Source: Verrucomicrobiota bacterium (lineage in GTDB: Bacteria > Verrucomicrobiota > Verrucomicrobiia > Limisphaerales > UBA9464). From it: 64,000 bases of DNA. The position numbers were made by a program, and so were the translations under genes. Under the pieces are notes generated by a model, which did not search any database, was not told the DNA's origin, and saw nothing but the letters and a program-made list of their open reading frames with translations. The stretch is taken from NCBI GenBank assembly GCA_947454705.1, contig CANGKZ010000018.1, positions 1 to 64,000 of the forward strand, in the 5' to 3' direction. Numbering within the stretch: the stretch's first letter is position 1; each line of letters starts with the position of its first letter. Positions 1 to 64,000 of the stretch are shown here, in pieces.

Positions 1-85
1 TCTCAGCCCGCTTCTCAGCCGGGGTTTGCACCCGACCCACAGAATCCGACTTCAGCAACTGCGTATCCGAAGGCATAAACGTCAT
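1..85 (-). CDS. IS66-type accessory protein TnpA, N-terminal fragment
   Basis: Reading leftward from an ATG at 85, the frame is open to the window edge and gives 28 residues beginning MTFMPSDTQLLKSDSVGRVQ and continuing TPAEKRAE. The VGRVQTPAEKR stretch resembles the start of the small helix-turn-helix accessory protein (TnpA) of IS66-family elements, which usually begins with a short disordered segment followed by a '(V/I)GR..TP.E(K/R)R' motif. The rest of the gene and the transposase would lie left of the window. The likely IS end at 146 supports this. The call rests on a short motif remembered from the family, so it is moderate. Confidence 0.45.
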   Translation of the reverse strand, partial: MTFMPSDTQLLKSDSVGRVQTPAEKRAE

Positions 86-146
86 AATTCAACCACTATG
101 ACCTTTATGCTCCGCTCAGAATACCGGCGCTATGCGTGACGCTTAC
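1..146 (-). mobile_element. Right end of an IS66-like insertion sequence
   Basis: Read on the minus strand from 146, the sequence starts GTAAGCGTCACGCATAGCG. IS66-family terminal inverted repeats typically start GTAA, often GTAAGCG. The TnpA-like frame begins about 60 bases inside this end, as expected for such an element. The opposite end, the transposase and any 8-bp target duplication lie outside the window, so element identity is inferred from one end only. Confidence 0.45.
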
Positions 147-178
147 TTTTAAGCGCAACAGCAAGCGCAAGCAATAGT

Positions 179-889
179 ATGATCGGTGACGGTCAGTTCG
201 CCGCTCAACTGGGGACGGTTGAGTCCATTCTCCGGAGGATTAATATTCTCGCGGAAAGGCAACAGTTTCCGAACAAGGCCCTGGGAGCCGCCGACTTTCG
301 CGGCCTTCCTTATCGTGGGATTTACGAGAAATGTGTCCGAGAGTTCGCATATGACTTCCGGCTTTCTGATCAATCCCTCATGCTGTTCGTGAAGTGCGGC
401 GACAATATCAATAACGGAGGGCTCTGTTTTTCGTATTACGAGCCTCCGGCCGAGGTTCTGCCTTACGAAGAGTTTGTGGCAGCCGAGCTGGGGCTATCTC
501 CTAGCGATTCAGGCTACCAGAAGACTATCGATTCGTGGGGGGATGAACTGCGCTTCGACTATGAGCAATACGTGAGTAGTGCTGAACTGAAGAATTCTGT
601 CACCCCGTTGAGATACGATTGCAAAGCAAGCGACTATCGCCCCGGGATTCATCCGGCGTCTCATGTTCATTTTGGTTTCGCGACTGATATACGCGTCGGA
701 ACGCGGCGCGTTCTTAATCCACTCTCCTTTGTCTTGTTCGTTCTTCGGCAACGTTATCCTTCCGCTTGGTCAGAACTCGGAAAGGAGGCAGACTTTCGGG
801 TGTGGTGCCGAAATGTCCGTGAAAACCTAGATTTGATCGCCCCCAGATACTGGGACTCACCGGATGAGCTAGAGATGTTTTTCTGCTAA
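179..889 (+). CDS. DUF2290-like protein of unknown function
   Basis: A 236-residue protein resembling the DUF2290 family, as I recall it: an N-terminal helical part, a 'LPYRGIYEKC..EFAYDF.L.DQSLMLF' region around residues 43-72, and a conserved 'HPASHVHFG' block near residue 160 followed by 'VLNPLSFVLFVL'. The length is near that of the family. Function is unknown. The ATG at 179 lacks a convincing ribosome binding site, and the frame stays open upstream to a stop at 137-139, inside the adjoining IS end. The native start may therefore have been lost or replaced by the IS insertion. The gene looks less GC-rich than its neighbours and sits beside an IS, which suggests horizontal acquisition. 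Confidence 0.55.
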   Translation: MIGDGQFAAQLGTVESILRRINILAERQQFPNKALGAADFRGLPYRGIYEKCVREFAYDFRLSDQSLMLFVKCGDNINNGGLCFSYYEPPAEVLPYEEFVAAELGLSPSDSGYQKTIDSWGDELRFDYEQYVSSAELKNSVTPLRYDCKASDYRPGIHPASHVHFGFATDIRVGTRRVLNPLSFVLFVLRQRYPSAWSELGKEADFRVWCRNVRENLDLIAPRYWDSPDELEMFFC

Positions 890-903
890 CAGTTGGGGGC
901 AGC

Positions 904-930
904 TGGGGTCAGGTCTAGACTTTTGACATT
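904..930. repeat. Short REP/RAYT-flank-like sequence
   Basis: The stretch TGGGGTCAGGTCTAGACTTT continuing TGACATT resembles sequences often seen flanking REP-associated (IS200-like) tyrosine transposases in environmental bacteria. No transposase frame lies next to it, so it would be a solo end or relic. This is recognised from memory only. Confidence 0.25.
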
Positions 931-1107
931 TGAGGATCGATCGAGGTTAGACAATTTCGCGGTATTGTTTGACAACCGCCTACTCGCACATCCGCTCTGT
1001 TCTGTTTCCGGATTCGCCGGATCGCACGAGCCCCCGATTCTCAACATCCCGCCCTGCATTTGAGTTCCAACTCACGGTTTCAAATGCATAGAGCTGCCCC
1101 CAGATGC

Positions 1108-1301
1108 TCCAATGGACCGCGTTTACGCGGCTCTGCTGTTGGACGTGGGGCATATCGAACGGTTGGAAACAATCCGCCGGCATGCCTCGAGACACGCTTC
1201 CCCGAACCGTCTGAAGACGGGACTCCAAACAAATGAGGAAACTCTCGCGGTGGCGTCGGATTCCCCTTCAACGCTTCAACTTTTTGACCCTTCAACTGCC
1301 G
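1108..1301 (-). repeat. Type A MITE-like element (copy A1, reverse)
   Basis: This is the reverse complement of the element seen at 14842-15489 and elsewhere. It holds the palindrome CCGCGTTTACGCGG (1117-1130), the palindrome CCGTCTGAAGACGG (1207-1220) and the terminal motif CCCCTTCAACGCTTCAAC from 1263. The terminal repeat is recognisable only on the right side. With the REP-like stretch at 904 it accounts for most of the gap 890-1489. Confidence 0.8.
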
Positions 1302-1489
1302 CTTCTTGGCTGAAACCCCACGGTTGAACTGTGTGGCTTCGGGCACGTGGGTGGCGGGGCGGTCGGGAAAGGCGGCACGCGGAACGAAGTCGCTTGTTGC
1401 GGGAGTGCTTGTGGGGTGGCCAGTCTCGGATGCGGTGCGACCGGAGATGGGATCGAAGGAAGCAGCCGACTGAAAACCCGCTGAAGCCA

Positions 1490-2689
1490 ATGACATTCAT
1501 GAAGCTGATGTTGAACCGACCACTGTTGGGATTGCTGATGTCGGCGGTCCTGATGGTGCCGAACCTTTTGGGGAAGCCGCTCAAGGTGTTCATCCTTGCG
1601 GGGCAGTCCAACATGCAGGGGCACGCGAAGATCGAGACATTTGACTACATTGGCGAGGATCCGGCGACGGCGCCGTTGCTCAAGGAAATGCGCGGAGCAG
1701 ACGGCAAGCCGCGCGTGTGCGACCGGGTCTGGATTTCATCCATCGGGTGCCTTGGCGATGCTTATTCGGATCTGACGGAGAGAACCGGGAAACTGACCGC
1801 GGGCTTTGGCGCCCCGGAGAACAAGATCGGACCGGAGTTCACCTTCGGCCTCGCCATGGAAAAGCAGCTGGGTGAACCGATTTTGATCATCAAGACGGCT
1901 TGGGGCGGACGGAGCTTGATCACCGATTTTCGACCGCCGGGCGCGGGCGTGCGGACTTTCAACGACTTCACCCTGAAGCGCTGGAAGGAGCGGGGCCTCG
2001 ATGTGGAGAAGGAATCGGCCACGAACCAGGCCAAGTGCGGCGTGTTCTACCGACACATGATCGCGCACGTGACGAAGGTGCTGGGCGACATCAAGCGGGT
2101 GGTGCCGGACTACGACCCAACTCAGGGCTACGAGCTGGCCGGGTTCGTATGGTTTCAGGGCTTCAATGACTACGTCGATGGCTGGTCGTTCCCCGATCAG
2201 AGAAAGCCCGGGGGTTACGACGAATACGGTCAGCTGCTCGCCCAATTCATCCGCGAGGTGCGCAAGGACCTGAACGCACCGAAGCTGCCTTTTGTGATTG
2301 GGGTCATGGGAATTGACGGCCTCAAGGGCGACAGCACGCCGCCCATGTCGATCTTCCGCACGGCGCAGGCCGCCCCGGCTTCGCTTCCCGAATTCAAAGA
2401 CACTGTGGCCGCGGTCCAAACCGCGCCCTTCTGGGATGAGGACCTGGCGGCGCTGCAGGCGCGAATGGAAAAGTGCTGGCCGCAGGTGGACGCGAAGGTC
2501 CGGGAGGAAAAGGATGAATCGTGGGAGAACAAGATGAAGCACATGGCCAAGAACTTCACGCCGGAGGAATGGAAGCGCCTGCAGTCGGGTGCCTCGAATG
2601 CCGGCTATCATTATCTCGGTTGCGCCAAGACCTTCGCGCTGATTGGCAAAGCATTCGCCGAAGCGACTCTCGGCATGATGCCGAAATAG
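1490..2689 (+). CDS. Secreted SGNH hydrolase, sialate O-acetylesterase-like
   Basis: A 399-residue protein with a hydrophobic signal-like N-terminus (residues 1-30), then the SGNH block I motif FILAGQSNMQG near residue 32, a GPEFTFG block, a TAWGGRSL block and WFQGFND, all typical of the SASA/CE6 esterase family. A C-terminal GYHYLG provides a candidate catalytic histidine. These enzymes remove acetyl groups from sugars outside the cytoplasm. The frame is open upstream to a GTG at 1331, but that extension is Arg-rich and abuts the repeat at 1108-1301. The ATG at 1490 (or 1502) places the signal peptide correctly. The next gene follows after 37 bases and is probably co-transcribed. The substrate cannot be read from sequence. 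Confidence 0.8.
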   Translation: MTFMKLMLNRPLLGLLMSAVLMVPNLLGKPLKVFILAGQSNMQGHAKIETFDYIGEDPATAPLLKEMRGADGKPRVCDRVWISSIGCLGDAYSDLTERTGKLTAGFGAPENKIGPEFTFGLAMEKQLGEPILIIKTAWGGRSLITDFRPPGAGVRTFNDFTLKRWKERGLDVEKESATNQAKCGVFYRHMIAHVTKVLGDIKRVVPDYDPTQGYELAGFVWFQGFNDYVDGWSFPDQRKPGGYDEYGQLLAQFIREVRKDLNAPKLPFVIGVMGIDGLKGDSTPPMSIFRTAQAAPASLPEFKDTVAAVQTAPFWDEDLAALQARMEKCWPQVDAKVREEKDESWENKMKHMAKNFTPEEWKRLQSGASNAGYHYLGCAKTFALIGKAFAEATLGMMPK

Positions 2690-2726
2690 GAACGGTCGCC
2701 TCCCTCGCACTCCAACAACATCTATC

Positions 2727-4382
2727 GTGAAACCCACTCCAACGACTCACTTCGCAACGTGGCGCAGGGCGGGCCTGGCCAGCCTCACCGCACTGTTGGC
2801 CTGCAATGCCGGCGTTTCGGTGGCCTGCGCCGGGGTGCAGGCGGGCGAGATGTTCGGCTACCTCCTGTATGGCGGTGAGCGCGTTCCCATCGAGTTCAAC
2901 GCCGGCTTCTCCTTGTACGCCGCCGCGTGGCCGCTGGTGGGGACGTATCCCGGGCACGATTTCCAGAGCGGCCTCGTGGGCACCTGGATGCATCCGCAGT
3001 ATGAGGCGGACAAAAAGCCGGCGGGCAAATGCTACACCGACATCGAGGGCGGCCTGGGCTGGTGGCGCGACACGCATTTCCCCACCGCCACGCCGAAGTT
3101 CATCATGGGCGGCGTCGGCGATAACTTTAAGTGGATCGCCAACGGCCCCGGCTACGGCGCGGGCAGTTGGGAGCATCCGCGCGGCCTCTACGGCGTCGCG
3201 CAGCTGAGTCCGTGGCTGCTCTTTCCGCTCGACGGGCTGAATCTCAAGCAGGGCACGAGCGGCGAGCTGTTCGGCTACGGCTACCTTCCCCTGCCCCTCA
3301 CGGATCCCAAGCCCACCACGGCGGGCAAAAACGTTCCCACCGGAAACCAGTGTTGGACGCTGTTTTTGAACACGGGGAATTTCAAGGGACCGGCCACGTT
3401 TTTCACGCCGTTCTTCTGGTCCCGCCCATTGCTCGACCATCCCGAGTGGGCGGGCCTGCTGCTCGATTCCAATCCGGCCGAGCCGAACAAGGCAATCCAG
3501 ATGGAAACGCAGCACATTCCCGCCGTGTTTGAGACGGCGCAGGATGGGACCAAGTTTGCGCGGCTGGCTCCGACGTCGTTCCCCGTCGGGTCGGACGGCA
3601 CCTCGACGCTGCTGCATCGCCACACGGTGTATAAGAAGGCCGCGCTGTGGGACGATGTGCAGCGTTGGTTCGAGGGCGGCGCGCCGGCCGATGGCGTCAT
3701 CAAGTCCGAGGCCGCCGTGGTGCAGACCTTCAAGGCCAACGGCGGATCGAGCTGGAGTTTTATTCCCCCCAAGGCCCCGCGCGACGAACGGTATCGGCTC
3801 GCATGGAAATCCTTTGCCACTTCGACGACCCCGGATGCGAAGACCCTGGGCGGTCGGTGGGATGAAACCCTCACGCATCGGAACGGCGGACTCGTGGAGC
3901 TGCCGGGCTTTTACCGTCTTGGAACGAACGGGAAGACCCGTGAATGGGCGGTGATCGCGGAGAAGGACGTGCCGTCGGAACTCGGCCTGACCACCCACCG
4001 CTTCGTGACCCCGAAGGAAGCGCCGCAGGAAGTCCGCACCACGCCGGACGATCCTGCGAGCAGCTGGAAGAAACCCGGCCCGGTTGCCGGTCCGTTCAAG
4101 GCGAAGCTCGGGGACGGCAGCACGGTGACCTACTACTGGTACCGGTTCGCCGACCAGCCCGCGATGCTCAACGCCGACCTCACGGACGCGGAGCGTGAAG
4201 TGGTGCAGAAGCGCGTCGAGAAATTGCATCGCGCCTGGACCAAGGACCGCAACTACCTCACGCCCCCGGACCACGGGAAGCTCGCCGAGATCGATCCCGC
4301 GCTGATCGTCACTCCGCCGAAAGGCCTGGAAGCCGGGTACGTGCCCATCGCCACGCGGCAGGAGATGGAGGGTGGGCGGTGA
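2727..4382 (+). CDS. Secreted protein of unknown function
   Basis: A 551-residue protein starting at GTG with a signal-like segment (TWRRAGLASLTALLACNAG) and many aromatic and glycine residues in the mature part. I recognise no catalytic motif. The sequence mentions of note are several Trp/Gly-rich blocks (GGLGWWRDTHF, LVGTWMHPQYE) and a C-terminal helical region rich in charged residues (about 480-520). It lies 37 bases downstream of the esterase-like gene on the same strand, so export and a role connected with that enzyme are plausible but unproven. A type A repeat element starts 19 bases after its stop codon. Confidence 0.6.
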   Translation: MKPTPTTHFATWRRAGLASLTALLACNAGVSVACAGVQAGEMFGYLLYGGERVPIEFNAGFSLYAAAWPLVGTYPGHDFQSGLVGTWMHPQYEADKKPAGKCYTDIEGGLGWWRDTHFPTATPKFIMGGVGDNFKWIANGPGYGAGSWEHPRGLYGVAQLSPWLLFPLDGLNLKQGTSGELFGYGYLPLPLTDPKPTTAGKNVPTGNQCWTLFLNTGNFKGPATFFTPFFWSRPLLDHPEWAGLLLDSNPAEPNKAIQMETQHIPAVFETAQDGTKFARLAPTSFPVGSDGTSTLLHRHTVYKKAALWDDVQRWFEGGAPADGVIKSEAAVVQTFKANGGSSWSFIPPKAPRDERYRLAWKSFATSTTPDAKTLGGRWDETLTHRNGGLVELPGFYRLGTNGKTREWAVIAEKDVPSELGLTTHRFVTPKEAPQEVRTTPDDPASSWKKPGPVAGPFKAKLGDGSTVTYYWYRFADQPAMLNADLTDAEREVVQKRVEKLHRAWTKDRNYLTPPDHGKLAEIDPALIVTPPKGLEAGYVPIATRQEMEGGR

Positions 4383-4400
4383 CGGGGGGGCGGGACGGCG

Positions 4401-4795
4401 GTTAAAGGGTTGAAATGTTGAAGGGTTGAAGGGGGGGCGAGGGGTTAGTTTTCAACCCCTCGTCAGCACCGCGTCCAACAGCTGAGCCGCGTAAACGCGG
4501 GACTCCATACGCCGGACCGAGACGGGAATTGAAGGGGTGAAGGGGGATCCAGTTTCGGCGGCATTGGCTTCGTCCAAAGCGGTAGAGGGCTACCGCAGTC
4601 CAAGACCTGGCGGATTTCCACCACCGGGGAGTGGAGTCGCGACAGCGTCATGGAGTGCGCCAGACCTCTGGCGCTTTCGGATGCAAGACGCACTTCCGCT
4701 CCTCCTACCGTGTGCCTCGGCGCAGGTGCGCTTTGCCTGCGCCTTTTCCCCTTCAACTCTTTAACTTTTCAACCCTTCAACCGCCGCTCCCAGGT
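4401..4795 (+). repeat. Composite type A + type B element (A2/B1)
   Basis: Begins GTTAAAGGGTTGAAATGTTG and ends with the inverted counterpart CCCCTTCAACTCTTTAAC and following bases. The left part contains the palindrome CCGCGTAAACGCGG (4487-4500). The insert from about 4543 is the type B core, also found at 37979 and 48752, with hairpin GCGGTAG-AGGG-CTACCGC and palindrome GCCAGACCTCTGGC (4659-4672). No credible coding frame is present. Confidence 0.85.
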
Positions 4796-4992
4796 TGAAA
4801 GGTTGAAGGGTGGCGAGGGGTTAATCTCCAACCTCTCGACGGCACCTCGTCCAACAGCAGAGCCGCGTAAACGCGGTACTCCATACGCCGGACGGGGACC
4901 GCGCTTCCCCTTCAACCCTTCAACCCTTCAACCCTTCAACCCTTCAACTTTTTAACCCTTCAACTTCTTAACCTCCCCCACCCTTCAACTTC
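4796..4992 (+). repeat. Type A element (A3) with CCTTCAAC octamer array
   Basis: Contains the palindrome CCGCGTAAACGCGG (4863-4876) and, at 4909-4948, five perfect head-to-tail copies of the octamer CCTTCAAC, then degenerate copies up to 4990. It directly precedes the ATG of the giant kinase, so it occupies that gene's 5' leader and promoter region. Confidence 0.85.
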
Positions 4993-4996
4993 GCTA

Positions 4997-7900
4997 ATGC
5001 GATGCATCAATTTTGATCATTTGCCGATTTCTTCTCCGCCCGGGCTCTGGTTGAATCCAGCCTTGCAAGCAACCCAGCACCCACTTCGCGGCGCATTCTT
5101 GTTCCTTGGGCTGCTGCTTTTGCTCTCGGGCGTTTCGCTCCACGCCCAGCCGGCCGCCAACGCCCCAACCCCACCCAGAGCGTCGCGCATTGAACCGTCG
5201 AGCAACCGCGTCCTCGAACTCGATGGCACGGGCGGGTACGTGGAGCTGCCGCCGAATATCTTCAACGACCTCGACGAGGCCACGGTCGAGGCGTGGGTGC
5301 GTTGGGATGATCTCAGCGGGACCTCCAAGCGCATATTCAACTACGGCGATGCCCGGATGGACATGTCGCTGATGACCGGTCTCTTTAGCGGCAACACCGA
5401 GCTGGCTCTGGTTGTTGGCGCGGAACTGCGCAACATCACGGTCCCCGGTATTCTGCGCACACAGCAATGGTGTCACGTGGCGGGAGTCTCCGGCAAAGGC
5501 GGGATGAAACTTTACCTCGATGGCGCCCTCGTCGGCACCAACGCCTACACCGGCAGCTTTTCATCGTTCAAGAATGGCACGCGCAACTACCTCGGCCAAC
5601 GCGTGACCCCGAATGATCCGCCCACGAACTTCAAGGGCGCCATGGATGAAGTCCGCGTCTGGCGGGTCGCCCGCTCAGCCGAGCAAATCCGCCAGACCAT
5701 GCTCCAGCGGTTGACGGGACGCGAGGAGGGCCTGGCCGCGCTGTGGAATTTCGACGACGTGGCGGATGGCGTCGTGAAAGATTCCGGACCGGGATCCCAT
5801 CACGGCAAGCTCATCGGCAGCGCCAAGACCGTCCTGGGCGACACGCCCGCCTCTAGTAGGGTTTCAAAAGTCCTCGAACTCTCCGGCAAGGAAAGCTACG
5901 TCGAATTCCCGCCGGGCGCGTTTACGAATCTGGACGAAGTGACCGTCGAAGGCTGGGTCAAGTGGGAGAGCTTCGAGAACATGTCCCGGTTCTTCGACTT
6001 CACCCTCGCGGGTTGCACGCTGGATGTGATGAACCGCGATACGGACTCGAACTTGTATTCCGAAATGTTTCGCGGCGGCGACCGGACGCTCATCTCGGTG
6101 CCTGGAATTCTTTCCTTGGGTAGATGGACTCACATCGCGGCGACGGCTGGAAAGGACGGACAGAAACTCTTCGTGGATGGCACTGCGGTAGCGACCAGCG
6201 GCGTTCCAGGACCCATGTCCACGGCGGGTCTGGAGAAGCGCAACTACCTCGGGCGCTCCAATTTTCGCCTCGTCTGGACCAACGATGCCGACTTCCACGG
6301 GCAGATGGACGAAGTCCGCATCTGGAAAGGCGTGCGGACGGAGGAGCAGATCCGCGAGAACAGGTTCAAACGTCTTACCGGCAATGAGGAGGGCTTGGCG
6401 GACTTGTGGAATTTCGACGACGTCACGGATGGCGTTGTGAAAGATTCCGGACCGGGCGGGCATCACGGCAAGCTGAACGGCAGCGCCAGGACCGTCGTGG
6501 GCGAAACGCCCGCGTCGCTCGCGCCGGAGAGAGTTTCAAGAGTCCTCGAACTCGACGGCAATGGCAGCTTCGTGGAATTGCCGCCGGACATCTTCAACAA
6601 GCTGTCCGAAGCCACCATCGAGGGTTGGGTAAAATGGGACGCGACGGGCTTTTGGCCGCGGTTCGTGGATTTCGGCACGGAGTGGCACAACATCGACCTG
6701 GGCCTCCTGGAAGACGGCAACGGATTGGTGTTCAGCGTCAACCGGGGTCGGGAAGATATCGTTGGCATTCAAGTGCCAAGCGTCATCCACGTCGGCCAGT
6801 GGCAACACCTGGCAGGCGTTTCCGGCAAAGGCGGAATGAAGCTTTACCTGAATGGACAGCTGGTCGGCAGTCGGGACCGGCTCGGGAGTTTTGATTCGAT
6901 CAAACACGGCGAGCACAATTACCTCGGGCGAAACAACTGGCGCGCCAACGATGCGAGGTTTTCGGATTTTAAGGGGCAGATGACAGAAGTCCGTGTGTGG
7001 GCCGTCGCTCGCAGCGAGGTGCAAATCCGCGAGACCATGTTCAAAAGCCTAACCGGCAATGAGGAGGGCTTGGCGGGCTTGTGGAGTTTTGCAGACGGCT
7101 CGGCCAACGACTCGACCAAGAACGCACATCACGGGAAGTTGATGGGCCAGGCCAAGGTGGTCGAGGCGACGCTGCCTTCGGCGACCGCCATGATTCCCTG
7201 GTCGCGGCTGGTCGTGCAGGTCACCGATGCCGGCGGCGTGCCTTTGCAAAATGTGGACATCCGCGCCGAGGTCAATGGCGTTGAAGTCAGTCGCGGAACG
7301 AGCGATCGGCAGGGCCTGACGTCGCTCGCCTTTTGGACGGATGCGCCCGCAGTGGCCCTGGCCGCTTCCGGCTCGAACGACCTCGGTGGGTGGCGGTTTG
7401 CGGTTCCCATCACGCCCTACACCGAGCGTAGGATCGAATGGCGGCTGGAGCGCGCCAACAATCTGGCGGGACGCGCGACGACGCTGGACGGCAAGACGCC
7501 GCAGGCCAACCTGGTCGTGGAATTGGTGCAACCCACCGATGGGAGCAGCCAGCGTGAGGAGGCTCTGACTACCCGATCCGCGCTCCGCAATCCGCAGTCC
7601 GAAATGGAATCGAGGCTTCTCACGTCGACCGCCGCCAATCGGGTGTTGCAACTCGACGGCACGAACAGCTTCGTGGAACTGCCGCCAAATCTGATGGTGG
7701 ACGCTCGCGAGTTGACGTTCGAAGCCTGGGTGAAGTGGGATGCGTTCGGTTTTCACCCAACCGCCTTCGATCTTGGGTCCCGCTCTCGAAGTCTGCTGCT
7801 CGCGCTTGGCGATGACAACAATGTGCTTTTCGGAATCCAGACCGAGCGCTCACCCGTCTACCCATCGTTTGTCGGAGCGGCGGGCGGAATCGAACTCCAC

Positions 7901-10900
7901 CAGTGGCAGCATGTGTCGGGGGTGGTGAGCACCAACGGCATGCAGTTTTATCTCAATGGCAGTTTGATACGCACAAACGCCTACACGGAGCGCCTATTGG
8001 CAAATGGCTTAGTTCAGCAGGCTTTTCTGGGCCGTTCCGTCATCCCCGCTTTTCTCGAGAATTTGCGCGGCGAGATGGACGAAGTCCGGCTTTGGCGGAC
8101 GGTGCGCACGCCGGAACAGATTCGCGAAAACATGGGCCGGAGGCTGACCGGAAGTGAGGAAGGTCTGGTCGGGCTCTGGAACTTCGATGATCCCGCGAAT
8201 CCCGGGCGCGACGCCTCGCCCGGCGCGCATCACGGCAAACTCATCGGCCAGGCAAAGGTCACGAACGCGGCGCTCCCGGTGCTCTTGTTCGGAAACATCA
8301 CCGATGGCTCGGGCAAGCCTGTGGCGAATGCGATCGTCGACGTTCATGAACCAGGCCGGCCGGACCGGCGCATCCCGGCCAACGCCGCCGGCGAGTATGC
8401 CTTCACGATTCTTTCCACCGCCCATTGCGACCTGTTTGTTTCGAACGGCGAACTTTCTGCCTACCGCCTCGGATTTCAGCTCACACCAGAGGCGCGACAA
8501 CGGCTCGACTGGATCCTTGCCGATCCGGAAAAAACGCCGGTGACCTTGGGCGGTGGCCACCGACGTGAGGAAGACACTTTGTCCAACGCGAACGGGCCGG
8601 GCCGTTCGCCTGGGTCGAAGGCGACGAACTTCCCCGCGGGCAGGGTCATCGAGACCGCTGTTACAGACGAGCAGGGCAATTTCAAATTCTCGAATATCAA
8701 GCCAGGGGTGTATCAAGTGCGCGCGCAAATTCCCGGCGGACGCGCGTGGCTTGGGGCTGGACGAATTCTTTACGCCAATCCCGAGGCCACGGACGTCGAA
8801 CGCACCCGGCTGGCGAATCTGGATTTTCGCCTGACGCCCTTCACCCAGGGGCATTGGAAACGATTCGGCGTGGCGGACGGACTGCCGAGCGCCACGGTGG
8901 TTCGTGTGATGTTCGCGCGGGACGGCGCGGCCTGGTTTGCCACGGCCGGCGGCATCGCCCGGTTTGATGGTTACGAGTTCTCCAACCTGACCCGCACGGA
9001 AGGCCTGCCCAACGTGGAGGCGGATGGGGTTGCCCAAACGCGCGACGGCGACTTGTGGTTCGCCTGTGGGTTGGGCGGTCTCGCGCGTTACATTCCGGCC
9101 AGCTCGGCAAGTCCGGCCCGGGCCGAGGCCATGAACGAACCCTCGCTGAAACGATACGAAACTGAACTTCGGAGCACCCCCGATGGCGCTCTGTGGGGAC
9201 GCAGACATTCCGGGGATGTGGTGCGGTACGAGGGAAAACAGGAGACCGTCTTCACGAACGCCTGCCCTTTTCTTCCCAATTATTTCGCCGCGCATTTGGC
9301 GGTGGATCGAGACAGCCGTGTGTGGCTCACGGGGCTCGGATCGGGCCTGGTCCGCTTCGATCGAACGAACCTGATTCGCCTCACCCCCAGGGACGGCCTG
9401 CTTTCCATGGACACGGGCGGGGTGTCGGTGGCTCCCGATGGCGCGATCTGGTTTGGCGATGGCCCCGGCGCTCTCACACGATACGACGGGACCCACTTCA
9501 CTCATTTCGCCAAGCGCGATGGCGTGCCCTCGGGGGACATCGTCGCGGTTCACGCCACCCCCGGCGGCAGCATCTGGCTTACAACGGCGGATGGGCCGCC
9601 GTGCCGCTACGACGGGAGGAGCTTTGTCCGCTTTACCGGGCAGGGCCGCGTGAAAGCGAATGGCTTTCTGGAAATCGAAACCGCCCCGGATGGCGCCACC
9701 TGGTTTGCCACTCTCACCGGCGCCTACCGGTATGAGGAAGGCGCGTTGGCCGTTTTCTCAGGCGCCCACGGGCTGCCCGAGGTATCCGCGGATGCAAACC
9801 TTCCGCGAAAGCCAAGACTGCTCTCGACCCTCGATGGCAAACTTTATTTGGGAAGCAGGACGAATGGGTTGGTGCGCTTCGATGGGAAACGGTTCGAAGC
9901 GTTCGATGACAAGAACAGCCTGTCCGGAGGCTATGTGTGGGACTTGCTGCAAGCCGCGGACGGCCTGATTTGGATGACAACCAGCAACGCCATCGTGCGC
10001 TTCGATGGCAGCCATTTTCTACCCTCACCCACGAACTTGCATCTTCCGTTCAATGGCGAGGGAGCAAGCCTGGCGCAGGCCCGGGACGGCGCCATCTGGG
10101 TGAGCACTCAGCGCGGTGGCGCAGGGCGCTACGTCGGAACGGAACTCACCCACTGGTTCACCCAAACCAACGGGCTGAGCACCAACATTTATAACGATAT
10201 TTTCACCGTTCATGGCGATGGCCATGGCGATGTTTGGCTGGGGGGAATGTTGTTCGCCTCGCGTTACGACGGTCGGAGTTGGACGCATTTCACGACCGAA
10301 AATGCGCTGCCGAATGTCATGATCAACACGATTGCCGACGGCCCGGACGGTTGGCCGTGGTTCGGCGGATTCACAGGTTCGGGCCTCTCAAGCTTTGACG
10401 GCCGCGCGATCAGCCCGATCGGCAAGTCAAAGCTGATTCCCGGTTCGCCGCTTCACCTGTTTCGCGACGCGGAGGGTGGGCTGTGGTTTGGAAGCGGCGG
10501 CGGCATTGTCCGATTCGATGGGCTTACCTGGTCGGCACTCGATGAAGAGGATGGGCTGCCACCTCGCGGGGTTGCGCGGATCGCGCAGGATGCAACCGGC
10601 GCGATGTGGTTTTGGGGAAAAGACGAACTGGTGCGGTACCGTCCGCTCCGCGCCTCGCTGCCGGCGCCGACGGTGAGCGTGCAACAGGACCAGCTCTACC
10701 GGGACGTGAGCAAGCTGCCCAAAGTCCTCGCGGGCCGCCTGATGACCTTCACCTGTGCCGCCGTGGAATTCCGCACGCGACCCGCGCGGCGGCAGTATCG
10801 CTACGCCATTGTGCCCGGGCATCCGGAGAACGCGCCGGCGAAGACGAACTCGCTCTGGACGTCCGCGGACTCGGCTCCTCAGTTCGCCTGGCGCACGAAC

Positions 10901-12775
10901 CGGCCGGGTGCTTACACCTTCTTCGCGCAGATGATTGACCGCGACTTGAACTACTCCGCCCCCGCGGTCGTTCATTTCGAGATTGTGCCGCCCTTCTATG
11001 CGAACGCCTTGATCATGGTGCCGTCGGGCGGCGTGGCGCTGGGCTTGGTCGGCTGGGCCTTCGTCGCCCGCTCGCTGGTCATCCGGCGCAAGCGCGAGGC
11101 GGAGCAACTGCGCGAGCGGATGGCCGAGCAGGAACGGGTGGCCCACAATGCCCTCGCCGCCAAGGCTGCTGCCCTGGCGGAATCAAACCACCAGCTCGAA
11201 GAAGCGCGCATCGCCGCCGATGTCGCCAACACAGCGAAGAGCAGCTTCCTGGCGAACATGAGCCACGAATTGCGAACGCCGCTGAATGCGATTCTCGGCT
11301 ACTCCGAAATGTTGCAGGAAGAGGCAGCGGATCTGAACCAGCCGACCTTCACTCCGGATCTCAAAAAAATCCACGGTGCCGGAAAACATCTGCTCGGGCT
11401 GATCAATGACATCCTGGATCTGTCCAAGGTCGAAGCCGGCAAGATGACGCTCTATCTCGAGGAATTCGACGTGGCGACTCTGGTGGCCGAGGTGGGGGCC
11501 ACGGTCCAGCCCCTCATCGCGCGCCAGGGCAACCGGCTGGAGATTCTTTGTCCTCCAGATCTGGGTGTCATGCGCTCCGATCAAACGAAGGTGCGCCAGG
11601 TCCTCTTCAATCTCCTGAGCAATTCGAGCAAGTTCACGGAAGGCGGAACGATCACACTGCGGGTCGCCACGAAATTGCCGGACGCCGGGCAAGGCGTCGA
11701 CCGGGACAGTCGGATGATCGAGTTCTCCATCTCGGACACGGGAATCGGGATGACCGCCGAGCAAATGGGGCGGTTGTTCAAGGCGTTCGAACAGGCCGAT
11801 GCATCGACTACCAAGAAGTACGGCGGGACCGGACTTGGCTTGGTGCTCTGTCGCCGGTTCAGCCAGTTGATGGGTGGAGATGTGACCGTGTCCAGTCAGC
11901 CGGGTGTCGGATCCACGTTCACGGTCGTCCTGCCGATGACGCCACCCCAGCCGAGTTCCGTCGATCCTGCTACTGCTGCGATCGCAACGCCGGCGCCTGG
12001 TGTGGCCAATGCGAATGCCCCGCTGGTCCTGGTGATCGACGATGATCGCGCGGTCCACGACCTGATGACCCGTTTCCTTGTCAGAGAGGGCTATCGGGTT
12101 CAAACCGCCGCCAACGGACCAGAAGGTTTGCGATTGGCGAACGAACTCCGGCCGGCCGTGATCACCCTCGATGTGATGATGCCAGGCCTCGATGGATGGA
12201 GTGTCCTCCGCCGACTCAAGGAGGACTCGATCACCGCAGGCATTCCGGTGGTGATGGTCACCATCGTGGACGAACGCAATCTCGGCTTCTCCATGGGAGC
12301 CGTGGACTACCTTGCCAAGCCGATCGATCGAGCCCGCCTTCAGCACATGCTGGCCCAACTTCGCGCGGCCGGCCGCCTCGGAGACGTCTTGGTGGTGGAC
12401 GACGGCGCGGATATTCGCGACCTGCTGCGACGCCAGTTAGCCGGCGAAGGGTTTGAGGTTCGCGAAGCCGTCAATGGTCGGGAAGGACTGGAGCGGGTGC
12501 AGGAGAAGATTCCTGGAGTGATCCTGCTCGACCTGATGATGCCCGAGCTGGATGGATTTGGTTTCCTAAAACAACTCCGTTCCAACCCTGCCTGGCTGGA
12601 CATCCCGGTCATCGTCGTCACCGCAAAGGACCTCACCGACGAGGATCATCAGCGGTTGAATCATCAAGTGACTCTGATTCTGGAAAAGGGTGGCTTTCAA
12701 ACCGAGACCTTGCTGGCACAGATCCGTTCCAGTCTTCGCGGAGTGCCCGCGAATCCAACCTCCTCATCCAACTGA
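4997..12775 (+). CDS. Giant hybrid sensor histidine kinase with LamG, propeller and two receiver domains
   Basis: 2592 residues. In order: signal-like segment (about 30-50); three LamG/concanavalin-like domains (about 72-285, 292-505, 515-724), each ending 'EEGLA.LW.F'; a carboxypeptidase-regulatory-like segment (733-815); a fourth LamG (878-1091); further regulatory-like segments (1095-1285); a two-component-regulator propeller of many 'DG..WF....G..R.DG' blades (1285-1885); a Y_Y_Y domain (1891-1997); a membrane helix (about 2001-2023); a coiled coil; HisKA with SHELRTP (His2090); an ATPase domain with DTGIGM and GGTGLGL; and two receivers (Asp2392, Asp2512). The second receiver lacks a clear TKP lysine motif. 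It is a periplasmic ligand sensor signalling to the cytoplasm, in the HTCS style. The ligand is probably a glycan, by inference. The start is uncertain; in-frame TTG codons nearer the signal peptide are possible. Confidence 0.9.
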
Positions 12776-12784
12776 CACGCTCCC

Positions 12785-13162
12785 ATGCCACGCATCCTCC
12801 TGGTCGAAGACAACGAGATGAATCGCGACATGCTCAGCCGCCGGCTCATCCGGCGCGGGTATGAAGTCACCCTGGCGGTCGATGGCGCCGAGGGCGTGGC
12901 GCGGGCAAAAGCGGATTCGCCGGATCTGATCCTGATGGACATGAGCCTGCCGGTGATGGACGGATGGGACGCTTCCCGGGCTCTCAAGGGGGATCCGCTG
13001 ACCGCCCGAATCCCGGTGATCGCTCTCACCGCGCACGCCATGCCCGCCGACGAGCAGCGGGCCCGCGAAGCCGGTTGCGACGACTTCGACACCAAGCCGG
13101 TGGAGCTCGAGCGGCTGCTCGGAAAGATCACCGCGCTGCTGGAACGCTCCAAAATGGCATGA
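12785..13162 (+). CDS. Single-domain CheY-like response regulator
   Basis: A 125-residue receiver domain only. It has the acidic pair in LLVEDNE (residues 5-11), the phosphoacceptor Asp52 in LILMDMSLP, a Thr/Ala switch in ALTAHAM and the conserved lysine in TKPVE. No output domain is attached, so it may shuttle phosphate or act by protein contact. It starts 10 bases after the giant kinase and overlaps the following phosphatase gene by four bases (ATGA), so the three genes form one operon. It is the natural phosphorelay partner of the hybrid kinase. Confidence 0.92.
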   Translation: MPRILLVEDNEMNRDMLSRRLIRRGYEVTLAVDGAEGVARAKADSPDLILMDMSLPVMDGWDASRALKGDPLTARIPVIALTAHAMPADEQRAREAGCDDFDTKPVELERLLGKITALLERSKMA

Positions 13163-14814
13163 ACCCCTCGCCCCAGGAGCTGTCGCGCATCCGGCACGAA
13201 CTCCGGTCGCCGATCAACCAGATCATCGGCTATTGTGAACTCCTGCTGGAGGATCAATCCCTTCCGGCGGTATTCACTCCCGACTTGAATCGGATTCTGT
13301 CGGGCGGGCGGCAGTTGCTCGAAGTCCTGACCGAGTATTTCGACGCCTCGCATTTCGAGGAACGCCGTCGAAATGTGTTTCAGCTTCACCACGATTTGCG
13401 GACTCCGGTGAATCACATCATCGGCTATACGGAACTGCTGGAGGAGTTGGTCGCCGAAAATGGCGGGACCTCCGCCCAGCTGGCCCAGGATTTGGGTCGG
13501 ATTCGGACGGCGGCGCACCACTGGCTGGCCTTGATGGAAGAGCACCTGATTTCAACGTCGACGGAGGGATCCGTGGACGGCGAATTCCTGTTGGCCGCGC
13601 CCGCGGTCACCCTGAGCACGGGCTCTCCGCGAAGCGCCAATGCTGCCAATCATCACGGCGAAGGTCGAATCCTGGTGGTGGATGACGAGGCGGCGAACCG
13701 GGAAATTCTGGTACGCCGGCTGATGCGGCACGGGTATTCGATGACGGCCGTCGACAACGGCATGGATGCCTTGCGCCGACTTCGTTCCGAACCCTTCGAT
13801 TTGGTCCTGCTGGATCTGTTGATGCCGGGAATCGATGGATATCAGGTCCTCGTCAAACTGAAGTCCGATGCCAAGCTGCGTCACATCCCGGTTCTGATGG
13901 TTTCCGGCCTCGACCAGGACAATGGAATCGCCCGGTGCATCGAGGCGGGTGCGGACGACTATCTGACGAAGCCATTCAATCCGGTGCTATTGCGCGCGCG
14001 GATTGCGGCTTGCCTGGAGAAAAAGCGCCTTCGGGACCGGGAGCGGGAGACGCATCAGGCGCTGATCGAAAGCCAGCGGTTGCTGGCCGCCGAAGTGGCC
14101 GGGGCGGCCGAGTATGTGCGATCGCGGTTGCCGCGTCCTCTGACCGGTGAAGTGAAGACTTCCTGGAGCTTTGAGCCTTCGGAACAACTCGGCGGCGATG
14201 CCTTCGGATATCATTGGCTGTCGGAACGGCAGTTGGCGGTTTACCTGCTGGATGTGTCCGGCCACGGAATCAGCGCGGCGCTACTTTCAGTCTCAATCCT
14301 CAATCTTCTGCGAAGCGATTCCCTGCCCCGTGTGGATTTTCGGCGGCCGGCCGAGGTGCTGTTGGAGTTGAACCGCGCCTTCCCGATGGAAGCGCACAAC
14401 AATCTCTATTTTACCCTGTGGTACGGGGTGATCGATCTCACCCACCGGACCCTTCGGTACTCGAGCGCGGGACATCCGCCCTCGTTTCTTTGGACTCCCG
14501 GCATGCCCGAGGCACCGGTCCATCGGCTTCGAACCCGTGGCACACCGATTGGCTGCCTGCCGGAAGCTCGCTATGAGGAGCTGGAGGTCGCGATTCCAAT
14601 CGGAGCCCGGTTGCTGGTGTTAAGTGATGGCGCTTATGAATTCTGCGCTGCAGACGGTCGGTCGGCGACGCTCGAAGATTTCGCCCAATGGCTCGATGGT
14701 GAGCGTCGGGTCTCCTCCGTGACGCCGGATTCCGTCCTGAAGGCCGCACAACGTGGCAACGGCGGTCGACCGCTCGAGGACGATGTTTCGGTGGTGGTGA
14801 TTGACGTGCCGTGA
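13159..14814 (+). CDS. SpoIIE-type phosphatase with receiver and two HisKA-like segments
   Basis: 551 residues. Two histidine-kinase dimerisation-like H-boxes come first: RHELRSPINQIIGY (His13) and HHDLRTPVNHIIGY (His78), with no ATPase domain anywhere. A receiver domain follows (about 168-285; phosphoacceptor Asp219 in LVLLDLLMP, TKPFN lysine), then a short coiled linker and a PP2C/SpoIIE serine phosphatase domain (about 310-551) with metal-site motifs GGDAF (346-350), DVSGHG (366-371), LSDG and EDDVS. The start chosen is the ATG overlapping the previous stop (ATGA); a longer in-frame extension lies wholly inside the receiver gene. It is the likely output of the operon, dephosphorylating a partner such as an anti-anti-sigma protein, although none is encoded nearby. 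Confidence 0.88.
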   Translation: MNPSPQELSRIRHELRSPINQIIGYCELLLEDQSLPAVFTPDLNRILSGGRQLLEVLTEYFDASHFEERRRNVFQLHHDLRTPVNHIIGYTELLEELVAENGGTSAQLAQDLGRIRTAAHHWLALMEEHLISTSTEGSVDGEFLLAAPAVTLSTGSPRSANAANHHGEGRILVVDDEAANREILVRRLMRHGYSMTAVDNGMDALRRLRSEPFDLVLLDLLMPGIDGYQVLVKLKSDAKLRHIPVLMVSGLDQDNGIARCIEAGADDYLTKPFNPVLLRARIAACLEKKRLRDRERETHQALIESQRLLAAEVAGAAEYVRSRLPRPLTGEVKTSWSFEPSEQLGGDAFGYHWLSERQLAVYLLDVSGHGISAALLSVSILNLLRSDSLPRVDFRRPAEVLLELNRAFPMEAHNNLYFTLWYGVIDLTHRTLRYSSAGHPPSFLWTPGMPEAPVHRLRTRGTPIGCLPEARYEELEVAIPIGARLLVLSDGAYEFCAADGRSATLEDFAQWLDGERRVSSVTPDSVLKAAQRGNGGRPLEDDVSVVVIDVP

Positions 14815-14841
14815 GTCGGTGAGGAGTGAGTAGAACTGGAA

Positions 14842-15489
14842 GTTGAAGGGTTAAAAAGTTGAAGCGTTGAAGGGGCGATCCAACGCTGGCGCGAGGGTTT
14901 TTAATTCGTTTGGAGTCCCGTCTTCAGATGGTTCGGGGAGGCGAGTCTCGAGGAATGCGGGCGGTTGATTTCCAACCGTTCGATGGCCCCGCGTCCAACA
15001 GCAGAGCCGCGTAAACGCGGTACTCCGAACGTGTGAGACGAACCGCCTTTTCCCCTTCAACGCTTCAACTTTTTAGCCCTTTAACTGCCGTTTCTAGGTT
15101 GAAGTGTTGAAGGGGATTCCAACGCTGCTGCGAGGGTTTTCTCATTCGTTTGGAGTCCCGTCTTCAGACGGTTCGGGGAGGCGTGGCTCGAGGAATGCGG
15201 GCGGTTGATTTCCAACCGTTCGATGGCCCCGCGTCCAACAGCAGAGCCGCGTAAACGCGGTACTCCGAACGTGTGAGACGAACCGCCTTTTCCCCTTCAA
15301 CGCTTCAACTTTTTAACCCTTCAACTGCCGTTTCTAGATTGAAGTGTTGAAGGGGTGATCCGCTGCTGGCGCGAGGGTTTTTTCATTCGTTTGGAGTCCC
15401 GTCTTCAGATGGTTCGGGGAGGCGTGTCTCGTGGCATGCAGGCGTTTGCTTTTCAACCTCTCGTCGGCCCCGAGTCCAACAGCAGAGGA
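14842..15489 (+). repeat. Tandem type A elements (A4, A5, truncated A6)
   Basis: Two complete copies in direct tandem plus a third that breaks off after CCAACAGCAGAG near 15485. Each full unit starts with GTTGAAG-type octamers and ends CCCCTTCAACGCTTCAAC. The palindrome CCGCGTAAACGCGG recurs at 15007-15020 and 15247-15260, exactly 240 bases apart. The second palindrome is perfect at 15158-15171 (CCGTCTTCAGACGG) and carries one C-to-T change in A4 and A6. The array begins 28 bases after the phosphatase stop codon. Nothing else is seen between 14815 and 15550. Confidence 0.9.
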
Positions 15490-15550
15490 CGGTGCCCCAA
15501 TTTTGAAAAAATGGTTTCATAACAGATCAATGAACGACAGGTTCTGAAGG

Positions 15551-16831
15551 ATGCGCATCGCCTTCTCCTGCCCTTCCGTGCCGGGGCATCTTCACCCGAT
15601 GACGGCGCTCGCGCGCAAACTTCGCGAGCACGATCACGAAGTGTTTTTCCTCTGCCTCGCGGAAGCCGAGCCCATGGTCCGGGCCGCCGGTTTGGATTTC
15701 CTTCCCTACGGTGATGCGCTGTTTCCCCCGGGGGAATATCCCCGCCGTCTGCGTCTTCTCAGCCAATTGAGCGGTGCGGAGGCGCTCCAATTCACGATGG
15801 ATCTGTTTGCAGACGTCTGCCGGGCCGGGCTGCAGGATGGCGAACGCGTCCTCCGGCAATCGCGGCCTGATGCCCTCGTGCTCGACTCCACCACCCGGGG
15901 CCTGAATCTGGTGGCGGCGCACTTGAATCTCCCCTTCGTTCACGTGTCAAACGCGCTGCACTTCGACTTGTCCGGACATGCGCCGCTTTGCATGTACGAC
16001 TGGCCGCATCAATCCGGCCCTGAGGGTTTCGCGAGGAATATCGAGGGAACCAAGGCGTTCCTTAAGATCTTCGCCCCGATCCTCGCCCTGGAGCGTGACT
16101 ACATCGCGCGGGTTGGTTTGCCGGTCGAAGTCGAGAACCCGATGCCATATCGATCCACGCTGGCCCAACTCACGCAAACACCGAAGGAATTCGACTTTCC
16201 CAGCGACCACTGGCCTTCGTATTTCCATCACACCGGGCCCTGGCACGACCCGTCTTTGCGACCGTCCGTTGACTTTCCCTGGGACAAGCTCACCGGCGAG
16301 CCGCTGATTTATGCCTCGATGGGAACGCTCCAGAATGGATCGGAACGAATCTTTGAAGCGATTGTCGCGGCGGCTCAGGCCCCGGGACGCCAGTTGGTCT
16401 TGTCCATCGGCAAGAACCTCGATCCCGAAAAAATTGGTCCGTTGTCGGCAACCACCCTTGTGGTCCGGAGCGCTCCGCAGCTGGAGGTGCTGAAGCGGGC
16501 TTCGCTGTGCATCACGCACGCCGGACTTAATACGGCGCTCGAGTCGTTGACCGCCGGCGTGCCGATGGTGGCCATTCCGGTCACCAATGATCAACCGGGG
16601 GTGGGAGCGCGCATCGCCCATACCGGGACCGGCGTCGTGGTGCCGCTCAAAACGGCGATGAGCGAATCGGCGGTCGAGAAGCTCCGTGAGGCCATCGAGA
16701 CCGTGTTGACCGACGGATTCTATCGCGGGAACGCGAAACGGATTCAGCAAGCCATTGAGCGAACCAACGGCCTGGGCATCGCTGCCGATCTGATTGACCG
16801 CACGCTGAGACGGGCAGTACGGCCCGCCTAG
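15551..16831 (+). CDS. GT1-family glycosyltransferase, CrtX/MGT-like
   Basis: A 426-residue UGT-type glycosyltransferase. The N-terminal Rossmann half starts MRIAFSCPSVPGHLHPMTAL, with the His common in this family's acceptor site. The C-terminal nucleotide-sugar half carries YASMGTLQNG, RSAPQLEVLKRA and the donor-binding block HAGLNTALESLTAGVPMVAI followed by DQPG. This pattern resembles zeaxanthin glucosyltransferase (CrtX) and macrolide glycosyltransferases, which move glucose from UDP-glucose to a hydrophobic acceptor. No carotenoid genes are nearby, so the acceptor is unknown. It stands alone between a repeat array and the sigma factor gene. Confidence 0.78.
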   Translation: MRIAFSCPSVPGHLHPMTALARKLREHDHEVFFLCLAEAEPMVRAAGLDFLPYGDALFPPGEYPRRLRLLSQLSGAEALQFTMDLFADVCRAGLQDGERVLRQSRPDALVLDSTTRGLNLVAAHLNLPFVHVSNALHFDLSGHAPLCMYDWPHQSGPEGFARNIEGTKAFLKIFAPILALERDYIARVGLPVEVENPMPYRSTLAQLTQTPKEFDFPSDHWPSYFHHTGPWHDPSLRPSVDFPWDKLTGEPLIYASMGTLQNGSERIFEAIVAAAQAPGRQLVLSIGKNLDPEKIGPLSATTLVVRSAPQLEVLKRASLCITHAGLNTALESLTAGVPMVAIPVTNDQPGVGARIAHTGTGVVVPLKTAMSESAVEKLREAIETVLTDGFYRGNAKRIQQAIERTNGLGIAADLIDRTLRRAVRPA

Positions 16832-16886
16832 AAAGTCGTTCCGATACTTTGCCGCAAGGGACGCCGTTTTCCGCAATGCGAAGTCA

Positions 16887-17498
16887 GTGTTCGCCGCTTG
16901 TTTGCCTGCGTCGCTTCACCATTCTCAAGCTTTGAGCGAGTTCACGCATATTCTGGAGCGGGTGGAGCACGGTGATTCGAAAGCCGCGGCTGAACTTCTC
17001 CCCATCGTTTACGAGGAACTCCGTCGTCTGGCGGCGCAGAAGATGGTTCACGAAGCCGCCGGTCACACGCTTCAGCCCACCGCCCTAGTCCATGAGGCCT
17101 GGATGCGTTTGGGCGGCCCGGAGGCGCCGGTGTATCAAAATCGGGCGCATTTCTTCGGCGCCGCCGCCGAGGCGATGCGTCGCATTCTGATCGAGCACGC
17201 CCGTCGACGGCGCGCGGCCAAACGCGGAGCGAGGGTCGAGGTGGTTGACCTGGAGGGGCTCGAACTTTCTTCCCCAGTGGCCGACGACGACCAATTGCTC
17301 GCCGTAAATGAAGCCCTCGAAAAGTTGGCTCTCGTGGATGAACGCAAAGCGGAACTGGTCAAGCTGCGTTACTTCGTGGGCCTGAATTTCGAGGAATCCG
17401 CCGCCGCGCTCGGGATCGCCGTACCCACCGCCAAGCAGTGGTGGGCCTACGCGCGGGCCTGGCTCACGGTCGAGATGCGAAGCGCTGCGCTGCGCTAG
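16887..17498 (+). CDS. ECF-type RNA polymerase sigma factor (TIGR02999-like)
   Basis: A 203-residue sigma factor. Region 2 is visible as 'LPIVYEELRRLAAQKM' and 'LQPTALVHEAWMRL', the N-terminal pattern of the ECF-like group common in Planctomycetes, Verrucomicrobia and Acidobacteria. Region 4 is 'VKLRYFVGLNFEESAAALGI' followed by a recognition helix. The start is uncertain: GTG at 16887 gives the length used here, and an in-frame TTG at 16932 (LSEFTHILERVEHG) would match the usual family start. Neither has a strong ribosome binding site. No anti-sigma gene follows; three Ser/Thr kinases do, and activation by kinase phosphorylation is a known arrangement for some ECF groups. Confidence 0.85.
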   Translation: MFAACLPASLHHSQALSEFTHILERVEHGDSKAAAELLPIVYEELRRLAAQKMVHEAAGHTLQPTALVHEAWMRLGGPEAPVYQNRAHFFGAAAEAMRRILIEHARRRRAAKRGARVEVVDLEGLELSSPVADDDQLLAVNEALEKLALVDERKAELVKLRYFVGLNFEESAAALGIAVPTAKQWWAYARAWLTVEMRSAALR

Positions 17499-17730
17499 CT
17501 TTTTCTAATCCTCTATCGCCCCGGCAGGCTTTGTTGCCCGTCGGAATCCGCGTGGCAGGGATCTCACTGCAAAGGCCGTTCTCCGTGGGAACTGGATGTT
17601 CCAAATTTGGGTCGTCCAGCGGCTTCACCTTCCCATGCGCGAACCCGTTCCCGAAATAAGCTGAAATAGTGACATACTTTTGACGGCTGCTTGGCGCATG
17701 TAGGGGGAGATCAGCCAAACCCTACGAAGC

Positions 17731-20565
17731 ATGCGCCCAGATCAGCAACGCGAGGAAGCCCTGTTTGAGGCCGCGCTCACCCAGGCTCCGGCTCGGCGTG
17801 CGGCTTTCCTCGAAGGCGCGTGCATCGGGAATCCCGCCCTGCGCGCCCGACTCGACGCCCTGCTCGAGGCACACGAAGCACCGGATGATCTTTCGCCTGA
17901 GACCCGCCCCGCGGCCGAGGCGACGATGAAGTTGGAGTTCACCGATGCGCCCGACGAAGCCGTGGGCCAGACGCTCGGGCGTTACAAGCTGTTGGAACGG
18001 GTCGGCCAAGGCGGGTGCGGCGTGGTGTATGTCGCCGAGCAGACCGAGCCCGTGCGACGGCGTGTGGCGGTGAAGGTCATCAAGCTGGGCATGGACACCA
18101 AGCAGGTCGTCGCCCGATTCGAGGCCGAACGACAGGCGCTGGCGATGATGGATCATCCCAACATCGCCAAGGTGCTCGATGCCGGCACGACCGAGATGGG
18201 CCGTCCCTACTTCGTTATGGAACTGGTGCGGGGCGTTAAGATCACCGACTACTGCGATCAGACTCATTGCACCACCAGGGAACGGCTGGATCTATTCATC
18301 AAGGTCTGTCAGGCGATTCAACACGCGCATCAAAAGGGCATCATTCATCGGGATATCAAACCGTCTAATATCCTCGTCACACTGCACGACGGTGCGCCGG
18401 TGCCCAAGGTGATCGACTTCGGCATCGCCAAGGCGACCGAAGGCCGGCTGACGGACAACACGGTTTACACGCAGTTGCATCAGTTCATCGGGACACCGGC
18501 GTACATGAGTCCCGAGCAGGCGGAGATGAGCGGACTCGACATTGATACCCGCAGCGACATCTACAGCTTGGGCGTGTTGCTCTACGAACTGCTGGCCGGC
18601 AGCACGCCGTTCGATGCCAAGGAACTGATGTCGCTGGGCATCGACGCGATGCGTAAGACCATCCGCGAAAAGGAACCGCAGCGTCCCAGCACGCGATTCG
18701 CAACGCTCGGAGCCGATCAACTCACGACCACAGCGAAGCGTCGCAGCGCCGACACCTCCAAGCTCCTGCACCAGCTCAAGGGCGATCTCGATTGGATCGT
18801 GATGAAGTGCCTGGAGAAGGATCGCCAGCGTCGGTACGAGACGGCCAACGGTCTGGCCGCCGACATCACTCGCCACCTGACGAACGAGCCGGTGATCGCC
18901 CGTCCGCCAAGCGCGGCCTACAAGTTTCAGAAGGCGTTTCGGCGGAATCGAGGTGTTTTCGCGGCTGGTGTCGCAGTGGCGGTCGCATTGGTGTTCGGAG
19001 TCATCGTCAGCGCGTGGCAGGCGGTGCGGGCCACCCGAGCGGAAGCGCAAGCCCTCGTGGAGAAGGCCCAAGCCCAGAAGGAGAAAGCCAACGCTCTAAC
19101 CGAGAAGGCCAATGCCCAAGGCGCATTGCAGTTCATCCAGGAAGACGTGTTGAACCAGGCCAGCCCTGGTTATCAGCCGGATCGCGAACTGACCGTCCGC
19201 GCCTTGCTCGACCGCATCGCGGGACGCCTCGACCGCGCCACCAACCGTCCGCCCCTCGTCGAGGCTTCCATCCGGCAGACCCTCGGCTCCGTCTATACGG
19301 AACTCGGCGATTACGCCAAGGCCGTCGAGCATTATGAGGCCGCGCTGCGCGTCCAACGCGAGCACCTCGGCAAGAGCCACCTGGACACGCTGCGGTCCCT
19401 GAATGGTCTGGCCACGGTTCGCTGGCTGGGTGGCGAGACGTCTTTGGCCGAACCACTCACCCGCGAAGGACTCGAAGCGAGCCAACGAACCTTGGGCGAA
19501 AAGCACCCCCTCACGCTCCAGTTCATGCAAACGAGGGCCTTCGTGGTGATGCTCTTGGGCGAAACCCCTTGGCCCGAAGTGGAAGCGCTGTTTATTCGAA
19601 CACTGGCTCTGCACCGTGAAGTGCTGGGTGCGGACGATCCGGGAACACTCCGGCTGATTTACGGCTTCGGTCTGGGCTGCGCCTATCATCACAAGCCGGC
19701 GAAGGCGGAACCGTTGCTCGTGGATGCCCTCGAACGAGCCCGTCGCGCGCTGGGCGAGGAACGCCCCATCACCAGCGGTTTGATGGTAGTCCTGTCAAGC
19801 TGCTATCGGCACTTGAATCAACCCGAGAAGGCCAAACCCCTTGCGCTGCGAGTCCTGGAACTGCGCCGCAGCACCCTTGGCACGAACCATCCTCAGACCA
19901 TCTCTGCGATCATGAATCTGGCCGCAGTCTATGTCATGCAACAGCGGTTCGACGAAGCCCGGCCGCTCGTGGACCAGAGCCTAAATCTCATTCAGAGCGT
20001 ACACCCGGAAAAGAGCGCGTTTATCGGTGCGCACCTGACCACCTTGGGGTGGGGATACCTCGAACAAGGCCGCCTGACGAACGCCGAGACCCTGTGCGAA
20101 TTGGCGTATAAGACGATGCGGCTGAATCCAACTGCCAATCCATTGGTAAGTTCTTGGATCACCTCCAACCTTGGCGCAGTCCGTTTGGCTCAGCGGAATT
20201 ACACCGAAGCCGAAATGCTGCTGCGGGAATGTCTGAGCCTGACGAAGAAGCACGACGCGGATGCGGACAGCCAGTTTATCGCGATGAACATGCTCGGCGC
20301 GAGTCTGGCGGGTCAGAAGAATTACGCCGAGGCTGAACCACTTTTGCTCCAGGGTTACGAGGGACTTCAACAACGCCGCGCCAGCCTGGCGCCGTATCTC
20401 AACCCCACGCGCCGGATCGAGGAATCCCTCGAACGACTGGTGCAACTCTACGACGCCTGGGGCAAGCCCACCCAGGCCGCCGAGTGGAAACAGAAACTGA
20501 CCGCGTTCCAGCAAGCCGCAACGTCCAAGAACGCCGGCTCCTTCCCCGGAGTGAATACCCGCTGA
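17731..20565 (+). CDS. Membrane Ser/Thr protein kinase with TPR tail
   Basis: 944 residues. A short helical N-terminus (REEALFEAAL...) precedes a PknB-type kinase domain (about 84-380): glycine loop GQGGCGVV, Lys115 in VAVKVIK, catalytic HRDIKPSN (Asp208), DFG (229-231), and GTPAYMSPEQ activation segment. A membrane helix lies near 406-430 (FAAGVAVAVALVFGVIVSAW). It is followed by a Lys/Ala/Gln coiled segment and a C-terminal tetratricopeptide region (about 500-900) with repeated 'Y.KAVEHYEAALRVQRE' type units. The TPR part would be extracytoplasmic and could sense a protein or peptide. It lies 232 bases after the sigma gene. Its kinase-coding DNA is very similar to that at 22300 and 25917, indicating tandem duplication. 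Confidence 0.92.
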   Translation: MRPDQQREEALFEAALTQAPARRAAFLEGACIGNPALRARLDALLEAHEAPDDLSPETRPAAEATMKLEFTDAPDEAVGQTLGRYKLLERVGQGGCGVVYVAEQTEPVRRRVAVKVIKLGMDTKQVVARFEAERQALAMMDHPNIAKVLDAGTTEMGRPYFVMELVRGVKITDYCDQTHCTTRERLDLFIKVCQAIQHAHQKGIIHRDIKPSNILVTLHDGAPVPKVIDFGIAKATEGRLTDNTVYTQLHQFIGTPAYMSPEQAEMSGLDIDTRSDIYSLGVLLYELLAGSTPFDAKELMSLGIDAMRKTIREKEPQRPSTRFATLGADQLTTTAKRRSADTSKLLHQLKGDLDWIVMKCLEKDRQRRYETANGLAADITRHLTNEPVIARPPSAAYKFQKAFRRNRGVFAAGVAVAVALVFGVIVSAWQAVRATRAEAQALVEKAQAQKEKANALTEKANAQGALQFIQEDVLNQASPGYQPDRELTVRALLDRIAGRLDRATNRPPLVEASIRQTLGSVYTELGDYAKAVEHYEAALRVQREHLGKSHLDTLRSLNGLATVRWLGGETSLAEPLTREGLEASQRTLGEKHPLTLQFMQTRAFVVMLLGETPWPEVEALFIRTLALHREVLGADDPGTLRLIYGFGLGCAYHHKPAKAEPLLVDALERARRALGEERPITSGLMVVLSSCYRHLNQPEKAKPLALRVLELRRSTLGTNHPQTISAIMNLAAVYVMQQRFDEARPLVDQSLNLIQSVHPEKSAFIGAHLTTLGWGYLEQGRLTNAETLCELAYKTMRLNPTANPLVSSWITSNLGAVRLAQRNYTEAEMLLRECLSLTKKHDADADSQFIAMNMLGASLAGQKNYAEAEPLLLQGYEGLQQRRASLAPYLNPTRRIEESLERLVQLYDAWGKPTQAAEWKQKLTAFQQAATSKNAGSFPGVNTR

Positions 20566-20611
20566 GGCACCACTCCACCCCACCTCAGAATTGCAATCCC
20601 TTCATTGAAGT

Positions 20612-22303
20612 ATGAGCCACACGCCCCACCCCGAGCGGTTCCACGCCCTCGATGCCACCCGCGCCTTCGCCCTGCTGCTCGGCGTTGTGTTTCATGCGGC
20701 GTGGAGTTTTGTCCCGATTCCCACAGGCGCGTTCATCGTGGATGCGTCCGCGGGCGAGGGCTTCTACTGGTTCTCGTTTACATCGCACACGTTCCGGATG
20801 CAGTTGTTTTACCTCATCGCCGGATTCTTCGGGCACTTGCTGTATCACCGGCGCGGATTCTCCGGTTTCGTCCAGCATCGCTTGCTCCGGGTCGGCCTGC
20901 CGTTGGTCGTGGGGTGGTTGATCCTGTTTCCTTGTTTGATGGCGGCCTTTGTGACGGGCGGAAATGTCTCGGGAGGTAATTTGGTGGAGCTTCCCCTGCC
21001 CCTCCTGTTCACGTTGATGTTCAAACAGGGACGGATGTTCGTCACGCAGCCGATGGGCGGTATGTTCAACCTCACCCATCTCTGGTTCCTTTATTATCTG
21101 CTCTGGATCTACGCCCTGACGCTCGGGGTGCGGTTCCTCGTGACCCGTTCGGAGCCGGTGGCGCGCAAGCTTCGCAGTTGGGCGGATGGTGGAGTCGCGC
21201 GGGTGATGCGGTCGCCCGGTTTTATCGTCTGGCCGAGTTTGGGCGTGGGGTTGTTTCTCTGGCCGATGGAGGGTTGGCGCGGCGTGGACACTCCGGTGAA
21301 ATCCCTGGTGCCGTCGGTGCCGGTGCTGATCCTTTACGGTTCCCTGTTCGTCGTGGGCTGGATGTTGCATCGTCAGGCGGGATTATTGACCGGCTTGGTG
21401 CGGCTCTGGCGGTGGCAGTTGGCGCTGGGATTGCTGCTGTCGGTGCCGCTGTTCCTTGCCTTTCGGACCGTGCTGGACCGAGGAGTGGCGGGTTCACTCC
21501 GGGGCAATTATCCCCGCCTTGAGGCGACTCAGTTCAAAAACTGGCCCGCCTTTCTGGCGCGTCTCAAATCGGCCCGCCAAGCGGAGACGGTTCCAATCGA
21601 ATTGGCCAATCTTTGGCACCAATTCCCGCCGAAAGCGCAGGAGGCGATCGGGCAACTGTCCGACGCCAGCGCCGCCGACCGTCGCGCCGGGCTCGCGGAA
21701 TCCATCAACAAACTGATGGTGCAACCGGCGATGTTCGGAGCCGCACCGATTCCAACCGGGCCGCCTCCTCCCGCGGAGGTGAGCGGAAAGGCTGTGAGGG
21801 AGAATCGGGCGACCCTAGACCGTTTCTTTCCCGGCATGTTGGTGGGGGATCCCCAGGCGTTGAGCTGGTATCTTCCTTTGAAATTCGCCTACTCCCTGGG
21901 CTACGCCTTGGTGATGTGGCTGCTGATTTTTGGAACGCTCGGTTTTTTCCAGGCGTACTGCCCGGACCACAGCCCCGCCTGGCGCTATGTGGCCGATAGC
22001 TCGTATTGGATTTTTCTGATCCACCTCCCGCTCGTGGCCATCCTCCAGATCTGGATGGCGTATTGGCCGTGGCCCGGGCTGGTGAAGTTCGCCCTGTTGA
22101 ACCTCATCGCGTTCACGCTCTTGTTCGCGAGTTATCACTATCTCGTCCGCTCCACCTTCATCGGGCGGATGCTGAACGGTCAGAGCTATCCGTTCGTGGC
22201 TTGGCCCTTCGCGCGGTACGCGAGGCGGACAGGCCAGGCTGCAGCGCACGAGGCAACCGGTTCGAAACAGAAGTCACCGCCACAATCCGGCAACCGCTCA
22301 TGA
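20612..22303 (+). CDS. Acyltransferase-3-family integral membrane protein
   Basis: A 563-residue multi-pass membrane protein. The start, RFHALDATRAFALLLGVVFH, matches the acyltransferase family 3 (OafA/OpgC) signature with a conserved 'ALD..RA.A...V...H' pattern and the essential-type histidine. About ten hydrophobic helices follow, with an unusually large soluble loop (about 300-410) between helices. The family transfers acetyl, succinyl or other acyl groups to sugars across the membrane. The gene sits between two Ser/Thr kinase genes and its stop overlaps the next kinase start (ATGA, 22300-22303), so it is part of their transcription unit. The acceptor cannot be told from sequence. Confidence 0.82.
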   Translation: MSHTPHPERFHALDATRAFALLLGVVFHAAWSFVPIPTGAFIVDASAGEGFYWFSFTSHTFRMQLFYLIAGFFGHLLYHRRGFSGFVQHRLLRVGLPLVVGWLILFPCLMAAFVTGGNVSGGNLVELPLPLLFTLMFKQGRMFVTQPMGGMFNLTHLWFLYYLLWIYALTLGVRFLVTRSEPVARKLRSWADGGVARVMRSPGFIVWPSLGVGLFLWPMEGWRGVDTPVKSLVPSVPVLILYGSLFVVGWMLHRQAGLLTGLVRLWRWQLALGLLLSVPLFLAFRTVLDRGVAGSLRGNYPRLEATQFKNWPAFLARLKSARQAETVPIELANLWHQFPPKAQEAIGQLSDASAADRRAGLAESINKLMVQPAMFGAAPIPTGPPPPAEVSGKAVRENRATLDRFFPGMLVGDPQALSWYLPLKFAYSLGYALVMWLLIFGTLGFFQAYCPDHSPAWRYVADSSYWIFLIHLPLVAILQIWMAYWPWPGLVKFALLNLIAFTLLFASYHYLVRSTFIGRMLNGQSYPFVAWPFARYARRTGQAAAHEATGSKQKSPPQSGNRS

Positions 22304-25300
22304 GCGCGAACCGCGAAGAAGCGCTGTTTGCGCTGGCGTTGAAACAGCCCGCGAACGACCGGGCTGCCTTTTTGGACGCCGTGTGTCCGGGCGACCCTGC
22401 CCTGCGCGCCCGCCTCGACGCATTGCTCGCCGCGCAAGATGGCCCGGATGAACTGTCGCCTGACACCCGCCCCGCCGCCGAGGCGACGATGAAGTTGGAG
22501 TTCAGCGACGCTCCTGACGAAGCGGTGGGGCAGACGCTGGGACGCTACAAGCTGCTCGAACGTGTGGGCGAAGGCGGCTGCGGCGTGGTGTATGTCGCCG
22601 AACAGACCGAGCCCGTGCGTCGCCGCGTGGCGTTGAAGGTCATCAAGCTGGGCATGGACACCAAGCAGGTCGTCGCCCGGTTTGAGGCGGAACGGCAGGC
22701 GCTGGCGATGATGGATCATCCCAACATCGCCAAGGTGTTGGATGCCGGCACGACCGACGTGGGACGGCCCTACTTCGTCATGGAACTGGTGCGCGGCATC
22801 AAGATCACCGACTACTGCGATCAGTCCCATTGCACCACCAAGGAACGGCTCGATCTATTCATCAAGGTCTGCCAGGCCATCCAGCATGCGCATCAGAAGG
22901 GCATCATCCATCGGGATATCAAACCGTCTAATATCCTCGTCACGCTGCACGACGGCGTCCCCGTGCCCAAGGTGATCGACTTCGGCATCGCCAAGGCCAC
23001 GGAAGGCCGGCTGACGGACAACACGGTTTACACGCAGTTGCATCAGTTCATCGGCACGCCGGCCTACATGAGTCCGGAGCAGGCGGAGATGAGCGGACTC
23101 GACATCGATACCCGCAGCGACATCTACAGCCTGGGCGTGTTGCTCTACGAACTGCTGGCCGGCAGCACGCCGTTTGATGCGAAGGAACTGATGTCGTTGG
23201 GCATCGACGCGATGCGCAAGACCATCCGGGAAAAGGAACCGCAGCGCCCCAGCACGCGATTCGCGACGCTCGGAGCCGATCAACTTACGACCACAGCGAA
23301 ACGTCGCAGCGCCGACACCTCGAAGCTGCTGCATCAGCTCAAGGGCGACCTGGACTGGATCGTGATGAAGTGCCTGGAGAAGGACCGCCAGCGCCGTTAC
23401 GACACGGCCAACGGACTCGCCGCCGATTTAAAGCGGCACCTAAACAACGAACCGGTCGTCGCCCGACCACCGAGCGCGGGCTACAAGTTTCAGAAAGCGT
23501 TTCGACGGAACAAGCTCGTCTTCACCGCCGCCTCAGTCGTGGCTGCCGCGCTTCTCATCGGGATAGGCATCAGCACCTGGCAAACAATCCGCGCCACCCG
23601 GGCTGAGCGGGAACAAAGCAAGCTGCGGGCGGTTGCGGTCAAGGCATTGGATGGTGAGAAGGAACAGCGCACCCACGCCGAGGCCGAGCAGCGGCGTGCC
23701 GACGAACAAGCGCGACAGGCCGTCGAGAGTCAGGCGCGATCGCGCCGCCTGCTCTACGCATCGGACATGAATCTCTCGCAACAGTCGCTCAAGCAGAACA
23801 ACCTCGGCAAAGCGCGCCGTTTGCTGGACCGGCACCGACCGCAACCCGGCGAGGGGGACTTGCGCGGCTGGGAATGGCGATATCTCTGGCAACTGACCCG
23901 CAGCGGCGCCCTCGTCACCCTCACCAACCAGCCGGCTCGCGGATTCGACGTCAGCTTTTCGCCGGACGGCACACACCTCGCGGTGGGTTGGTTCGACGGA
24001 CGCGTGGATTTGTGGGATGTCCCAGGCAGACGATTGGTTCGTGCGCTCACCGAGGGCGCACAACCCTACCAGGGGCATGTTGCCTTTTCTCCCAAGCGGA
24101 ATCTTCTCGCCGTCACGCCCGGGACCAAAGGGGTCACTCTATTTGACCTCGATTCCGGCCGTGACTCCATCCTCTGGAACACGCCCGACCAGGGCTCCTG
24201 GTACATTCGGGAGCTGGCATTTTCGCCGGATGGTTCCCGGCTCGTGATCCATGCGAGTTCGGGTCGTGAATCCGGCACCACCGTCTGGGTGGTGAACACG
24301 GCCTCGACTCAGGTCGAAACCCGCCATCCGGCCGGGCACGATTTTAACAGCCATTTCGGATCTGCCCGCCTTTCGCCCGACAACCACCGTCTGTATTTCT
24401 CCAGCAACGACTATTCGAAATACCGCTACCGCATCGAGTGCCTGGACCTCACCACTGGACAAAAGCTCTGGGAGACCGAGTCACACCGCGATTTGGGGCT
24501 GACCGCCCTGGCGCTCTCACCCGACGGACGGGTGCTGGCCTCAGGCTCGGGATTTGAAGACCCCACCATCCGCATCTGGGATACGGCAACCGGCCGGCCT
24601 CTCGCCCGGCTCGACGGCCATACCAGTTGGGTGGTCAATCTGACCTTCACCAAGGACGGACGACGCTTGGTTTCAGCGGCGACCGATCAATCCATTCGTA
24701 TCTGGAACACGGATACCTGGACCGAATCCAAGGTACTGCGTGGTCACAGCGACGAGGTGCATGCCGTCGCGATCTCGGAAACGGCGCAACTCCTCGCCAG
24801 TGCGGGCAAGGACGGGAATCTCATGTTGTGGCAGGACGATGCCAAAAGCACCCCGGATGGATATCGCCGTCTGCCCGAAAACCTTGGAGCTGATCAGGTT
24901 CAGCCGTTGGATCAATCGCGCGTGTTGTTGCTGCCAGCGGGCCAACCGCTGCAGGTGACGGACCTGAAAGGCAACTCAGCCCCGGTAACCCTGCCGGTGA
25001 TCGCTTCTTCCGCCAATCTTTTCGGGAAATTCGGCACCAACCTGCTGTGCCTCTGGAATGGCACAAACCAGATCCTGGTCAGCGAACTGCAAGGTTCCGA
25101 ACTGGTTCAACGTGGAGCCATCACGCTGGATTCCGGCAAGCGCCCGACAGGAGCGGCCTACAACCCGGCGCGCCGGCTCCTGGCGTGGAGCGAGGGAGGG
25201 AACTCGGCGTCGGTTTATGTGGCGAACCTCGCGACGCCGGCTCGCCGGATCGAATTGCGGAGCGATGTCCCCGGCGGCATCCCGGTCCGTTTCAGTGACG

Positions 25301-25920
25301 ATGGTTCTTATCTGGCGGCAATAAACGAGGGACGAGATTCCCTCCGGGTCTGGAACGTAGAAACCGGCCAGGTGGTCGCGTCTATTGGCGGATTTATGAG
25401 TGCCGGCAGCTTTGCCGCGGGCGGACGGGTGCTGGGGGTGGTGATCCCGTCGGTAGTTGACCATGAAGTTCGGTTCTACAATTTGGTTCAACCCGACCAA
25501 CCACCGCGGGTTTTTCCCGGAAGAAATTATTCCGAGACTATGACCGTTTCAGCCGATGGCGGACTCGTGGCTTCGTCCACCACCGGCGGTCGGGTTCAGT
25601 TGTTTGATCCCGCGAAAGGCGAGTTGATCGAAACCATTCACGGCCACATGAACGCTGCCGTCGGCCTGGCCTTCTCCGCGGATGGACGACGGTTGATTTC
25701 GGCGTCGGGTGGACGCGAAGCAGTCAAACTCTGGGATGTGGGTACGAGACAAGAACTCCTTACCCTAGCCGGAACTGGTTCCTATCTGTCCAGGGCCCAT
25801 TGGAGCGCCGATGGGAATGTGATCCTCGCCGGCCCTCCCTGGCAGGCCTGGCGTGCGCCGACCTGGGAGGAGATAGCGGCGGCGGAGGAGAAGGAAAAAG
25901 CGGAGATGAAAAAACCATGA
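22300..25920 (+). CDS. Membrane Ser/Thr protein kinase with WD40 propeller
   Basis: 1206 residues, starting at the ATG that overlaps the acyltransferase stop; a longer in-frame extension lies inside that gene. The N-terminal helical segment 'NREEALFALALKQPAND' is shared with the kinase at 25917. The kinase domain has GEGGCGVV, Lys113 in VALKVIK, Asp206 in HRDIKPSN, DFG and GTPAYMSPEQ. A membrane helix lies near 405-427, then a Glu/Ala/Gln-rich coiled segment. From about residue 527 to the end are WD40-type blades such as FSPDGTHLAVGWFDGRVDLW and 'SPDGRVLASGSG..DPTIRIW'. The propeller is likely the ligand or partner sensor. The stop overlaps the next kinase start (ATGA). Confidence 0.92.
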   Translation: MSANREEALFALALKQPANDRAAFLDAVCPGDPALRARLDALLAAQDGPDELSPDTRPAAEATMKLEFSDAPDEAVGQTLGRYKLLERVGEGGCGVVYVAEQTEPVRRRVALKVIKLGMDTKQVVARFEAERQALAMMDHPNIAKVLDAGTTDVGRPYFVMELVRGIKITDYCDQSHCTTKERLDLFIKVCQAIQHAHQKGIIHRDIKPSNILVTLHDGVPVPKVIDFGIAKATEGRLTDNTVYTQLHQFIGTPAYMSPEQAEMSGLDIDTRSDIYSLGVLLYELLAGSTPFDAKELMSLGIDAMRKTIREKEPQRPSTRFATLGADQLTTTAKRRSADTSKLLHQLKGDLDWIVMKCLEKDRQRRYDTANGLAADLKRHLNNEPVVARPPSAGYKFQKAFRRNKLVFTAASVVAAALLIGIGISTWQTIRATRAEREQSKLRAVAVKALDGEKEQRTHAEAEQRRADEQARQAVESQARSRRLLYASDMNLSQQSLKQNNLGKARRLLDRHRPQPGEGDLRGWEWRYLWQLTRSGALVTLTNQPARGFDVSFSPDGTHLAVGWFDGRVDLWDVPGRRLVRALTEGAQPYQGHVAFSPKRNLLAVTPGTKGVTLFDLDSGRDSILWNTPDQGSWYIRELAFSPDGSRLVIHASSGRESGTTVWVVNTASTQVETRHPAGHDFNSHFGSARLSPDNHRLYFSSNDYSKYRYRIECLDLTTGQKLWETESHRDLGLTALALSPDGRVLASGSGFEDPTIRIWDTATGRPLARLDGHTSWVVNLTFTKDGRRLVSAATDQSIRIWNTDTWTESKVLRGHSDEVHAVAISETAQLLASAGKDGNLMLWQDDAKSTPDGYRRLPENLGADQVQPLDQSRVLLLPAGQPLQVTDLKGNSAPVTLPVIASSANLFGKFGTNLLCLWNGTNQILVSELQGSELVQRGAITLDSGKRPTGAAYNPARRLLAWSEGGNSASVYVANLATPARRIELRSDVPGGIPVRFSDDGSYLAAINEGRDSLRVWNVETGQVVASIGGFMSAGSFAAGGRVLGVVIPSVVDHEVRFYNLVQPDQPPRVFPGRNYSETMTVSADGGLVASSTTGGRVQLFDPAKGELIETIHGHMNAAVGLAFSADGRRLISASGGREAVKLWDVGTRQELLTLAGTGSYLSRAHWSADGNVILAGPPWQAWRAPTWEEIAAAEEKEKAEMKKP

Positions 25921-28900
25921 CTCCGAATCGCGAAGAAGCGCTGTTTGCCCTGGCATTAAAACAACCGGCGAACGAAAGGGCTGCCTTCTTGGACGCCGTG
26001 TGTCCGGGCGACCCTGCCCTGCGCCAACGCCTCGAAGCCCTGCTCGCGGCACACGACCAGCCCGAATCCGTGCTGACCCAACACGCGGACTCCGCGCACA
26101 CCACCACCAAACTTGAGCTCACCGACGCCCCCAACGAAGCCGTGGGCCAGACGCTCGGACGCTACAAGCTGCTGGAGCAAATCGGCGAGGGCGGCTGCGG
26201 CATGGTCTATGTCGCCGAACAGAAGGAGCCAGTTCGCCGCAAAGTGGCTCTCAAGGTCATCAAGCTGGGCATGGACACCAAGCAGGTGGTTGCGCGGTTT
26301 GAGGCGGAGCGGCAGGCGCTGGCGATGATGGATCATCCCAACATCGCCAAGGTGCTCGATGCCGGCACCACCGAGGTGGGCCGTCCCTACTTCGTCATGG
26401 AACTGGTGCGGGGTGTGAAGATCACCGACTACTGCGACCAGGCCAATCTGAGCACCATGGAGCGCCTCGATCTCTTCATCAAGGTCTGCCACGCCATCCA
26501 GCACGCTCATCAAAAGGGCATCATTCATCGGGACATCAAACCGTCCAATATCCTCGTCACGCTCCATGACGGGGTACCCGTGCCGAAGGTGATTGATTTC
26601 GGTATCGCCAAGGCGACGCAGGGCGAGTTGACCGACAAGACGATTCACACCCAATTTCAGCAGTTCATCGGCACGCCGGCTTACATGAGTCCGGAGCAGG
26701 CGGAGATGAGCGGACTGGACATTGATACCCGCAGCGACATCTACAGCCTGGGTGTGTTGCTCTACGAACTGCTGGCCGGGAGCACGCCGTTTGATGGGAG
26801 GGAGATGATGTCCCTCGGCATCGACGCCATGCGGAAGGTAATCCGGGAAAAGGAACCTCAGCGTCCCAGCACGCGTCTTGCAACCCTCGGTGTCAATCAA
26901 CTCACCACCACGGCGAAGCGCCGTTCCGCCGACACCTCCAAGTTGCTGCACCAGCTCAAGGGCGACCTCGACTGGATCGTGATGAAGTGCCTGGAGAAGG
27001 ATCGCCAACGCCGCTACGAAACGGCGAACGGCCTGGCTGCCGACTTGAAGCGGCATCTCAACAACGAGCCCGTCACCGCCCGACCGCCCTCGACCGCTTA
27101 CCGGTTCCAGAAAGCGTTTCGCCGGAACAAAGTGGTCTTTGCCGCCGGCGCGGCTGTGGCCCTTGCCCTGTTGCTCGGCATCATCGCCAGCACCTGGCAG
27201 TCGGTGCGGGCGACGCAGGCCAAGCGCGCGGCGATGGCGGCGCAAGCCGGCGAATCGCTGCAGCGACAAAAAGCCGAGGCCAACGAGCAGAAGGCCGTTG
27301 CGGCGCAGTCGAACGAAGCCAGGTTGCGCGAGCAAGCGCAGGTTCAGGAACTCGCTGCCCGCCGCCGGGCTTACGCCGCTGATATGTTGCTTTGTCGGGA
27401 GGCGCTGACTGCGAATAATCTGAGACGGGCGCGCCTGTTGCTGGACCGGCAACGCCCGAAAGCCGGCGAGGAAGATTTGCGCGGCTGGGAATGGCGTTAC
27501 TTCTGGCAACGCTGCCGGGGAGATTTCCTCAGCACGCCGGTGACACAAAGTGAACGAGTTCTCAGTGCCCGGTTCACTGACAAGGACAACAGCTTAATCA
27601 CCTTCATGGATCGAGGAAGGGTCGGCCTCTGGAATCTATCCTCGGACCGCGAAGACTTCGTGCTCGAGGACAATGGGAAGGGCGACAATGGCACTCCCAA
27701 TTCGGGTCGGTTGCAGATCTCCGCCGATGGGGCATGGATCGCGGCGGCAAGCCGGAAGGATGATGGAGCTTCCTTCGTCCGGATCTGGAACTTACAAACC
27801 CGGTCCCTGATCTCGGAATTGCCGATCTCGACAGAACCAATCACGGCTCTGGCCATTTCGCCGGATAAACGTTGGTTGGCGACTTATGTTCAGGAAATGG
27901 AGGTGTCGATCTGGAATCTGGAAACCCGGAAAAGCGCAGCCCGGTTTCACATAGCTCGAACTAAAGGCAACACCATGGTAGGCACGGTGGCCTTTTCCCC
28001 GGATGGAAGGGTTCTAGCCATCGGTGACGACGAAACCCAGGTGCGACTTGTCGATGTCGGCACGTGGAAAGAGAGAATCACTTTACCTGGACGCTTTATC
28101 GGAAAGGGAGTGATGACACTGGAGTTTTCGCCCAACGGTCGGTTTCTCGCCGCCGGCAGCGCCTTCAACGATTCTCGCATCTTCGTTTGGGATACGAAGA
28201 CCGATCAGAGAGTTGCCACTCTGGAAGGCCACCAGGGTTTCATCACTGATGTGACCTTCTCCCCCGACGGGAAGCTGCTGGCCTCCGCCAGCGGCGATCA
28301 GACAATCAAGCTCTGGAACACGGACACCTGGCAGGTGGAGGACGCTCTCCTGGGCCATCGGGACGAAGTCTGGTCCGTGAATTTTTCGGCCGACGGCCGG
28401 CGATTGGTCAGTTCCGGCAAGGATGGCCGCGTTCATGTCTGGCCAGCCTCTGCGAGACGTCAGGATCGGGAAGCGGTTGTCTTGCCGACGGATCGGAATC
28501 CCTCGCTTCCGGATGTTTCTCCTGATGGCAGAACCATTGTGGATGTCTCCAAGCAAGGCAAAGTGCGTTTACTGGAAATGGCCACCCTCCATGAAAGACC
28601 CGTTCCCATTGAACTGGGAGACGATAACGTTAAGAGCTTCTGGCTCTCCCCGAACGAGGTCCTCATCGGCAGCCGGTCGCCACTCCGAATCAAAACCTGG
28701 AACGTCTCCAATAATGCCATCACCACCCACCCGTTGACGACCCAGGGTGACGGGCCGGATTTCAGTTTCTTCCCCCGGTCAAATCTGCTCGTGGTCACAA
28801 GCGGGGATTTCACGGCGGGAAACGCCACCCTAACAAGATGGGACACTGCCTCCCGCAAGGAACTCGGATCCTACACCAGTGCGGAACGCTTGGAGAATTT

Positions 28901-29435
28901 CCGAGAGGCGGCCTTCTCTCCAGACGGACAATGGCTGGCCCTTGCCAATGGTGGACAGGTGGAAGTGAGGAATTTGACGACGGGGCAAGAAATGCCTCCT
29001 TTCAGAGCGCAATCGGAAGGGATTCAAGGCCTGGCGATATTATCCGACCAAAAGTGGGTGGTGACCGCAGGAACCGAAGCGCAGATCATCAATGTCTGGG
29101 ACTTCACGACGCAGGAGAAAAAGTTTCCGCTGCCCGGCCACAACCTCGTCATCTCAAGTATTTCCGTTTCGCCCGACGAACGTCGATTGGCCAGCAGCAC
29201 CATTGGTAGTGAACCCATCAAAATCTGGGAGACCCAGGGTTGGAACGAAGTCGCCTCCATTGAGGGACGTCCCAGGTTTAGGCTTCTCGGAGGAGGTTTT
29301 CTTCCGGATGGAAACACCTTTATGGGCTTGGAGGCGAATCCCGAAACGCAGGCTGTGGATGTCCGTCTCTGGCGCGCGCCCTCCTTCGAGGAAATCACAG
29401 CCATAGAAGGAAAGGAGAATGCCGAGCGCAAGTAG
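25917..29435 (+). CDS. Membrane Ser/Thr protein kinase with WD40 propeller (paralogue)
   Basis: 1172 residues, starting in an ATGA overlap with the previous kinase. It has GEGGCGMV, Lys113, HRDIKPSN, DFG and GTPAYMSPEQ, a membrane helix (about 404-426), a coiled linker of Ala/Lys/Gln, then WD40 blades from about 530 on, for example FSPDGKLLASASGDQTIKLW. The kinase half is close to the two upstream copies at DNA and protein level. The propeller half is clearly divergent, so the signalling core is conserved while the sensor differs. It ends the sigma/kinase unit. Confidence 0.92.
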   Translation: MTPNREEALFALALKQPANERAAFLDAVCPGDPALRQRLEALLAAHDQPESVLTQHADSAHTTTKLELTDAPNEAVGQTLGRYKLLEQIGEGGCGMVYVAEQKEPVRRKVALKVIKLGMDTKQVVARFEAERQALAMMDHPNIAKVLDAGTTEVGRPYFVMELVRGVKITDYCDQANLSTMERLDLFIKVCHAIQHAHQKGIIHRDIKPSNILVTLHDGVPVPKVIDFGIAKATQGELTDKTIHTQFQQFIGTPAYMSPEQAEMSGLDIDTRSDIYSLGVLLYELLAGSTPFDGREMMSLGIDAMRKVIREKEPQRPSTRLATLGVNQLTTTAKRRSADTSKLLHQLKGDLDWIVMKCLEKDRQRRYETANGLAADLKRHLNNEPVTARPPSTAYRFQKAFRRNKVVFAAGAAVALALLLGIIASTWQSVRATQAKRAAMAAQAGESLQRQKAEANEQKAVAAQSNEARLREQAQVQELAARRRAYAADMLLCREALTANNLRRARLLLDRQRPKAGEEDLRGWEWRYFWQRCRGDFLSTPVTQSERVLSARFTDKDNSLITFMDRGRVGLWNLSSDREDFVLEDNGKGDNGTPNSGRLQISADGAWIAAASRKDDGASFVRIWNLQTRSLISELPISTEPITALAISPDKRWLATYVQEMEVSIWNLETRKSAARFHIARTKGNTMVGTVAFSPDGRVLAIGDDETQVRLVDVGTWKERITLPGRFIGKGVMTLEFSPNGRFLAAGSAFNDSRIFVWDTKTDQRVATLEGHQGFITDVTFSPDGKLLASASGDQTIKLWNTDTWQVEDALLGHRDEVWSVNFSADGRRLVSSGKDGRVHVWPASARRQDREAVVLPTDRNPSLPDVSPDGRTIVDVSKQGKVRLLEMATLHERPVPIELGDDNVKSFWLSPNEVLIGSRSPLRIKTWNVSNNAITTHPLTTQGDGPDFSFFPRSNLLVVTSGDFTAGNATLTRWDTASRKELGSYTSAERLENFREAAFSPDGQWLALANGGQVEVRNLTTGQEMPPFRAQSEGIQGLAILSDQKWVVTAGTEAQIINVWDFTTQEKKFPLPGHNLVISSISVSPDERRLASSTIGSEPIKIWETQGWNEVASIEGRPRFRLLGGGFLPDGNTFMGLEANPETQAVDVRLWRAPSFEEITAIEGKENAERK

Positions 29436-29455
29436 CCCTGAACTCGACACCCTAA

Positions 29456-29510
29456 GAAGTCTTGTTTGCCCTGGCACTGATGAAAACGGCCAAAGGAGCG
29501 TTGCGCCGGA
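29456..29510 (+). pseudogene. Relic of a further kinase 5' end
   Basis: Translating from 29456 gives EVLFALALMKTAKGALRRT, which aligns with EALFALALKQPANERAAF, the N-terminus of the kinases at 22300 and 25917; the DNA string TTTGCCCTGGCA is shared exactly with the latter. Nothing kinase-like follows, and the next gene begins at 29577. I infer the debris of a deleted fourth paralogue. The match is short, so chance cannot be excluded. Confidence 0.35.
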
Positions 29511-29576
29511 CGATTAACAGCTTGTTTGCCCGAATTCACTCGTTGCGTCTCCTTTCCTCTCTCACTTTCACCCTAC

Positions 29577-31076
29577 ATGCCCGCCACCCGATCCGTCCTT
29601 GTTCTTACGGCCGCCTTGTTCACCTGGAGCTGCGCTGCGGTGAGTCTCTTGGGCGCGGAGGTGCCGACGTCCCAATGGCCGCAATTTCGCGGCCCGGGCG
29701 GAAATGCCATCGCCGAGTCGCAGTCCATCCCGGTCGAGTTTGGGCGCGACAAGAATCTGCGCTGGAAGACGGAGCTGCCCATCGGGCATTCGTCACCCTG
29801 CATTTGGGGTGACCGCATCTTTCTCACCGCCCACGTGGGCACGACGCTGAAGATGATCTGCCTCCGACGATCGGACGGGGCGATCCTTTGGGAACGCGAA
29901 CGCTCCATCGCCAAGCTCGCGGTTTATGAACACGTGGCGGGCGACCCGGCTAATTCCACTCCGGCGACCGACGGCCAGCGCGTCGTGTTTCAGTTCGATG
30001 ACTTCGGAGTGGTGGTCCTGGATTTCGCGGGCGGGCTGAAATGGGAGAAGCAGCTGTCCTCGACCAAAAATGGTTTCAGCTATGGCGCGTCGCCGGTCCT
30101 CGACGACGGTCGCGTTTACCTCAACCGGGACGGCGGCCTGGATTCCAGCCTGGTCTGCCTGGACGCCGAGACGGGCAAGGAACATTGGAACGCGCCGCGC
30201 CCAAAAAAGATCGGCAGCTTCTGCACGCCGTACGTGTGGCAGCACGACGGCACGAAACAGATCCTCGCGGGAGGCACCGGCCAATTGGAGGCCTATGACG
30301 CGCGGACCGGCGATCCGGTTTGGCAGGTCTCAGGGCTGCCGAGTTTCGTATGCCCCTCCCCCGTGGCCGCCGAGGGCATGGTCGTTTTTGGCGGTTGGAC
30401 CACGGCCCACGTGGCGGGCCGCTCGCGGGTCGAATCCGTCTTCGATGTGGACTCCGGAGTCTCCCCCGCCGCGATGAAGGATCCCGTCGCGTTCTTCGCG
30501 CAGTTCGACACGAACAAGGACGGCAAGCTGTCGGTCGACGAATTCCCCCGAAGCCGGGCCCGGGACGCCTTCAACTTCATCGACAAAAACAAGGACGGCT
30601 TCGTGGACATGCCGGAATGGGCTCCTTCGTATGCAGAAGTGGCCGCCGCTCCGGGGCGCAACGTCATCCTGGGCATCGCTCCCGGCACCGGCAAAGGCGA
30701 CATCACCGCAACCCAAGTCAAATGGGAGACGACGCGCGGCCTGCCGTACGTCGCCTCACCCCTCGCCTATCACGGCCGAGTCTATCTCTTGAAGGCCGGC
30801 GGATTCATCTCCTGCCTGGATCTCAAGACCGGCAAGGCCCACTACGAATCGGAACGACTCGGAGTTGCGGGAGAATACTATGCCACCCCGGTGGCAGTGG
30901 GTGAGCACATCGTGATCTGCGCCCAGCGCGGGACCGCTTTCGTCATTCGCGCCGGCGACACGCTTGAAATTCTCTCCCGCAATGAACTCGGGGAAACGTT
31001 GTCCGCCACGCCTGCCGTGGTGGAGAACACGCTCTACCTGCGCGGAGAAAAGCATCTGTGGGCGTTTGGGAACTGA
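29577..31076 (+). CDS. Secreted PQQ-like propeller protein with EF-hand insert
   Basis: 499 residues with a signal peptide (SVLVLTAALFTWSCAAVSLL). The mature start QWPQFRGPGGNA is the hallmark of the 'outer membrane protein assembly BamB-like/PQQ-like' family of Planctomycetes and Verrucomicrobia. Repeated propeller units contain 'D..TGK..W' and 'G.V.....GG....LD'. Between blades, EF-hand loops DTNKDGKLSVDE (from residue 311) and DKNKDGFVDMPE (about 336) should bind calcium. The residues needed to show true PQQ binding or dehydrogenase activity cannot be identified. An upstream in-frame TTG (29526) lacks signal-peptide sense; ATG 29577 fits. A paralogue follows after 65 bases. Confidence 0.85.
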   Translation: MPATRSVLVLTAALFTWSCAAVSLLGAEVPTSQWPQFRGPGGNAIAESQSIPVEFGRDKNLRWKTELPIGHSSPCIWGDRIFLTAHVGTTLKMICLRRSDGAILWERERSIAKLAVYEHVAGDPANSTPATDGQRVVFQFDDFGVVVLDFAGGLKWEKQLSSTKNGFSYGASPVLDDGRVYLNRDGGLDSSLVCLDAETGKEHWNAPRPKKIGSFCTPYVWQHDGTKQILAGGTGQLEAYDARTGDPVWQVSGLPSFVCPSPVAAEGMVVFGGWTTAHVAGRSRVESVFDVDSGVSPAAMKDPVAFFAQFDTNKDGKLSVDEFPRSRARDAFNFIDKNKDGFVDMPEWAPSYAEVAAAPGRNVILGIAPGTGKGDITATQVKWETTRGLPYVASPLAYHGRVYLLKAGGFISCLDLKTGKAHYESERLGVAGEYYATPVAVGEHIVICAQRGTAFVIRAGDTLEILSRNELGETLSATPAVVENTLYLRGEKHLWAFGN

Positions 31077-31141
31077 GGCCGAACCCGATGACTAACGAAC
31101 TGCATCTAAAATCCGGCCATAAAATGTTCCCTGAACTTCCC

Positions 31142-32638
31142 ATGAAACGATCCTTCGCTGCCACACTGCTTCCGGGATTGATCCTCGCCCTCGTCCCTTC
31201 CCTTTCGGCAGCCACTCCCCAGTGGCCGCAGTTCCGCGGTCCGAACGGCAGTGGCTTGGCGACCGACGACAAACCCGGTCCAGTGAGTTTCGGGCCTGAA
31301 AGAAACGTCCTCTGGAAAACGGCGCTGCCGCCCGGCTATTCGTCTCCCTGCATCTGGGGCGATCACATCTTCCTGACCGCCATTCACGAGGGCGGCAAGT
31401 CCCTGGAGACCCTATGCCTGAATCGGAAGGATGGATCGATCCTCTGGCGGACAGCGGCGCCTCCCATGGAGTTTGAAAAATCGCTCCACCCTTTCAGCAA
31501 TGCGGCCTCCTCGACTCCGGCCACGGACGGCAACCGGGTCTACGTCTATTTCGGCGCCTACGGAACGGTGGCCTACAACTTCGCGGGCAAAGAGGTCTGG
31601 AACCGTCCACTGCCGACACCTCCGACCCAATACGGAACGTCGAGCTCGCCCATCGTCACAGGAGGACTCGTCATCCTGCAGCGGGACGGCAGCAGCACGA
31701 ACTCCCAGGTCCTCGCGCTCGATTCCAAGACTGGCCGGACCCGATGGACCGCCGAGCGCCCGCTGAACCGGGAAAGCTTCTCCACGCCGATGGTCTGGAA
31801 TCATAACGGGATCGCGGACCTGGTCACGGTGGGCAACGGCCGGCTCGACGCCTACGATCCGCACGACGGGAAGGAGCGGTGGTGGACGCCCGGCATGACC
31901 ATGCAGCCCATCGGCGTTGCCGTGGCGGGGAATGGCCTGTTGTTCGCCAGCGCCACGGGAACCGGCAGCTCCAGCGAACCGTTGGACACGCCGGATTGGG
32001 AGGGATTGCTCAAGCGATTCGACCGGAACGGCGACGGCCGAATCAGCAAGGACGAGGTCCCCGAAGACGCAGCGATCCAATTGCGCAAGGAAGTGCCCAA
32101 GGAAACGCCCGGCAACATGCTCAGTTACCAAATGATGTTCTTCGTGTTCTTCGACACGAACCAAGACGGAGTTTTCACGAAGGAAGAGTGGACCGGAGCG
32201 CTCCAATTCCTGAAGAGCAATGCGAACAACGTCATGGCCATTCGTGCCGGCGGACGTGGAAATATTTCAACCACCCACATCGCCTGGAAAGCAGACCGCG
32301 GCCTCTCCGAGATGCCCTCGCCGCTGTACTATCGTGACCGTCTCTATTTCGTCCGAGACGGCGGCGTGTTGACCTCCTACGCCCCAGAAACGGGGAAGGT
32401 CGTCATCGACCGGGAGCGCCTCGGTGCGCTCGGCCAATACGTCGCGTCGCCAGTAGCAGCAGGCGGACGGATCTACGCCGCATCCGTGCAAGGAAAGATG
32501 GTCATCCTTCAGGCGGGCGACACGTTGAAGGTTCTGGCGGTGAACGATCTCAAGGAAGCCATCACCTCCACACCGGCCATCCTCGAAGGAAAACTCTACG
32601 TTCGAACCGCGAATCACCTGATCGCCTTCGGGGAATAG
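31142..32638 (+). CDS. Secreted PQQ-like propeller protein with EF-hand insert (second copy)
   Basis: 498 residues, the tandem paralogue of the preceding protein. It has a signal peptide (MKRSFAATLLPGLILALVPS, cleavage near LSA-A), mature start QWPQFRGPNGSG, PQQ-like propeller units throughout, and two EF-hand loops: DRNGDGRISKDE from residue 294 and DTNQDGVFTKEE from residue 338. The ATG at 31142 was chosen because it starts a clean signal peptide; the frame is open upstream to 31058 inside the previous gene. Two tandem copies plus the minus-strand one at 49001 imply a secreted family used repeatedly by this organism. Function is unknown. Confidence 0.85.
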   Translation: MKRSFAATLLPGLILALVPSLSAATPQWPQFRGPNGSGLATDDKPGPVSFGPERNVLWKTALPPGYSSPCIWGDHIFLTAIHEGGKSLETLCLNRKDGSILWRTAAPPMEFEKSLHPFSNAASSTPATDGNRVYVYFGAYGTVAYNFAGKEVWNRPLPTPPTQYGTSSSPIVTGGLVILQRDGSSTNSQVLALDSKTGRTRWTAERPLNRESFSTPMVWNHNGIADLVTVGNGRLDAYDPHDGKERWWTPGMTMQPIGVAVAGNGLLFASATGTGSSSEPLDTPDWEGLLKRFDRNGDGRISKDEVPEDAAIQLRKEVPKETPGNMLSYQMMFFVFFDTNQDGVFTKEEWTGALQFLKSNANNVMAIRAGGRGNISTTHIAWKADRGLSEMPSPLYYRDRLYFVRDGGVLTSYAPETGKVVIDRERLGALGQYVASPVAAGGRIYAASVQGKMVILQAGDTLKVLAVNDLKEAITSTPAILEGKLYVRTANHLIAFGE

Positions 32639-32726
32639 CAACGACGGCGGCTTTCCTGGAACTCACCCGAACGAAGTGAGCCGGCGCGCGACCGAGCCCA
32701 CTATTTCAGGGGGATGTCCGTCTGAG

Positions 32727-32930
32727 ATGAAGGGTTAAAAAGTTGAAGCGTTGAAGGGGAACCCGACGCTGGCGCGAGGGTTTACTCATTCGTTTGGAGT
32801 CCCGTCTTCAGACGGTTCAGGGAAGCGTGTCTCGGGGCATCCCGGCGATTGATTTTCAACCTTACGGTGGCCCCACATCCAACAGCAGAGCCGCGTAAAC
32901 GCGGTACTCCAAACGTGTGAGGAACTCCGC
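32727..32930 (+). repeat. Type A element (A7)
   Basis: Starts ATGAAGGGTTAAAAAGTTGA and carries both palindromes perfectly: CCGTCTTCAGACGG (32802-32815) and CCGCGTAAACGCGG (32891-32904). The right terminal octamers are missing, so the copy is truncated. It lies 88 bases after the propeller gene stop. Confidence 0.85.
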
Positions 32931-32980
32931 CGCCTCGATCCGGCGCTGCGAGAGAAATCGACCGCGGGTTACAGGCCATG

Positions 32981-33085
32981 GAAACTCACCCAACAGATGA
33001 ATGAATTGGAGGCGCATCCAACGAATCATCTCCCTACCCATCCGCGTTTATCTGCGTCCATCTGCGGTTCGAACTGCCGTTTTTC
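32981..33085 (+). repeat. Type D repeat with type C-like tail (D1)
   Basis: GAAACTCACCCAACAGATGA, TGAATTGGAGGCGCATCCAA and then TATCTGCGTCCATCTGCGGT recur with few changes at 35123-35238. The tail resembles the ends of the type C elements. With A7 this accounts for most of the gap 32639-33185; nothing coding is seen. Confidence 0.7.
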
Positions 33086-33185
33086 GGATGAGTGTTCTTG
33101 GCGAGCTCATGTTTGTGTTTTGCCCATAACGAGGCCCGAGGCGAGTTCCTTCACGGGAGATTTTTTTCCCAGACCTCTGCCGGCG

Positions 33186-34697
33186 TCATCCCTGCGCCAT
33201 CTCTTTTAACGCTCGGCGATCCACCTTCCCGCTGAGGCCCTTTGGGAGTTCTGCGAGAAAATGAATCTTCTCCGGCACCTTCAGGTCGTTGAGGTGGTTG
33301 CGGGCAAACTTGCGCAGCTCCGTTTCGTCCACCTGTTTTCCGGGGCGCAATGAAACCGTCGCGATCACCTTTTCTCCCGACACCGGATCGGGCAGTCCAA
33401 ACACGCCCGCCTCAAATACCGCCGGATGACGATAGAGAACTTCTTCCACTTCCTGCGGTGCCACGTTGTAGCTCTCGCGCACGATGATTTGCTTCTTCCG
33501 TCCCTGAAACCAGTAGTAGCCGGAGGCATCCCGTTTCACGAGGTCGCCGGTATGGAGCCAACCGTTGCGGAGAGCGGCGGCCGTTTCCTCGGGATTGTTC
33601 CAATACCCAATAAAATTGAACGGACTGTGAACCACGAGCTCACCGATTTCTCCGTCGGGTGTCGGCCTCCCGTCAGAGTCCACGATGCGTGCCTCGACGC
33701 CGCTGGACGGCACCCCCAGCGAACCCGGCCGCAGTGCGTCGAGCGGATTTACGAGAATCGGACATACCTCCGTCATTCCGATGCCTTCACGCAGGGGCAG
33801 CCCACACGCGTCCCTAAACTGGGTTTGCAGAGCCACCGGCACCGAATCACCGCCCGCGAGGACCCATTGCAGCGAGCTCATGTCGCGCTGCCGCTTCAAC
33901 TGCTCGAGGACGACTCCCTGGACCATTGCCGGCAGCAAAAAGGTGTTGGTGCAACGATGGCGCTCGATCGCATCCAGCAGCGCCGCCGGGTCGAACGCCG
34001 GAATCAGGACCAGCGTGCCGGACGCGAGCAGGGTCGGCAGCGTGATGCAATAGAGCCCGGAGGGATGCATGATGGAGGTCACCGCCATTCCAATCCCCGT
34101 GGGCCCGAGCTCCCACATCGCCTCGGTCGATGTCGCGAGCGTCCGATGCGTGTGCGTGACGCCCTTGGGCCGTGCCGTCGTGCCCGACGTGTAGATGATG
34201 AGCGCCGGCCAGTCGATTTCATTGGCCGGCAATGCGGCCTCATCGAACGCCGGCAAGTCTTCCGGCAACCCGGCCACGATCCGGCACGGATGACCGCTCG
34301 ACGCCTGCGCCTCGGTAGCCACCTGCAGAAGCTTGGGATGCGCGAAAAGCACCGCCGGGGTGGCGTGCCCCAGGATGTAGGCGAGCTCCGGTGCCTTCAT
34401 GCGAGAGATGACGGGCAGCGCAATCATCCCCGCACGCCAGCACGCCAGAAAAAGCGTCACCGCTGTAATCTCGTTATACCAAAGAATTCCAACCCGATCG
34501 CCGGGCTTCAGTCCCTCCTGCAGCAACCACTGGGCAACCCGCGTGACCGTCTGATCGAGAGCCTGGTACGTCACCATCTCGTCGCAGCAAATCAGAGCCG
34601 TCTTATTCGGATGCACTTTTGCCGCCGCCCGAAAACGCTCGCCCAATCCGGTGCGCAGGGGCGCGTTTCGAGAGGTGATCACACCGCACCGAACCAT
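33186..34697 (-). CDS. AMP-forming acyl-CoA synthetase/ligase
   Basis: 503 residues of the ANL superfamily. Motifs in order: the phosphate-binding loop YTSGTTARPKGVTHTH (about 169-184), GGDSVPVALQ, GIGMTEVCPI, YWNNPEETAAALRNGWLHTG with GDLVKRD, the hinge KKQIIVRESYNVAPQEVEEV, and the C-terminal lysine motif SGKVDRRAL. It activates a carboxylic acid as an acyl-adenylate and then thioesterifies it to CoA. The pattern is of the medium/long-chain fatty acid CoA ligase type. The ATG at 34697 has AGGGG nearby upstream; a longer frame reaches 34757. It stands alone, convergent with the propeller genes, so the pathway is unclear. Confidence 0.86.
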   Translation of the reverse strand: MVRCGVITSRNAPLRTGLGERFRAAAKVHPNKTALICCDEMVTYQALDQTVTRVAQWLLQEGLKPGDRVGILWYNEITAVTLFLACWRAGMIALPVISRMKAPELAYILGHATPAVLFAHPKLLQVATEAQASSGHPCRIVAGLPEDLPAFDEAALPANEIDWPALIIYTSGTTARPKGVTHTHRTLATSTEAMWELGPTGIGMAVTSIMHPSGLYCITLPTLLASGTLVLIPAFDPAALLDAIERHRCTNTFLLPAMVQGVVLEQLKRQRDMSSLQWVLAGGDSVPVALQTQFRDACGLPLREGIGMTEVCPILVNPLDALRPGSLGVPSSGVEARIVDSDGRPTPDGEIGELVVHSPFNFIGYWNNPEETAAALRNGWLHTGDLVKRDASGYYWFQGRKKQIIVRESYNVAPQEVEEVLYRHPAVFEAGVFGLPDPVSGEKVIATVSLRPGKQVDETELRKFARNHLNDLKVPEKIHFLAELPKGLSGKVDRRALKEMAQG

Positions 34698-34943
34698 CTC
34701 CCACCCCTGGCACGCAACGCCAAACCGCTGCGATGAGGGCGCACTCGCGTATTTCATCCAAATTGACCGCGCAAATGAATGCAGCGGCGAGGAAACCCAA
34801 GGCCGCTGCGTTCATTTTGAAATCCATATCCATACTCAAACCCATTCCCGATTCGGCGCCGAAGTGTTTCATTTCCGGTAAATTGAGGTGCGAGGCCTGG
34901 GCTCGATTTGAGGTGGACACCGGGCCGTCGAACCTAACAACGG

Positions 34944-35090
34944 AAGTTGAAGGGTAAAAAAAGTTGAAGGGTTGAAGGGGAAATCGGCCCCGCGGCATGG
35001 CAACGCCGCCGTTTCGTGGGTCGGTAGGGCGGCGTTGCGCGCCGCCGAAACTTCGAAAACGACCAGCGACAGCGCTGTCGTTTTCAGATT
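34944..35090 (+). repeat. Type A end fragment plus two strong hairpins
   Basis: GTTGAAGGGTAAAAAAAGTT and following bases form a solitary type A end (34944-34980). Next come a perfect 11-bp inverted repeat, GCAACGCCGCC (35000-35010) with GGCGGCGTTGC (35028-35038), and a perfect 9-bp one, GAAAACGAC (35055-35063) with GTCGTTTTC (35077-35085). These look like remnants of other short palindromic elements. With D2 they fill most of the gap 34698-35330. Confidence 0.7.
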
Positions 35091-35122
35091 GGAAACCCGG
35101 CGTCAGAAAGTGATGGCCGCTC

Positions 35123-35238
35123 GTGACTCACCCAGCAGGTGAATGAATTGGAGGCGCATCAAGCGACTTATCTTCCTCTCCCTCTGCGTGTATCTGCGTG
35201 TATCTGCGTTCATCTGCGGTTCGAACTGCCGTTTCTAG
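35123..35238 (+). repeat. Type D repeat with type C-like tail (D2)
   Basis: A second copy of the repeat at 32981: GTGACTCACCCAGCAGGTGA, TGAATTGGAGGCGCATC, then tandem TATCTGCGT units and CATCTGCGGTTCGAACTGCC. It ends about 90 bases before the cytochrome gene start. Confidence 0.7.
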
Positions 35239-35330
35239 GTTGAATCTTTTTTGGGCGAAACCCCTCTGCCGAGGTCGACACTCCCGCCGAAATGTTTGAC
35301 CTTTCGCCGAAGCGAACCAAACGCACCCTC

Positions 35331-37703
35331 ATGCACTCGCCTGCCCCCCGCCCAACCCTGACCCGTTGCACCCGTATCGCCTGGAATTTTTTGGCAGCAC
35401 GATCCTCCCATGCATGGATCGTGCTCGGATGGTTCGCACTGACTTCGCCCCTCCCGGCCCAGGTTCCCGCCAAGCCGCAGGCCAAGATTGATTTCGCCCG
35501 CGATGTCATGCCGTTGCTCCAGAACAACTGCATCGAGTGTCACGGTCCCAAAAAGCAGAAGGGTGGACTGCGATTGGATCGTCGGAGCTCCACGTTGAAT
35601 CCGTTCGAACGCCGTGTCATTCCCGGCAGCAGCGCCAACAGCAAGGTGCATCAGCGCATGGCAGGCGAGGACTTCGGTCCCCAGATGCCTCCGAAGGGTG
35701 CTTTGCGGCCGGAGGAAATCGAAACCGTCAAGGCGTGGATCGATCAGGGCGGCGAGTGGCCGGAGACGCTGTCCAACGAAATGGAGCCGCAGCCCGAAGA
35801 TCCCAAGGCGGTCGCCATGGTCGAAGCACTCCGCGAGGGAAATCTCTCGTCGTTTCTGACGGCGGCCCGGAAAGATCCAAGGCTCCTCAACGCGCGCGGA
35901 CCCGACGGGGCTACGCCTTTTATGTACGCCGCGCTCTACGCCGATGCCGCGACGTTGGAAAAGCTTCTCAAGCTCGGGGCCGACCCGAACAAGCGCGACG
36001 ATGTCAACGCCACCGCCCTGCTCTGGGCCGCCCGTGATTTCGAAAAGGTACGCCTGCTCGTACGCCACGGCGCAGACGTCAACGCCCGATCCGACAGCCA
36101 GCGAACTGCCCTCATGGTTGCTGCACGGCGTCCGGGAGCGGCCGGCACCGTTCAGTTCCTTTTGGACCACGGCGCCAATCCCAATCCCAACACCAAACCC
36201 ACGAGCGAATCCTCACCGCTCATGGAAGCCCTCACATCGGGCGACGATGACATCGTCAAGTTGCTGATTGCGCGCGGGGCCAATGCGGAGGCCACGGCCG
36301 ACCTCGGCTTGGTTCTGGCGCTCACCACGAATTGCAAAGCCGGATTCGACCTGTTGACCCAGCGGATCACGGACAAGCAGGTGTATACCCTGGCGCTCCA
36401 GGGCGCAGCGAACCTGGCAGATGCCAACTCCGTGCGAGTGCTGCTGGACCATGGCGCCGACGTCAACGCCTTCGACCCCGCCGGGCGGACCGCCCTCATG
36501 TACGCCGTGATCTCCGACATGATTCCGGTGGATGTGGTCAAGCTCCTGATCGAACGCGGCGCCGACGTGAATGCGAAAAGCAAACACAGCAAGAGTGGCG
36601 ACACCGGCCTCAGCGTGTTGGATATCGCCAAGCTAAACGGACACACCGCCGTGGTGGACCTCCTGGTTCAATCGGGCGCGAAGTCCGCGGACGCGGCTGC
36701 CAGCACTCCGGTAGCCTTGCGCACCCGGCGCAACAATTCGCTCCGGAAAGCCATTCAAGACAGCCTGCCGCCGCTCCAGAAAGCCGACGCCTTTTTTACA
36801 AAAAACACAGGGTGCGTGTCCTGCCACAACGACAGCCTGGAAGCGATGGCCATCGGGCTTGCTCGCGAACATGGATTTCAGATCGACGAGAAATCCGCGA
36901 GCGCCCAGGTGCAATTCAACGTCGAATTCCTGAAATTCAAACGCGGAATCCTGCATCAGGGCTACCTGTTTGCGGTGGGCGACATGTTTAGCGATTCCAC
37001 GCTCGGCTACCTCTTGGTGGGCCTGCAAGCCGAGAACTACAAACCGGATCTGACCACGGACACCGTAGCCATGACGATTCAGTCGCGACAAAAGCCCAAC
37101 GGCGAATGGGCCTACCCGCTTGCCGATACCCGGCCTCCCATCTGTCTCGACCATATCGGCCAGACCGCACTCGCGATGCGGGCGCTTCAGGCCTACGCGC
37201 CCAAGACCCGCAGGGCGGAGTTCGCGAAATCCGTCCGACTGGCCGCCTCCTGGCTGGCTCAGGCCAAGGCCTACAGCAACGACGACCGAAGCTGGCGCCT
37301 CACCGGCCTCGTCTGGGCGGGGGCCAACCGCACCGAAGTCCAAAAGGCCATGAAGGAGCTGCTGGCGACGCAACGGTCGGATGGCGGCTGGTCCGACCTG
37401 CCCACCATGGCCAGCACACCGTACGCCACCGCGAAGAGCCTCGTGGCCCTTCAACTAGGCGGTTTGGCCGCATCCGACCCGCGATATCAACGTGCCGTCC
37501 AATATCTGCTCTCCACCCAGCAGGAAGACGGCTCCTGGTACACAAAGACCCGTGCCCTTGGATTTCAGCCCTACTTTGATGGAAGCTTCCCGCACGCCTA
37601 CGATCAGTGGATTTCCGCCGCCGGAACCAGCTGGGCCGCGATGGCCCTGACGCATGCGTTGCCCAAGGAGGATAGAGCGGAAGTTGAAACGTTGAAACGT
37701 TGA
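35331..37703 (+). CDS. Secreted cytochrome c-ankyrin-cyclase-fold fusion protein
   Basis: 790 residues. After a signal-like N-terminus come a planctomycete-type cytochrome c segment with haem motif CIECH (residues 67-71) and the typical KKQKGGLRLD context; about eight ankyrin repeats (roughly 160-450, units like 'LLDHGADVNAFDPAGRTALMYA'); a second haem motif CVSCH (495-499); and a C-terminal alpha/alpha-toroid resembling squalene-hopene cyclases, with QW-like units QRSDGGW and QQEDGSW. No cyclase DxDD acid is visible, so the toroid is probably not an active cyclase. The likely role is extracytoplasmic electron transfer with protein binding. The last residues (VETLKR, stop) are encoded by GTTGAAACGTTGAAACGTTG-type repeat DNA, so the original C-terminus may have been replaced. 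Confidence 0.82.
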   Translation: MHSPAPRPTLTRCTRIAWNFLAARSSHAWIVLGWFALTSPLPAQVPAKPQAKIDFARDVMPLLQNNCIECHGPKKQKGGLRLDRRSSTLNPFERRVIPGSSANSKVHQRMAGEDFGPQMPPKGALRPEEIETVKAWIDQGGEWPETLSNEMEPQPEDPKAVAMVEALREGNLSSFLTAARKDPRLLNARGPDGATPFMYAALYADAATLEKLLKLGADPNKRDDVNATALLWAARDFEKVRLLVRHGADVNARSDSQRTALMVAARRPGAAGTVQFLLDHGANPNPNTKPTSESSPLMEALTSGDDDIVKLLIARGANAEATADLGLVLALTTNCKAGFDLLTQRITDKQVYTLALQGAANLADANSVRVLLDHGADVNAFDPAGRTALMYAVISDMIPVDVVKLLIERGADVNAKSKHSKSGDTGLSVLDIAKLNGHTAVVDLLVQSGAKSADAAASTPVALRTRRNNSLRKAIQDSLPPLQKADAFFTKNTGCVSCHNDSLEAMAIGLAREHGFQIDEKSASAQVQFNVEFLKFKRGILHQGYLFAVGDMFSDSTLGYLLVGLQAENYKPDLTTDTVAMTIQSRQKPNGEWAYPLADTRPPICLDHIGQTALAMRALQAYAPKTRRAEFAKSVRLAASWLAQAKAYSNDDRSWRLTGLVWAGANRTEVQKAMKELLATQRSDGGWSDLPTMASTPYATAKSLVALQLGGLAASDPRYQRAVQYLLSTQQEDGSWYTKTRALGFQPYFDGSFPHAYDQWISAAGTSWAAMALTHALPKEDRAEVETLKR

Positions 37704-37713
37704 ACCTCGAGAC

Positions 37714-37975
37714 TGCAGTTGAAGGGTTAAAAAGTTGAAGAGTTGAAGGGGCATCCGACGCTGGAGCGAGGGTTTTCTCACTCGTTGGGAGTCCCGTCTT
37801 CAGACGCTTCGGGGGGCGCGTTTCGAGACATGCAGTCGGTTAGGTTTTCAACCGGTCGACGGCACCGCGTCCAACAGCAGAGCCGCGTAAACGCGGTACT
37901 CCGAACGTGTGAGACGAACCGCCTTTTCCCCTTCAACGCTTCAACTTTTTAACCCTTCAACTGCCGCTCCCAGGT
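37714..37975 (+). repeat. Type A element (A9)
   Basis: Nearly complete: a left end with GTTGAAGGGTTAAAAAGTTG, CCGTCTTCAGACGC (second palindrome, one base off), CCGCGTAAACGCGG at 37883-37896, and a right end CCCCTTCAACGCTTCAAC and following bases. GTTGAAACG octamer-like units continue leftward into the coding end of the cytochrome gene. Confidence 0.88.
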
Positions 37976-38260
37976 TGAAGGGGGATCCAGTTACGGCGGC
38001 ATTGGCTTCGTCCAAAGCGGTAGAGGGCTGCCGCAGTCCAAGACCTGGCGGATTTCCACCAACGGGGAGTGGAGTCGCGACAGCGTCGCGGAGTGCGCCG
38101 GTCCTCTGGCGCTTTGCATCGGGGATCCTCTTCAGCGCTTCGGTTTTTCAACTCTTCAAACGGAAGCGCTCGGTGAAGCGTTGAAGAGGATTCCGACGCC
38201 GGCGTAAGGGTTAGCTCAGTGGTTGGGAGCTCCTGCGTAAAAGGTGTTGAACCGTGGTCG
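37976..38260 (+). repeat. Type B core (B2) and degenerate type A fragment (A10)
   Basis: GGATCCAGTTACGGCGGCAT starts a close copy of the core at 4543. Its hairpin reads GCGGTAG-AGGG-CTGCCGC, where one A-to-G change still allows a G-U pair. A degraded type A piece follows (GTGAAGCGTTGAAGAGGATT and on to about 38260). The rest of the gap up to 38508 holds only the hairpin at 38448-38480. Confidence 0.75.
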
Positions 38261-38447
38261 ATCAACGGGTCGAAACTCGGACAAAAGAGGAGGTCAAACC
38301 ACCGGAAGGAAATCCCCCACACGAAAGTACGGTTGGTAGCTCACTCGAAGGCATGCGATCAATTCGAATGTGATCGCTTCTACTGTTGTCGCATGGATGA
38401 GCTGATTCCTCCAAACGTCGCTCTGAATCCGGTTGGGATTCTGCTTA

Positions 38448-38480
38448 CGAACCGTTGTAGACTCCTCGTACAACGGTTCG
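38448..38480 (+). promoter_or_regulatory. Perfect 12-bp inverted repeat upstream of the ClC gene
   Basis: CGAACCGTTGTA (38448-38459) and TACAACGGTTCG (38469-38480) are exact reverse complements separated by 9 bases. The structure ends 28 bases before the ClC start codon. It lacks a T-tract, so an operator or a 5'-leader hairpin is likelier than a terminator. A shorter inverted repeat, GAATCC-GGTTG-GGATTC, lies just before it (38425-38441). Confidence 0.5.
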
Positions 38481-38508
38481 ATTCGAACCTGTTGGTTCAG
38501 AAAAGATC

Positions 38509-40233
38509 ATGAATTCCAGTTTTCAACGGATCGTCCGGCGATTGCCACCTCGTTCACGAAGCCTCTTGGCGACGTGCATTTATGGCGTCGGGGCGGGCTT
38601 ATCGGCAGTCGCTTTTCAGCTCGGAATCAACTGGGTGTACACGAACGGCATCCATCGACTCTCGCATGAGCCCTTGGGAACCTTTTTTGTTGGAAGTCTG
38701 ATCGTGCTGGTCAGCACAGCCTTGGTGGTAGGCTGGTTGCTGAATTCGTTTTGTCGAGAGGCGGCCGGCAGCGGGGTTCCGCAACTGAAACTCGCGTTTT
38801 GGAAGGACTTTGGATTTGTTCCCGCACGGGTGATCTGGGTCAAGTTCCTAGCGGGAATTCTAAGTGTCGGAGGCGGTTCCAGCCTGGGTCGAGAGGGACC
38901 GAGCGTTCAACTGGCAGGCGCCGTAGGTTCCAACCTGGCTGCGTGGACCGGGGAGGCGAAGCAGCGCCGCCGGGCGTCGGCAGCGGCCGGGGCCTCGGCC
39001 GGTTTGGCCGCCGCATTCAATACTCCCATTGCAGCCACTACGTTTGTCCTGGAAGAAATCATCGGGGACCTGAACAGCCGTTTCCTTGGGGCGATCCTTC
39101 TGGCGTCGGTCCTCGGTGCCTTCGTCGTTCACGCAATTATTGGGAAACAACCTTCTTTTTCGCTTCTGGGGGTGGAGTCGCCGACGTGGCGAGGATATCT
39201 GCTTACCCCAGTAGTGGCGGGATTGGCCGGCACTGTCGGGGTTCATTTTCAGCGACTATCCCTGGGCCTGAGATTCCGAATGAAGGTAGCCAAGGAAATT
39301 CCCCGATGGATCTTCCCGAGCTTCGGCGCCCTGATTACATGGGCGCTTGGCTCGATCGTCTTTTGGCGAACGGGACATCTTGGGGTCTTCAGTCTCGGAT
39401 ATGATGATCTTTCCAGCGCATTGTCAGGAGACCTCGGATGGCAGCTCGCCATTGTTCTCCTCCTGGCCAAGTTCCTTGCAACGGTGAGCTGCTACGGATT
39501 TGGGGGCTGCGGGGGTATTTTTTCTCCCACCCTCTTTTTCGGAGGTATGACCGGAATCGCCGTCGCGGGTCTGGCGGGAATCGGATGGCACATTTCCCGA
39601 GGGGATACACTGGCGCTGGCGGTAGTGGGGATGAGCGCCTGTCTCGGTGCGGTGGTCTTCGCCCCCGTTACCGGAATTCTCATGGTCTTCGAAATGACGC
39701 ATGAATTCGCCCTCGTACCAGCCTTGATGCTAGGCGCGTTGGTCAGCCAGACCATCGGCCGGAAGATGAACCGCGAGAACTTTTATGACGCGCTCCTCGC
39801 GCAGGATGGACATCGACTGGAGCACGTTCGTCCTCCTCGGGACCTCCAAGGGTGGCGGGAGTTGCCGGTGTCCGCAGTGGCGAACTTCAGTCCGAAGGTC
39901 CTGCCGGATGTCACACCTTCAAGCCTCTTCGACGCGTTGGGGACACCCTATGAACGTTTCCCGGTTGTGATCGGAGGAACGTTGGCCGGGATCATCACCA
40001 GGAGCGATGCCTCGGCAGCCCTGTCGTCGGGCCGGAAACCATCTTTGAATCCCCCGATCACCTGCCGACGCGATCAAACGGTCGGGGAATTGCAGAGCCT
40101 CCTGATTGAATCCGACCTCCATTTGGTTGTCGTCTTGGATCGCAACGACGGCCAGGTGATCGGCCTGGTGACCCTCCATGATCTGCTGCGGGCAGAGGCA
40201 ACCTTCGCCGACACGTCAGCGGACAATCTTTGA
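38509..40233 (+). CDS. ClC-family chloride channel/antiporter with CBS domains
   Basis: 574 residues. The ClC signature motifs are all present: GSGVPQLK (87-94), GREGPSVQL (127-135) with the external gating glutamate Glu129, and the filter motif GCGGIFSPTLFFGG. About ten or more membrane helices fill residues 20-440. The C-terminal 130 residues contain two CBS-like segments (SLFDALGTPYERFPVVIGG; LVVVLDRNDGQVIGLVTLHD), which usually bind adenine nucleotides. Retention of the gating Glu suggests proton-coupled exchange rather than a passive channel, by family analogy. It is the first gene of the ion/osmolyte block. Confidence 0.93.
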   Translation: MNSSFQRIVRRLPPRSRSLLATCIYGVGAGLSAVAFQLGINWVYTNGIHRLSHEPLGTFFVGSLIVLVSTALVVGWLLNSFCREAAGSGVPQLKLAFWKDFGFVPARVIWVKFLAGILSVGGGSSLGREGPSVQLAGAVGSNLAAWTGEAKQRRRASAAAGASAGLAAAFNTPIAATTFVLEEIIGDLNSRFLGAILLASVLGAFVVHAIIGKQPSFSLLGVESPTWRGYLLTPVVAGLAGTVGVHFQRLSLGLRFRMKVAKEIPRWIFPSFGALITWALGSIVFWRTGHLGVFSLGYDDLSSALSGDLGWQLAIVLLLAKFLATVSCYGFGGCGGIFSPTLFFGGMTGIAVAGLAGIGWHISRGDTLALAVVGMSACLGAVVFAPVTGILMVFEMTHEFALVPALMLGALVSQTIGRKMNRENFYDALLAQDGHRLEHVRPPRDLQGWRELPVSAVANFSPKVLPDVTPSSLFDALGTPYERFPVVIGGTLAGIITRSDASAALSSGRKPSLNPPITCRRDQTVGELQSLLIESDLHLVVVLDRNDGQVIGLVTLHDLLRAEATFADTSADNL

Positions 40234-40378
40234 GGTCTGGAGCTCAATGAAAAACGGACCCTTTTTGGACCCGATTGCTCGAGTGGCCCCAATCCGCTTC
40301 ACAGTCAGCGGCACCAAACTCCCTGAAGCAGAATAATTCCATTAGTCCGTTTGAAGTTTGAAACACGGTCTCATTCCG

Positions 40379-41878
40379 ATGAAAAAGACACTTTTGGTCA
40401 CATTGACCGCAATCCTAGGGCTGGTCGTCCTATTCATTTTCCCGATCGTTCACGTGACGGTTGTCGTGATCAATTTCGCAATTCACATTACCGTTCTGGG
40501 CACCCAGTTGCTCTTTTCCCGCCTTCCCAGAGTTCCAGTTGGACCGGACCGGGAACACAACGGCGAGCCGTTTGTATCGGTTTACGTTCCGGCTCATAAT
40601 GAACCGCCAGAAATCCTCCGGGAAACCCTTCAATCGCTGCGTCATCTCAGCTGGCGAAACTACGAAGTGCTCGTCATCGACAACAACACGACGGACGAGA
40701 ACATTTGGCGCCCCATCGAGCAGCTGTGCCTTGAACTTGGCCCGAGATTCCGTTTCCTACACGTCGAAGGTCTGGAGGGCGCGAAGGCCGGGGCGATGAA
40801 CTGGGCACACCGGTTTATGGATTCCAGGGCGGAATATATTTTTGTGGTGGATGCCGACTACGTGGTTGAACGTCGGGCTTTAAAGCGCGCCCTGAGCTAC
40901 TGTGCTGAGGGGGTCGGTCTGGTTCAGTTCCCCCAGGAATATCGCAACATCGGCCCCGCGAATGCCGGAATGGCGTTGGATTTCAAACACTTCTTCGCGG
41001 GCTACATGAACATCGCCAACCGACTTGGGTGTGTACCTTCCACCGGGACATTGAGCCTGATCCGAGTTTCCGCCCTTCAAGCGGTCAAAGGGTTTGATAC
41101 CGTGGTCGTGACCGAGGATGCGGATCTTGGCTTTCGTCTCAACGCAGCGGGCTATCGGTCGATCTATGCCCCCGAGGTCATCGGACGCGGACTCATGCCC
41201 CACGATCTGGAAGGGCTCAAGAAGCAGCGGTGGCGTTGGGCTTTCGGCAACGCGCAAATTCTGAAGCTCAACTGGCGCCGCCTCCTTCTGAGTCCAGACC
41301 TGTGCCTGCGACAGAAGGTCGGCTATCTGGTTCACCTGACTGCGTGGTTCAACTTCAATCTCATCCCCAGCCTGACGCTGATCCTGCTTGCACCGCTCGC
41401 TCTGACCAATCGCCTGCACGTCCTGCATCCCCATCTCGTCGTCTTGTCGGGATTCACCCTTACGACCTTCATGGTGCTGCGCTTTGGCACGCTCTTCTAC
41501 AGTCTCAGAAGAGAACATCACAGCCTCGGTGAAATCTTCCTGGCCTATCTCACGCATCTCGGTTTGGGCTGGGTGTTCAGCAGTAGCTGGATGAAATGCC
41601 TTTGGAACCACCATTCGCCATTTGTTCGAACAAACAAGTTCATCACGGCCCGGGTCCCAGGCTTGCTCCGAACCACCCTCATCGAGGCGGGTTTGGGAAC
41701 TGCACTGCTCGCCGCCTGTGTGGTCCTGACGATGACGGATTTCATCATCGGCCCCATTGCAGCGCTTGCGATGGCGACGGGTCGCTTCCTGGTTTATTGG
41801 GTTTGGTGGCAGACGCAGAAAACCCGCCAGATTACGCTGGATATCGCCAGCAACAGGGAGCCCTTCATCGCTGCCTAA
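40379..41878 (+). CDS. Processive family-2 glycosyltransferase (cellulose/curdlan synthase-like)
   Basis: 499 residues. Two N-terminal membrane helices (about 1-45) precede a GT2 domain with VYVPAHNEP, DNNTT, the metal-binding DAD (158-160), TEDADLGFRL (catalytic base region) and the processivity motif QRWRW. Four C-terminal membrane helices follow. This D,D,D,QxxRW architecture belongs to BcsA-like synthases that extend a beta-glycan while exporting it. There is no PilZ domain and no BcsB partner, so a different polymer or a membrane glycolipid is possible. An in-frame TTG lies 21 bases upstream; ATG 40379 is preferred. It sits among ion transporters, suggesting an envelope glycan made under osmotic stress. 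Confidence 0.85.
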   Translation: MKKTLLVTLTAILGLVVLFIFPIVHVTVVVINFAIHITVLGTQLLFSRLPRVPVGPDREHNGEPFVSVYVPAHNEPPEILRETLQSLRHLSWRNYEVLVIDNNTTDENIWRPIEQLCLELGPRFRFLHVEGLEGAKAGAMNWAHRFMDSRAEYIFVVDADYVVERRALKRALSYCAEGVGLVQFPQEYRNIGPANAGMALDFKHFFAGYMNIANRLGCVPSTGTLSLIRVSALQAVKGFDTVVVTEDADLGFRLNAAGYRSIYAPEVIGRGLMPHDLEGLKKQRWRWAFGNAQILKLNWRRLLLSPDLCLRQKVGYLVHLTAWFNFNLIPSLTLILLAPLALTNRLHVLHPHLVVLSGFTLTTFMVLRFGTLFYSLRREHHSLGEIFLAYLTHLGLGWVFSSSWMKCLWNHHSPFVRTNKFITARVPGLLRTTLIEAGLGTALLAACVVLTMTDFIIGPIAALAMATGRFLVYWVWWQTQKTRQITLDIASNREPFIAA

Positions 41879-42073
41879 CCGCTGCCGGGATATTCGATCT
41901 CCAGCAACCTAGGGTCGAATGAACGGCAGCGACAAAAGCGAACCCAGTATTTCAGCTTTCTTGCGCTAAAGGATGCCGAAATGGCGCGGGTCGCACCGTC
42001 GACCGGTTTTTATCCAACAGAATTCGAGCCCCATCCGGGTGATCCTTCCGGGTGAGTTCGGCGCCCGCTTCTC

Positions 42074-43201
42074 GTGAACAACATTGAAATCATTGTTGGG
42101 TTGCTGCTGCTTTTTATGGCGGTACCCGACGTCTGTCGAAAGGTCCGGCGCCCCGGCCTAATCTTTTGCGCATTCGTGATGTTCGGGTTTCTTCTCGGCC
42201 CCGTCGTCAATCAGGAGGTCGCCAAAACACTCGAGCAGATCGGGCAGGTCGGTTTTTTACTGCTGCTGTTCGAGGTCGGCTTGGAGATCAACCTCCCGCC
42301 GCTGCGGCAATTTGCTGTTCCGCTCGGCCACGCGTTTAAATGGGCCCTAGCGCAATACCCGGTGACCTTCGGCCTGGCCAAACTCGCGGGCATGAATGGC
42401 GGACAGGCGCTTCTGGCCAGTGCCGCACTCACCGCCTGCTCCGTGGGTATGGCGCATCCCGCATGGAAGTCGTACCCCAACATCAGCTTCGAACCAAGGA
42501 CTCAACTCTTACAGGTGATGGTTGCATTGGAACTTATGGCGATTGTCGTTCTGGCAGTTGAAACGACGGTGCTTAAGACCGGATGGTCGTGGTCCGTTGC
42601 CTTGAAGCTTTCAGGCATCGGCACAACGGTCCTGCTGATCGTCTACTTCGCCGATTCCCTCACCAAGTTGTTCCAAACCATCCTCGAAAGGACGACTCAT
42701 TGGCGGATACACCTCCTGGTACTGCTCGTGTTGGTCGTTTGCGCCGCGGGCAACCGACTGGGACTGGATTCCGCCAAGACGGCCTTCTTCCTTGGCCTCG
42801 CAATGCGGCGTACCGAGCATGACGGAATACCCCTTGAGGAATACATTGCCCCGATCAGTCGCCAGTTCCTGGTACCGTTGTTTTTTGTCGCCCTCGGACT
42901 GCAGATCGACTGGCAGCTGCTCCTGGGCTGGGTCAGCCTCGCTGCCATCGGCGCTGCCGGAATGATCCTGGCAGTGCGTGAAATCCTCGCCCGCCGGTGG
43001 CTCCCCACTGGCGGAGATGGTCGATCATTCCTATTGCTGTGTCCGAATTTGACGCTTGTGGCGCTGGCGGCCAAGGCCCTGCAGGATGCCGGGATGGATG
43101 CGAGACTGACCGCTTGGCTGGTTCTTACCGGGCTCTTCGTCACGGTCGTCGCCCTGGCACTGCTGCCGACTGGAGGTGACGACAGCGAGCCTGCGACGTG
43201 A
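42074..43201 (+). CDS. CPA2-type cation/proton antiporter, membrane domain
   Basis: A 375-residue all-membrane protein starting at GTG. Its start (IIVGLLLLFMAVPDVCRKVR, RPGLIFCAFVMFGFLLGP) and the block IGQVGFLLLLFEVGLEINLP are characteristic of the Na+/H+-exchanger (KefB/NapA-like) fold. About eleven helices are visible. It lacks the TrkA-N regulatory domain found in full KefB proteins and is somewhat short. It would exchange Na+ or K+ for protons. It lies between a glycosyltransferase and the Trk genes on the same strand. Confidence 0.85.
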   Translation: MNNIEIIVGLLLLFMAVPDVCRKVRRPGLIFCAFVMFGFLLGPVVNQEVAKTLEQIGQVGFLLLLFEVGLEINLPPLRQFAVPLGHAFKWALAQYPVTFGLAKLAGMNGGQALLASAALTACSVGMAHPAWKSYPNISFEPRTQLLQVMVALELMAIVVLAVETTVLKTGWSWSVALKLSGIGTTVLLIVYFADSLTKLFQTILERTTHWRIHLLVLLVLVVCAAGNRLGLDSAKTAFFLGLAMRRTEHDGIPLEEYIAPISRQFLVPLFFVALGLQIDWQLLLGWVSLAAIGAAGMILAVREILARRWLPTGGDGRSFLLLCPNLTLVALAAKALQDAGMDARLTAWLVLTGLFVTVVALALLPTGGDDSEPAT

Positions 43202-43364
43202 AGATCCCGCTTGATGACCAAAGCATCCTACACGTTGATTGCGGAACCGAGGAATTTCGCCGCCCGCCAAGCTTTCCTGGCTCTTCTTCGTCCCAATTGC
43301 TCCAAAACGGTTTCGGCCCGGCCGTCCTTCGACTTAGGCCCTCGTCAACCTCGCCGCTCACGAC

Positions 43365-44774
43365 ATGCCTAAATCGAAACTCCCACGATTCGACTCCGCG
43401 CCTATCCAGCGGCGGAGCCAGGTCGATTTGCGCCTCGTCCCGCTGGTATTCGGCATCCTGATCTTGGTTGGCGCCATTTTGTTGTCACTACCCTGGGCTC
43501 ACAAGACCGGACGTACCATCGACTGGATCGATGCCCTGTTTCTATCGGCTTCGGCGACGTGCGTCACCGGACTGACCACCGTCAATGTAGCGGATACCTT
43601 CAATTCTTTCGGACAGGCCGTGATACTGGGTTTAATCCAGGCGGGTGGATTGGGGATATTTACCAGCAATATCCTGCTCGTGGTTGTCAGTGGCAACCGG
43701 CTGTCCCTCTCGGACGAGCAGACAATCCACGCAACCGTGGGCCGGTTGCGGCAGGCCAGACCTCTGGATGTTTTCGTATACGCCTGTGTGTTCGTCGTGC
43801 TCTTTGAACTGGCCGGGACCGTGGCTCTCTTTACGCTCATGACGCGGGCACAACCAGAGGTCGATGTCTGGGAGGTGCTTTGGGAATCCGTCTTCCATTC
43901 GGTCAGTGCTTTTTGCAATGCCGGGATCTCCATCTTTCCGGACGGCATGGCTCGTTGGCGACAGAACCCGCTGGTCCTGGCCGTCATCTCCACGCTGGTG
44001 ATCGCGGGCGGCATTGGGTTGATGACGCTGATCAACCTGCGGTATTATCATTTCTGGAGGCGAAACCCGCTCAAGCGAGGGCGGCTCACCTTTCAAACTC
44101 GCATGTCAATGGTTTCGGCAGCCGTTTTACTAATTTTCGGAACCGCGTCCACCCTGCTGTTTGAATCCAATCATACCCTCCAAGATGGGACGATAAGCGA
44201 GAAAGTGTCCTGGGCCTTTTTTCATTCGGCGATGTCCCGGACCGCTGGTTTCAACGTGGTGGACGTCGGGGCGATGAATCCACCGACATTGCTCGTCACC
44301 CTGGGGTTGATGTTTGTCGGGGGTTCACCGGGCTCAATGTCGGGGGGTATCAAGACGATGACGTTTGTGGTCCTGCTGCTTACGGCATGGTCAGCCCTTC
44401 GTCGGCGGGCCGAGGTGCAGTTTTGGAATTGCCGCCTGACGCCAAGCATCTGCTTCATCGCCACCATGCTGGCCTTGGTAGGGATTGGGTGCGTCGTGGT
44501 CGGCGTAATGCTCCTGATGGTGTTTGAAGACGGCCGTTCAGCGGCGCAGACAAACCAGCGGTGGCTTGCCCTGGTCTTCGAGGCGGTTTCCGCCTTCGGC
44601 ACGGTCGGATTGAGCACGGGAATTACTCCACTCCTGACCGCCGCCGGGAAGATTGTGATCATTGCGCTGATGGGGGTTGGCCGGATTGTGCCGCTCATGC
44701 TTAGTGTCTACCTGGCCCGTCCGTTGAACCCGCTTCGGGTTCGACAACCCCATGAGGAACTCTCACTTGGTTGA
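43365..44774 (+). CDS. TrkH/KtrB potassium uptake membrane subunit
   Basis: 469 residues with the four-fold pore-loop layout of TrkH/KtrB: filter-region motifs SATCVTGLTTVN, SAFCNAGIS, SRTAGFNVVD and SAFGTVGLSTG each contain the conserved glycine, and each is flanked by membrane helices. The length near 470 fits KtrB better than the longer TrkH. It mediates K+ uptake together with the cytoplasmic ring encoded immediately downstream. Its TGA stop overlaps the next gene's TTG start by four bases, showing translational coupling. Confidence 0.93.
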   Translation: MPKSKLPRFDSAPIQRRSQVDLRLVPLVFGILILVGAILLSLPWAHKTGRTIDWIDALFLSASATCVTGLTTVNVADTFNSFGQAVILGLIQAGGLGIFTSNILLVVVSGNRLSLSDEQTIHATVGRLRQARPLDVFVYACVFVVLFELAGTVALFTLMTRAQPEVDVWEVLWESVFHSVSAFCNAGISIFPDGMARWRQNPLVLAVISTLVIAGGIGLMTLINLRYYHFWRRNPLKRGRLTFQTRMSMVSAAVLLIFGTASTLLFESNHTLQDGTISEKVSWAFFHSAMSRTAGFNVVDVGAMNPPTLLVTLGLMFVGGSPGSMSGGIKTMTFVVLLLTAWSALRRRAEVQFWNCRLTPSICFIATMLALVGIGCVVVGVMLLMVFEDGRSAAQTNQRWLALVFEAVSAFGTVGLSTGITPLLTAAGKIVIIALMGVGRIVPLMLSVYLARPLNPLRVRQPHEELSLG

Positions 44775-45475
44775 CCGAAATTGATATCGTGGCAAAACGT
44801 ATACTGATCATTGGTGCGGGGAGATTTGGAGGCCACCTGGCCGCCCGACTTTCCGAGTTCGGCTGCGAACTCCTTCTGGCCGATCGAAACCCCGAAAGGG
44901 TCGAAGATTTGGTGCATGAGGGTTTTCATGCCGTGGAGATGGATGCCGAGGACCCGGAGGCCCTGAAGGAGGCCGGGGTACAGGATGCGGATGCGGTCGT
45001 CGTCAGCATCGGGGAAAACATGCAAGGCAGCATCCTGACAACCCTCTTGCTCAAGGAACTCATGGTAAAGAAGCTTATCTGCCGGGCCGTCGATGCACGG
45101 CACGCCACGGTTCTCGAAAAACTGGGGGCAGATCTCGTGGTACTCCCGACTCGAGACATGGCTTACCGGCTTGCCGAGCGGCTCCGCGATAATGTCGGGA
45201 GTGATCGCCAGCAGCTTTGCCAGGACCATCAACTCGCCCAGATCCGGCTCGGAGCACGCTTGAATGAGAAGACCCTGGCCGCCGCTTCATTGCGCGATCG
45301 GTACAAGGTGAACGTCGTCTTGATCACCCGGGTGGGCCCCAAGAATCAGCAACACCCCATCGAACCCTCACCCGATTGCATCCTCCTCCATGGCGATACT
45401 CTTTTCGTGGCCGGACGGCGGGAGAATCTAAACCGGTTCGAGCTCGAATGCGGGGATCCGCCCCAACATTCGTAG
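44771..45475 (+). CDS. TrkA/KtrA potassium uptake regulatory subunit
   Basis: 234 residues. An N-terminal RCK Rossmann domain with ILIIGAGRFGGHLA and an acidic residue after strand two (LLADRN) binds NAD(H)/ATP. The C-terminal part (about 150-225; RLNEKTLAAASLRDRYKVNV, DTLFVAGRRENL) is a TrkA-C domain. It forms the gating ring for the TrkH/KtrB subunit encoded just before it. The start is the TTG in the overlap at 44771, or possibly the GTG at 44789 directly before the Rossmann strand. It converges on the minus-strand glycosyltransferase/phosphatase gene 96 bases away. Confidence 0.93.
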   Translation: MTEIDIVAKRILIIGAGRFGGHLAARLSEFGCELLLADRNPERVEDLVHEGFHAVEMDAEDPEALKEAGVQDADAVVVSIGENMQGSILTTLLLKELMVKKLICRAVDARHATVLEKLGADLVVLPTRDMAYRLAERLRDNVGSDRQQLCQDHQLAQIRLGARLNEKTLAAASLRDRYKVNVVLITRVGPKNQQHPIEPSPDCILLHGDTLFVAGRRENLNRFELECGDPPQHS

Positions 45476-45571
45476 CCGATCATCCCCTGGTTTAGGCTTC
45501 CGGCCCGGAAACACCGGCCGCGTCGAGAATCTGCGTGGGCGCGGCGGCGGCAGGCGCGAACGGTGCAGTGT

Positions 45572-47098
45572 TTATGCGCCTTGCTGATCGCCAATCCTTT
45601 CCACCTCGGCGAGGGTTCGGATCTCAGACCGTTGGGAGACCGGCAATCCGAGCAAGCGCAAAACGCCCCGAAGGTCACCCTCCACGGTGTGCGCTGCCGC
45701 ATCCCGCACCGGTGCGGACTTGGGTTGGAACGCGACCGACGTTCCCGCCGCACGGAGCAGGCACACATCGTTGTCGCCATCCCCCACGACCAGGACCTTC
45801 TCCGCTCCGATTCCCACTTCCTCCAGCAGATGCCGTAAAACATTCAATTTGCAGATCTGGTGCTCCTTGCAGCCCTTGGGATGCTTCATCGCCGGGGCCA
45901 CGGTGATGCGCCCGGACGCCTTTTCACTCCGAAACTTCATGACGTGACTGACGGTAAAATCCGCGAAGACACGCCGCCGCACCGTTTCGGCAGCCATCCG
46001 GTAGCTGTCCGTAACCACACCCACCAAATATCCGGCCTTGCGCAAAGCAACCACCGTTTCCACGGCGCCCGGCATGAGCGGGATATCTCGGGCTACCCGT
46101 TCGAAGGTGGACTTCGGGAGCCCGGCAAAGACGGCGGCGATGCGCTTGGTTCGAATGCTCGCGCTCATGGTATGATTATCCAGCAATGGGTTGAGCTGTT
46201 CCATCCGCGCGGTTCGATGCGCCAGTTCCATGACGAAGCGGCCATTGAGCAGCGTTCCGTCCATGTCAATCAGAGCCAGCTTTTCCGCTCCCTTCAACAT
46301 CTTCAAGGCGTGGCGAAAGTCCGCCCGGTGCACCCGATCCCGCTCCTTGGCCGCACGCACATGGCTCACCCGCAATCGGCCCCATTCTCCCGCCCGCTCC
46401 AAGATGGTACGGGCGACCTGGGTGGCCATTTCTCCGAGGGCTTCCAGGGATTGGCTGTCATGCTTGATTTGTCCAATATCCACCTCGACGAGTCGGGCCC
46501 GCGCCGCCGCTGCATCGATCAGCAACCCCACATCCACGCCGTAATCGTTTTCAAAGCGGAGTTTCCGCAACAAATCCCGGCGCACAGCAATGATCCCGCC
46601 CAATGGCTGCGCAAAGTCTGCCAACTCCGGGAAATAGGTTCGAAGCAACGGCTTGGCGGTCAACACCGTCACTCTCCCACCGCTCCGGGCAAACCGCGCC
46701 TTCACAAAGTCGGCGGTACCGTCGACCAGGGGCTGGGTCATGCGCTCGACCAGATCCCGCCGCAGGCCCCGCAGATCGCCATCCAGGTATAAGACAAATT
46801 CAAACTTGGCCGCCTGAAGCCCGTCTTCCATCGATGCTCCTTTTCCGAGGAGGGAACTGGTTACAACCTTCGCACCGGCCGCCTCGGCCAGTTCATCGGT
46901 CCCATCGATGGATCCGTCATCGATGACCAGCACTTCGCCCACCCTGGGATCCCTTTTCACGAACTTTACCACGCTTGCCACCGTCCTTGATTCATTGAGG
47001 ACGGGGATGACCACTGTGATTCTGGCGTCCGCCGTCGGGCGACGTTTAGATGCCGATGCCTTGCGGGGCACCTTGGAGCGAACTGCTTTGGGATCCAT
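45572..47098 (-). CDS. Fused GpgS-like glucosyltransferase and HAD phosphatase
   Basis: 508 residues with two enzymes. Residues 25-240: a GT2/GT81-type domain with VVIPVLNESRTVASVV, VIDDGSIDGT, GKGASMEDGL, the metal motif DGD (106-108), GRVTVLTAKPLL, FAQPLGG and DYGVDVGLLID, and a candidate metal ligand His213. This is the pattern of glucosyl-3-phosphoglycerate synthases. Residues 273-495: a HAD phosphatase with nucleophile motif DMDGTL (278-283), VVTDSY and VVGDGDNDVCLL. The likely reactions are NDP-glucose plus 3-phosphoglycerate to glucosyl-3-phosphoglycerate, then dephosphorylation to glucosylglycerate, a compatible solute. The substrate is inferred; a mannosyl version or a different GT2 role is possible. 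It follows the Na+/H+ antiporter gene by 32 bases. Confidence 0.75.
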   Translation of the reverse strand: MDPKAVRSKVPRKASASKRRPTADARITVVIPVLNESRTVASVVKFVKRDPRVGEVLVIDDGSIDGTDELAEAAGAKVVTSSLLGKGASMEDGLQAAKFEFVLYLDGDLRGLRRDLVERMTQPLVDGTADFVKARFARSGGRVTVLTAKPLLRTYFPELADFAQPLGGIIAVRRDLLRKLRFENDYGVDVGLLIDAAAARARLVEVDIGQIKHDSQSLEALGEMATQVARTILERAGEWGRLRVSHVRAAKERDRVHRADFRHALKMLKGAEKLALIDMDGTLLNGRFVMELAHRTARMEQLNPLLDNHTMSASIRTKRIAAVFAGLPKSTFERVARDIPLMPGAVETVVALRKAGYLVGVVTDSYRMAAETVRRRVFADFTVSHVMKFRSEKASGRITVAPAMKHPKGCKEHQICKLNVLRHLLEEVGIGAEKVLVVGDGDNDVCLLRAAGTSVAFQPKSAPVRDAAAHTVEGDLRGVLRLLGLPVSQRSEIRTLAEVERIGDQQGA

Positions 47099-47130
47099 GT
47101 GATTCTAATACTAAATCGTTTCTCGGGTGT

Positions 47131-48432
47131 CTATCGGAGCAGCCAAAAAAACAGCACAGCCACGGCGGTTGGAAGAGCGGCGCCAAGGAAAAGTCCAAGC
47201 GGACTGATGCCTTCATCCTGAAAGACCTTGGAATCCTGGAGTATTCCGACTCCAGCGGGATTGGGGGCGTTGGCTATCACGGTGAGTCCCCCACCCGTGA
47301 CGGCTCCCGCGACGAGGGCGTACTTCAGGTCATCCGAGATTCCGTCCACCAATGACCCCAGGTAGGTGAGCGCGGCATTGTCGGTCAATGCCGTCAGCCC
47401 GGTGGCACCGAAGTACAGCGCACCACCGCCGAGGTTCTGGATGAGTGGTTTCAACCAATAGGCCTGCAGCGATCCAAGGGTGACAAGCCCTGCCAGAAAG
47501 AATCCGACGAGAAGCCCCTCACGGAGTTTCAGGGGAGTTTGGTACTCGGCTGTGGCAGTAACCACCCCTAGGAAGAGTACGAAGATCCCAAAAAACACTT
47601 CTGGGTGATGGGCAAACGCGACAACCAGGGCGAGGAAACCGACGTGCACGACGGTCAACCAAACCGGAACCGGGGCGCTCGCGTCAGCTTCAACTGAGAT
47701 ACCTGCCAGATCCTTCCGAAAGGCCCACGCAATGATGGCCGCCGAAACCGCACAACTTGCCGCCGCTCGCCAGCCAAAATGACTGATCATGAACCAAGTG
47801 TCCCAGTTCCATTTGGCCGCCACCATCAGTACGGGTGGGGCCGCGAAATGGGTCAGGGTACCACCGATTGAAACGTTCACGAACAGGAGACCAAGGGTGG
47901 CGTAGGCGAAGCGGGTGGAGATTCCGCGGTCGAAATAGCGGCGCTTCAGGACCAGCGCCAGCAGTGTCATGGCCGCTGGTTCGGTTATGAGGGATCCCAA
48001 CAGCGGGCCAAGGACCAAGGCTGCCAGGTAGAAGGAGGTGCTCTCGCCAAACGGGAGGGCGCGAGCCGCCAGGGAAATAAACGACTCGGCGAGTTTCACC
48101 ACCGGTCGGGTCGCCGCCACCACCATTACCACCAGAACGAACTTTGGCTCAGTGAAGTTCAGCCCTTCAATGTAGGCCACGGCATGCTGAACGGACCCTT
48201 GGAGAACGGCGATGCCCAAGAATAGCACGGCCGCCCAGAGGCCGAACACGACCTCCGTCTCGGCAAGGAAGTGGAGGAGGTTTTCGGCCACCGATCCGGC
48301 GGGAAACCGGTGCGCCAAGTGTGCAAAGCGCTTGACGCAAAACGTATGCACCACCGCCAGTCCAAACAGGACCGTGGCCAACAGCTCAACAGGAGTAGCA
48401 GTCATCGTAAACACGGGATCAGGCGTCGCCAT
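47131..48432 (-). CDS. Putative Na+/H+ antiporter (PF07399-like)
   Basis: A 433-residue polytopic protein with about twelve hydrophobic helices. Conserved-looking blocks include LGPLLGSLITEPAAMTL, GGTLTHFAAPPVLMVA, TGLTALTDNAALTYLGSL and GGGLTVIANAPNPAG, typical of the 'putative Na+/H+ antiporter' family and distantly of ArsB/NhaD ion transporters. It would expel Na+ in exchange for protons. It is the upstream gene of a two-gene minus-strand unit with the glycosyltransferase/phosphatase fusion, linking ion extrusion with solute synthesis. An internal ATG nine codons in is an alternative start. Confidence 0.82.
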   Translation of the reverse strand: MATPDPVFTMTATPVELLATVLFGLAVVHTFCVKRFAHLAHRFPAGSVAENLLHFLAETEVVFGLWAAVLFLGIAVLQGSVQHAVAYIEGLNFTEPKFVLVVMVVAATRPVVKLAESFISLAARALPFGESTSFYLAALVLGPLLGSLITEPAAMTLLALVLKRRYFDRGISTRFAYATLGLLFVNVSIGGTLTHFAAPPVLMVAAKWNWDTWFMISHFGWRAAASCAVSAAIIAWAFRKDLAGISVEADASAPVPVWLTVVHVGFLALVVAFAHHPEVFFGIFVLFLGVVTATAEYQTPLKLREGLLVGFFLAGLVTLGSLQAYWLKPLIQNLGGGALYFGATGLTALTDNAALTYLGSLVDGISDDLKYALVAGAVTGGGLTVIANAPNPAGVGILQDSKVFQDEGISPLGLFLGAALPTAVAVLFFWLLR

Positions 48433-48751
48433 AACGGCAACGCCCCTAATCGAACGGCGGCCCGACCATTCGTGTTTACCTCTGCCGGCGGCTGGCCAGC
48501 AGACCCTTCCTTACGGCTCAACGCCGCAGGAATTTCAATTTAGCCAAATCTTCGCCATACTACCAGCCCGCAATCTGGGGTTTTTCAGCCCCACCGCGTG
48601 GCCCTGACACGAAGCGGGACCGTGCTGATGGAATGATCGCATGCGCTCCAATTGCCTGACGACTCCGAGAACTCACCACGTTCCCCGGGGGCTTTCGACG
48701 TCGGACGTAGTTGTTGGACCACGACATTGCCCCCAGCAGCCCGGCATCAGT

Positions 48752-49004
48752 TGAAGAGGTATCCAGTTTCGGTGGCATTGGCTTCGTCCAAAGCGGTAGA
48801 GGGCTACCGCAGTCCAAGACCTGGCGGATTTCCACCACCGGGGAGTGGAGTCGCGACAGCGTCGTGGAGTGCGCCAGTCCTCTGGCGGTTTAGGATGCAA
48901 GGCGCGCTTCCCACCATCCAAGTGTGTGCCTCGGCGCCGGTGCGCTTTGCCTGCCCTTCCCCCTTCAACCCTTCAACTTTTTAACCCTTCAACCGCCGAT
49001 TCAA
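48752..49004 (-). repeat. Type B core (B3) with type A end (A11)
   Basis: From GGTATCCAGTTTCGGTGGCA the B core is closely shared with 4543 and 37976, including hairpin GCGGTAG-AGGG-CTACCGC. It ends with CCCCCTTCAACCCTTCAACT and following octamers, which abut the stop codon of the minus-strand propeller gene at 49001. The remaining stretch 48433-48751 shows nothing recognisable. Confidence 0.82.
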
Positions 49005-50455
49005 GGCTCCCTCATTCCAAAGCAGAACAGCGTGTTTTGACTGCGAATATAGATTCTCCCTCCGGCGATCGCGGGCGTTGCGGTGCAGGGATCATCGAGC
49101 GGGTTCACTTTCAATACCGACCATTCCCCGCCGGCTTTCACCACCGACACCTTGCCGGATTGACTCACGAAATAGAGTTTCCCATCGGCCGCAACCGGCG
49201 AGGCCAGGTAGTTGTCGATGGCTCCAACCAGTCGGTCGTGCTTGATGACTTCGCCCGTCTCCGGTTTGAAGGAGAGCAACAGGCCGCCGTCGTTAACCAT
49301 GTAAAGCACGCCCTGATAGAGCAGTGTTGAAGGCACCTGAGGCACCGTCCGTTGATATTTCCAACGGATCGCCTTCGCGGTGGTGTCGCCCTGCCCTCCC
49401 ACCTTGATCGACAGCAACCCGTTCTCCGCCGACATCTGCGCGCGATAAATGTCCCACTCCTTCGCGTCGAGTTTCCCGTCCCGGTTCAGATCGAAGGCTT
49501 CAAAATAGGACTCCTTGCGCGTCCGTTCATCGACTCCCTCCGCGAGGGACAACTTTCGATCGTGATCGGCATCGCCCTGTTTCAAGGCGTCCTCGAACGA
49601 CATGACCTTGACCTGTTTGCCGGGCTGATTCTCTCCCCATCCCCATCCATTGATGAACAGGGTGTCCTCCGCCAGCACGGGCACGGATTTCATCTCACAC
49701 GCCAAGCCGCGCACGTACCAGATTCGGTCGCCCGTTTTGGCCGAGTACGCGGAAAGCTGAAACGACTCCGGAACGATGACCTGGGTGCCCCCTCCCTTGG
49801 GCGTGTACACGACAGGCGTCGAGTAACCGGAAATGATCCCGGGTCGATCGATCTTCCATCGGATCCGCCCGGTTCGGATCTCCACGGCAATCATGAAAGA
49901 ATTCTGATCCTGATCGCAGGGAAGAATGACCGTTCCGGAAACCAAAATTGGAGAAGCCCCCATTCCATAGGCGCTGTTGAAGGGCCCCAGCGGGATCCGC
50001 CATCGCTCGTGGCCGTCCTGATCGTAGGCCAGCAGTCCATAGTCCTGAAAGAAGACGACCACCGTTTTCCCGTCCGTGACCGGCGTGGGCGAAGCCGGAT
50101 TGTTCGGCTTCTGAAGGCGGTCGCTCCGGCTGTGAGGCACCTCGCGTTTCCAGAGCAAACGGCCGGACTTCCGGTCGAGTCCGAGTGTGAAGAGCTTCTC
50201 GCCCTCGAACCCGGTGAGAAAGATTCGATCCTTGCTGACAACCGGTGAGGAATGCCCGGCGGGAATCGGTGTTTTCCAAACGCAGTTTTTCTCCGGTCCG
50301 AACTCCACGGGTAGGTTGGTGGAAGCGGACACACCCGCACCATTCGGCCCCCGAAACTGCGTCCATTCCTGCGCCACCGCCTTCACACCGAGCGTGAACG
50401 CGAGTATCGAAGCGAGCAACTGAGGGACAACGAATCGATTCCTTAACACCCGCAA
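49001..50455 (-). CDS. Secreted PQQ-like propeller protein with EF-hand insert (third copy)
   Basis: 484 residues with a signal peptide (VPQLLASILAFTLGVKAVAQ) and mature start EWTQFRGPNGAG, as in the copies at 29577 and 31142. Propeller units run throughout. EF-hand-like loops DADHDRKLSLAE (degenerate: Arg where Gly is usual) and DLNRDGKLDAKE sit between blades near residues 295-335. Translation probably starts at TTG 50455, with GTG 50449 as an alternative. It is isolated on the minus strand. A type A/B repeat begins at its stop codon. The function is unknown, as for its paralogues. Confidence 0.83.
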   Translation of the reverse strand: MRVLRNRFVVPQLLASILAFTLGVKAVAQEWTQFRGPNGAGVSASTNLPVEFGPEKNCVWKTPIPAGHSSPVVSKDRIFLTGFEGEKLFTLGLDRKSGRLLWKREVPHSRSDRLQKPNNPASPTPVTDGKTVVVFFQDYGLLAYDQDGHERWRIPLGPFNSAYGMGASPILVSGTVILPCDQDQNSFMIAVEIRTGRIRWKIDRPGIISGYSTPVVYTPKGGGTQVIVPESFQLSAYSAKTGDRIWYVRGLACEMKSVPVLAEDTLFINGWGWGENQPGKQVKVMSFEDALKQGDADHDRKLSLAEGVDERTRKESYFEAFDLNRDGKLDAKEWDIYRAQMSAENGLLSIKVGGQGDTTAKAIRWKYQRTVPQVPSTLLYQGVLYMVNDGGLLLSFKPETGEVIKHDRLVGAIDNYLASPVAADGKLYFVSQSGKVSVVKAGGEWSVLKVNPLDDPCTATPAIAGGRIYIRSQNTLFCFGMREP

Positions 50456-50550
50456 AGTGTGGGCCAGGCAGCTTGGAGTCTCCAGAACCCTTTCGCCGAA
50501 CCCAATTGCTCAGCCACGCCAACCGCCACCGTTGATCCTAGAAATGGCAA

Positions 50551-50702
50551 TTGAGACCACAGATGGACACAGATTCACACAGATGAAGAAGGGGATGGGT
50601 GGTTCGACCGCGTTCGAACGGTTTCACATTCTGAGTGATCGATGAATCCTTCGGTTCCGCGCGTTTCCATCTGTGTTCATCCGTGTCCATCTGTGGTTGA
50701 AC
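50551..50702. repeat. Type C MITE-like element (C1)
   Basis: A unit of about 150 bp bounded by imperfect terminal inverted repeats of roughly 33 bases: left TTGAGACCACAGATGGACAC..., right ...GTGTCCATCTGTGGTTGAA. The interior (GGTTCGACCGCGTTCGAACG) holds a further inverted repeat. A second copy is at 62279-62430. Similar 'accacagatggacacagat' sequences are common in environmental Verrucomicrobia and Planctomycetes genomes, as I recall. Confidence 0.85.
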
Positions 50703-50731
50703 TCTTCTTCAGCTGCCGTTTTTAGGTTGAT

Positions 50732-50755
50732 GCGTTGAGGTACCTCGCTCAACGC
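50732..50755. repeat. 8-bp hairpin at the end of a possible gene remnant
   Basis: GCGTTGAG (50732-50739) and CTCAACGC (50748-50755) are exact reverse complements with an 8-base loop. On the minus strand the frame ending at 50749 encodes GSKGKTITAKSEEIRLAVAG and more, which looks protein-like but has no credible upstream part. It may be the 3' scrap of a lost gene. The rest of 50756-50925 shows nothing else. Confidence 0.35.
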
Positions 50756-50925
50756 GCTTTGTTGGGGGCAGCGCGGCGACTGCCAGCAACCGCTAGGCGG
50801 ATTTCTTCGGACTTGGCTGTGATTGTTTTGCCTTTTGAACCCGCCGATGTCTTCGGTAGGCGGCGTTGGTTCGGACCCTGCCCGTCATCCAGGGGCCAAA
50901 CCCAGTCCGTCGCCCTGTCGATTCC

Positions 50926-51387
50926 ATGAAACCCTCCCATCGTAACGACGCTGAGCAAACGTCCCACGAACCCGAGTTCGGGGACGCGGTGCGCCGACAA
51001 ATCGAACACGAGGATGTTCTCATCGTGAACCGTCTCTCGTGGCTCATTGCCTCGCAATCCTTCCTCTTCACCGCGTACGCCATCACGTTGAATGGTCCCG
51101 CCCAGACACGCGTGCCCTCCTTCGCCGCCAAGCAGGACCTGGTAATGCATCTCGTCTCCACGCTTGCCCTGGTGTCGTGCACCACCATTTATCTCGGTGT
51201 GATCGGTGGAATTCGCGTCATGGCCAACCTTCGCGCGGACGCCGTGAGGCACCACGCCGCAAAAGCGTGCGAGTATCGTCCGCCAATCCAGGGCACGAAG
51301 CTGACGCTGGTCCTGGGGCATGCTGCTCCACTCATTCTTCCGCCGGCCTTCGCCATCGCGTGGATCACCCTGTTGCTCGCCAAATGA
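50926..51387 (+). CDS. Small membrane protein of unknown function
   Basis: 153 residues. A charged N-terminus with the block 'RQIEHEDVLIVNRLSWLIASQSFLFTAYAI' leads into the first membrane helix. A second helix follows (LVMHLVSTLALVSCTTIYLGVIG), and a third ends the protein (LILPPAFAIAWITLLLAK). I have seen this N-terminal pattern in uncharacterised small bacterial membrane proteins but know no function. It lies 69 bases before the KirBac channel gene on the same strand, so co-transcription is possible. ATG 50926 was chosen over the upstream extension, which is repeat-flanking sequence. Confidence 0.65.
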   Translation: MKPSHRNDAEQTSHEPEFGDAVRRQIEHEDVLIVNRLSWLIASQSFLFTAYAITLNGPAQTRVPSFAAKQDLVMHLVSTLALVSCTTIYLGVIGGIRVMANLRADAVRHHAAKACEYRPPIQGTKLTLVLGHAAPLILPPAFAIAWITLLLAK

Positions 51388-51456
51388 CATGAACGGTTCG
51401 AGAAGTTCAGATGGCGGCTTTGACAGAGCGGTTGGACGATCGGGATCAAACGTGCG

Positions 51457-52341
51457 ATGAAGAAAAAAGACACACCGATTTCGGTCCGGGCCGGAAAGCT
51501 CGAATTCGTAAAGATCAACGCGAAGACGTGGGACTGGCGCGACGGGTATCACTGGATCCTTTCGCTGAGTTGGCCCCGCTTCTCTGCATTCGTTCTTGGG
51601 TTTTTCACCGCGATCAACCTCATCTTTGCGGCCGCCTACAAAGCGCGCAGCGGATGCATCGCGGAATTGCCACCAGGGTCCTTCCTGGATGCCATGTTCT
51701 TCAGTGTCGAGACGCTGGCGACCGTGGGATATGGCCACATGCACCCGGCCACGCTTTACGGCCACCTGGTGACAACCCTTGAAATCGTGGTTGGGATGTT
51801 TTGGACCGCAGTGGTTACCGGAGTGATTTTCGTCCGATTCTCACGCCCCAATGCCAGCATCGCCTTCAGCAAGATCGCGGTGATCAGCCAATTCGACGGG
51901 CAGCCAACGCTGATGCTTCGCGTGGCGAATCTCCGGCACCGATCCATGGTGGAAGCGGAATTCCGGCTCATGCTTTTGCGCAACGAACCGATCAAGGAGG
52001 GGGATTACGTCCGCCGATTTCACACTCTGAAACTCACCTTTGACCGCCTCATTTTGTTTCCTGCAGCCCTCACACTGCGGCACGTCATTGACGAAACCAG
52101 CCCGCTGCATGGAATGAGGGTCGAAGATTTCGAACGCACCGACACACGGTTGATGGCCTCGGTGGTCTGTGTGGACTCCGTGATCCATTCACCAGTTCAG
52201 AGCCAGCATGACTACGCGTGGCGCGACCTCCATTTCGGAAAGCGCTTTGTCGAAATCTATGCGGAAGCCGCCGACGGGAAACTGACCGTCGACTACGGTC
52301 GGCTTCACGAAGTGGAGCGAGATGATCTCGTGCCGGGATAA
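51457..52341 (+). CDS. Inward-rectifier-type potassium channel (KirBac)
   Basis: 294 residues with the prokaryotic Kir layout: an amphipathic N-terminal slide-helix region (DWRDGYHWILSLSWPRFSAF), outer helix (about 42-62), pore loop with the K+ filter TVGYG (89-93), inner helix (about 103-126), and a C-terminal cytoplasmic beta domain (130-285) starting FSRPNASIAFSKIAVI with FDGQPTLMLRVANLR. The length matches KirBac1.1/3.1. It passes K+ across the inner membrane and is typically gated by lipid and pH. The last 37 bases overlap the convergent LysR gene. Along with TrkH/TrkA it makes K+ handling a theme of the region. Confidence 0.93.
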   Translation: MKKKDTPISVRAGKLEFVKINAKTWDWRDGYHWILSLSWPRFSAFVLGFFTAINLIFAAAYKARSGCIAELPPGSFLDAMFFSVETLATVGYGHMHPATLYGHLVTTLEIVVGMFWTAVVTGVIFVRFSRPNASIAFSKIAVISQFDGQPTLMLRVANLRHRSMVEAEFRLMLLRNEPIKEGDYVRRFHTLKLTFDRLILFPAALTLRHVIDETSPLHGMRVEDFERTDTRLMASVVCVDSVIHSPVQSQHDYAWRDLHFGKRFVEIYAEAADGKLTVDYGRLHEVERDDLVPG

Positions 52342-53279
52342 ACCGGCCGCGCCAGACGCTCCGACACAAATTCGATGAATGCCTTTACAGCAGGGCGTTG
52401 ATGGCGGCGGCTCGCTGTCACGAGAAACACTTCGCTGCGTCGCGAGAGCCAGTTGGGCAGGATTTGAATCAACTTGCCCTCGTTCACGCATGGCGCCGCG
52501 CTCATCATCGGCAGGACGACAAAACCAAGCCCGTCCAAGGCGGCGTTGAGCAACGTCTGCGGGTCGTTTGTCTTGAGGATCGTTTTCACCGCCAGTCGCT
52601 TTTCGACGGGATTCGCCTTGGGATCATCGGCACGGAAAACGAAGATTTCATTCGCTGATTCGTCGGCGCGTCCCAGCATCAGGAACGGCAAGTCACTGAG
52701 CGCCGAAAGTTCGACTGCCCTCGGAAGATGTTTGAACGGCGCTTTGTTGGAGGCGGATTTGGCGAGATACAACCCGGCATCCACTTTACCGACAGCTTTG
52801 GCGATGAGCGAGCTATCGGCAAGCGGCCCAAGCCGCACCGATACATCAACGCCTTCGCTTATCATATCGCCCCGCTGATTGGTCAGATTCAGCAAAGGGC
52901 ACACTTCGGGATGTTTCCTCATGAACTCCGGGATGAGTGGGCCGAGTAACGCCTGACCGAGAATGAATGGTGCCGTGATCCGAAGTTCGCCCTTCGGCTT
53001 GCCAGTGAGACCTTCGAGCGATTGCGACGCCATCTCCAATTCCTCCAAAATCGTTGCACAGCGGATGGCCATTATTTCGCCAGCAGCGGTGACATTCACC
53101 CTTCGCGTCGTCCGTTCGAACAGACGCGTGCCCGCGCGGTGCTCAATGGCCATGAGACGCTTGCTCACGCTCGTGCGCGGGATGCGCAGTAAACCGGCCA
53201 CCTGCGAAAAGCTTCTCCTGTGGGCGAGTTCAACGATCAGACGCACATCAGTGATGTCCCAGACAATTGATTCCCTCAT
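52305..53279 (-). CDS. LysR-family transcriptional regulator
   Basis: 324 residues. The N-terminal winged helix-turn-helix covers residues 1-65 (DVRLIVELAHRRSFSQVAGL, RTSVSKRLMAIEHRAGTRLF, 'TTRRVNVTAAGE'), and a LysR substrate-binding domain covers 90-300 (GELRITAPFILGQALLGPLI). The sequence resembles the AaeR/DhcR-like subgroup often found beside an oxidoreductase. The start at 53279 is taken because it begins just before the DNA-binding domain; the longer frame enters the intergenic region. It is divergent from the short-chain dehydrogenase at 53396, which it presumably controls, and overlaps the KirBac gene end-to-end. Confidence 0.9.
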   Translation of the reverse strand: MRESIVWDITDVRLIVELAHRRSFSQVAGLLRIPRTSVSKRLMAIEHRAGTRLFERTTRRVNVTAAGEIMAIRCATILEELEMASQSLEGLTGKPKGELRITAPFILGQALLGPLIPEFMRKHPEVCPLLNLTNQRGDMISEGVDVSVRLGPLADSSLIAKAVGKVDAGLYLAKSASNKAPFKHLPRAVELSALSDLPFLMLGRADESANEIFVFRADDPKANPVEKRLAVKTILKTNDPQTLLNAALDGLGFVVLPMMSAAPCVNEGKLIQILPNWLSRRSEVFLVTASRRHQRPAVKAFIEFVSERLARPVYPGTRSSRSTS

Positions 53280-53296
53280 GGAACATATCATGTGCC
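53280..53296. promoter_or_regulatory. Candidate operator next to the LysR start
   Basis: GGAACAT-ATC-ATGTGCC is an inverted repeat with 7-base arms and one mismatch, immediately upstream of the LysR start codon in the divergent promoter region. It does not fit the T-N11-A LysR box exactly, so this is a weak proposal. Confidence 0.3.
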
Positions 53297-53395
53297 AGAG
53301 AGCCCGTTTATTCAATCCGGGAGAGACAATACCGTACCCCAGTCAACCACCCACGTGGATGGCACAAAAAACGAAACCTCATTCATTCAAGATTC

Positions 53396-54130
53396 ATGAG
53401 CACATTAAAAAACAAAGCAGCGATCGTCTTTGCTGGATCACGCGGAATCGGTCGGGCCACGAGCGAACGTCTCGGGCTCTTGGGTGCCGCAGTGGCCGTG
53501 GGCTACAGCTCCAACAAAACCGCCGCTGACGGTGTCGTAAAAAAGATCACCGACGCAGGCGGCACGGCATTCAGCATCCAGGTGGATGTGTCCGACGCCC
53601 ACCGCGTCGGCAAAGTCTTCGATGAAGTCATTCAGCGCTTCGGGAAGATCGACGTGGTGGTCAACGCAGCAGGCGCTTCCGCATTCGGCCCCCTGGCCGC
53701 GCACACGGTCGAAAGCTTTGACAAGGTGATCGCCGTCAATGCTCGTGGTGCCTTCAACGTGCTCTCCGAAACGGCGCGCCGCATCAGTGATGGAGGACGC
53801 GTAATCCACATCTCCACCGCTGGAACGAAGATGCCGATGTACGGTGCAGGGCTGTATGCGGCGTCCAAGGCATTCGGCGAGCATCTCGCGCTCGGATTAT
53901 CCAAGGAGCTTGCGGCCCGGGGTGTGACCGTGAATGTGGTTTCGCCGGGTTCGACTGACACCGACGGCCTCGTTATGCCCAAGGAGCAGATCCAGGCGAT
54001 CATCGGAATGACTCCACTGGGTCGCCTGGGGCAGCCCGCCGATATCGCGGATGTGATCGCATTCCTCGCCGGGGATGAAGCCCGCTGGCTCACAAGCCAA
54101 AACATCCAAGTCAACGGAGGCATTCTCTGA
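53396..54130 (+). CDS. Short-chain dehydrogenase/reductase (LysR-linked, first pair)
   Basis: 244 residues of the classical SDR family. The NAD(P)-binding motif is atypical: FAGSRGIGRA instead of TGxxxGIG. The rest is canonical: NAAG, catalytic Ser in HISTAG, YAASK (Tyr and Lys) and the C-terminal region VNVVSPGSTDTDG. It oxidises or reduces an alcohol/carbonyl substrate with NAD(P)(H). The ATG at 53396 puts the Rossmann strand in its usual place; the upstream extension is intergenic. It is divergent from the LysR regulator. The substrate is unknown. Confidence 0.9.
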   Translation: MSTLKNKAAIVFAGSRGIGRATSERLGLLGAAVAVGYSSNKTAADGVVKKITDAGGTAFSIQVDVSDAHRVGKVFDEVIQRFGKIDVVVNAAGASAFGPLAAHTVESFDKVIAVNARGAFNVLSETARRISDGGRVIHISTAGTKMPMYGAGLYAASKAFGEHLALGLSKELAARGVTVNVVSPGSTDTDGLVMPKEQIQAIIGMTPLGRLGQPADIADVIAFLAGDEARWLTSQNIQVNGGIL

Positions 54131-54442
54131 AATGCGGTAAAAGAACCCGCAGCGAGCGACAAAATGAGGGCGGATCCCCCCACCATCCCTGCCGGCGCGA
54201 ACATCGGGAACGTCCCTCGCAACGTTTCCGATGTGAACCGCCCGATGCCCCCTCACCCCCGGCGTGCCGGGATTCCTGAATACCACCGCGGGTCTCCGGC
54301 CCGTTTTTGAGGCGGTGCGGACGTTCCCTTTTCGGAGGCCGCCACCCGCCGAACCAGGGACCGAGGTAAGAGAATCGATCCTCACCGCATCGAATGGATG
54401 AGCCGGAATCCCGGCGAAACAACAAAGACATCCACACGCATC
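54131..54442. other. Intergenic gap with no recognised feature
   Basis: 312 bases between the SDR and YHS genes. A weak stem CGGG-CCCG followed by TTTTT (about 54289-54307) could end SDR transcription, but the stem is only four pairs. I see no gene, repeat family member or clear promoter. Confidence 0.5.
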
Positions 54443-54904
54443 ATGAAAAACCTCAAAAACATCCTCGCCCTTGCCTTCACCACTGTCGCTCTCGCCTTCA
54501 GCACCGCAGCCGGCGAACTCGTCAACGTCTCGGGCGCCAGCAACATCGCAGTCGGGGGCTATGACACGGTGGCCTTCTTCACCGACAAAAAGGCCATCAA
54601 CGGCGACCCCGGCATCTCCGCCACGTACCAGGGCGCGACCTACATCTTCGCCAGCAAGGAACACAAGGAACTGTTTGTATCCGCACCGGAAAAGTACGCG
54701 CCCCAGTGTGGCGGCTACTGCGCCTTCGGCGTGTCGGTGGGTGCACTATTCCCCGTGGAAATCAGCACGTGGCAGGTGCGCAACGGAAAGCTGTATCTCA
54801 ACCTGAACAAGGCGATCCTCAAGAAATTCAATTCGGACTTTGAGGCCAATGTCGCCAAGGCCGACAAAAACTGGCCCTCGCTCGTGCAAAAGCACGGCAA
54901 GTGA
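54443..54904 (+). CDS. Secreted YHS-domain protein
   Basis: 153 residues with a clear signal peptide (MKNLKNILALAFTTVALAFS, cleavage near TAA-GEL). The mature part is a YHS domain: VGGYDTVAFFTD near residue 38, then YQGATYIFASKEHKELFVSA and PEKYAPQCGGYCAFGVS (about 82-98), with cysteines 89 and 93. This form is common as a small periplasmic protein thought to bind metal, often near oxidoreductases. It lies between two LysR/SDR pairs. A strong hairpin follows the stop codon. Confidence 0.88.
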   Translation: MKNLKNILALAFTTVALAFSTAAGELVNVSGASNIAVGGYDTVAFFTDKKAINGDPGISATYQGATYIFASKEHKELFVSAPEKYAPQCGGYCAFGVSVGALFPVEISTWQVRNGKLYLNLNKAILKKFNSDFEANVAKADKNWPSLVQKHGK

Positions 54905-54914
54905 TTTATCCCGA

Positions 54915-54944
54915 AGTGGCGGGGTAAGCCATTGCCCCGCCACT
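54915..54944 (+). terminator. Perfect 10-bp hairpin after the YHS gene
   Basis: AGTGGCGGGG (54915-54924) and CCCCGCCACT (54935-54944) are exact reverse complements with a 10-base loop, 11 bases after the stop codon. The GC-rich stem is terminator-like, but no T-tract follows, so it may only stabilise the mRNA 3' end. Confidence 0.55.
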
Positions 54945-55060
54945 GCGCCACCGGGCCATCAACGAATTCAACCTGCAGCGCGATCAGCGGTTCTCGCTGG
55001 CAAGCGTTGCAGCTCCGAGAGTCGAAACATCACCGCGGAACCTGGGCAATTTCTGGAGCC

Positions 55061-55963
55061 TTACTTCGCCAATCGACTCGCCGCAGACCGCAGCTGGGCA
55101 CAGAACTTTTCCCCCGCTGGGGTCACGTCGCCCTTGAGGGAGCGAACGATTCCCACCTCCTGCGCCGCGGGAGCTGGCGTGAGCGGCCGGAGCTTTAAGC
55201 GCGTGCCAAAGGTGTTTGAAAAGACCCGCGAAACAATGGCAACGCCCCTGCCAGCGGCGATTTCGGTGGTCAGACTGCTCACGCCGTCGCACTCGACAGC
55301 GATTGGCGGACGCTGCCGAACTCCTTGAAAGACTCGATCGAGAAGGGCGTGATAGTCGGTGTATTCCCGGCGTCGGAAGACCACCAGTTTCTCTGCAGCG
55401 AGCTTTGCGATCGACACCGCTCGCAGGCTGGCGAAGGGGTGTTTCGGCGGGACCGCCACGCAGATGGAATACGAATGCAACGACTCAAAGGTAAGGCCCG
55501 CTCCGTTGGGTCCCATCGGACGCTGCATCACGGCGAGTTCCAAGGTCCCGTTGCGGATTCCATCGGCCAGTTCGTTCCCCGCGAGGTCATACAGGCGCAC
55601 GAGCACGCGCGGAACCGCCTTCTGGAATTCACCAAGAGCCGCTGGCAGAAATTCAACGGTGGGCGAGGGCGAGTATCCGATCTGCAATTCGCCAAATTCC
55701 CCACGTGCCAACGCGCGGGTTTTTTCAACCGCCTCGTCCGCGCGCCGAAGCAACTCACGCGCCTCGTCGAGAAACAATTTCCCCTCGGCCGTGAGCGTCA
55801 CACCGCGGGTGCTGCGCGTGAAAAGATCGACTCCGATCTCATCCTCCAGATCTTGAATCTGTCGGCTCAGCGCCGGCTGAGCGACCCGCAGGCGCGGGGC
55901 GGCTTTGCTGAAGCTTAAGGCCTCAGCCACGGCAACGTAGTAGCGAAGGTGCCGGAGTTCCAT
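55061..55963 (-). CDS. LysR-family transcriptional regulator (second)
   Basis: 300 residues, starting MELRHLRYYVAVAEALSFSK with helix-turn-helix AAPRLRVAQPALSRQIQDLE and 'GVTLTAEGKLFLDEA'. This is the CatM/BenM/TsaR-like 'LRHLRYFVAVAE' class. The substrate-binding domain runs from residue 90 on (LQIGYSPSPTVEFLPAAL). An in-frame ATG five codons upstream is possible. It is divergent from the SDR gene at 56103, with a good LysR-type box between them. Sequence differs clearly from the regulator at 52305, so the two pairs are not a simple recent duplication. Confidence 0.92.
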   Translation of the reverse strand: MELRHLRYYVAVAEALSFSKAAPRLRVAQPALSRQIQDLEDEIGVDLFTRSTRGVTLTAEGKLFLDEARELLRRADEAVEKTRALARGEFGELQIGYSPSPTVEFLPAALGEFQKAVPRVLVRLYDLAGNELADGIRNGTLELAVMQRPMGPNGAGLTFESLHSYSICVAVPPKHPFASLRAVSIAKLAAEKLVVFRRREYTDYHALLDRVFQGVRQRPPIAVECDGVSSLTTEIAAGRGVAIVSRVFSNTFGTRLKLRPLTPAPAAQEVGIVRSLKGDVTPAGEKFCAQLRSAASRLAK

Positions 55964-55975
55964 GACGCAGCTCAT

Positions 55976-55992
55976 CATGCCGGAAAGGCATG
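55976..55992. promoter_or_regulatory. LysR-type T-N11-A operator
   Basis: CATGCC-GGAAA-GGCATG is a perfect inverted repeat with 6-base arms lying between the divergent LysR and SDR genes. T55978 and A55990 are separated by 11 bases, as in the LysR consensus T-N11-A. It starts 13 bases upstream of the LysR start codon, suiting autoregulation and control of the SDR. Confidence 0.55.
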
Positions 55993-56102
55993 GCGGTGCA
56001 AGGAAGTCGGCATTGGGCAGAAGCGCACTTCAAATCCAGGGTCATCCCATCGAACACATCGTTTCGACCAAAACATAAAACAATCCACTGAAACCAAAGA
56101 TC

Positions 56103-56867
56103 ATGAAAACCAACTTCCAGAACAAAGTCGCCCTCATCACCGGTGCCACCAGCGGCATCGGCGCAACGGTCGCTCATCAACTCGCAACACTCGGCACCAA
56201 GGTGGTGGTCAGCGGACGACGAACTGCCGAAGGCGAGGCTGTGGTCAAGGCCATCCGCGACGCGGGAGGCACGGCGTCGTTTTTCAAGGCCGACACAAGC
56301 ATTGAGGCCGAGGTGAAGGGACTCGTGGAATTCACTGTGAGCAGTTATGGCCGTCTCGACTTCGCGTTCAACAATGCGGGAGTAGAAGGCGTCCCCGGCC
56401 TTACGACGGATCAACAGACCGAAGAGAATTATCGCCACACCTTCGACATCAACGTCCTCGGAGTGCTGTTCAGCATGAAGCACGAGATTCCCGAGATTCG
56501 GAAAAATGGCGGTGCGATCGTGAACACTTCCTCCGTGGCCGGACAGGTGGGCATGCCTGGATTCGGCCTCTACGTGGCGTCCAAACACGCGGTCAACGGC
56601 CTGACCCGCTCCGCCGCGCTCGAAGTCGCCAAGCAGGGAGTCCGCGTGAATGCCGTCGCGTTCGGCGCGATTCAGACGCCCATGATGGACCGCTTTGTCG
56701 GAGAAGCGAAAGTCGGGAACCCGCAGCGCGACTGGCTCGCCAGTGTCCATCCCGTCGGACGCGTCGGCACGACCGATGAAGCCGCACAGGCGGTAATTGC
56801 GCTGCTCGAAAACCCGTTCATCACGGGCACCGTGCTGACCGTGGATGGCGGCTGGACCGCACAGTGA
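56103..56867 (+). CDS. Short-chain dehydrogenase/reductase (LysR-linked, second pair)
   Basis: 254 residues, canonical classical SDR: TGATSGIG (14-21), NNAG near 91, catalytic Ser in NTSSVAG, YVASK (Tyr/Lys), and C-terminal GTVLTVDGGWTAQ. Such proteins include glucose 1-dehydrogenase-like and 3-oxoacyl-reductase-like enzymes; the substrate cannot be fixed. It is divergent from the LysR gene at 55061 and is followed 218 bases later by a thioredoxin gene. A hairpin with one bulge follows the stop (56880-56898) but has no T-tract. Confidence 0.92.
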   Translation: MKTNFQNKVALITGATSGIGATVAHQLATLGTKVVVSGRRTAEGEAVVKAIRDAGGTASFFKADTSIEAEVKGLVEFTVSSYGRLDFAFNNAGVEGVPGLTTDQQTEENYRHTFDINVLGVLFSMKHEIPEIRKNGGAIVNTSSVAGQVGMPGFGLYVASKHAVNGLTRSAALEVAKQGVRVNAVAFGAIQTPMMDRFVGEAKVGNPQRDWLASVHPVGRVGTTDEAAQAVIALLENPFITGTVLTVDGGWTAQ

Positions 56868-57085
56868 CCCCTGTTTTCCGCTCTCGGGCTCCCAGAGCAC
56901 GAAGCGGCGTGCCGGTTCCGGGTGGCGCCAACCTCTTCGCCACGTGCAGGCCTCGATCCACTCCGTGCACAAGTCCATGCGCATCAGGATCCTCTGCGGG
57001 GTAAGAAACGGTCCCCACGCCGCGTCCAAACATTAAGACGCTGAGCGATCGAAACGAAAACCAACAGCGCCTGGAAAAGACAACG

Positions 57086-57406
57086 ATGAAGACACTGACT
57101 CTGAACAACGAAAACTTTGGCTCAACCATCAACGGCAGCGCGACGCCCGTGCTTGTGGATTTCTGGGCGGAATGGTGTGGGCCGTGCAAGATGCTTTCGC
57201 CCGTGCTGAACGAGCTGGCCACCGAACAGGATGGAAAGGCGGTGATTGCCAAGTTGAACATCGATGAGGCCCCGGAACTCGCGTCGCGCTACGGCATCAC
57301 CGCGATTCCTACGCTGATCGTGTTCAAGAACGGACAGCCCGTAACAACCCTGCGCGGCGCGCACTCGAAGTCTGCGATCTTGAAGTCGCTCACGCTTGCC
57401 GCCTGA
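57086..57406 (+). CDS. trxA: Thioredoxin
   Basis: 106 residues with the thioredoxin fold and the unaltered active site WCGPCK (Cys31, Cys34), the buried acid in VDFWAEW, the cis-proline loop ITAIPTLIVF, and the C-terminal glycine-containing helix region. It reduces protein disulphides using electrons from thioredoxin reductase. The length is standard. It may belong with the upstream SDR/LysR genes in redox stress defence, but spacing gives no proof of an operon. Confidence 0.94.
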   Translation: MKTLTLNNENFGSTINGSATPVLVDFWAEWCGPCKMLSPVLNELATEQDGKAVIAKLNIDEAPELASRYGITAIPTLIVFKNGQPVTTLRGAHSKSAILKSLTLAA

Positions 57407-57558
57407 TCGGAAGGCGCTCCGCAACGACGTTGCCGAGTCGCAGCACGGTTGCCCGCGCGATGGTCTTGCGGGCGGTCCTTGAAGAGTTGCGTGCCAACCG
57501 TGCTGCTGGGCTGTTGCCGAACAAATCCTCCGTTTCACTTCAACCAAACGAAACGACC

Positions 57559-58146
57559 ATGACGGCCACCGCCTTCACCCGACTGCAAACGGAAATCCGT
57601 GCGTGCACGCTGTGCACGCCGCATCTCCCGCTGGGGCCGCGGCCCGTTTTTCAAATCTCCCCCACGGCCCGCATTCTCATCGCCGGGCAGGCTCCGGGAA
57701 GCAAGGTCCACGCAACGGGCATTCCCTTCGACGATGCCAGCGGCGACCGCCTGCGCGACTGGCTGGGTATCGATCGCGAAACCTTCTACGACGCCAACCG
57801 CGTTGCAATTCTACCGATGGGATTTTGTTACCCAGGCACGGGCAGCTCCGGCGACCTCCCGCCCCGTCCGGAATGTGCCGCCCTGTGGCGAGAGACGGTT
57901 CTGCGCGAACTTTCTGGCGTGAAATTGACTCTCGTCATCGGCCAATACGCATTGGCGTGGCATCTCGGCCCGCGCGCGAAACCGACGCTGACGGAAACGG
58001 TTCAGGCGTGGCGGGAATATGCGCCGACACTCTGGCCCATGCCCCACCCCAGCCCGCGAAACAATATTTGGCTGAAAAAGAATCCGTGGTTTGAGCAGGA
58101 GATTCTGCCCGCCATGCGAAAGCAGGTTGCGATGGATCTTGGATAA
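57559..58146 (+). CDS. Uracil-DNA glycosylase superfamily protein with Fe-S cysteines
   Basis: 195 residues. The catalytic loop GQAPGSKVHATG (43-54) and the C-terminal HPSPRN block are those of the UDG superfamily. Cysteines 17, 20, 90 and 106 have nearly the spacing of the four iron-sulphur ligands in family 4 enzymes (C-x2-C, then two further Cys 16 apart). It should excise uracil or related bases from DNA in base-excision repair. The aspartate/asparagine position of the loop differs from the strict family 4 GEAPG motif, so the exact family is open. ATG 57559 starts right before the CxxC segment; the frame is open further upstream. Confidence 0.8.
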   Translation: MTATAFTRLQTEIRACTLCTPHLPLGPRPVFQISPTARILIAGQAPGSKVHATGIPFDDASGDRLRDWLGIDRETFYDANRVAILPMGFCYPGTGSSGDLPPRPECAALWRETVLRELSGVKLTLVIGQYALAWHLGPRAKPTLTETVQAWREYAPTLWPMPHPSPRNNIWLKKNPWFEQEILPAMRKQVAMDLG

Positions 58147-58332
58147 CCCGGGTGTGAAAGGGGCTGGGTTCCTCCAAGGAGGTCCGGAAGCCATGCCTCC
58201 CGGTTGAAGCCGCATCCAAAGCAGAGGACTTGGTTCCATCGGCGACTCAACCAACTTCCCTTTAACTTCGCCTTCGCGGGTCGTGCCGGCACTGGTTGAC
58301 TTTTGGGCGTTTCACGCGACCGGTTAAAAGTG

Positions 58333-59247
58333 ATGAATTCGGAATCTGTTTCTGGCTCTGCTAATGCGTCGTCCTCGTCGGTTGCGCCCCTTGCCTCCAC
58401 TCCCTCCTCAGCGGAGCCCAGGGTGTGGTTGATCACCGGGTGCAGTTCTGGCCTGGGACGCAGCCTCGCCGAGAAGGCCATCGCTGCGGGCGACCGAGTC
58501 ATCGCCACCGCACGAAATGTCGATTCCCTGATCCCCCTGCTCCGCTTGTCACCGGATTCCGTCGCCCTCGTGGCGCTCGATGTCACGCAGCCCGATCAGG
58601 TCCGCTCCGCCGTCGCCGAGGCCCACGCAATTTGGGGTCGACTCGACGTGGTGGTGAACAACGCCGGATTCGGACTGATCGGCGCGGTTGAGGAATGCTC
58701 CGATGCCCAAATCGAACGCAACCTGCAGACGAACCTGCTGGGGCCGATTCGAGTGATCCGCGCCGTGCTTCCGCACCTGCGCGCGCAGCGCAGTGGTCAC
58801 CTGATCCAAATCAGCGCCGCCGCTGCGATCAGCAATTACGCCGGATTTGGCATCTACGGCGCGGCCAAGTGCGGCGTCGAGGGATTGAGCGAGTCGCTCC
58901 GCGCGGAACTTGCCCCTCTCGGGATCCGCGTGACCCTCGTTCAACCCGGGCCGTTCCGCACCGAGTTCATCTCGCGTTCGCTGGATCGGGCCGAGCAGCG
59001 CATCTCGGACTACGACGCCACCAGCGGCAAGTTCCAGCAGTTCCTTTCCCGCATCAGCGGCAAGCAACCCGGGGATCCGGATCGCGCCGCGGAAATCATC
59101 GTTCAGATGGTCCATCGGGGGCAGGCGCCCCTGCGACTCGCGCTGGGCAAGTACGCCGTGGACAAGGTCCGCAAGGTGCTCCGCAGCCGGGAATTTGACC
59201 TGAACGAGTGGGAATCGGTAGCCGTGGGGGCCGATTTTCCCGCCTAA
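58333..59247 (+). CDS. Short-chain dehydrogenase/reductase
   Basis: 304 residues. A Ser/Ala-rich leader of about 30 residues precedes WLITGCSSGLGRSLAEKAIA (cofactor motif TGCSSGLG), NNAGFG, catalytic Ser in ISAAAA, and YGAAKCGVEG. The TGxSSGxG form with 'NAGFGLIGAVEE' is typical of oxidoreductases annotated as retinol-dehydrogenase-like or 'SDR family oxidoreductase'. The role is unknown. ATG 58333 was preferred to the upstream TTG. No operon link with icd, which starts 200 bases later after a short 'actttggac' repeat. Confidence 0.87.
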   Translation: MNSESVSGSANASSSSVAPLASTPSSAEPRVWLITGCSSGLGRSLAEKAIAAGDRVIATARNVDSLIPLLRLSPDSVALVALDVTQPDQVRSAVAEAHAIWGRLDVVVNNAGFGLIGAVEECSDAQIERNLQTNLLGPIRVIRAVLPHLRAQRSGHLIQISAAAAISNYAGFGIYGAAKCGVEGLSESLRAELAPLGIRVTLVQPGPFRTEFISRSLDRAEQRISDYDATSGKFQQFLSRISGKQPGDPDRAAEIIVQMVHRGQAPLRLALGKYAVDKVRKVLRSREFDLNEWESVAVGADFPA

Positions 59248-59308
59248 TCCGTTGTCTGGCTGAGTCCCTTCGCGGGCACCAACCCACCCTGGGAATCCGG
59301 GGCAAAGG

Positions 59309-59337
59309 TCCGACTTTGGACTTTGGACTTTGGACCT
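59309..59337. repeat. Short 'GGACTTTGGACTTTGGAC' repeat (type E)
   Basis: GACTTTGGACTTTGGAC with flanking GGTCC resembles CAAAGACTTTGGACTTCCAA and TTTGGACT at 62461-62493. Both lie in intergenic DNA. They may be ends of another small mobile repeat. Confidence 0.4.
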
Positions 59338-59447
59338 GAGACTCAAACCCATACTTGCCCCGGTTTGGCGGGGTCCGCTTTAATGAGGGCTTCCGGGCGG
59401 CGATCCTGTTGTGGCCTCCCGGGTCGCAATCCATCACACTAGCTCTC

Positions 59448-60764
59448 ATGGCCTACACCACGTGCACCGTCCCCACGGGCGAGAAAATCAGCATTCAGAA
59501 CGGCAAACTGAACGTTCCGAACAATCCCGTCATTCCGTTCATCCGCGGTGACGGTACGGGTCCCGACATCTGGGCTTCGTCGGTGCGCGTCATGGACGCC
59601 GCGGTGGAAAAGGCCTACGGCGGCGCCAAGAAGGTCTCCTGGATGGAAGTCTTCGCCGGCGAGGAGAGCTTCAAGCGCTTCAACAACTGGTTGCCGGATG
59701 ACACCGTCAACGCCTTCAAGGAATACCTGGTCGGCATCAAGGGACCGTTGACCACCCCGGTGGGCGGCGGCATCCGCTCGCTGAACGTGGCCCTGCGCCA
59801 GATGCTCGATCTCTACGTCTGCCTGCGCCCGGTGCAGTACTTCGCCGGCGTTCCGAGCCCGGTGAAGAAGCCCGAGGCCGTGGACATGGTGATCTTCCGG
59901 GAGAACACCGAGGACATCTACGCCGGCATCGAATACGCGGCCGGCACTCCGGAATCGGCCAAGGTGCTCGACTTCATCGCCAAGGAGTTCCCGAAGCAAT
60001 TCTCCAAGATCCGCTTCGGCACCCAGGAAGCGGCCGCCGAATTCTGGAAAGCCGTCGGCGCTCCCAACTTCCCCACCGACGTGCAGGTAGGCGTGGGCAT
60101 CAAGCCGGTGTCCTACTCGGGCAGCGTGCGCCTGATCCACAGCGCCATCTCCTACGCCATCGCCAACAAGCGCAAGTCGGTGACGATTGTCCACAAGGGC
60201 AACATCATGAAGTTCACCGAAGGCGCCTTCCGCGATTGGGGCTACAAGGTGGCCAAGGAAATGTTCGGCGCGGTGGAAATCGACGGCGGCCCCTGGTGCA
60301 AGATCCCCGAGGGTAAGCCCGGCGCTGGAATCATCATCAAGGACAGCATCGCCGACATCACCCTGCAGCAGGTCCTCACGCGTCCGACCGACTTCGACGT
60401 CATCGCCACGCTGAACCTGAATGGCGACTACCTGAGCGACGCCCTCGCGGCCCAGGTCGGCGGCATCGGCATCGCACCGGGCGGCAACATCAATTACATC
60501 ACCGGACACGCCATCTTTGAGGCCACCCACGGCACCGCGCCGAAGTACGCCAACAAGGACATGGTGAACCCGGGCTCCGTGGTGCTGTCGGGCGAAATGA
60601 TGCTGCGCCACCTCGGCTGGATCGAGGCCGCGGACCTCATCCTCAAGGGCCTGAACGGCGCGATCGGATCGAAGAAGGTCACCTACGACTTCGCACGTCT
60701 CATGGAAGGCGCCACCGAAGTGAAGTGCTCGGCCTTCGGCGACAACATCATCGCCCACATGTAA
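59448..60764 (+). CDS. icd: NADP-type isocitrate dehydrogenase
   Basis: 438 residues, close in pattern to the E. coli enzyme: [14 protein letters not shown], the substrate loop [20 protein letters not shown] with the conserved Ser that is the AceK phosphorylation site in E. coli, [29 protein letters not shown], and [17 protein letters not shown]. It converts isocitrate to 2-oxoglutarate and CO2 in the TCA cycle, in the cytoplasm. The ATG at 59448 gives the usual N-terminus; the longer frame is not family-like. It is a single gene followed by a strong terminator. Coenzyme preference is assumed from family type. Confidence 0.95.
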
Positions 60765-60815
60765 GGCCGGGAGCGATTGTCCCCAAATCAAAGGTCCCAT
60801 TTCGGGTCCCTGAAC

Positions 60816-60855
60816 CGCGGCGCGCTGGAATCTCCCGGCGCGCCGCGTTTGTTTT
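60816..60855 (+). terminator. Rho-independent terminator of icd
   Basis: CGCGGCGCGC (60816-60825) pairs exactly with GCGCGCCGCG (60838-60847) around a 12-base loop and is followed by TTTGTTTT. It lies 51 bases after the icd stop. Confidence 0.85.
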
Positions 60856-60956
60856 GCGGGGATTGGCGCAAAGCGCACCACTACAACTGAACTCCCTTTC
60901 AACTTTTTCTCCTTCACCTCCGAAAACGCTTTTGGTTGATAGGAACCGGTTCCCCC

Positions 60957-62255
60957 ATGACTTCCCCGTTCTCCGCCCGACGCTCGCTTTCGCGACTTGT
61001 TTCGATGATCTCTGCGGCCTTCGCCTCGGCCTGCGTTCTGGCGGCTCCGGTCATCACCGACGAAGCCAAGGTTCCGCCGTACACGCTACCCGATCCCCTC
61101 GCCTTTCAGGACGGCACCCGCGTCCGCTCCGTGCGGGACTGGACCGAGCGTCGGCGTCCAGAGCTGTTGAAACTTTTTGAGTCGGAGATTTACGGACGCA
61201 CCCTCGTTGGGCGGCCAGCAAACCTGAGGTTCGTGGTGCGCGAGGAACGACGCGACGCGCGGGGCGGCACCGCCACGCGGATGCGCATTGGCATTTTGTT
61301 TGAGGGACGCGAGGACGGACGCCAGATGGAACTGCTGCTCGTGCTGCCCAACAATGCACGAGGCCCCATTCCAGTGTTTCTCGGACTGAATTTCGACGGG
61401 AACTACACCACGTCGCCCGAGCCCGATCTGCCGGTTCCCACGCACTGGGTGAACGGTCTGTACGTGAACAAGGTGAAGGACCACAAGGCCACGGAATCGG
61501 GCCGCGGAATCCACCAACACATGTGGCCGACCGCCTACCTGCTTGAGCACGGCTATGGGCTGGCCACGATCGGCTACGGCGAGATCGAGCCCGATGAACC
61601 GGGCCAATGGCGCAAGGGCCCGCGCGGATTGGGACCCGAGCCCGGCCCCGGCGATTGGGGCGCGATCGGAGCCTGGGCCTGGGGACTCAGCAGGGCCCTC
61701 GACTATCTGGAAACCCAACCCCGCGTGGATGCCCGCCGTGTGGCGCTCACCGGATTCAGCCGGCTGGGCAAAGCGGCGTTGTGGGCCGCAGCTCAGGACA
61801 CGCGATTTGCCGCCGTGGTCTCCAATGCGTCGGGTGCTGGTGGAATCGCGTTGAGCAAACGGTTGTACGGCGAACAGATCGATCATTTGGCCGGGAGCCT
61901 CGGACACTGGTTTGCACCGAACTTTGCCAAATACTCGGATCGGGAAGCCGATCTGCCGGTGGATCAACACGAGCTCGCGGCGCTGATTGCCCCGCGTCCT
62001 CTGCTGATCCTCAGCGGCACGACGGATTTCTATTCGGATCCGAAGGGTGAATTTCTCGGCGGCCTCGGTGCGGATCCGGTGTACCGATTGCTCGGAACCG
62101 ACGGTCTTGCCGTGCGCGAATGGCCGAAGGAATCGGTGCTGATCCAGAGCACGATCGGATATTTCCTGCGCCCCGGTGGGCACGACGTGACGCTGGAAGA
62201 CTGGCAGGCGACGATTGCGTTCGCCGACCGGAATCTCAGGCGACGCCGGCACTAA
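60957..62255 (+). CDS. Secreted glucuronoyl esterase-like (CE15) hydrolase
   Basis: 432 residues with a signal peptide (LVSMISAAFASACVLAAPVI). Alpha/beta hydrolase with the CE15 nucleophile motif GFSRLGKAA (Ser268; family form G.SR.GK), followed by SNASGAGGIALSKR, where CE15 enzymes carry acidic and cation-binding residues, and a C-terminal GGHD with the catalytic His. Family members cleave ester links between 4-O-methyl-glucuronate side chains and lignin or other alcohols. Bacterial homologues are varied, so xylan is only the likeliest target. ATG 60957 precedes the signal peptide. A type C repeat begins 24 bases after the stop. Confidence 0.82.
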   Translation: MTSPFSARRSLSRLVSMISAAFASACVLAAPVITDEAKVPPYTLPDPLAFQDGTRVRSVRDWTERRRPELLKLFESEIYGRTLVGRPANLRFVVREERRDARGGTATRMRIGILFEGREDGRQMELLLVLPNNARGPIPVFLGLNFDGNYTTSPEPDLPVPTHWVNGLYVNKVKDHKATESGRGIHQHMWPTAYLLEHGYGLATIGYGEIEPDEPGQWRKGPRGLGPEPGPGDWGAIGAWAWGLSRALDYLETQPRVDARRVALTGFSRLGKAALWAAAQDTRFAAVVSNASGAGGIALSKRLYGEQIDHLAGSLGHWFAPNFAKYSDREADLPVDQHELAALIAPRPLLILSGTTDFYSDPKGEFLGGLGADPVYRLLGTDGLAVREWPKESVLIQSTIGYFLRPGGHDVTLEDWQATIAFADRNLRRRRH

Positions 62256-62278
62256 CCGCTTCGATCTGGAGGCGGCAG

Positions 62279-62430
62279 TTGAAACCACAGATGGACACAG
62301 ATTCACACAGATAGAGAAGGAGATCGGTGGTTCGACTGGGCTTAAACGGTTTCACGTGCGGGACGATCCATGAATCCCTCCGTTCCGTGCAGTTTCATCT
62401 GTGTTTATCTGTGTCCATCTGTGGTTGAAC
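62279..62430. repeat. Type C MITE-like element (C2)
   Basis: A second copy of the element at 50551: starts TTGAAACCACAGATGGACAC, ends GTGTCCATCTGTGGTTGAAC, with GTGGTTCGACTGGGCTTAAA inside. The length is practically equal (about 152 bases). Confidence 0.87.
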
Positions 62431-62543
62431 TCTCAGCAAACTTCCGGATTTAGGATCACCCCAAAGACTTTGGACTTCCAACTTTGGACTCCGCCGCTCT
62501 TTTCGATTCCCCTCCTTGCGACGGATCCCCCAAGGTTTGCGCC

Positions 62544-63581
62544 ATGGATATCCCGATCGGAATTGTCGGAACCGGTTTCATGGCCGTCGCGCATCTGAAG
62601 GCCTACACCAAGGTGCCCGGAGCGCGCATCGCCGCCTTGTGCAATCCCAGCGGACGCAACCTCGACGGTGACTTTTCGAACGTTGCCGGGAATGTCGGGG
62701 ATGGAAACGTCTTCCGTCTCGACATGACCCACGTGAAGGCGCTGCGCGATCCTGCGGCGTTGTTTGCCGATCCGGAAATCCAGGTGGTGGACATCACCAC
62801 CCCCACGCGCACGCACGTGGACCTGGCCATCGCCGCGTTGAACGCCGGCAAACACGTGCTGGTGGAAAAGCCCATGGCCGGCACGCGCGCCGAGGCGGAG
62901 CGCCTGGTCGTCGCCGCCGCCGAAGCCGAAAAGCGCGGTGTGTTCCTCATGCCGGCGATGTGCATCCGATTCTGGCCCGCTTACACCTGGCTCAAGGGAT
63001 TGATCGATTCCGGGGCCCACGGACGCGTGCTCGATGCCCGGTTCCGTCGCGTGGCCCAGGCCCCCGGCTGGGGACACAGCCACTTCCTCAAGGGCGGCGA
63101 GAGCGGTGGAGCCCTGCTCGATCTGCACATTCACGACGTCGATTTCATCCTCCACTGCTTCGGCAAGCCGCGCAGCGTGTTTGCCTCGGGCTATTCCAAG
63201 GTCAGCGGCGCGATTGACCACGTGCTCGCGCTGTATTCGGTCGAGGGCGGAGCCACGGTGAGCGCCGAGGGAAGCTGGGCCATGTCCGATGGCTTCGGAT
63301 TCAACATGGCCTTCACGGTGAATTTCGAACGCGCGACGGTGGACTTCGACATCGCCCGCGGGGCCGATGCCCTCAAACGCTTCGTGCCCGGTCAACCGGC
63401 GGAAGTGATTCAGCCCGGCGAGGGCGATGGTTACATCGGAGAACTCTCGTACTTCCTCGACTGCGTGCGCCAGCGCCGCGCCCCGCGCAAGGTCACCGCC
63501 CAGGACGGAGCAGCCGCCATCGCGGTCTGCGAGGCGGAGGCCGCGTCCATTGCCGGCGGAGTGCCAGCACCCGTGCGCTAA
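62544..63581 (+). CDS. Gfo/Idh/MocA-family oxidoreductase
   Basis: 345 residues. The N-terminal Rossmann domain carries IGIVGTGFMAVAHLKAY, VVDITTPTRTHVDLAIAAL and the family motif EKPMA near residue 113. The C-terminal alpha/beta domain contains GGALLDLHIHDVDFILHCFG, with the conserved 'D...H..D' catalytic block. Such enzymes oxidise or reduce sugars and cyclitols with NAD(P). The exact sugar is not readable. A start codon at 62544 (GCCATGGATATC) precedes the Rossmann strand directly. The HAD hydrolase follows 89 bases later on the same strand, suggesting a sugar-processing unit. Confidence 0.92.
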   Translation: MDIPIGIVGTGFMAVAHLKAYTKVPGARIAALCNPSGRNLDGDFSNVAGNVGDGNVFRLDMTHVKALRDPAALFADPEIQVVDITTPTRTHVDLAIAALNAGKHVLVEKPMAGTRAEAERLVVAAAEAEKRGVFLMPAMCIRFWPAYTWLKGLIDSGAHGRVLDARFRRVAQAPGWGHSHFLKGGESGGALLDLHIHDVDFILHCFGKPRSVFASGYSKVSGAIDHVLALYSVEGGATVSAEGSWAMSDGFGFNMAFTVNFERATVDFDIARGADALKRFVPGQPAEVIQPGEGDGYIGELSYFLDCVRQRRAPRKVTAQDGAAAIAVCEAEAASIAGGVPAPVR

Positions 63582-63670
63582 TCACGATCGATTGAACCAT
63601 TTCTGATCCACTGCCAACCGACCCGGGGGATTGACGCGAACCCGGGCCAACCTTCAGTTTGAACGAACAC

Positions 63671-64000
63671 ATGAGTCTTTCTGCCCGCTTTTCAGGACGT
63701 GTCGAATTCAGCCCCGGCTATCAGCCCCGGAAGGGATTGTCGCACGTGCTGTTCGATTTCGACGGCACCCTTTCCCTGATCCGCCAGGGATGGCCCGACG
63801 TAATGGTCCCGATGTTCGCCAACATCATTCCCGCCATCGCCGGCGAATCCTACGAGGAGCGCTGCAAGCTCGCGTTCGAGGACATCATGCGCCTCAACGG
63901 CAAGCAGACCATCTACCAGATGATCCAGCTCGCCGACCGCGTGAAGGAACGCGGCGGCACCCCGCAGGAACCCCTCGAGTACAAGCACGAGTACCTGCGC
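63671..64000 (+). CDS. HAD-superfamily hydrolase, 5' part only
   Basis: 110 residues run to the window edge. The HAD nucleophile motif LFDFDGTLSLIRQGW (about 28-42) is intact, followed by a helical cap-like region (MVPMFANIIPAIAGESYEER). Phosphoglycolate-phosphatase or beta-phosphoglucomutase-like enzymes begin this way, usually with a shorter N-terminus. It probably acts on a phosphosugar, given the oxidoreductase upstream. The family subgroup cannot be decided without the missing C-terminal part. Confidence 0.85.
   Translation, partial: MSLSARFSGRVEFSPGYQPRKGLSHVLFDFDGTLSLIRQGWPDVMVPMFANIIPAIAGESYEERCKLAFEDIMRLNGKQTIYQMIQLADRVKERGGTPQEPLEYKHEYLR

Follow-up and report, generated by a model that had tools for sequence, protein, structure and literature searches.

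A fused GpgS-like glycosyltransferase and HAD phosphatase from Verrucomicrobiota, a candidate hexosyl-phosphoglycerate synthase/phosphatase

A 508-residue protein that joins a GT-A glycosyltransferase to a HAD phosphatase is encoded in a 64,000-nucleotide stretch of a Verrucomicrobiota genome (contig CANGKZ010000018.1, positions 1 to 64,000; hereafter the window). It is read here, with a probability of about 60%, as a single-chain hexosyl-phosphoglycerate synthase/phosphatase making an anionic osmolyte. The GT81-like N-terminal domain would take a hexose, either glucose or mannose, from a nucleotide sugar and attach it, with retention, to the 2-hydroxyl of phosphorylated glycerate, and the C-terminal HAD-IB domain would remove the phosphate in the same chain to give a negatively charged hexosylglycerate. 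Coupled dephosphorylation would pull the reaction forward and avoid a build-up of the phosphorylated intermediate. The product would serve as an osmolyte and as an anionic counter-ion for K+ taken up by Trk-type systems, and MscS-type channels might vent it on dilution. The transfer and dephosphorylation steps are predicted from residues and folds and the remaining steps from gene neighbours; we infer the donor, acceptor, reaction order, product and osmotic role, as well as the metal of a Cys/His site in the phosphatase.

The fused protein

The gene and the features discussed below are listed in Table 1. An earlier note on the window, made from its letters, had reported a fusion of a GpgS-like transferase and a HAD phosphatase in one chain. 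Its coordinates were exact, the strand (not given there) is minus, and Pfam confirmed both domains in the 508-residue frame (PF00535, residues 28–144; PF12710, residues 275–449).

Table 1. Features of the fusion gene and its surroundings (positions in the window; residue numbers of the window protein).
Feature	Position	Strand	Details
Fused GT-A glycosyltransferase and HAD phosphatase (P0001), 508 aa	45572..47098	-	ATG to TAA, one open frame
GT domain, about residues 27-243	46370..47020	-	Lys86, DGD106-108, GRVT141-144, Tyr186, Asp189, His213, Met224
HAD domain, about residues 270-484	45647..46291	-	Asp278/Asp280, Thr363, Lys417, Asp440/Asp444
Family-specific insert C410-x2-H413-x2-C416-K417	45848..45871	-	directly before motif III Lys
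Cys446	45761..45763	-	motif IV + 2, co-occurs with His413
PF07399 Na+/H+ antiporter	47131..48432	-	E 6e-173; 32 bases upstream of fusion gene, same strand
TrkH (43365-44774) and TrkA (44771-45475) potassium transport pair	43365..45475	+	converging on fusion gene
Na+/H+ exchanger family protein (PF00999)	42074..43201	+	
CLC chloride channel with CBS domain	38509..40233	+	
GT2 family protein	40358-41878	+	between chloride channel and Na+/H+ exchanger genes
Kir-type potassium channel	51457..52341	+	

Against NCBIfam models, the transferase half scores 190.9 bits with GpgS (NF010496), under the curated cut-off of 262. The HAD half scores 85.9 bits with SerB (TIGR00338; 88.2 for the domain alone, cut-off 144.15) and 48.4 bits with the broad HAD-IB model (TIGR01488; 50.3 for the domain alone), over the cut-off of 45 and with all four motifs present. 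Among the 25 families listed, the HAD-IB cut-off is the sole curated NCBIfam cut-off that the protein passes. Annotated by best match alone, the protein would be divided into "GpgS" and "SerB", neither of whose curated cut-offs it reaches.

The AlphaFold model of the protein has a mean pLDDT of 90.1 and a pTM of 0.71. The closest solved fold of the transferase half is GpgS (Z 29.9, rmsd 2.2, 220 residues), so that structure prediction upheld the GpgS likeness first seen in the letters. Other fold matches of the model are MpgS (Z 29.4), Helicobacter pylori SerB (26.8), MgS (22.7) and DPM synthase (22.3). Rubrobacter MpgS (3f1y) is the best sequence match (E 5e-27), over the transferase part only. 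A profile built from 45 fused proteins was searched against known structures and matched GpgS structures (E about 2e-46), Rubrobacter MpgS (1e-40), PSP (2e-39) and DPM synthase (1e-15); all 45 proteins match both the GpgS and the SerB models. By sequence and fold, the transferase half is nearest to GpgS and MpgS.

The DPM synthase fold match and a weak AglJ match (75 bits, cut-off 325) would suit a lipid-linked sugar synthase, in which the transferase acts on polyprenyl phosphate and the HAD domain has an unrelated role. The GpgS score from the same scan, the kept GRVT carboxylate site and the kept Lys-Asp-Asp network make this very improbable, and a polyprenyl-phosphate transferase was rejected.

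Distribution and ancestry

One scan of GTDB species genomes returned 137 relatives, and the best 80 were kept. Both domains lie in one open frame in 78 of these best 80, the exceptions being L017 and L052; with L009, at least 79 homologues have this arrangement. Phylum searches used strict cut-offs and counted the centre genomes. The window's phylum has two full-length matches and two transferase-only matches among 387 genomes. The fusion was found in 7 of 345 genomes of the phylum of L066 and in 4 of 246 of the phylum of L020, each match there beginning at position 2 or 3 of the 458-position model and reaching position 434 or beyond. Because 78 of the best 80 relatives carry both domains in one frame and the phylum matches are near full-length, the fusion is not an assembly or chance artefact.

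By record titles, carriers include Verrucomicrobia, Planctomycetes, Acidobacteria, Aminicenantes, Bacteroidetes, spirochaetes, a Syntrophaceae bacterium, Peribacter and Gracilibacteria types (Patescibacteria), and archaea (Micrarchaeota and others). The fusion is rare within phyla and patchy across bacteria and some archaea. No relative was found in viral contigs in one scan with a single protein query. The titles of L014, L024, L026, L069 and L070 (Akkermansia muciniphila, Kuenenia stuttgartiensis, Rikenella microfusus or Brachyspira murdochii) seem to have been given automatically to uncultured relatives.

A tree of the transferase domain was built from 71 of 80 fused rows (9 of the 15 Chitinophaga rows were omitted) and 13 of 30 canonical GpgS rows. 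A branch with support of 100 separates the fused proteins from the distant canonical GpgS, and the two facing branches at this split have 1.42 changes per column each. The distribution points to an ancient fusion and subsequent loss or transfer.

Three individual loci depart from the common form. At L017:6001-7458, tblastn matches nearly the whole fusion and the frame is open only from residue 244; this may be an interrupted or misassembled copy. L052 sits at a contig end. L027:264-2534 encodes an acidobacterial fusion of 756 aa with an added HATPase_c_2 domain, presumably of the anti-sigma kinase type, and a Na+/H+ exchanger gene follows 35 bases later.

Transferase site

Residue roles were taken from Mycobacterium tuberculosis GpgS (PMC2581804) and counted over 80 fused proteins; these and all later 80-row counts leave out L017, L052, the window itself (L001) and the unfused L010 and L011. 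The GpgS network of Lys114, Asp134-x-Asp136 and acidic residue 232 is present in the window protein as Lys86, Asp106, Asp108 and Asp189, and the glycerate carboxylate site Val186/Thr187 as Val143/Thr144. Lys86, Asp108, Arg142, Tyr186, Asp189 and Met224 occur in all 80 proteins, Val143 and Leu166 in 79, and Asp106 (Glu in the other 3) and Thr144 in 77. As read from the alignment, the retaining network, the second metal Asp and the backbone-and-Thr glycerate carboxylate site are kept.

The canonical comparison used 30 verrucomicrobial GpgS rows, which represent 26 distinct genes, four having been fetched twice with different flanks. Canonical Ser81, Tyr165, Glu212, Tyr213, Glu232, Arg256 and Asn260 are Asp, Phe, Ile, Ile, Asp, Ile and Ser in the window protein. 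At positions tied to the base, the donor and the beta8-alpha9 loop, 77 to 80 of the 80 fused proteins depart from canonical GpgS, and Asp61 is found in all 80. In the loop, Arg256, His258 and Asn260 correspond to Ile211, His213 and Ser215; the His alone is kept in the window protein, and 52 of 80 proteins have Asn at this metal-side place. The donor-site Tyr is preceded by a new motif, Phe-Glu-Asn-Asp (residues 182–185), whose four residues occur in 80, 80, 79 and 79 of 80 proteins. Because seven canonical positions are replaced, the acceptor phosphate and donor sugar may be bound differently from those of GpgS, or may be different.

In M. tuberculosis GpgS, a network of Ser210, Glu212 and Tyr213 is linked to mannose rejection (PMC2581804). 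The window protein has Gly at the first of these positions and hydrophobic residues at the other two; therefore the sugar, glucose or mannose, cannot be named. The proposal of a glucosylglycerate-type synthase thus stands in part: sequence, fold, and catalytic and carboxylate residues are like those of GpgS and MpgS, the score falls below the GpgS cut-off, and the 77 to 80 differing proteins leave glucose and 3-phosphoglycerate unestablished. The earlier note would have given up its reading if the phosphoglycerate-binding residues were absent. The carboxylate end of that site is present and the loop Arg and Asn are replaced.

The same two-step chemistry might act on another phosphorylated acceptor, such as a small hydroxy acid or polyol, and yield an osmolyte other than glucosyl- or mannosylglycerate. 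Replacement of the loop residues Arg256 and Asn260 in all 80 proteins, the nearly invariant Phe-Glu-Asn-Asp motif and the deep, fully supported split from canonical GpgS favor this, against which the glycerate-carboxylate residues are kept. Rubrobacter MpgS likewise aligns with other letters in the beta8-alpha9 loop, including the His258 and Asn260 places, so other letters occur in an enzyme named for making hexosyl-phosphoglycerate. On balance, another acceptor is unlikely, if not negligibly so.

The order of steps could also be reversed, the HAD domain making D-glycerate from phosphoglycerate and the transferase glycosylating free glycerate as in Rhodothermus MgS. At the acidic 232 place, Asp189 is Asp as in MgS (Asp192), where GpgS has Glu, and Phe136 also matches the MgS letter (Phe129) rather than that of GpgS. 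Rhodothermus-type MgS (GT78) is a fold relative with these two letters in common, and its Z of 22.7 is below the 29.9 of GpgS. With fold and profile both nearer the phosphoglycerate-using GpgS and MpgS, reversal is quite improbable, and synthesis of a hexosyl-phosphoglycerate followed by dephosphorylation is the preferred order.

Phosphatase site

HAD motifs I–IV are all complete in the window protein (Table 1). In PSP, a Glu binds the amino group of serine. This Glu aligns with Arg287, a place where the six commonest letters in the 80 fused proteins are Arg (32), Ser (26), Asn (12), Asp (6), Gly (2) and Thr (1); Glu is present in at most 1 of 80. The genome encodes a separate SerB that scores 230.8 bits, over the SerB cut-off. 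A phosphoserine role of the fused HAD is unlikely because the Glu is replaced and the cell has its own SerB. Of the SerB likeness first proposed, the fold stood and the substrate residue did not. The TIGR00338 match could still be taken to indicate a second phosphoserine phosphatase, with the fusion linking serine synthesis to the transferase; that match is under its cut-off, and on this and the two points above the idea was rejected as highly improbable.

The fused HADs carry an insert, C-x(1-2)-H-x2-C-K, which is a gap in three aligned PSP sequences. The full Cys/His set (insert and motif-IV Cys) is present in 62 of 80 proteins. His413 and Cys446 co-occur without exception (both in 62, neither in 18), and Cys416 alone stays in some of the 18. 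Among nine extra proteins from the phylum searches, some possibly from species already sampled, eight have the set and one lacks it. The insert loop is modeled with pLDDT of 93 (block 401–410) and 95 (block 411–420). The Cys3His set beside the phosphatase center is likely a structural or regulatory metal site, the metal itself being predicted. In GmhB and HisB N-terminal phosphatases, the motif III Lys is immediately preceded by a Cys/His zinc loop; these enzymes belong to another HAD subclass and have other spacing, and the window protein scores 28.3 bits with TIGR01656 (cut-off 84.15). Three proteins with the nucleophile intact (L021, L023 and L024) do without the set, which therefore cannot be a requirement of all such HADs.

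The nucleophile place (Asp278) holds Asp in 60 of 80 fused proteins and Asn (17), Gly (2) or His (1) in the other 20, which are L073, L077–L079 and L081–L091 (Chitinophaga type), L068, L070, L072, L030 and L055. Dephosphorylation by the fused chain therefore cannot be needed everywhere. On the transferase tree, the nucleophile state needs four changes (Chitinophaga, three spirochaetes, L030 and L055), a count that cannot tell loss from gain. The invariant transferase columns (Lys86, Asp108, Arg142, Tyr186, Asp189 and Met224) are intact in the nucleophile-negative proteins. One strain of Chitinophaga skermanii has both an intact copy and a dead-HAD copy (L066 and L084), and genome G702 has a second copy (L160) with Glu as nucleophile and without the Cys/His set. 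Of 21 nucleophile-negative proteins, 16 lack the set, versus 3 of 68 nucleophile-positive ones; these rows share ancestry. Several flanking genes are common to 14 loci of the Chitinophaga type, so its dead HAD is probably kept for a reason. The natural series from active to dead HAD is a test bed for the purpose of coupling.

Gene neighborhood

The surroundings of the fusion gene are rich in ion-transport genes on both strands (Table 1). The 32-base spacing from a Na+/H+ antiporter gene, already reported from the letters, was confirmed, the PF07399 gene, also on the minus strand, stopping at 47131. Scans for promoters and terminators gave no more than chance (0 and 4 against an expected 0.8 and 4.0), so this gap is the sole basis for an operon. 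PF07399 recurs near four relatives (L012, L014, L016 and L024).

Neighbor lists were compiled with Pfam and exclude proteins over 1150 aa. Among the 121 nearest neighbors of 67 fused loci, the MscS channel is the most frequent Pfam family (8). Response regulators (7) come next, then Na+/H+ exchangers and kinase-type ATPase domains at 6 each, and HSP70, lyases and MutS recur at 4 each. MscS is absent among the 25 families listed for 103 second neighbors, though at least one (L025) is present. Neighbors vary, and no fixed gene order was found around the fused loci.

BLAST was run with nine ion-transport families, some queries being taken from fused loci themselves. Of 64 fused loci, which total 714 kb, 22 have at least one ion-transport gene nearby, against 0 of 40 control stretches (13 kb each, 520 kb), of which 27 came from the window's genome and 13 from five carriers, leaving most carriers behind the 64 loci unrepresented. 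With the nine query-supplying loci dropped, 13 of 55 loci have such a gene (p = 0.0004); with L037 and L075 (kin of suppliers) and one of L074/L076 also dropped, 10 of 52 do (p = 0.002). The same nine families gave no ion-transport neighbor at 42 of the 64 loci, and none at 15 Chitinophaga loci.

Canonical GpgS passes the NF010496 cut-off in 51 of 288 genomes of the phylum, the window's genome not among them. An ion-transport gene was found at 0 of 19 canonical GpgS loci of the phylum, so an association with ion transport is not a feature of GpgS in general. Canonical GpgS has other neighbors. At L117, the one canonical locus whose four neighbors were profiled, lie an MggA-like GT4 and a sucrose-phosphorylase-like enzyme (L117:2452-5444 with L117:6748-7746), each scoring below its own cut-off, with M20-peptidase-like and unnamed genes on the flanks. 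Canonical loci L131, L132 and L133 have different neighbors again.

Relation to known systems

M. tuberculosis GpgS (GT81) shares the GT-A fold, the Lys-Asp-Asp/Glu network and the GRVT carboxylate site; the window protein differs in its fused HAD, its score under the NCBIfam cut-off and the seven replaced positions. Rubrobacter MpgS is alike in sequence and fold, whereas its match covers the transferase part alone and its beta8-alpha9 loop letters differ. SerB and Methanocaldococcus jannaschii PSP share the HAD fold (entries from H. pylori and M. jannaschii match at Z 24.2 to 26.8) and align over motifs I–IV, unlike the window HAD in their substrate Glu, their lack of the Cys-His-Cys insert and motif II (SGG, against TDS in the window protein).

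MgsD joins a GT55 MpgS to a HAD-IIB MpgP. PF09488, the GT55 domain, is not among the 10 Pfam families matched by the window protein at E up to 0.1, and membership in this MpgS-MpgP type was rejected. What the two have in common is a synthase and a phosphatase in one chain, MgsD of Dehalococcoides mccartyi being described as a bifunctional mannosylglycerate synthase that uses 3-phosphoglycerate (PMC8490865).

No match to GT20 (trehalose-6-phosphate or glucosylglycerol-phosphate synthase type) was found in the 95.7% complete genome, which leaves room for a hexosylglycerate-type solute. Glucosylglycerol-phosphate synthase is a GT20 enzyme, and its fused form differs from the window protein in that respect. 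This fused glucosylglycerol-phosphate synthase/phosphatase is a known osmolyte synthase-phosphatase fusion (PMC10873239). For the planctomycete R. baltica, synthesis of glucosylglycerate and mannosylglucosylglycerate is reported (PMC13342039). Osmolyte synthase-phosphatase fusions are thus known already. No description of a GT81-like and HAD-IB fusion was found in titles and abstract starts of the open-licence literature, and the combination is apparently undescribed.

Novelty may extend to the acceptor, to the metal site and to the repeated phosphatase loss. It is conceivable, if doubtful, that all three belong together in a widespread uncharacterized family whose osmolyte has yet to be assigned and might be neither glucosyl- nor mannosylglycerate. 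Its Cys3His site would respond to metal or redox state, and its phosphatase would repeatedly have become a pseudoenzyme while the transferase was kept, phosphorylated and free products, or regulation, being exchanged in evolution.

The fusion family occurs in bacteria and archaea, often beside Na+, K+ and mechanosensitive transport genes. If the synthase/phosphatase reading is true, the family links the making of a charged sugar acid to its dephosphorylation and would add a solute pathway for many uncultured organisms.
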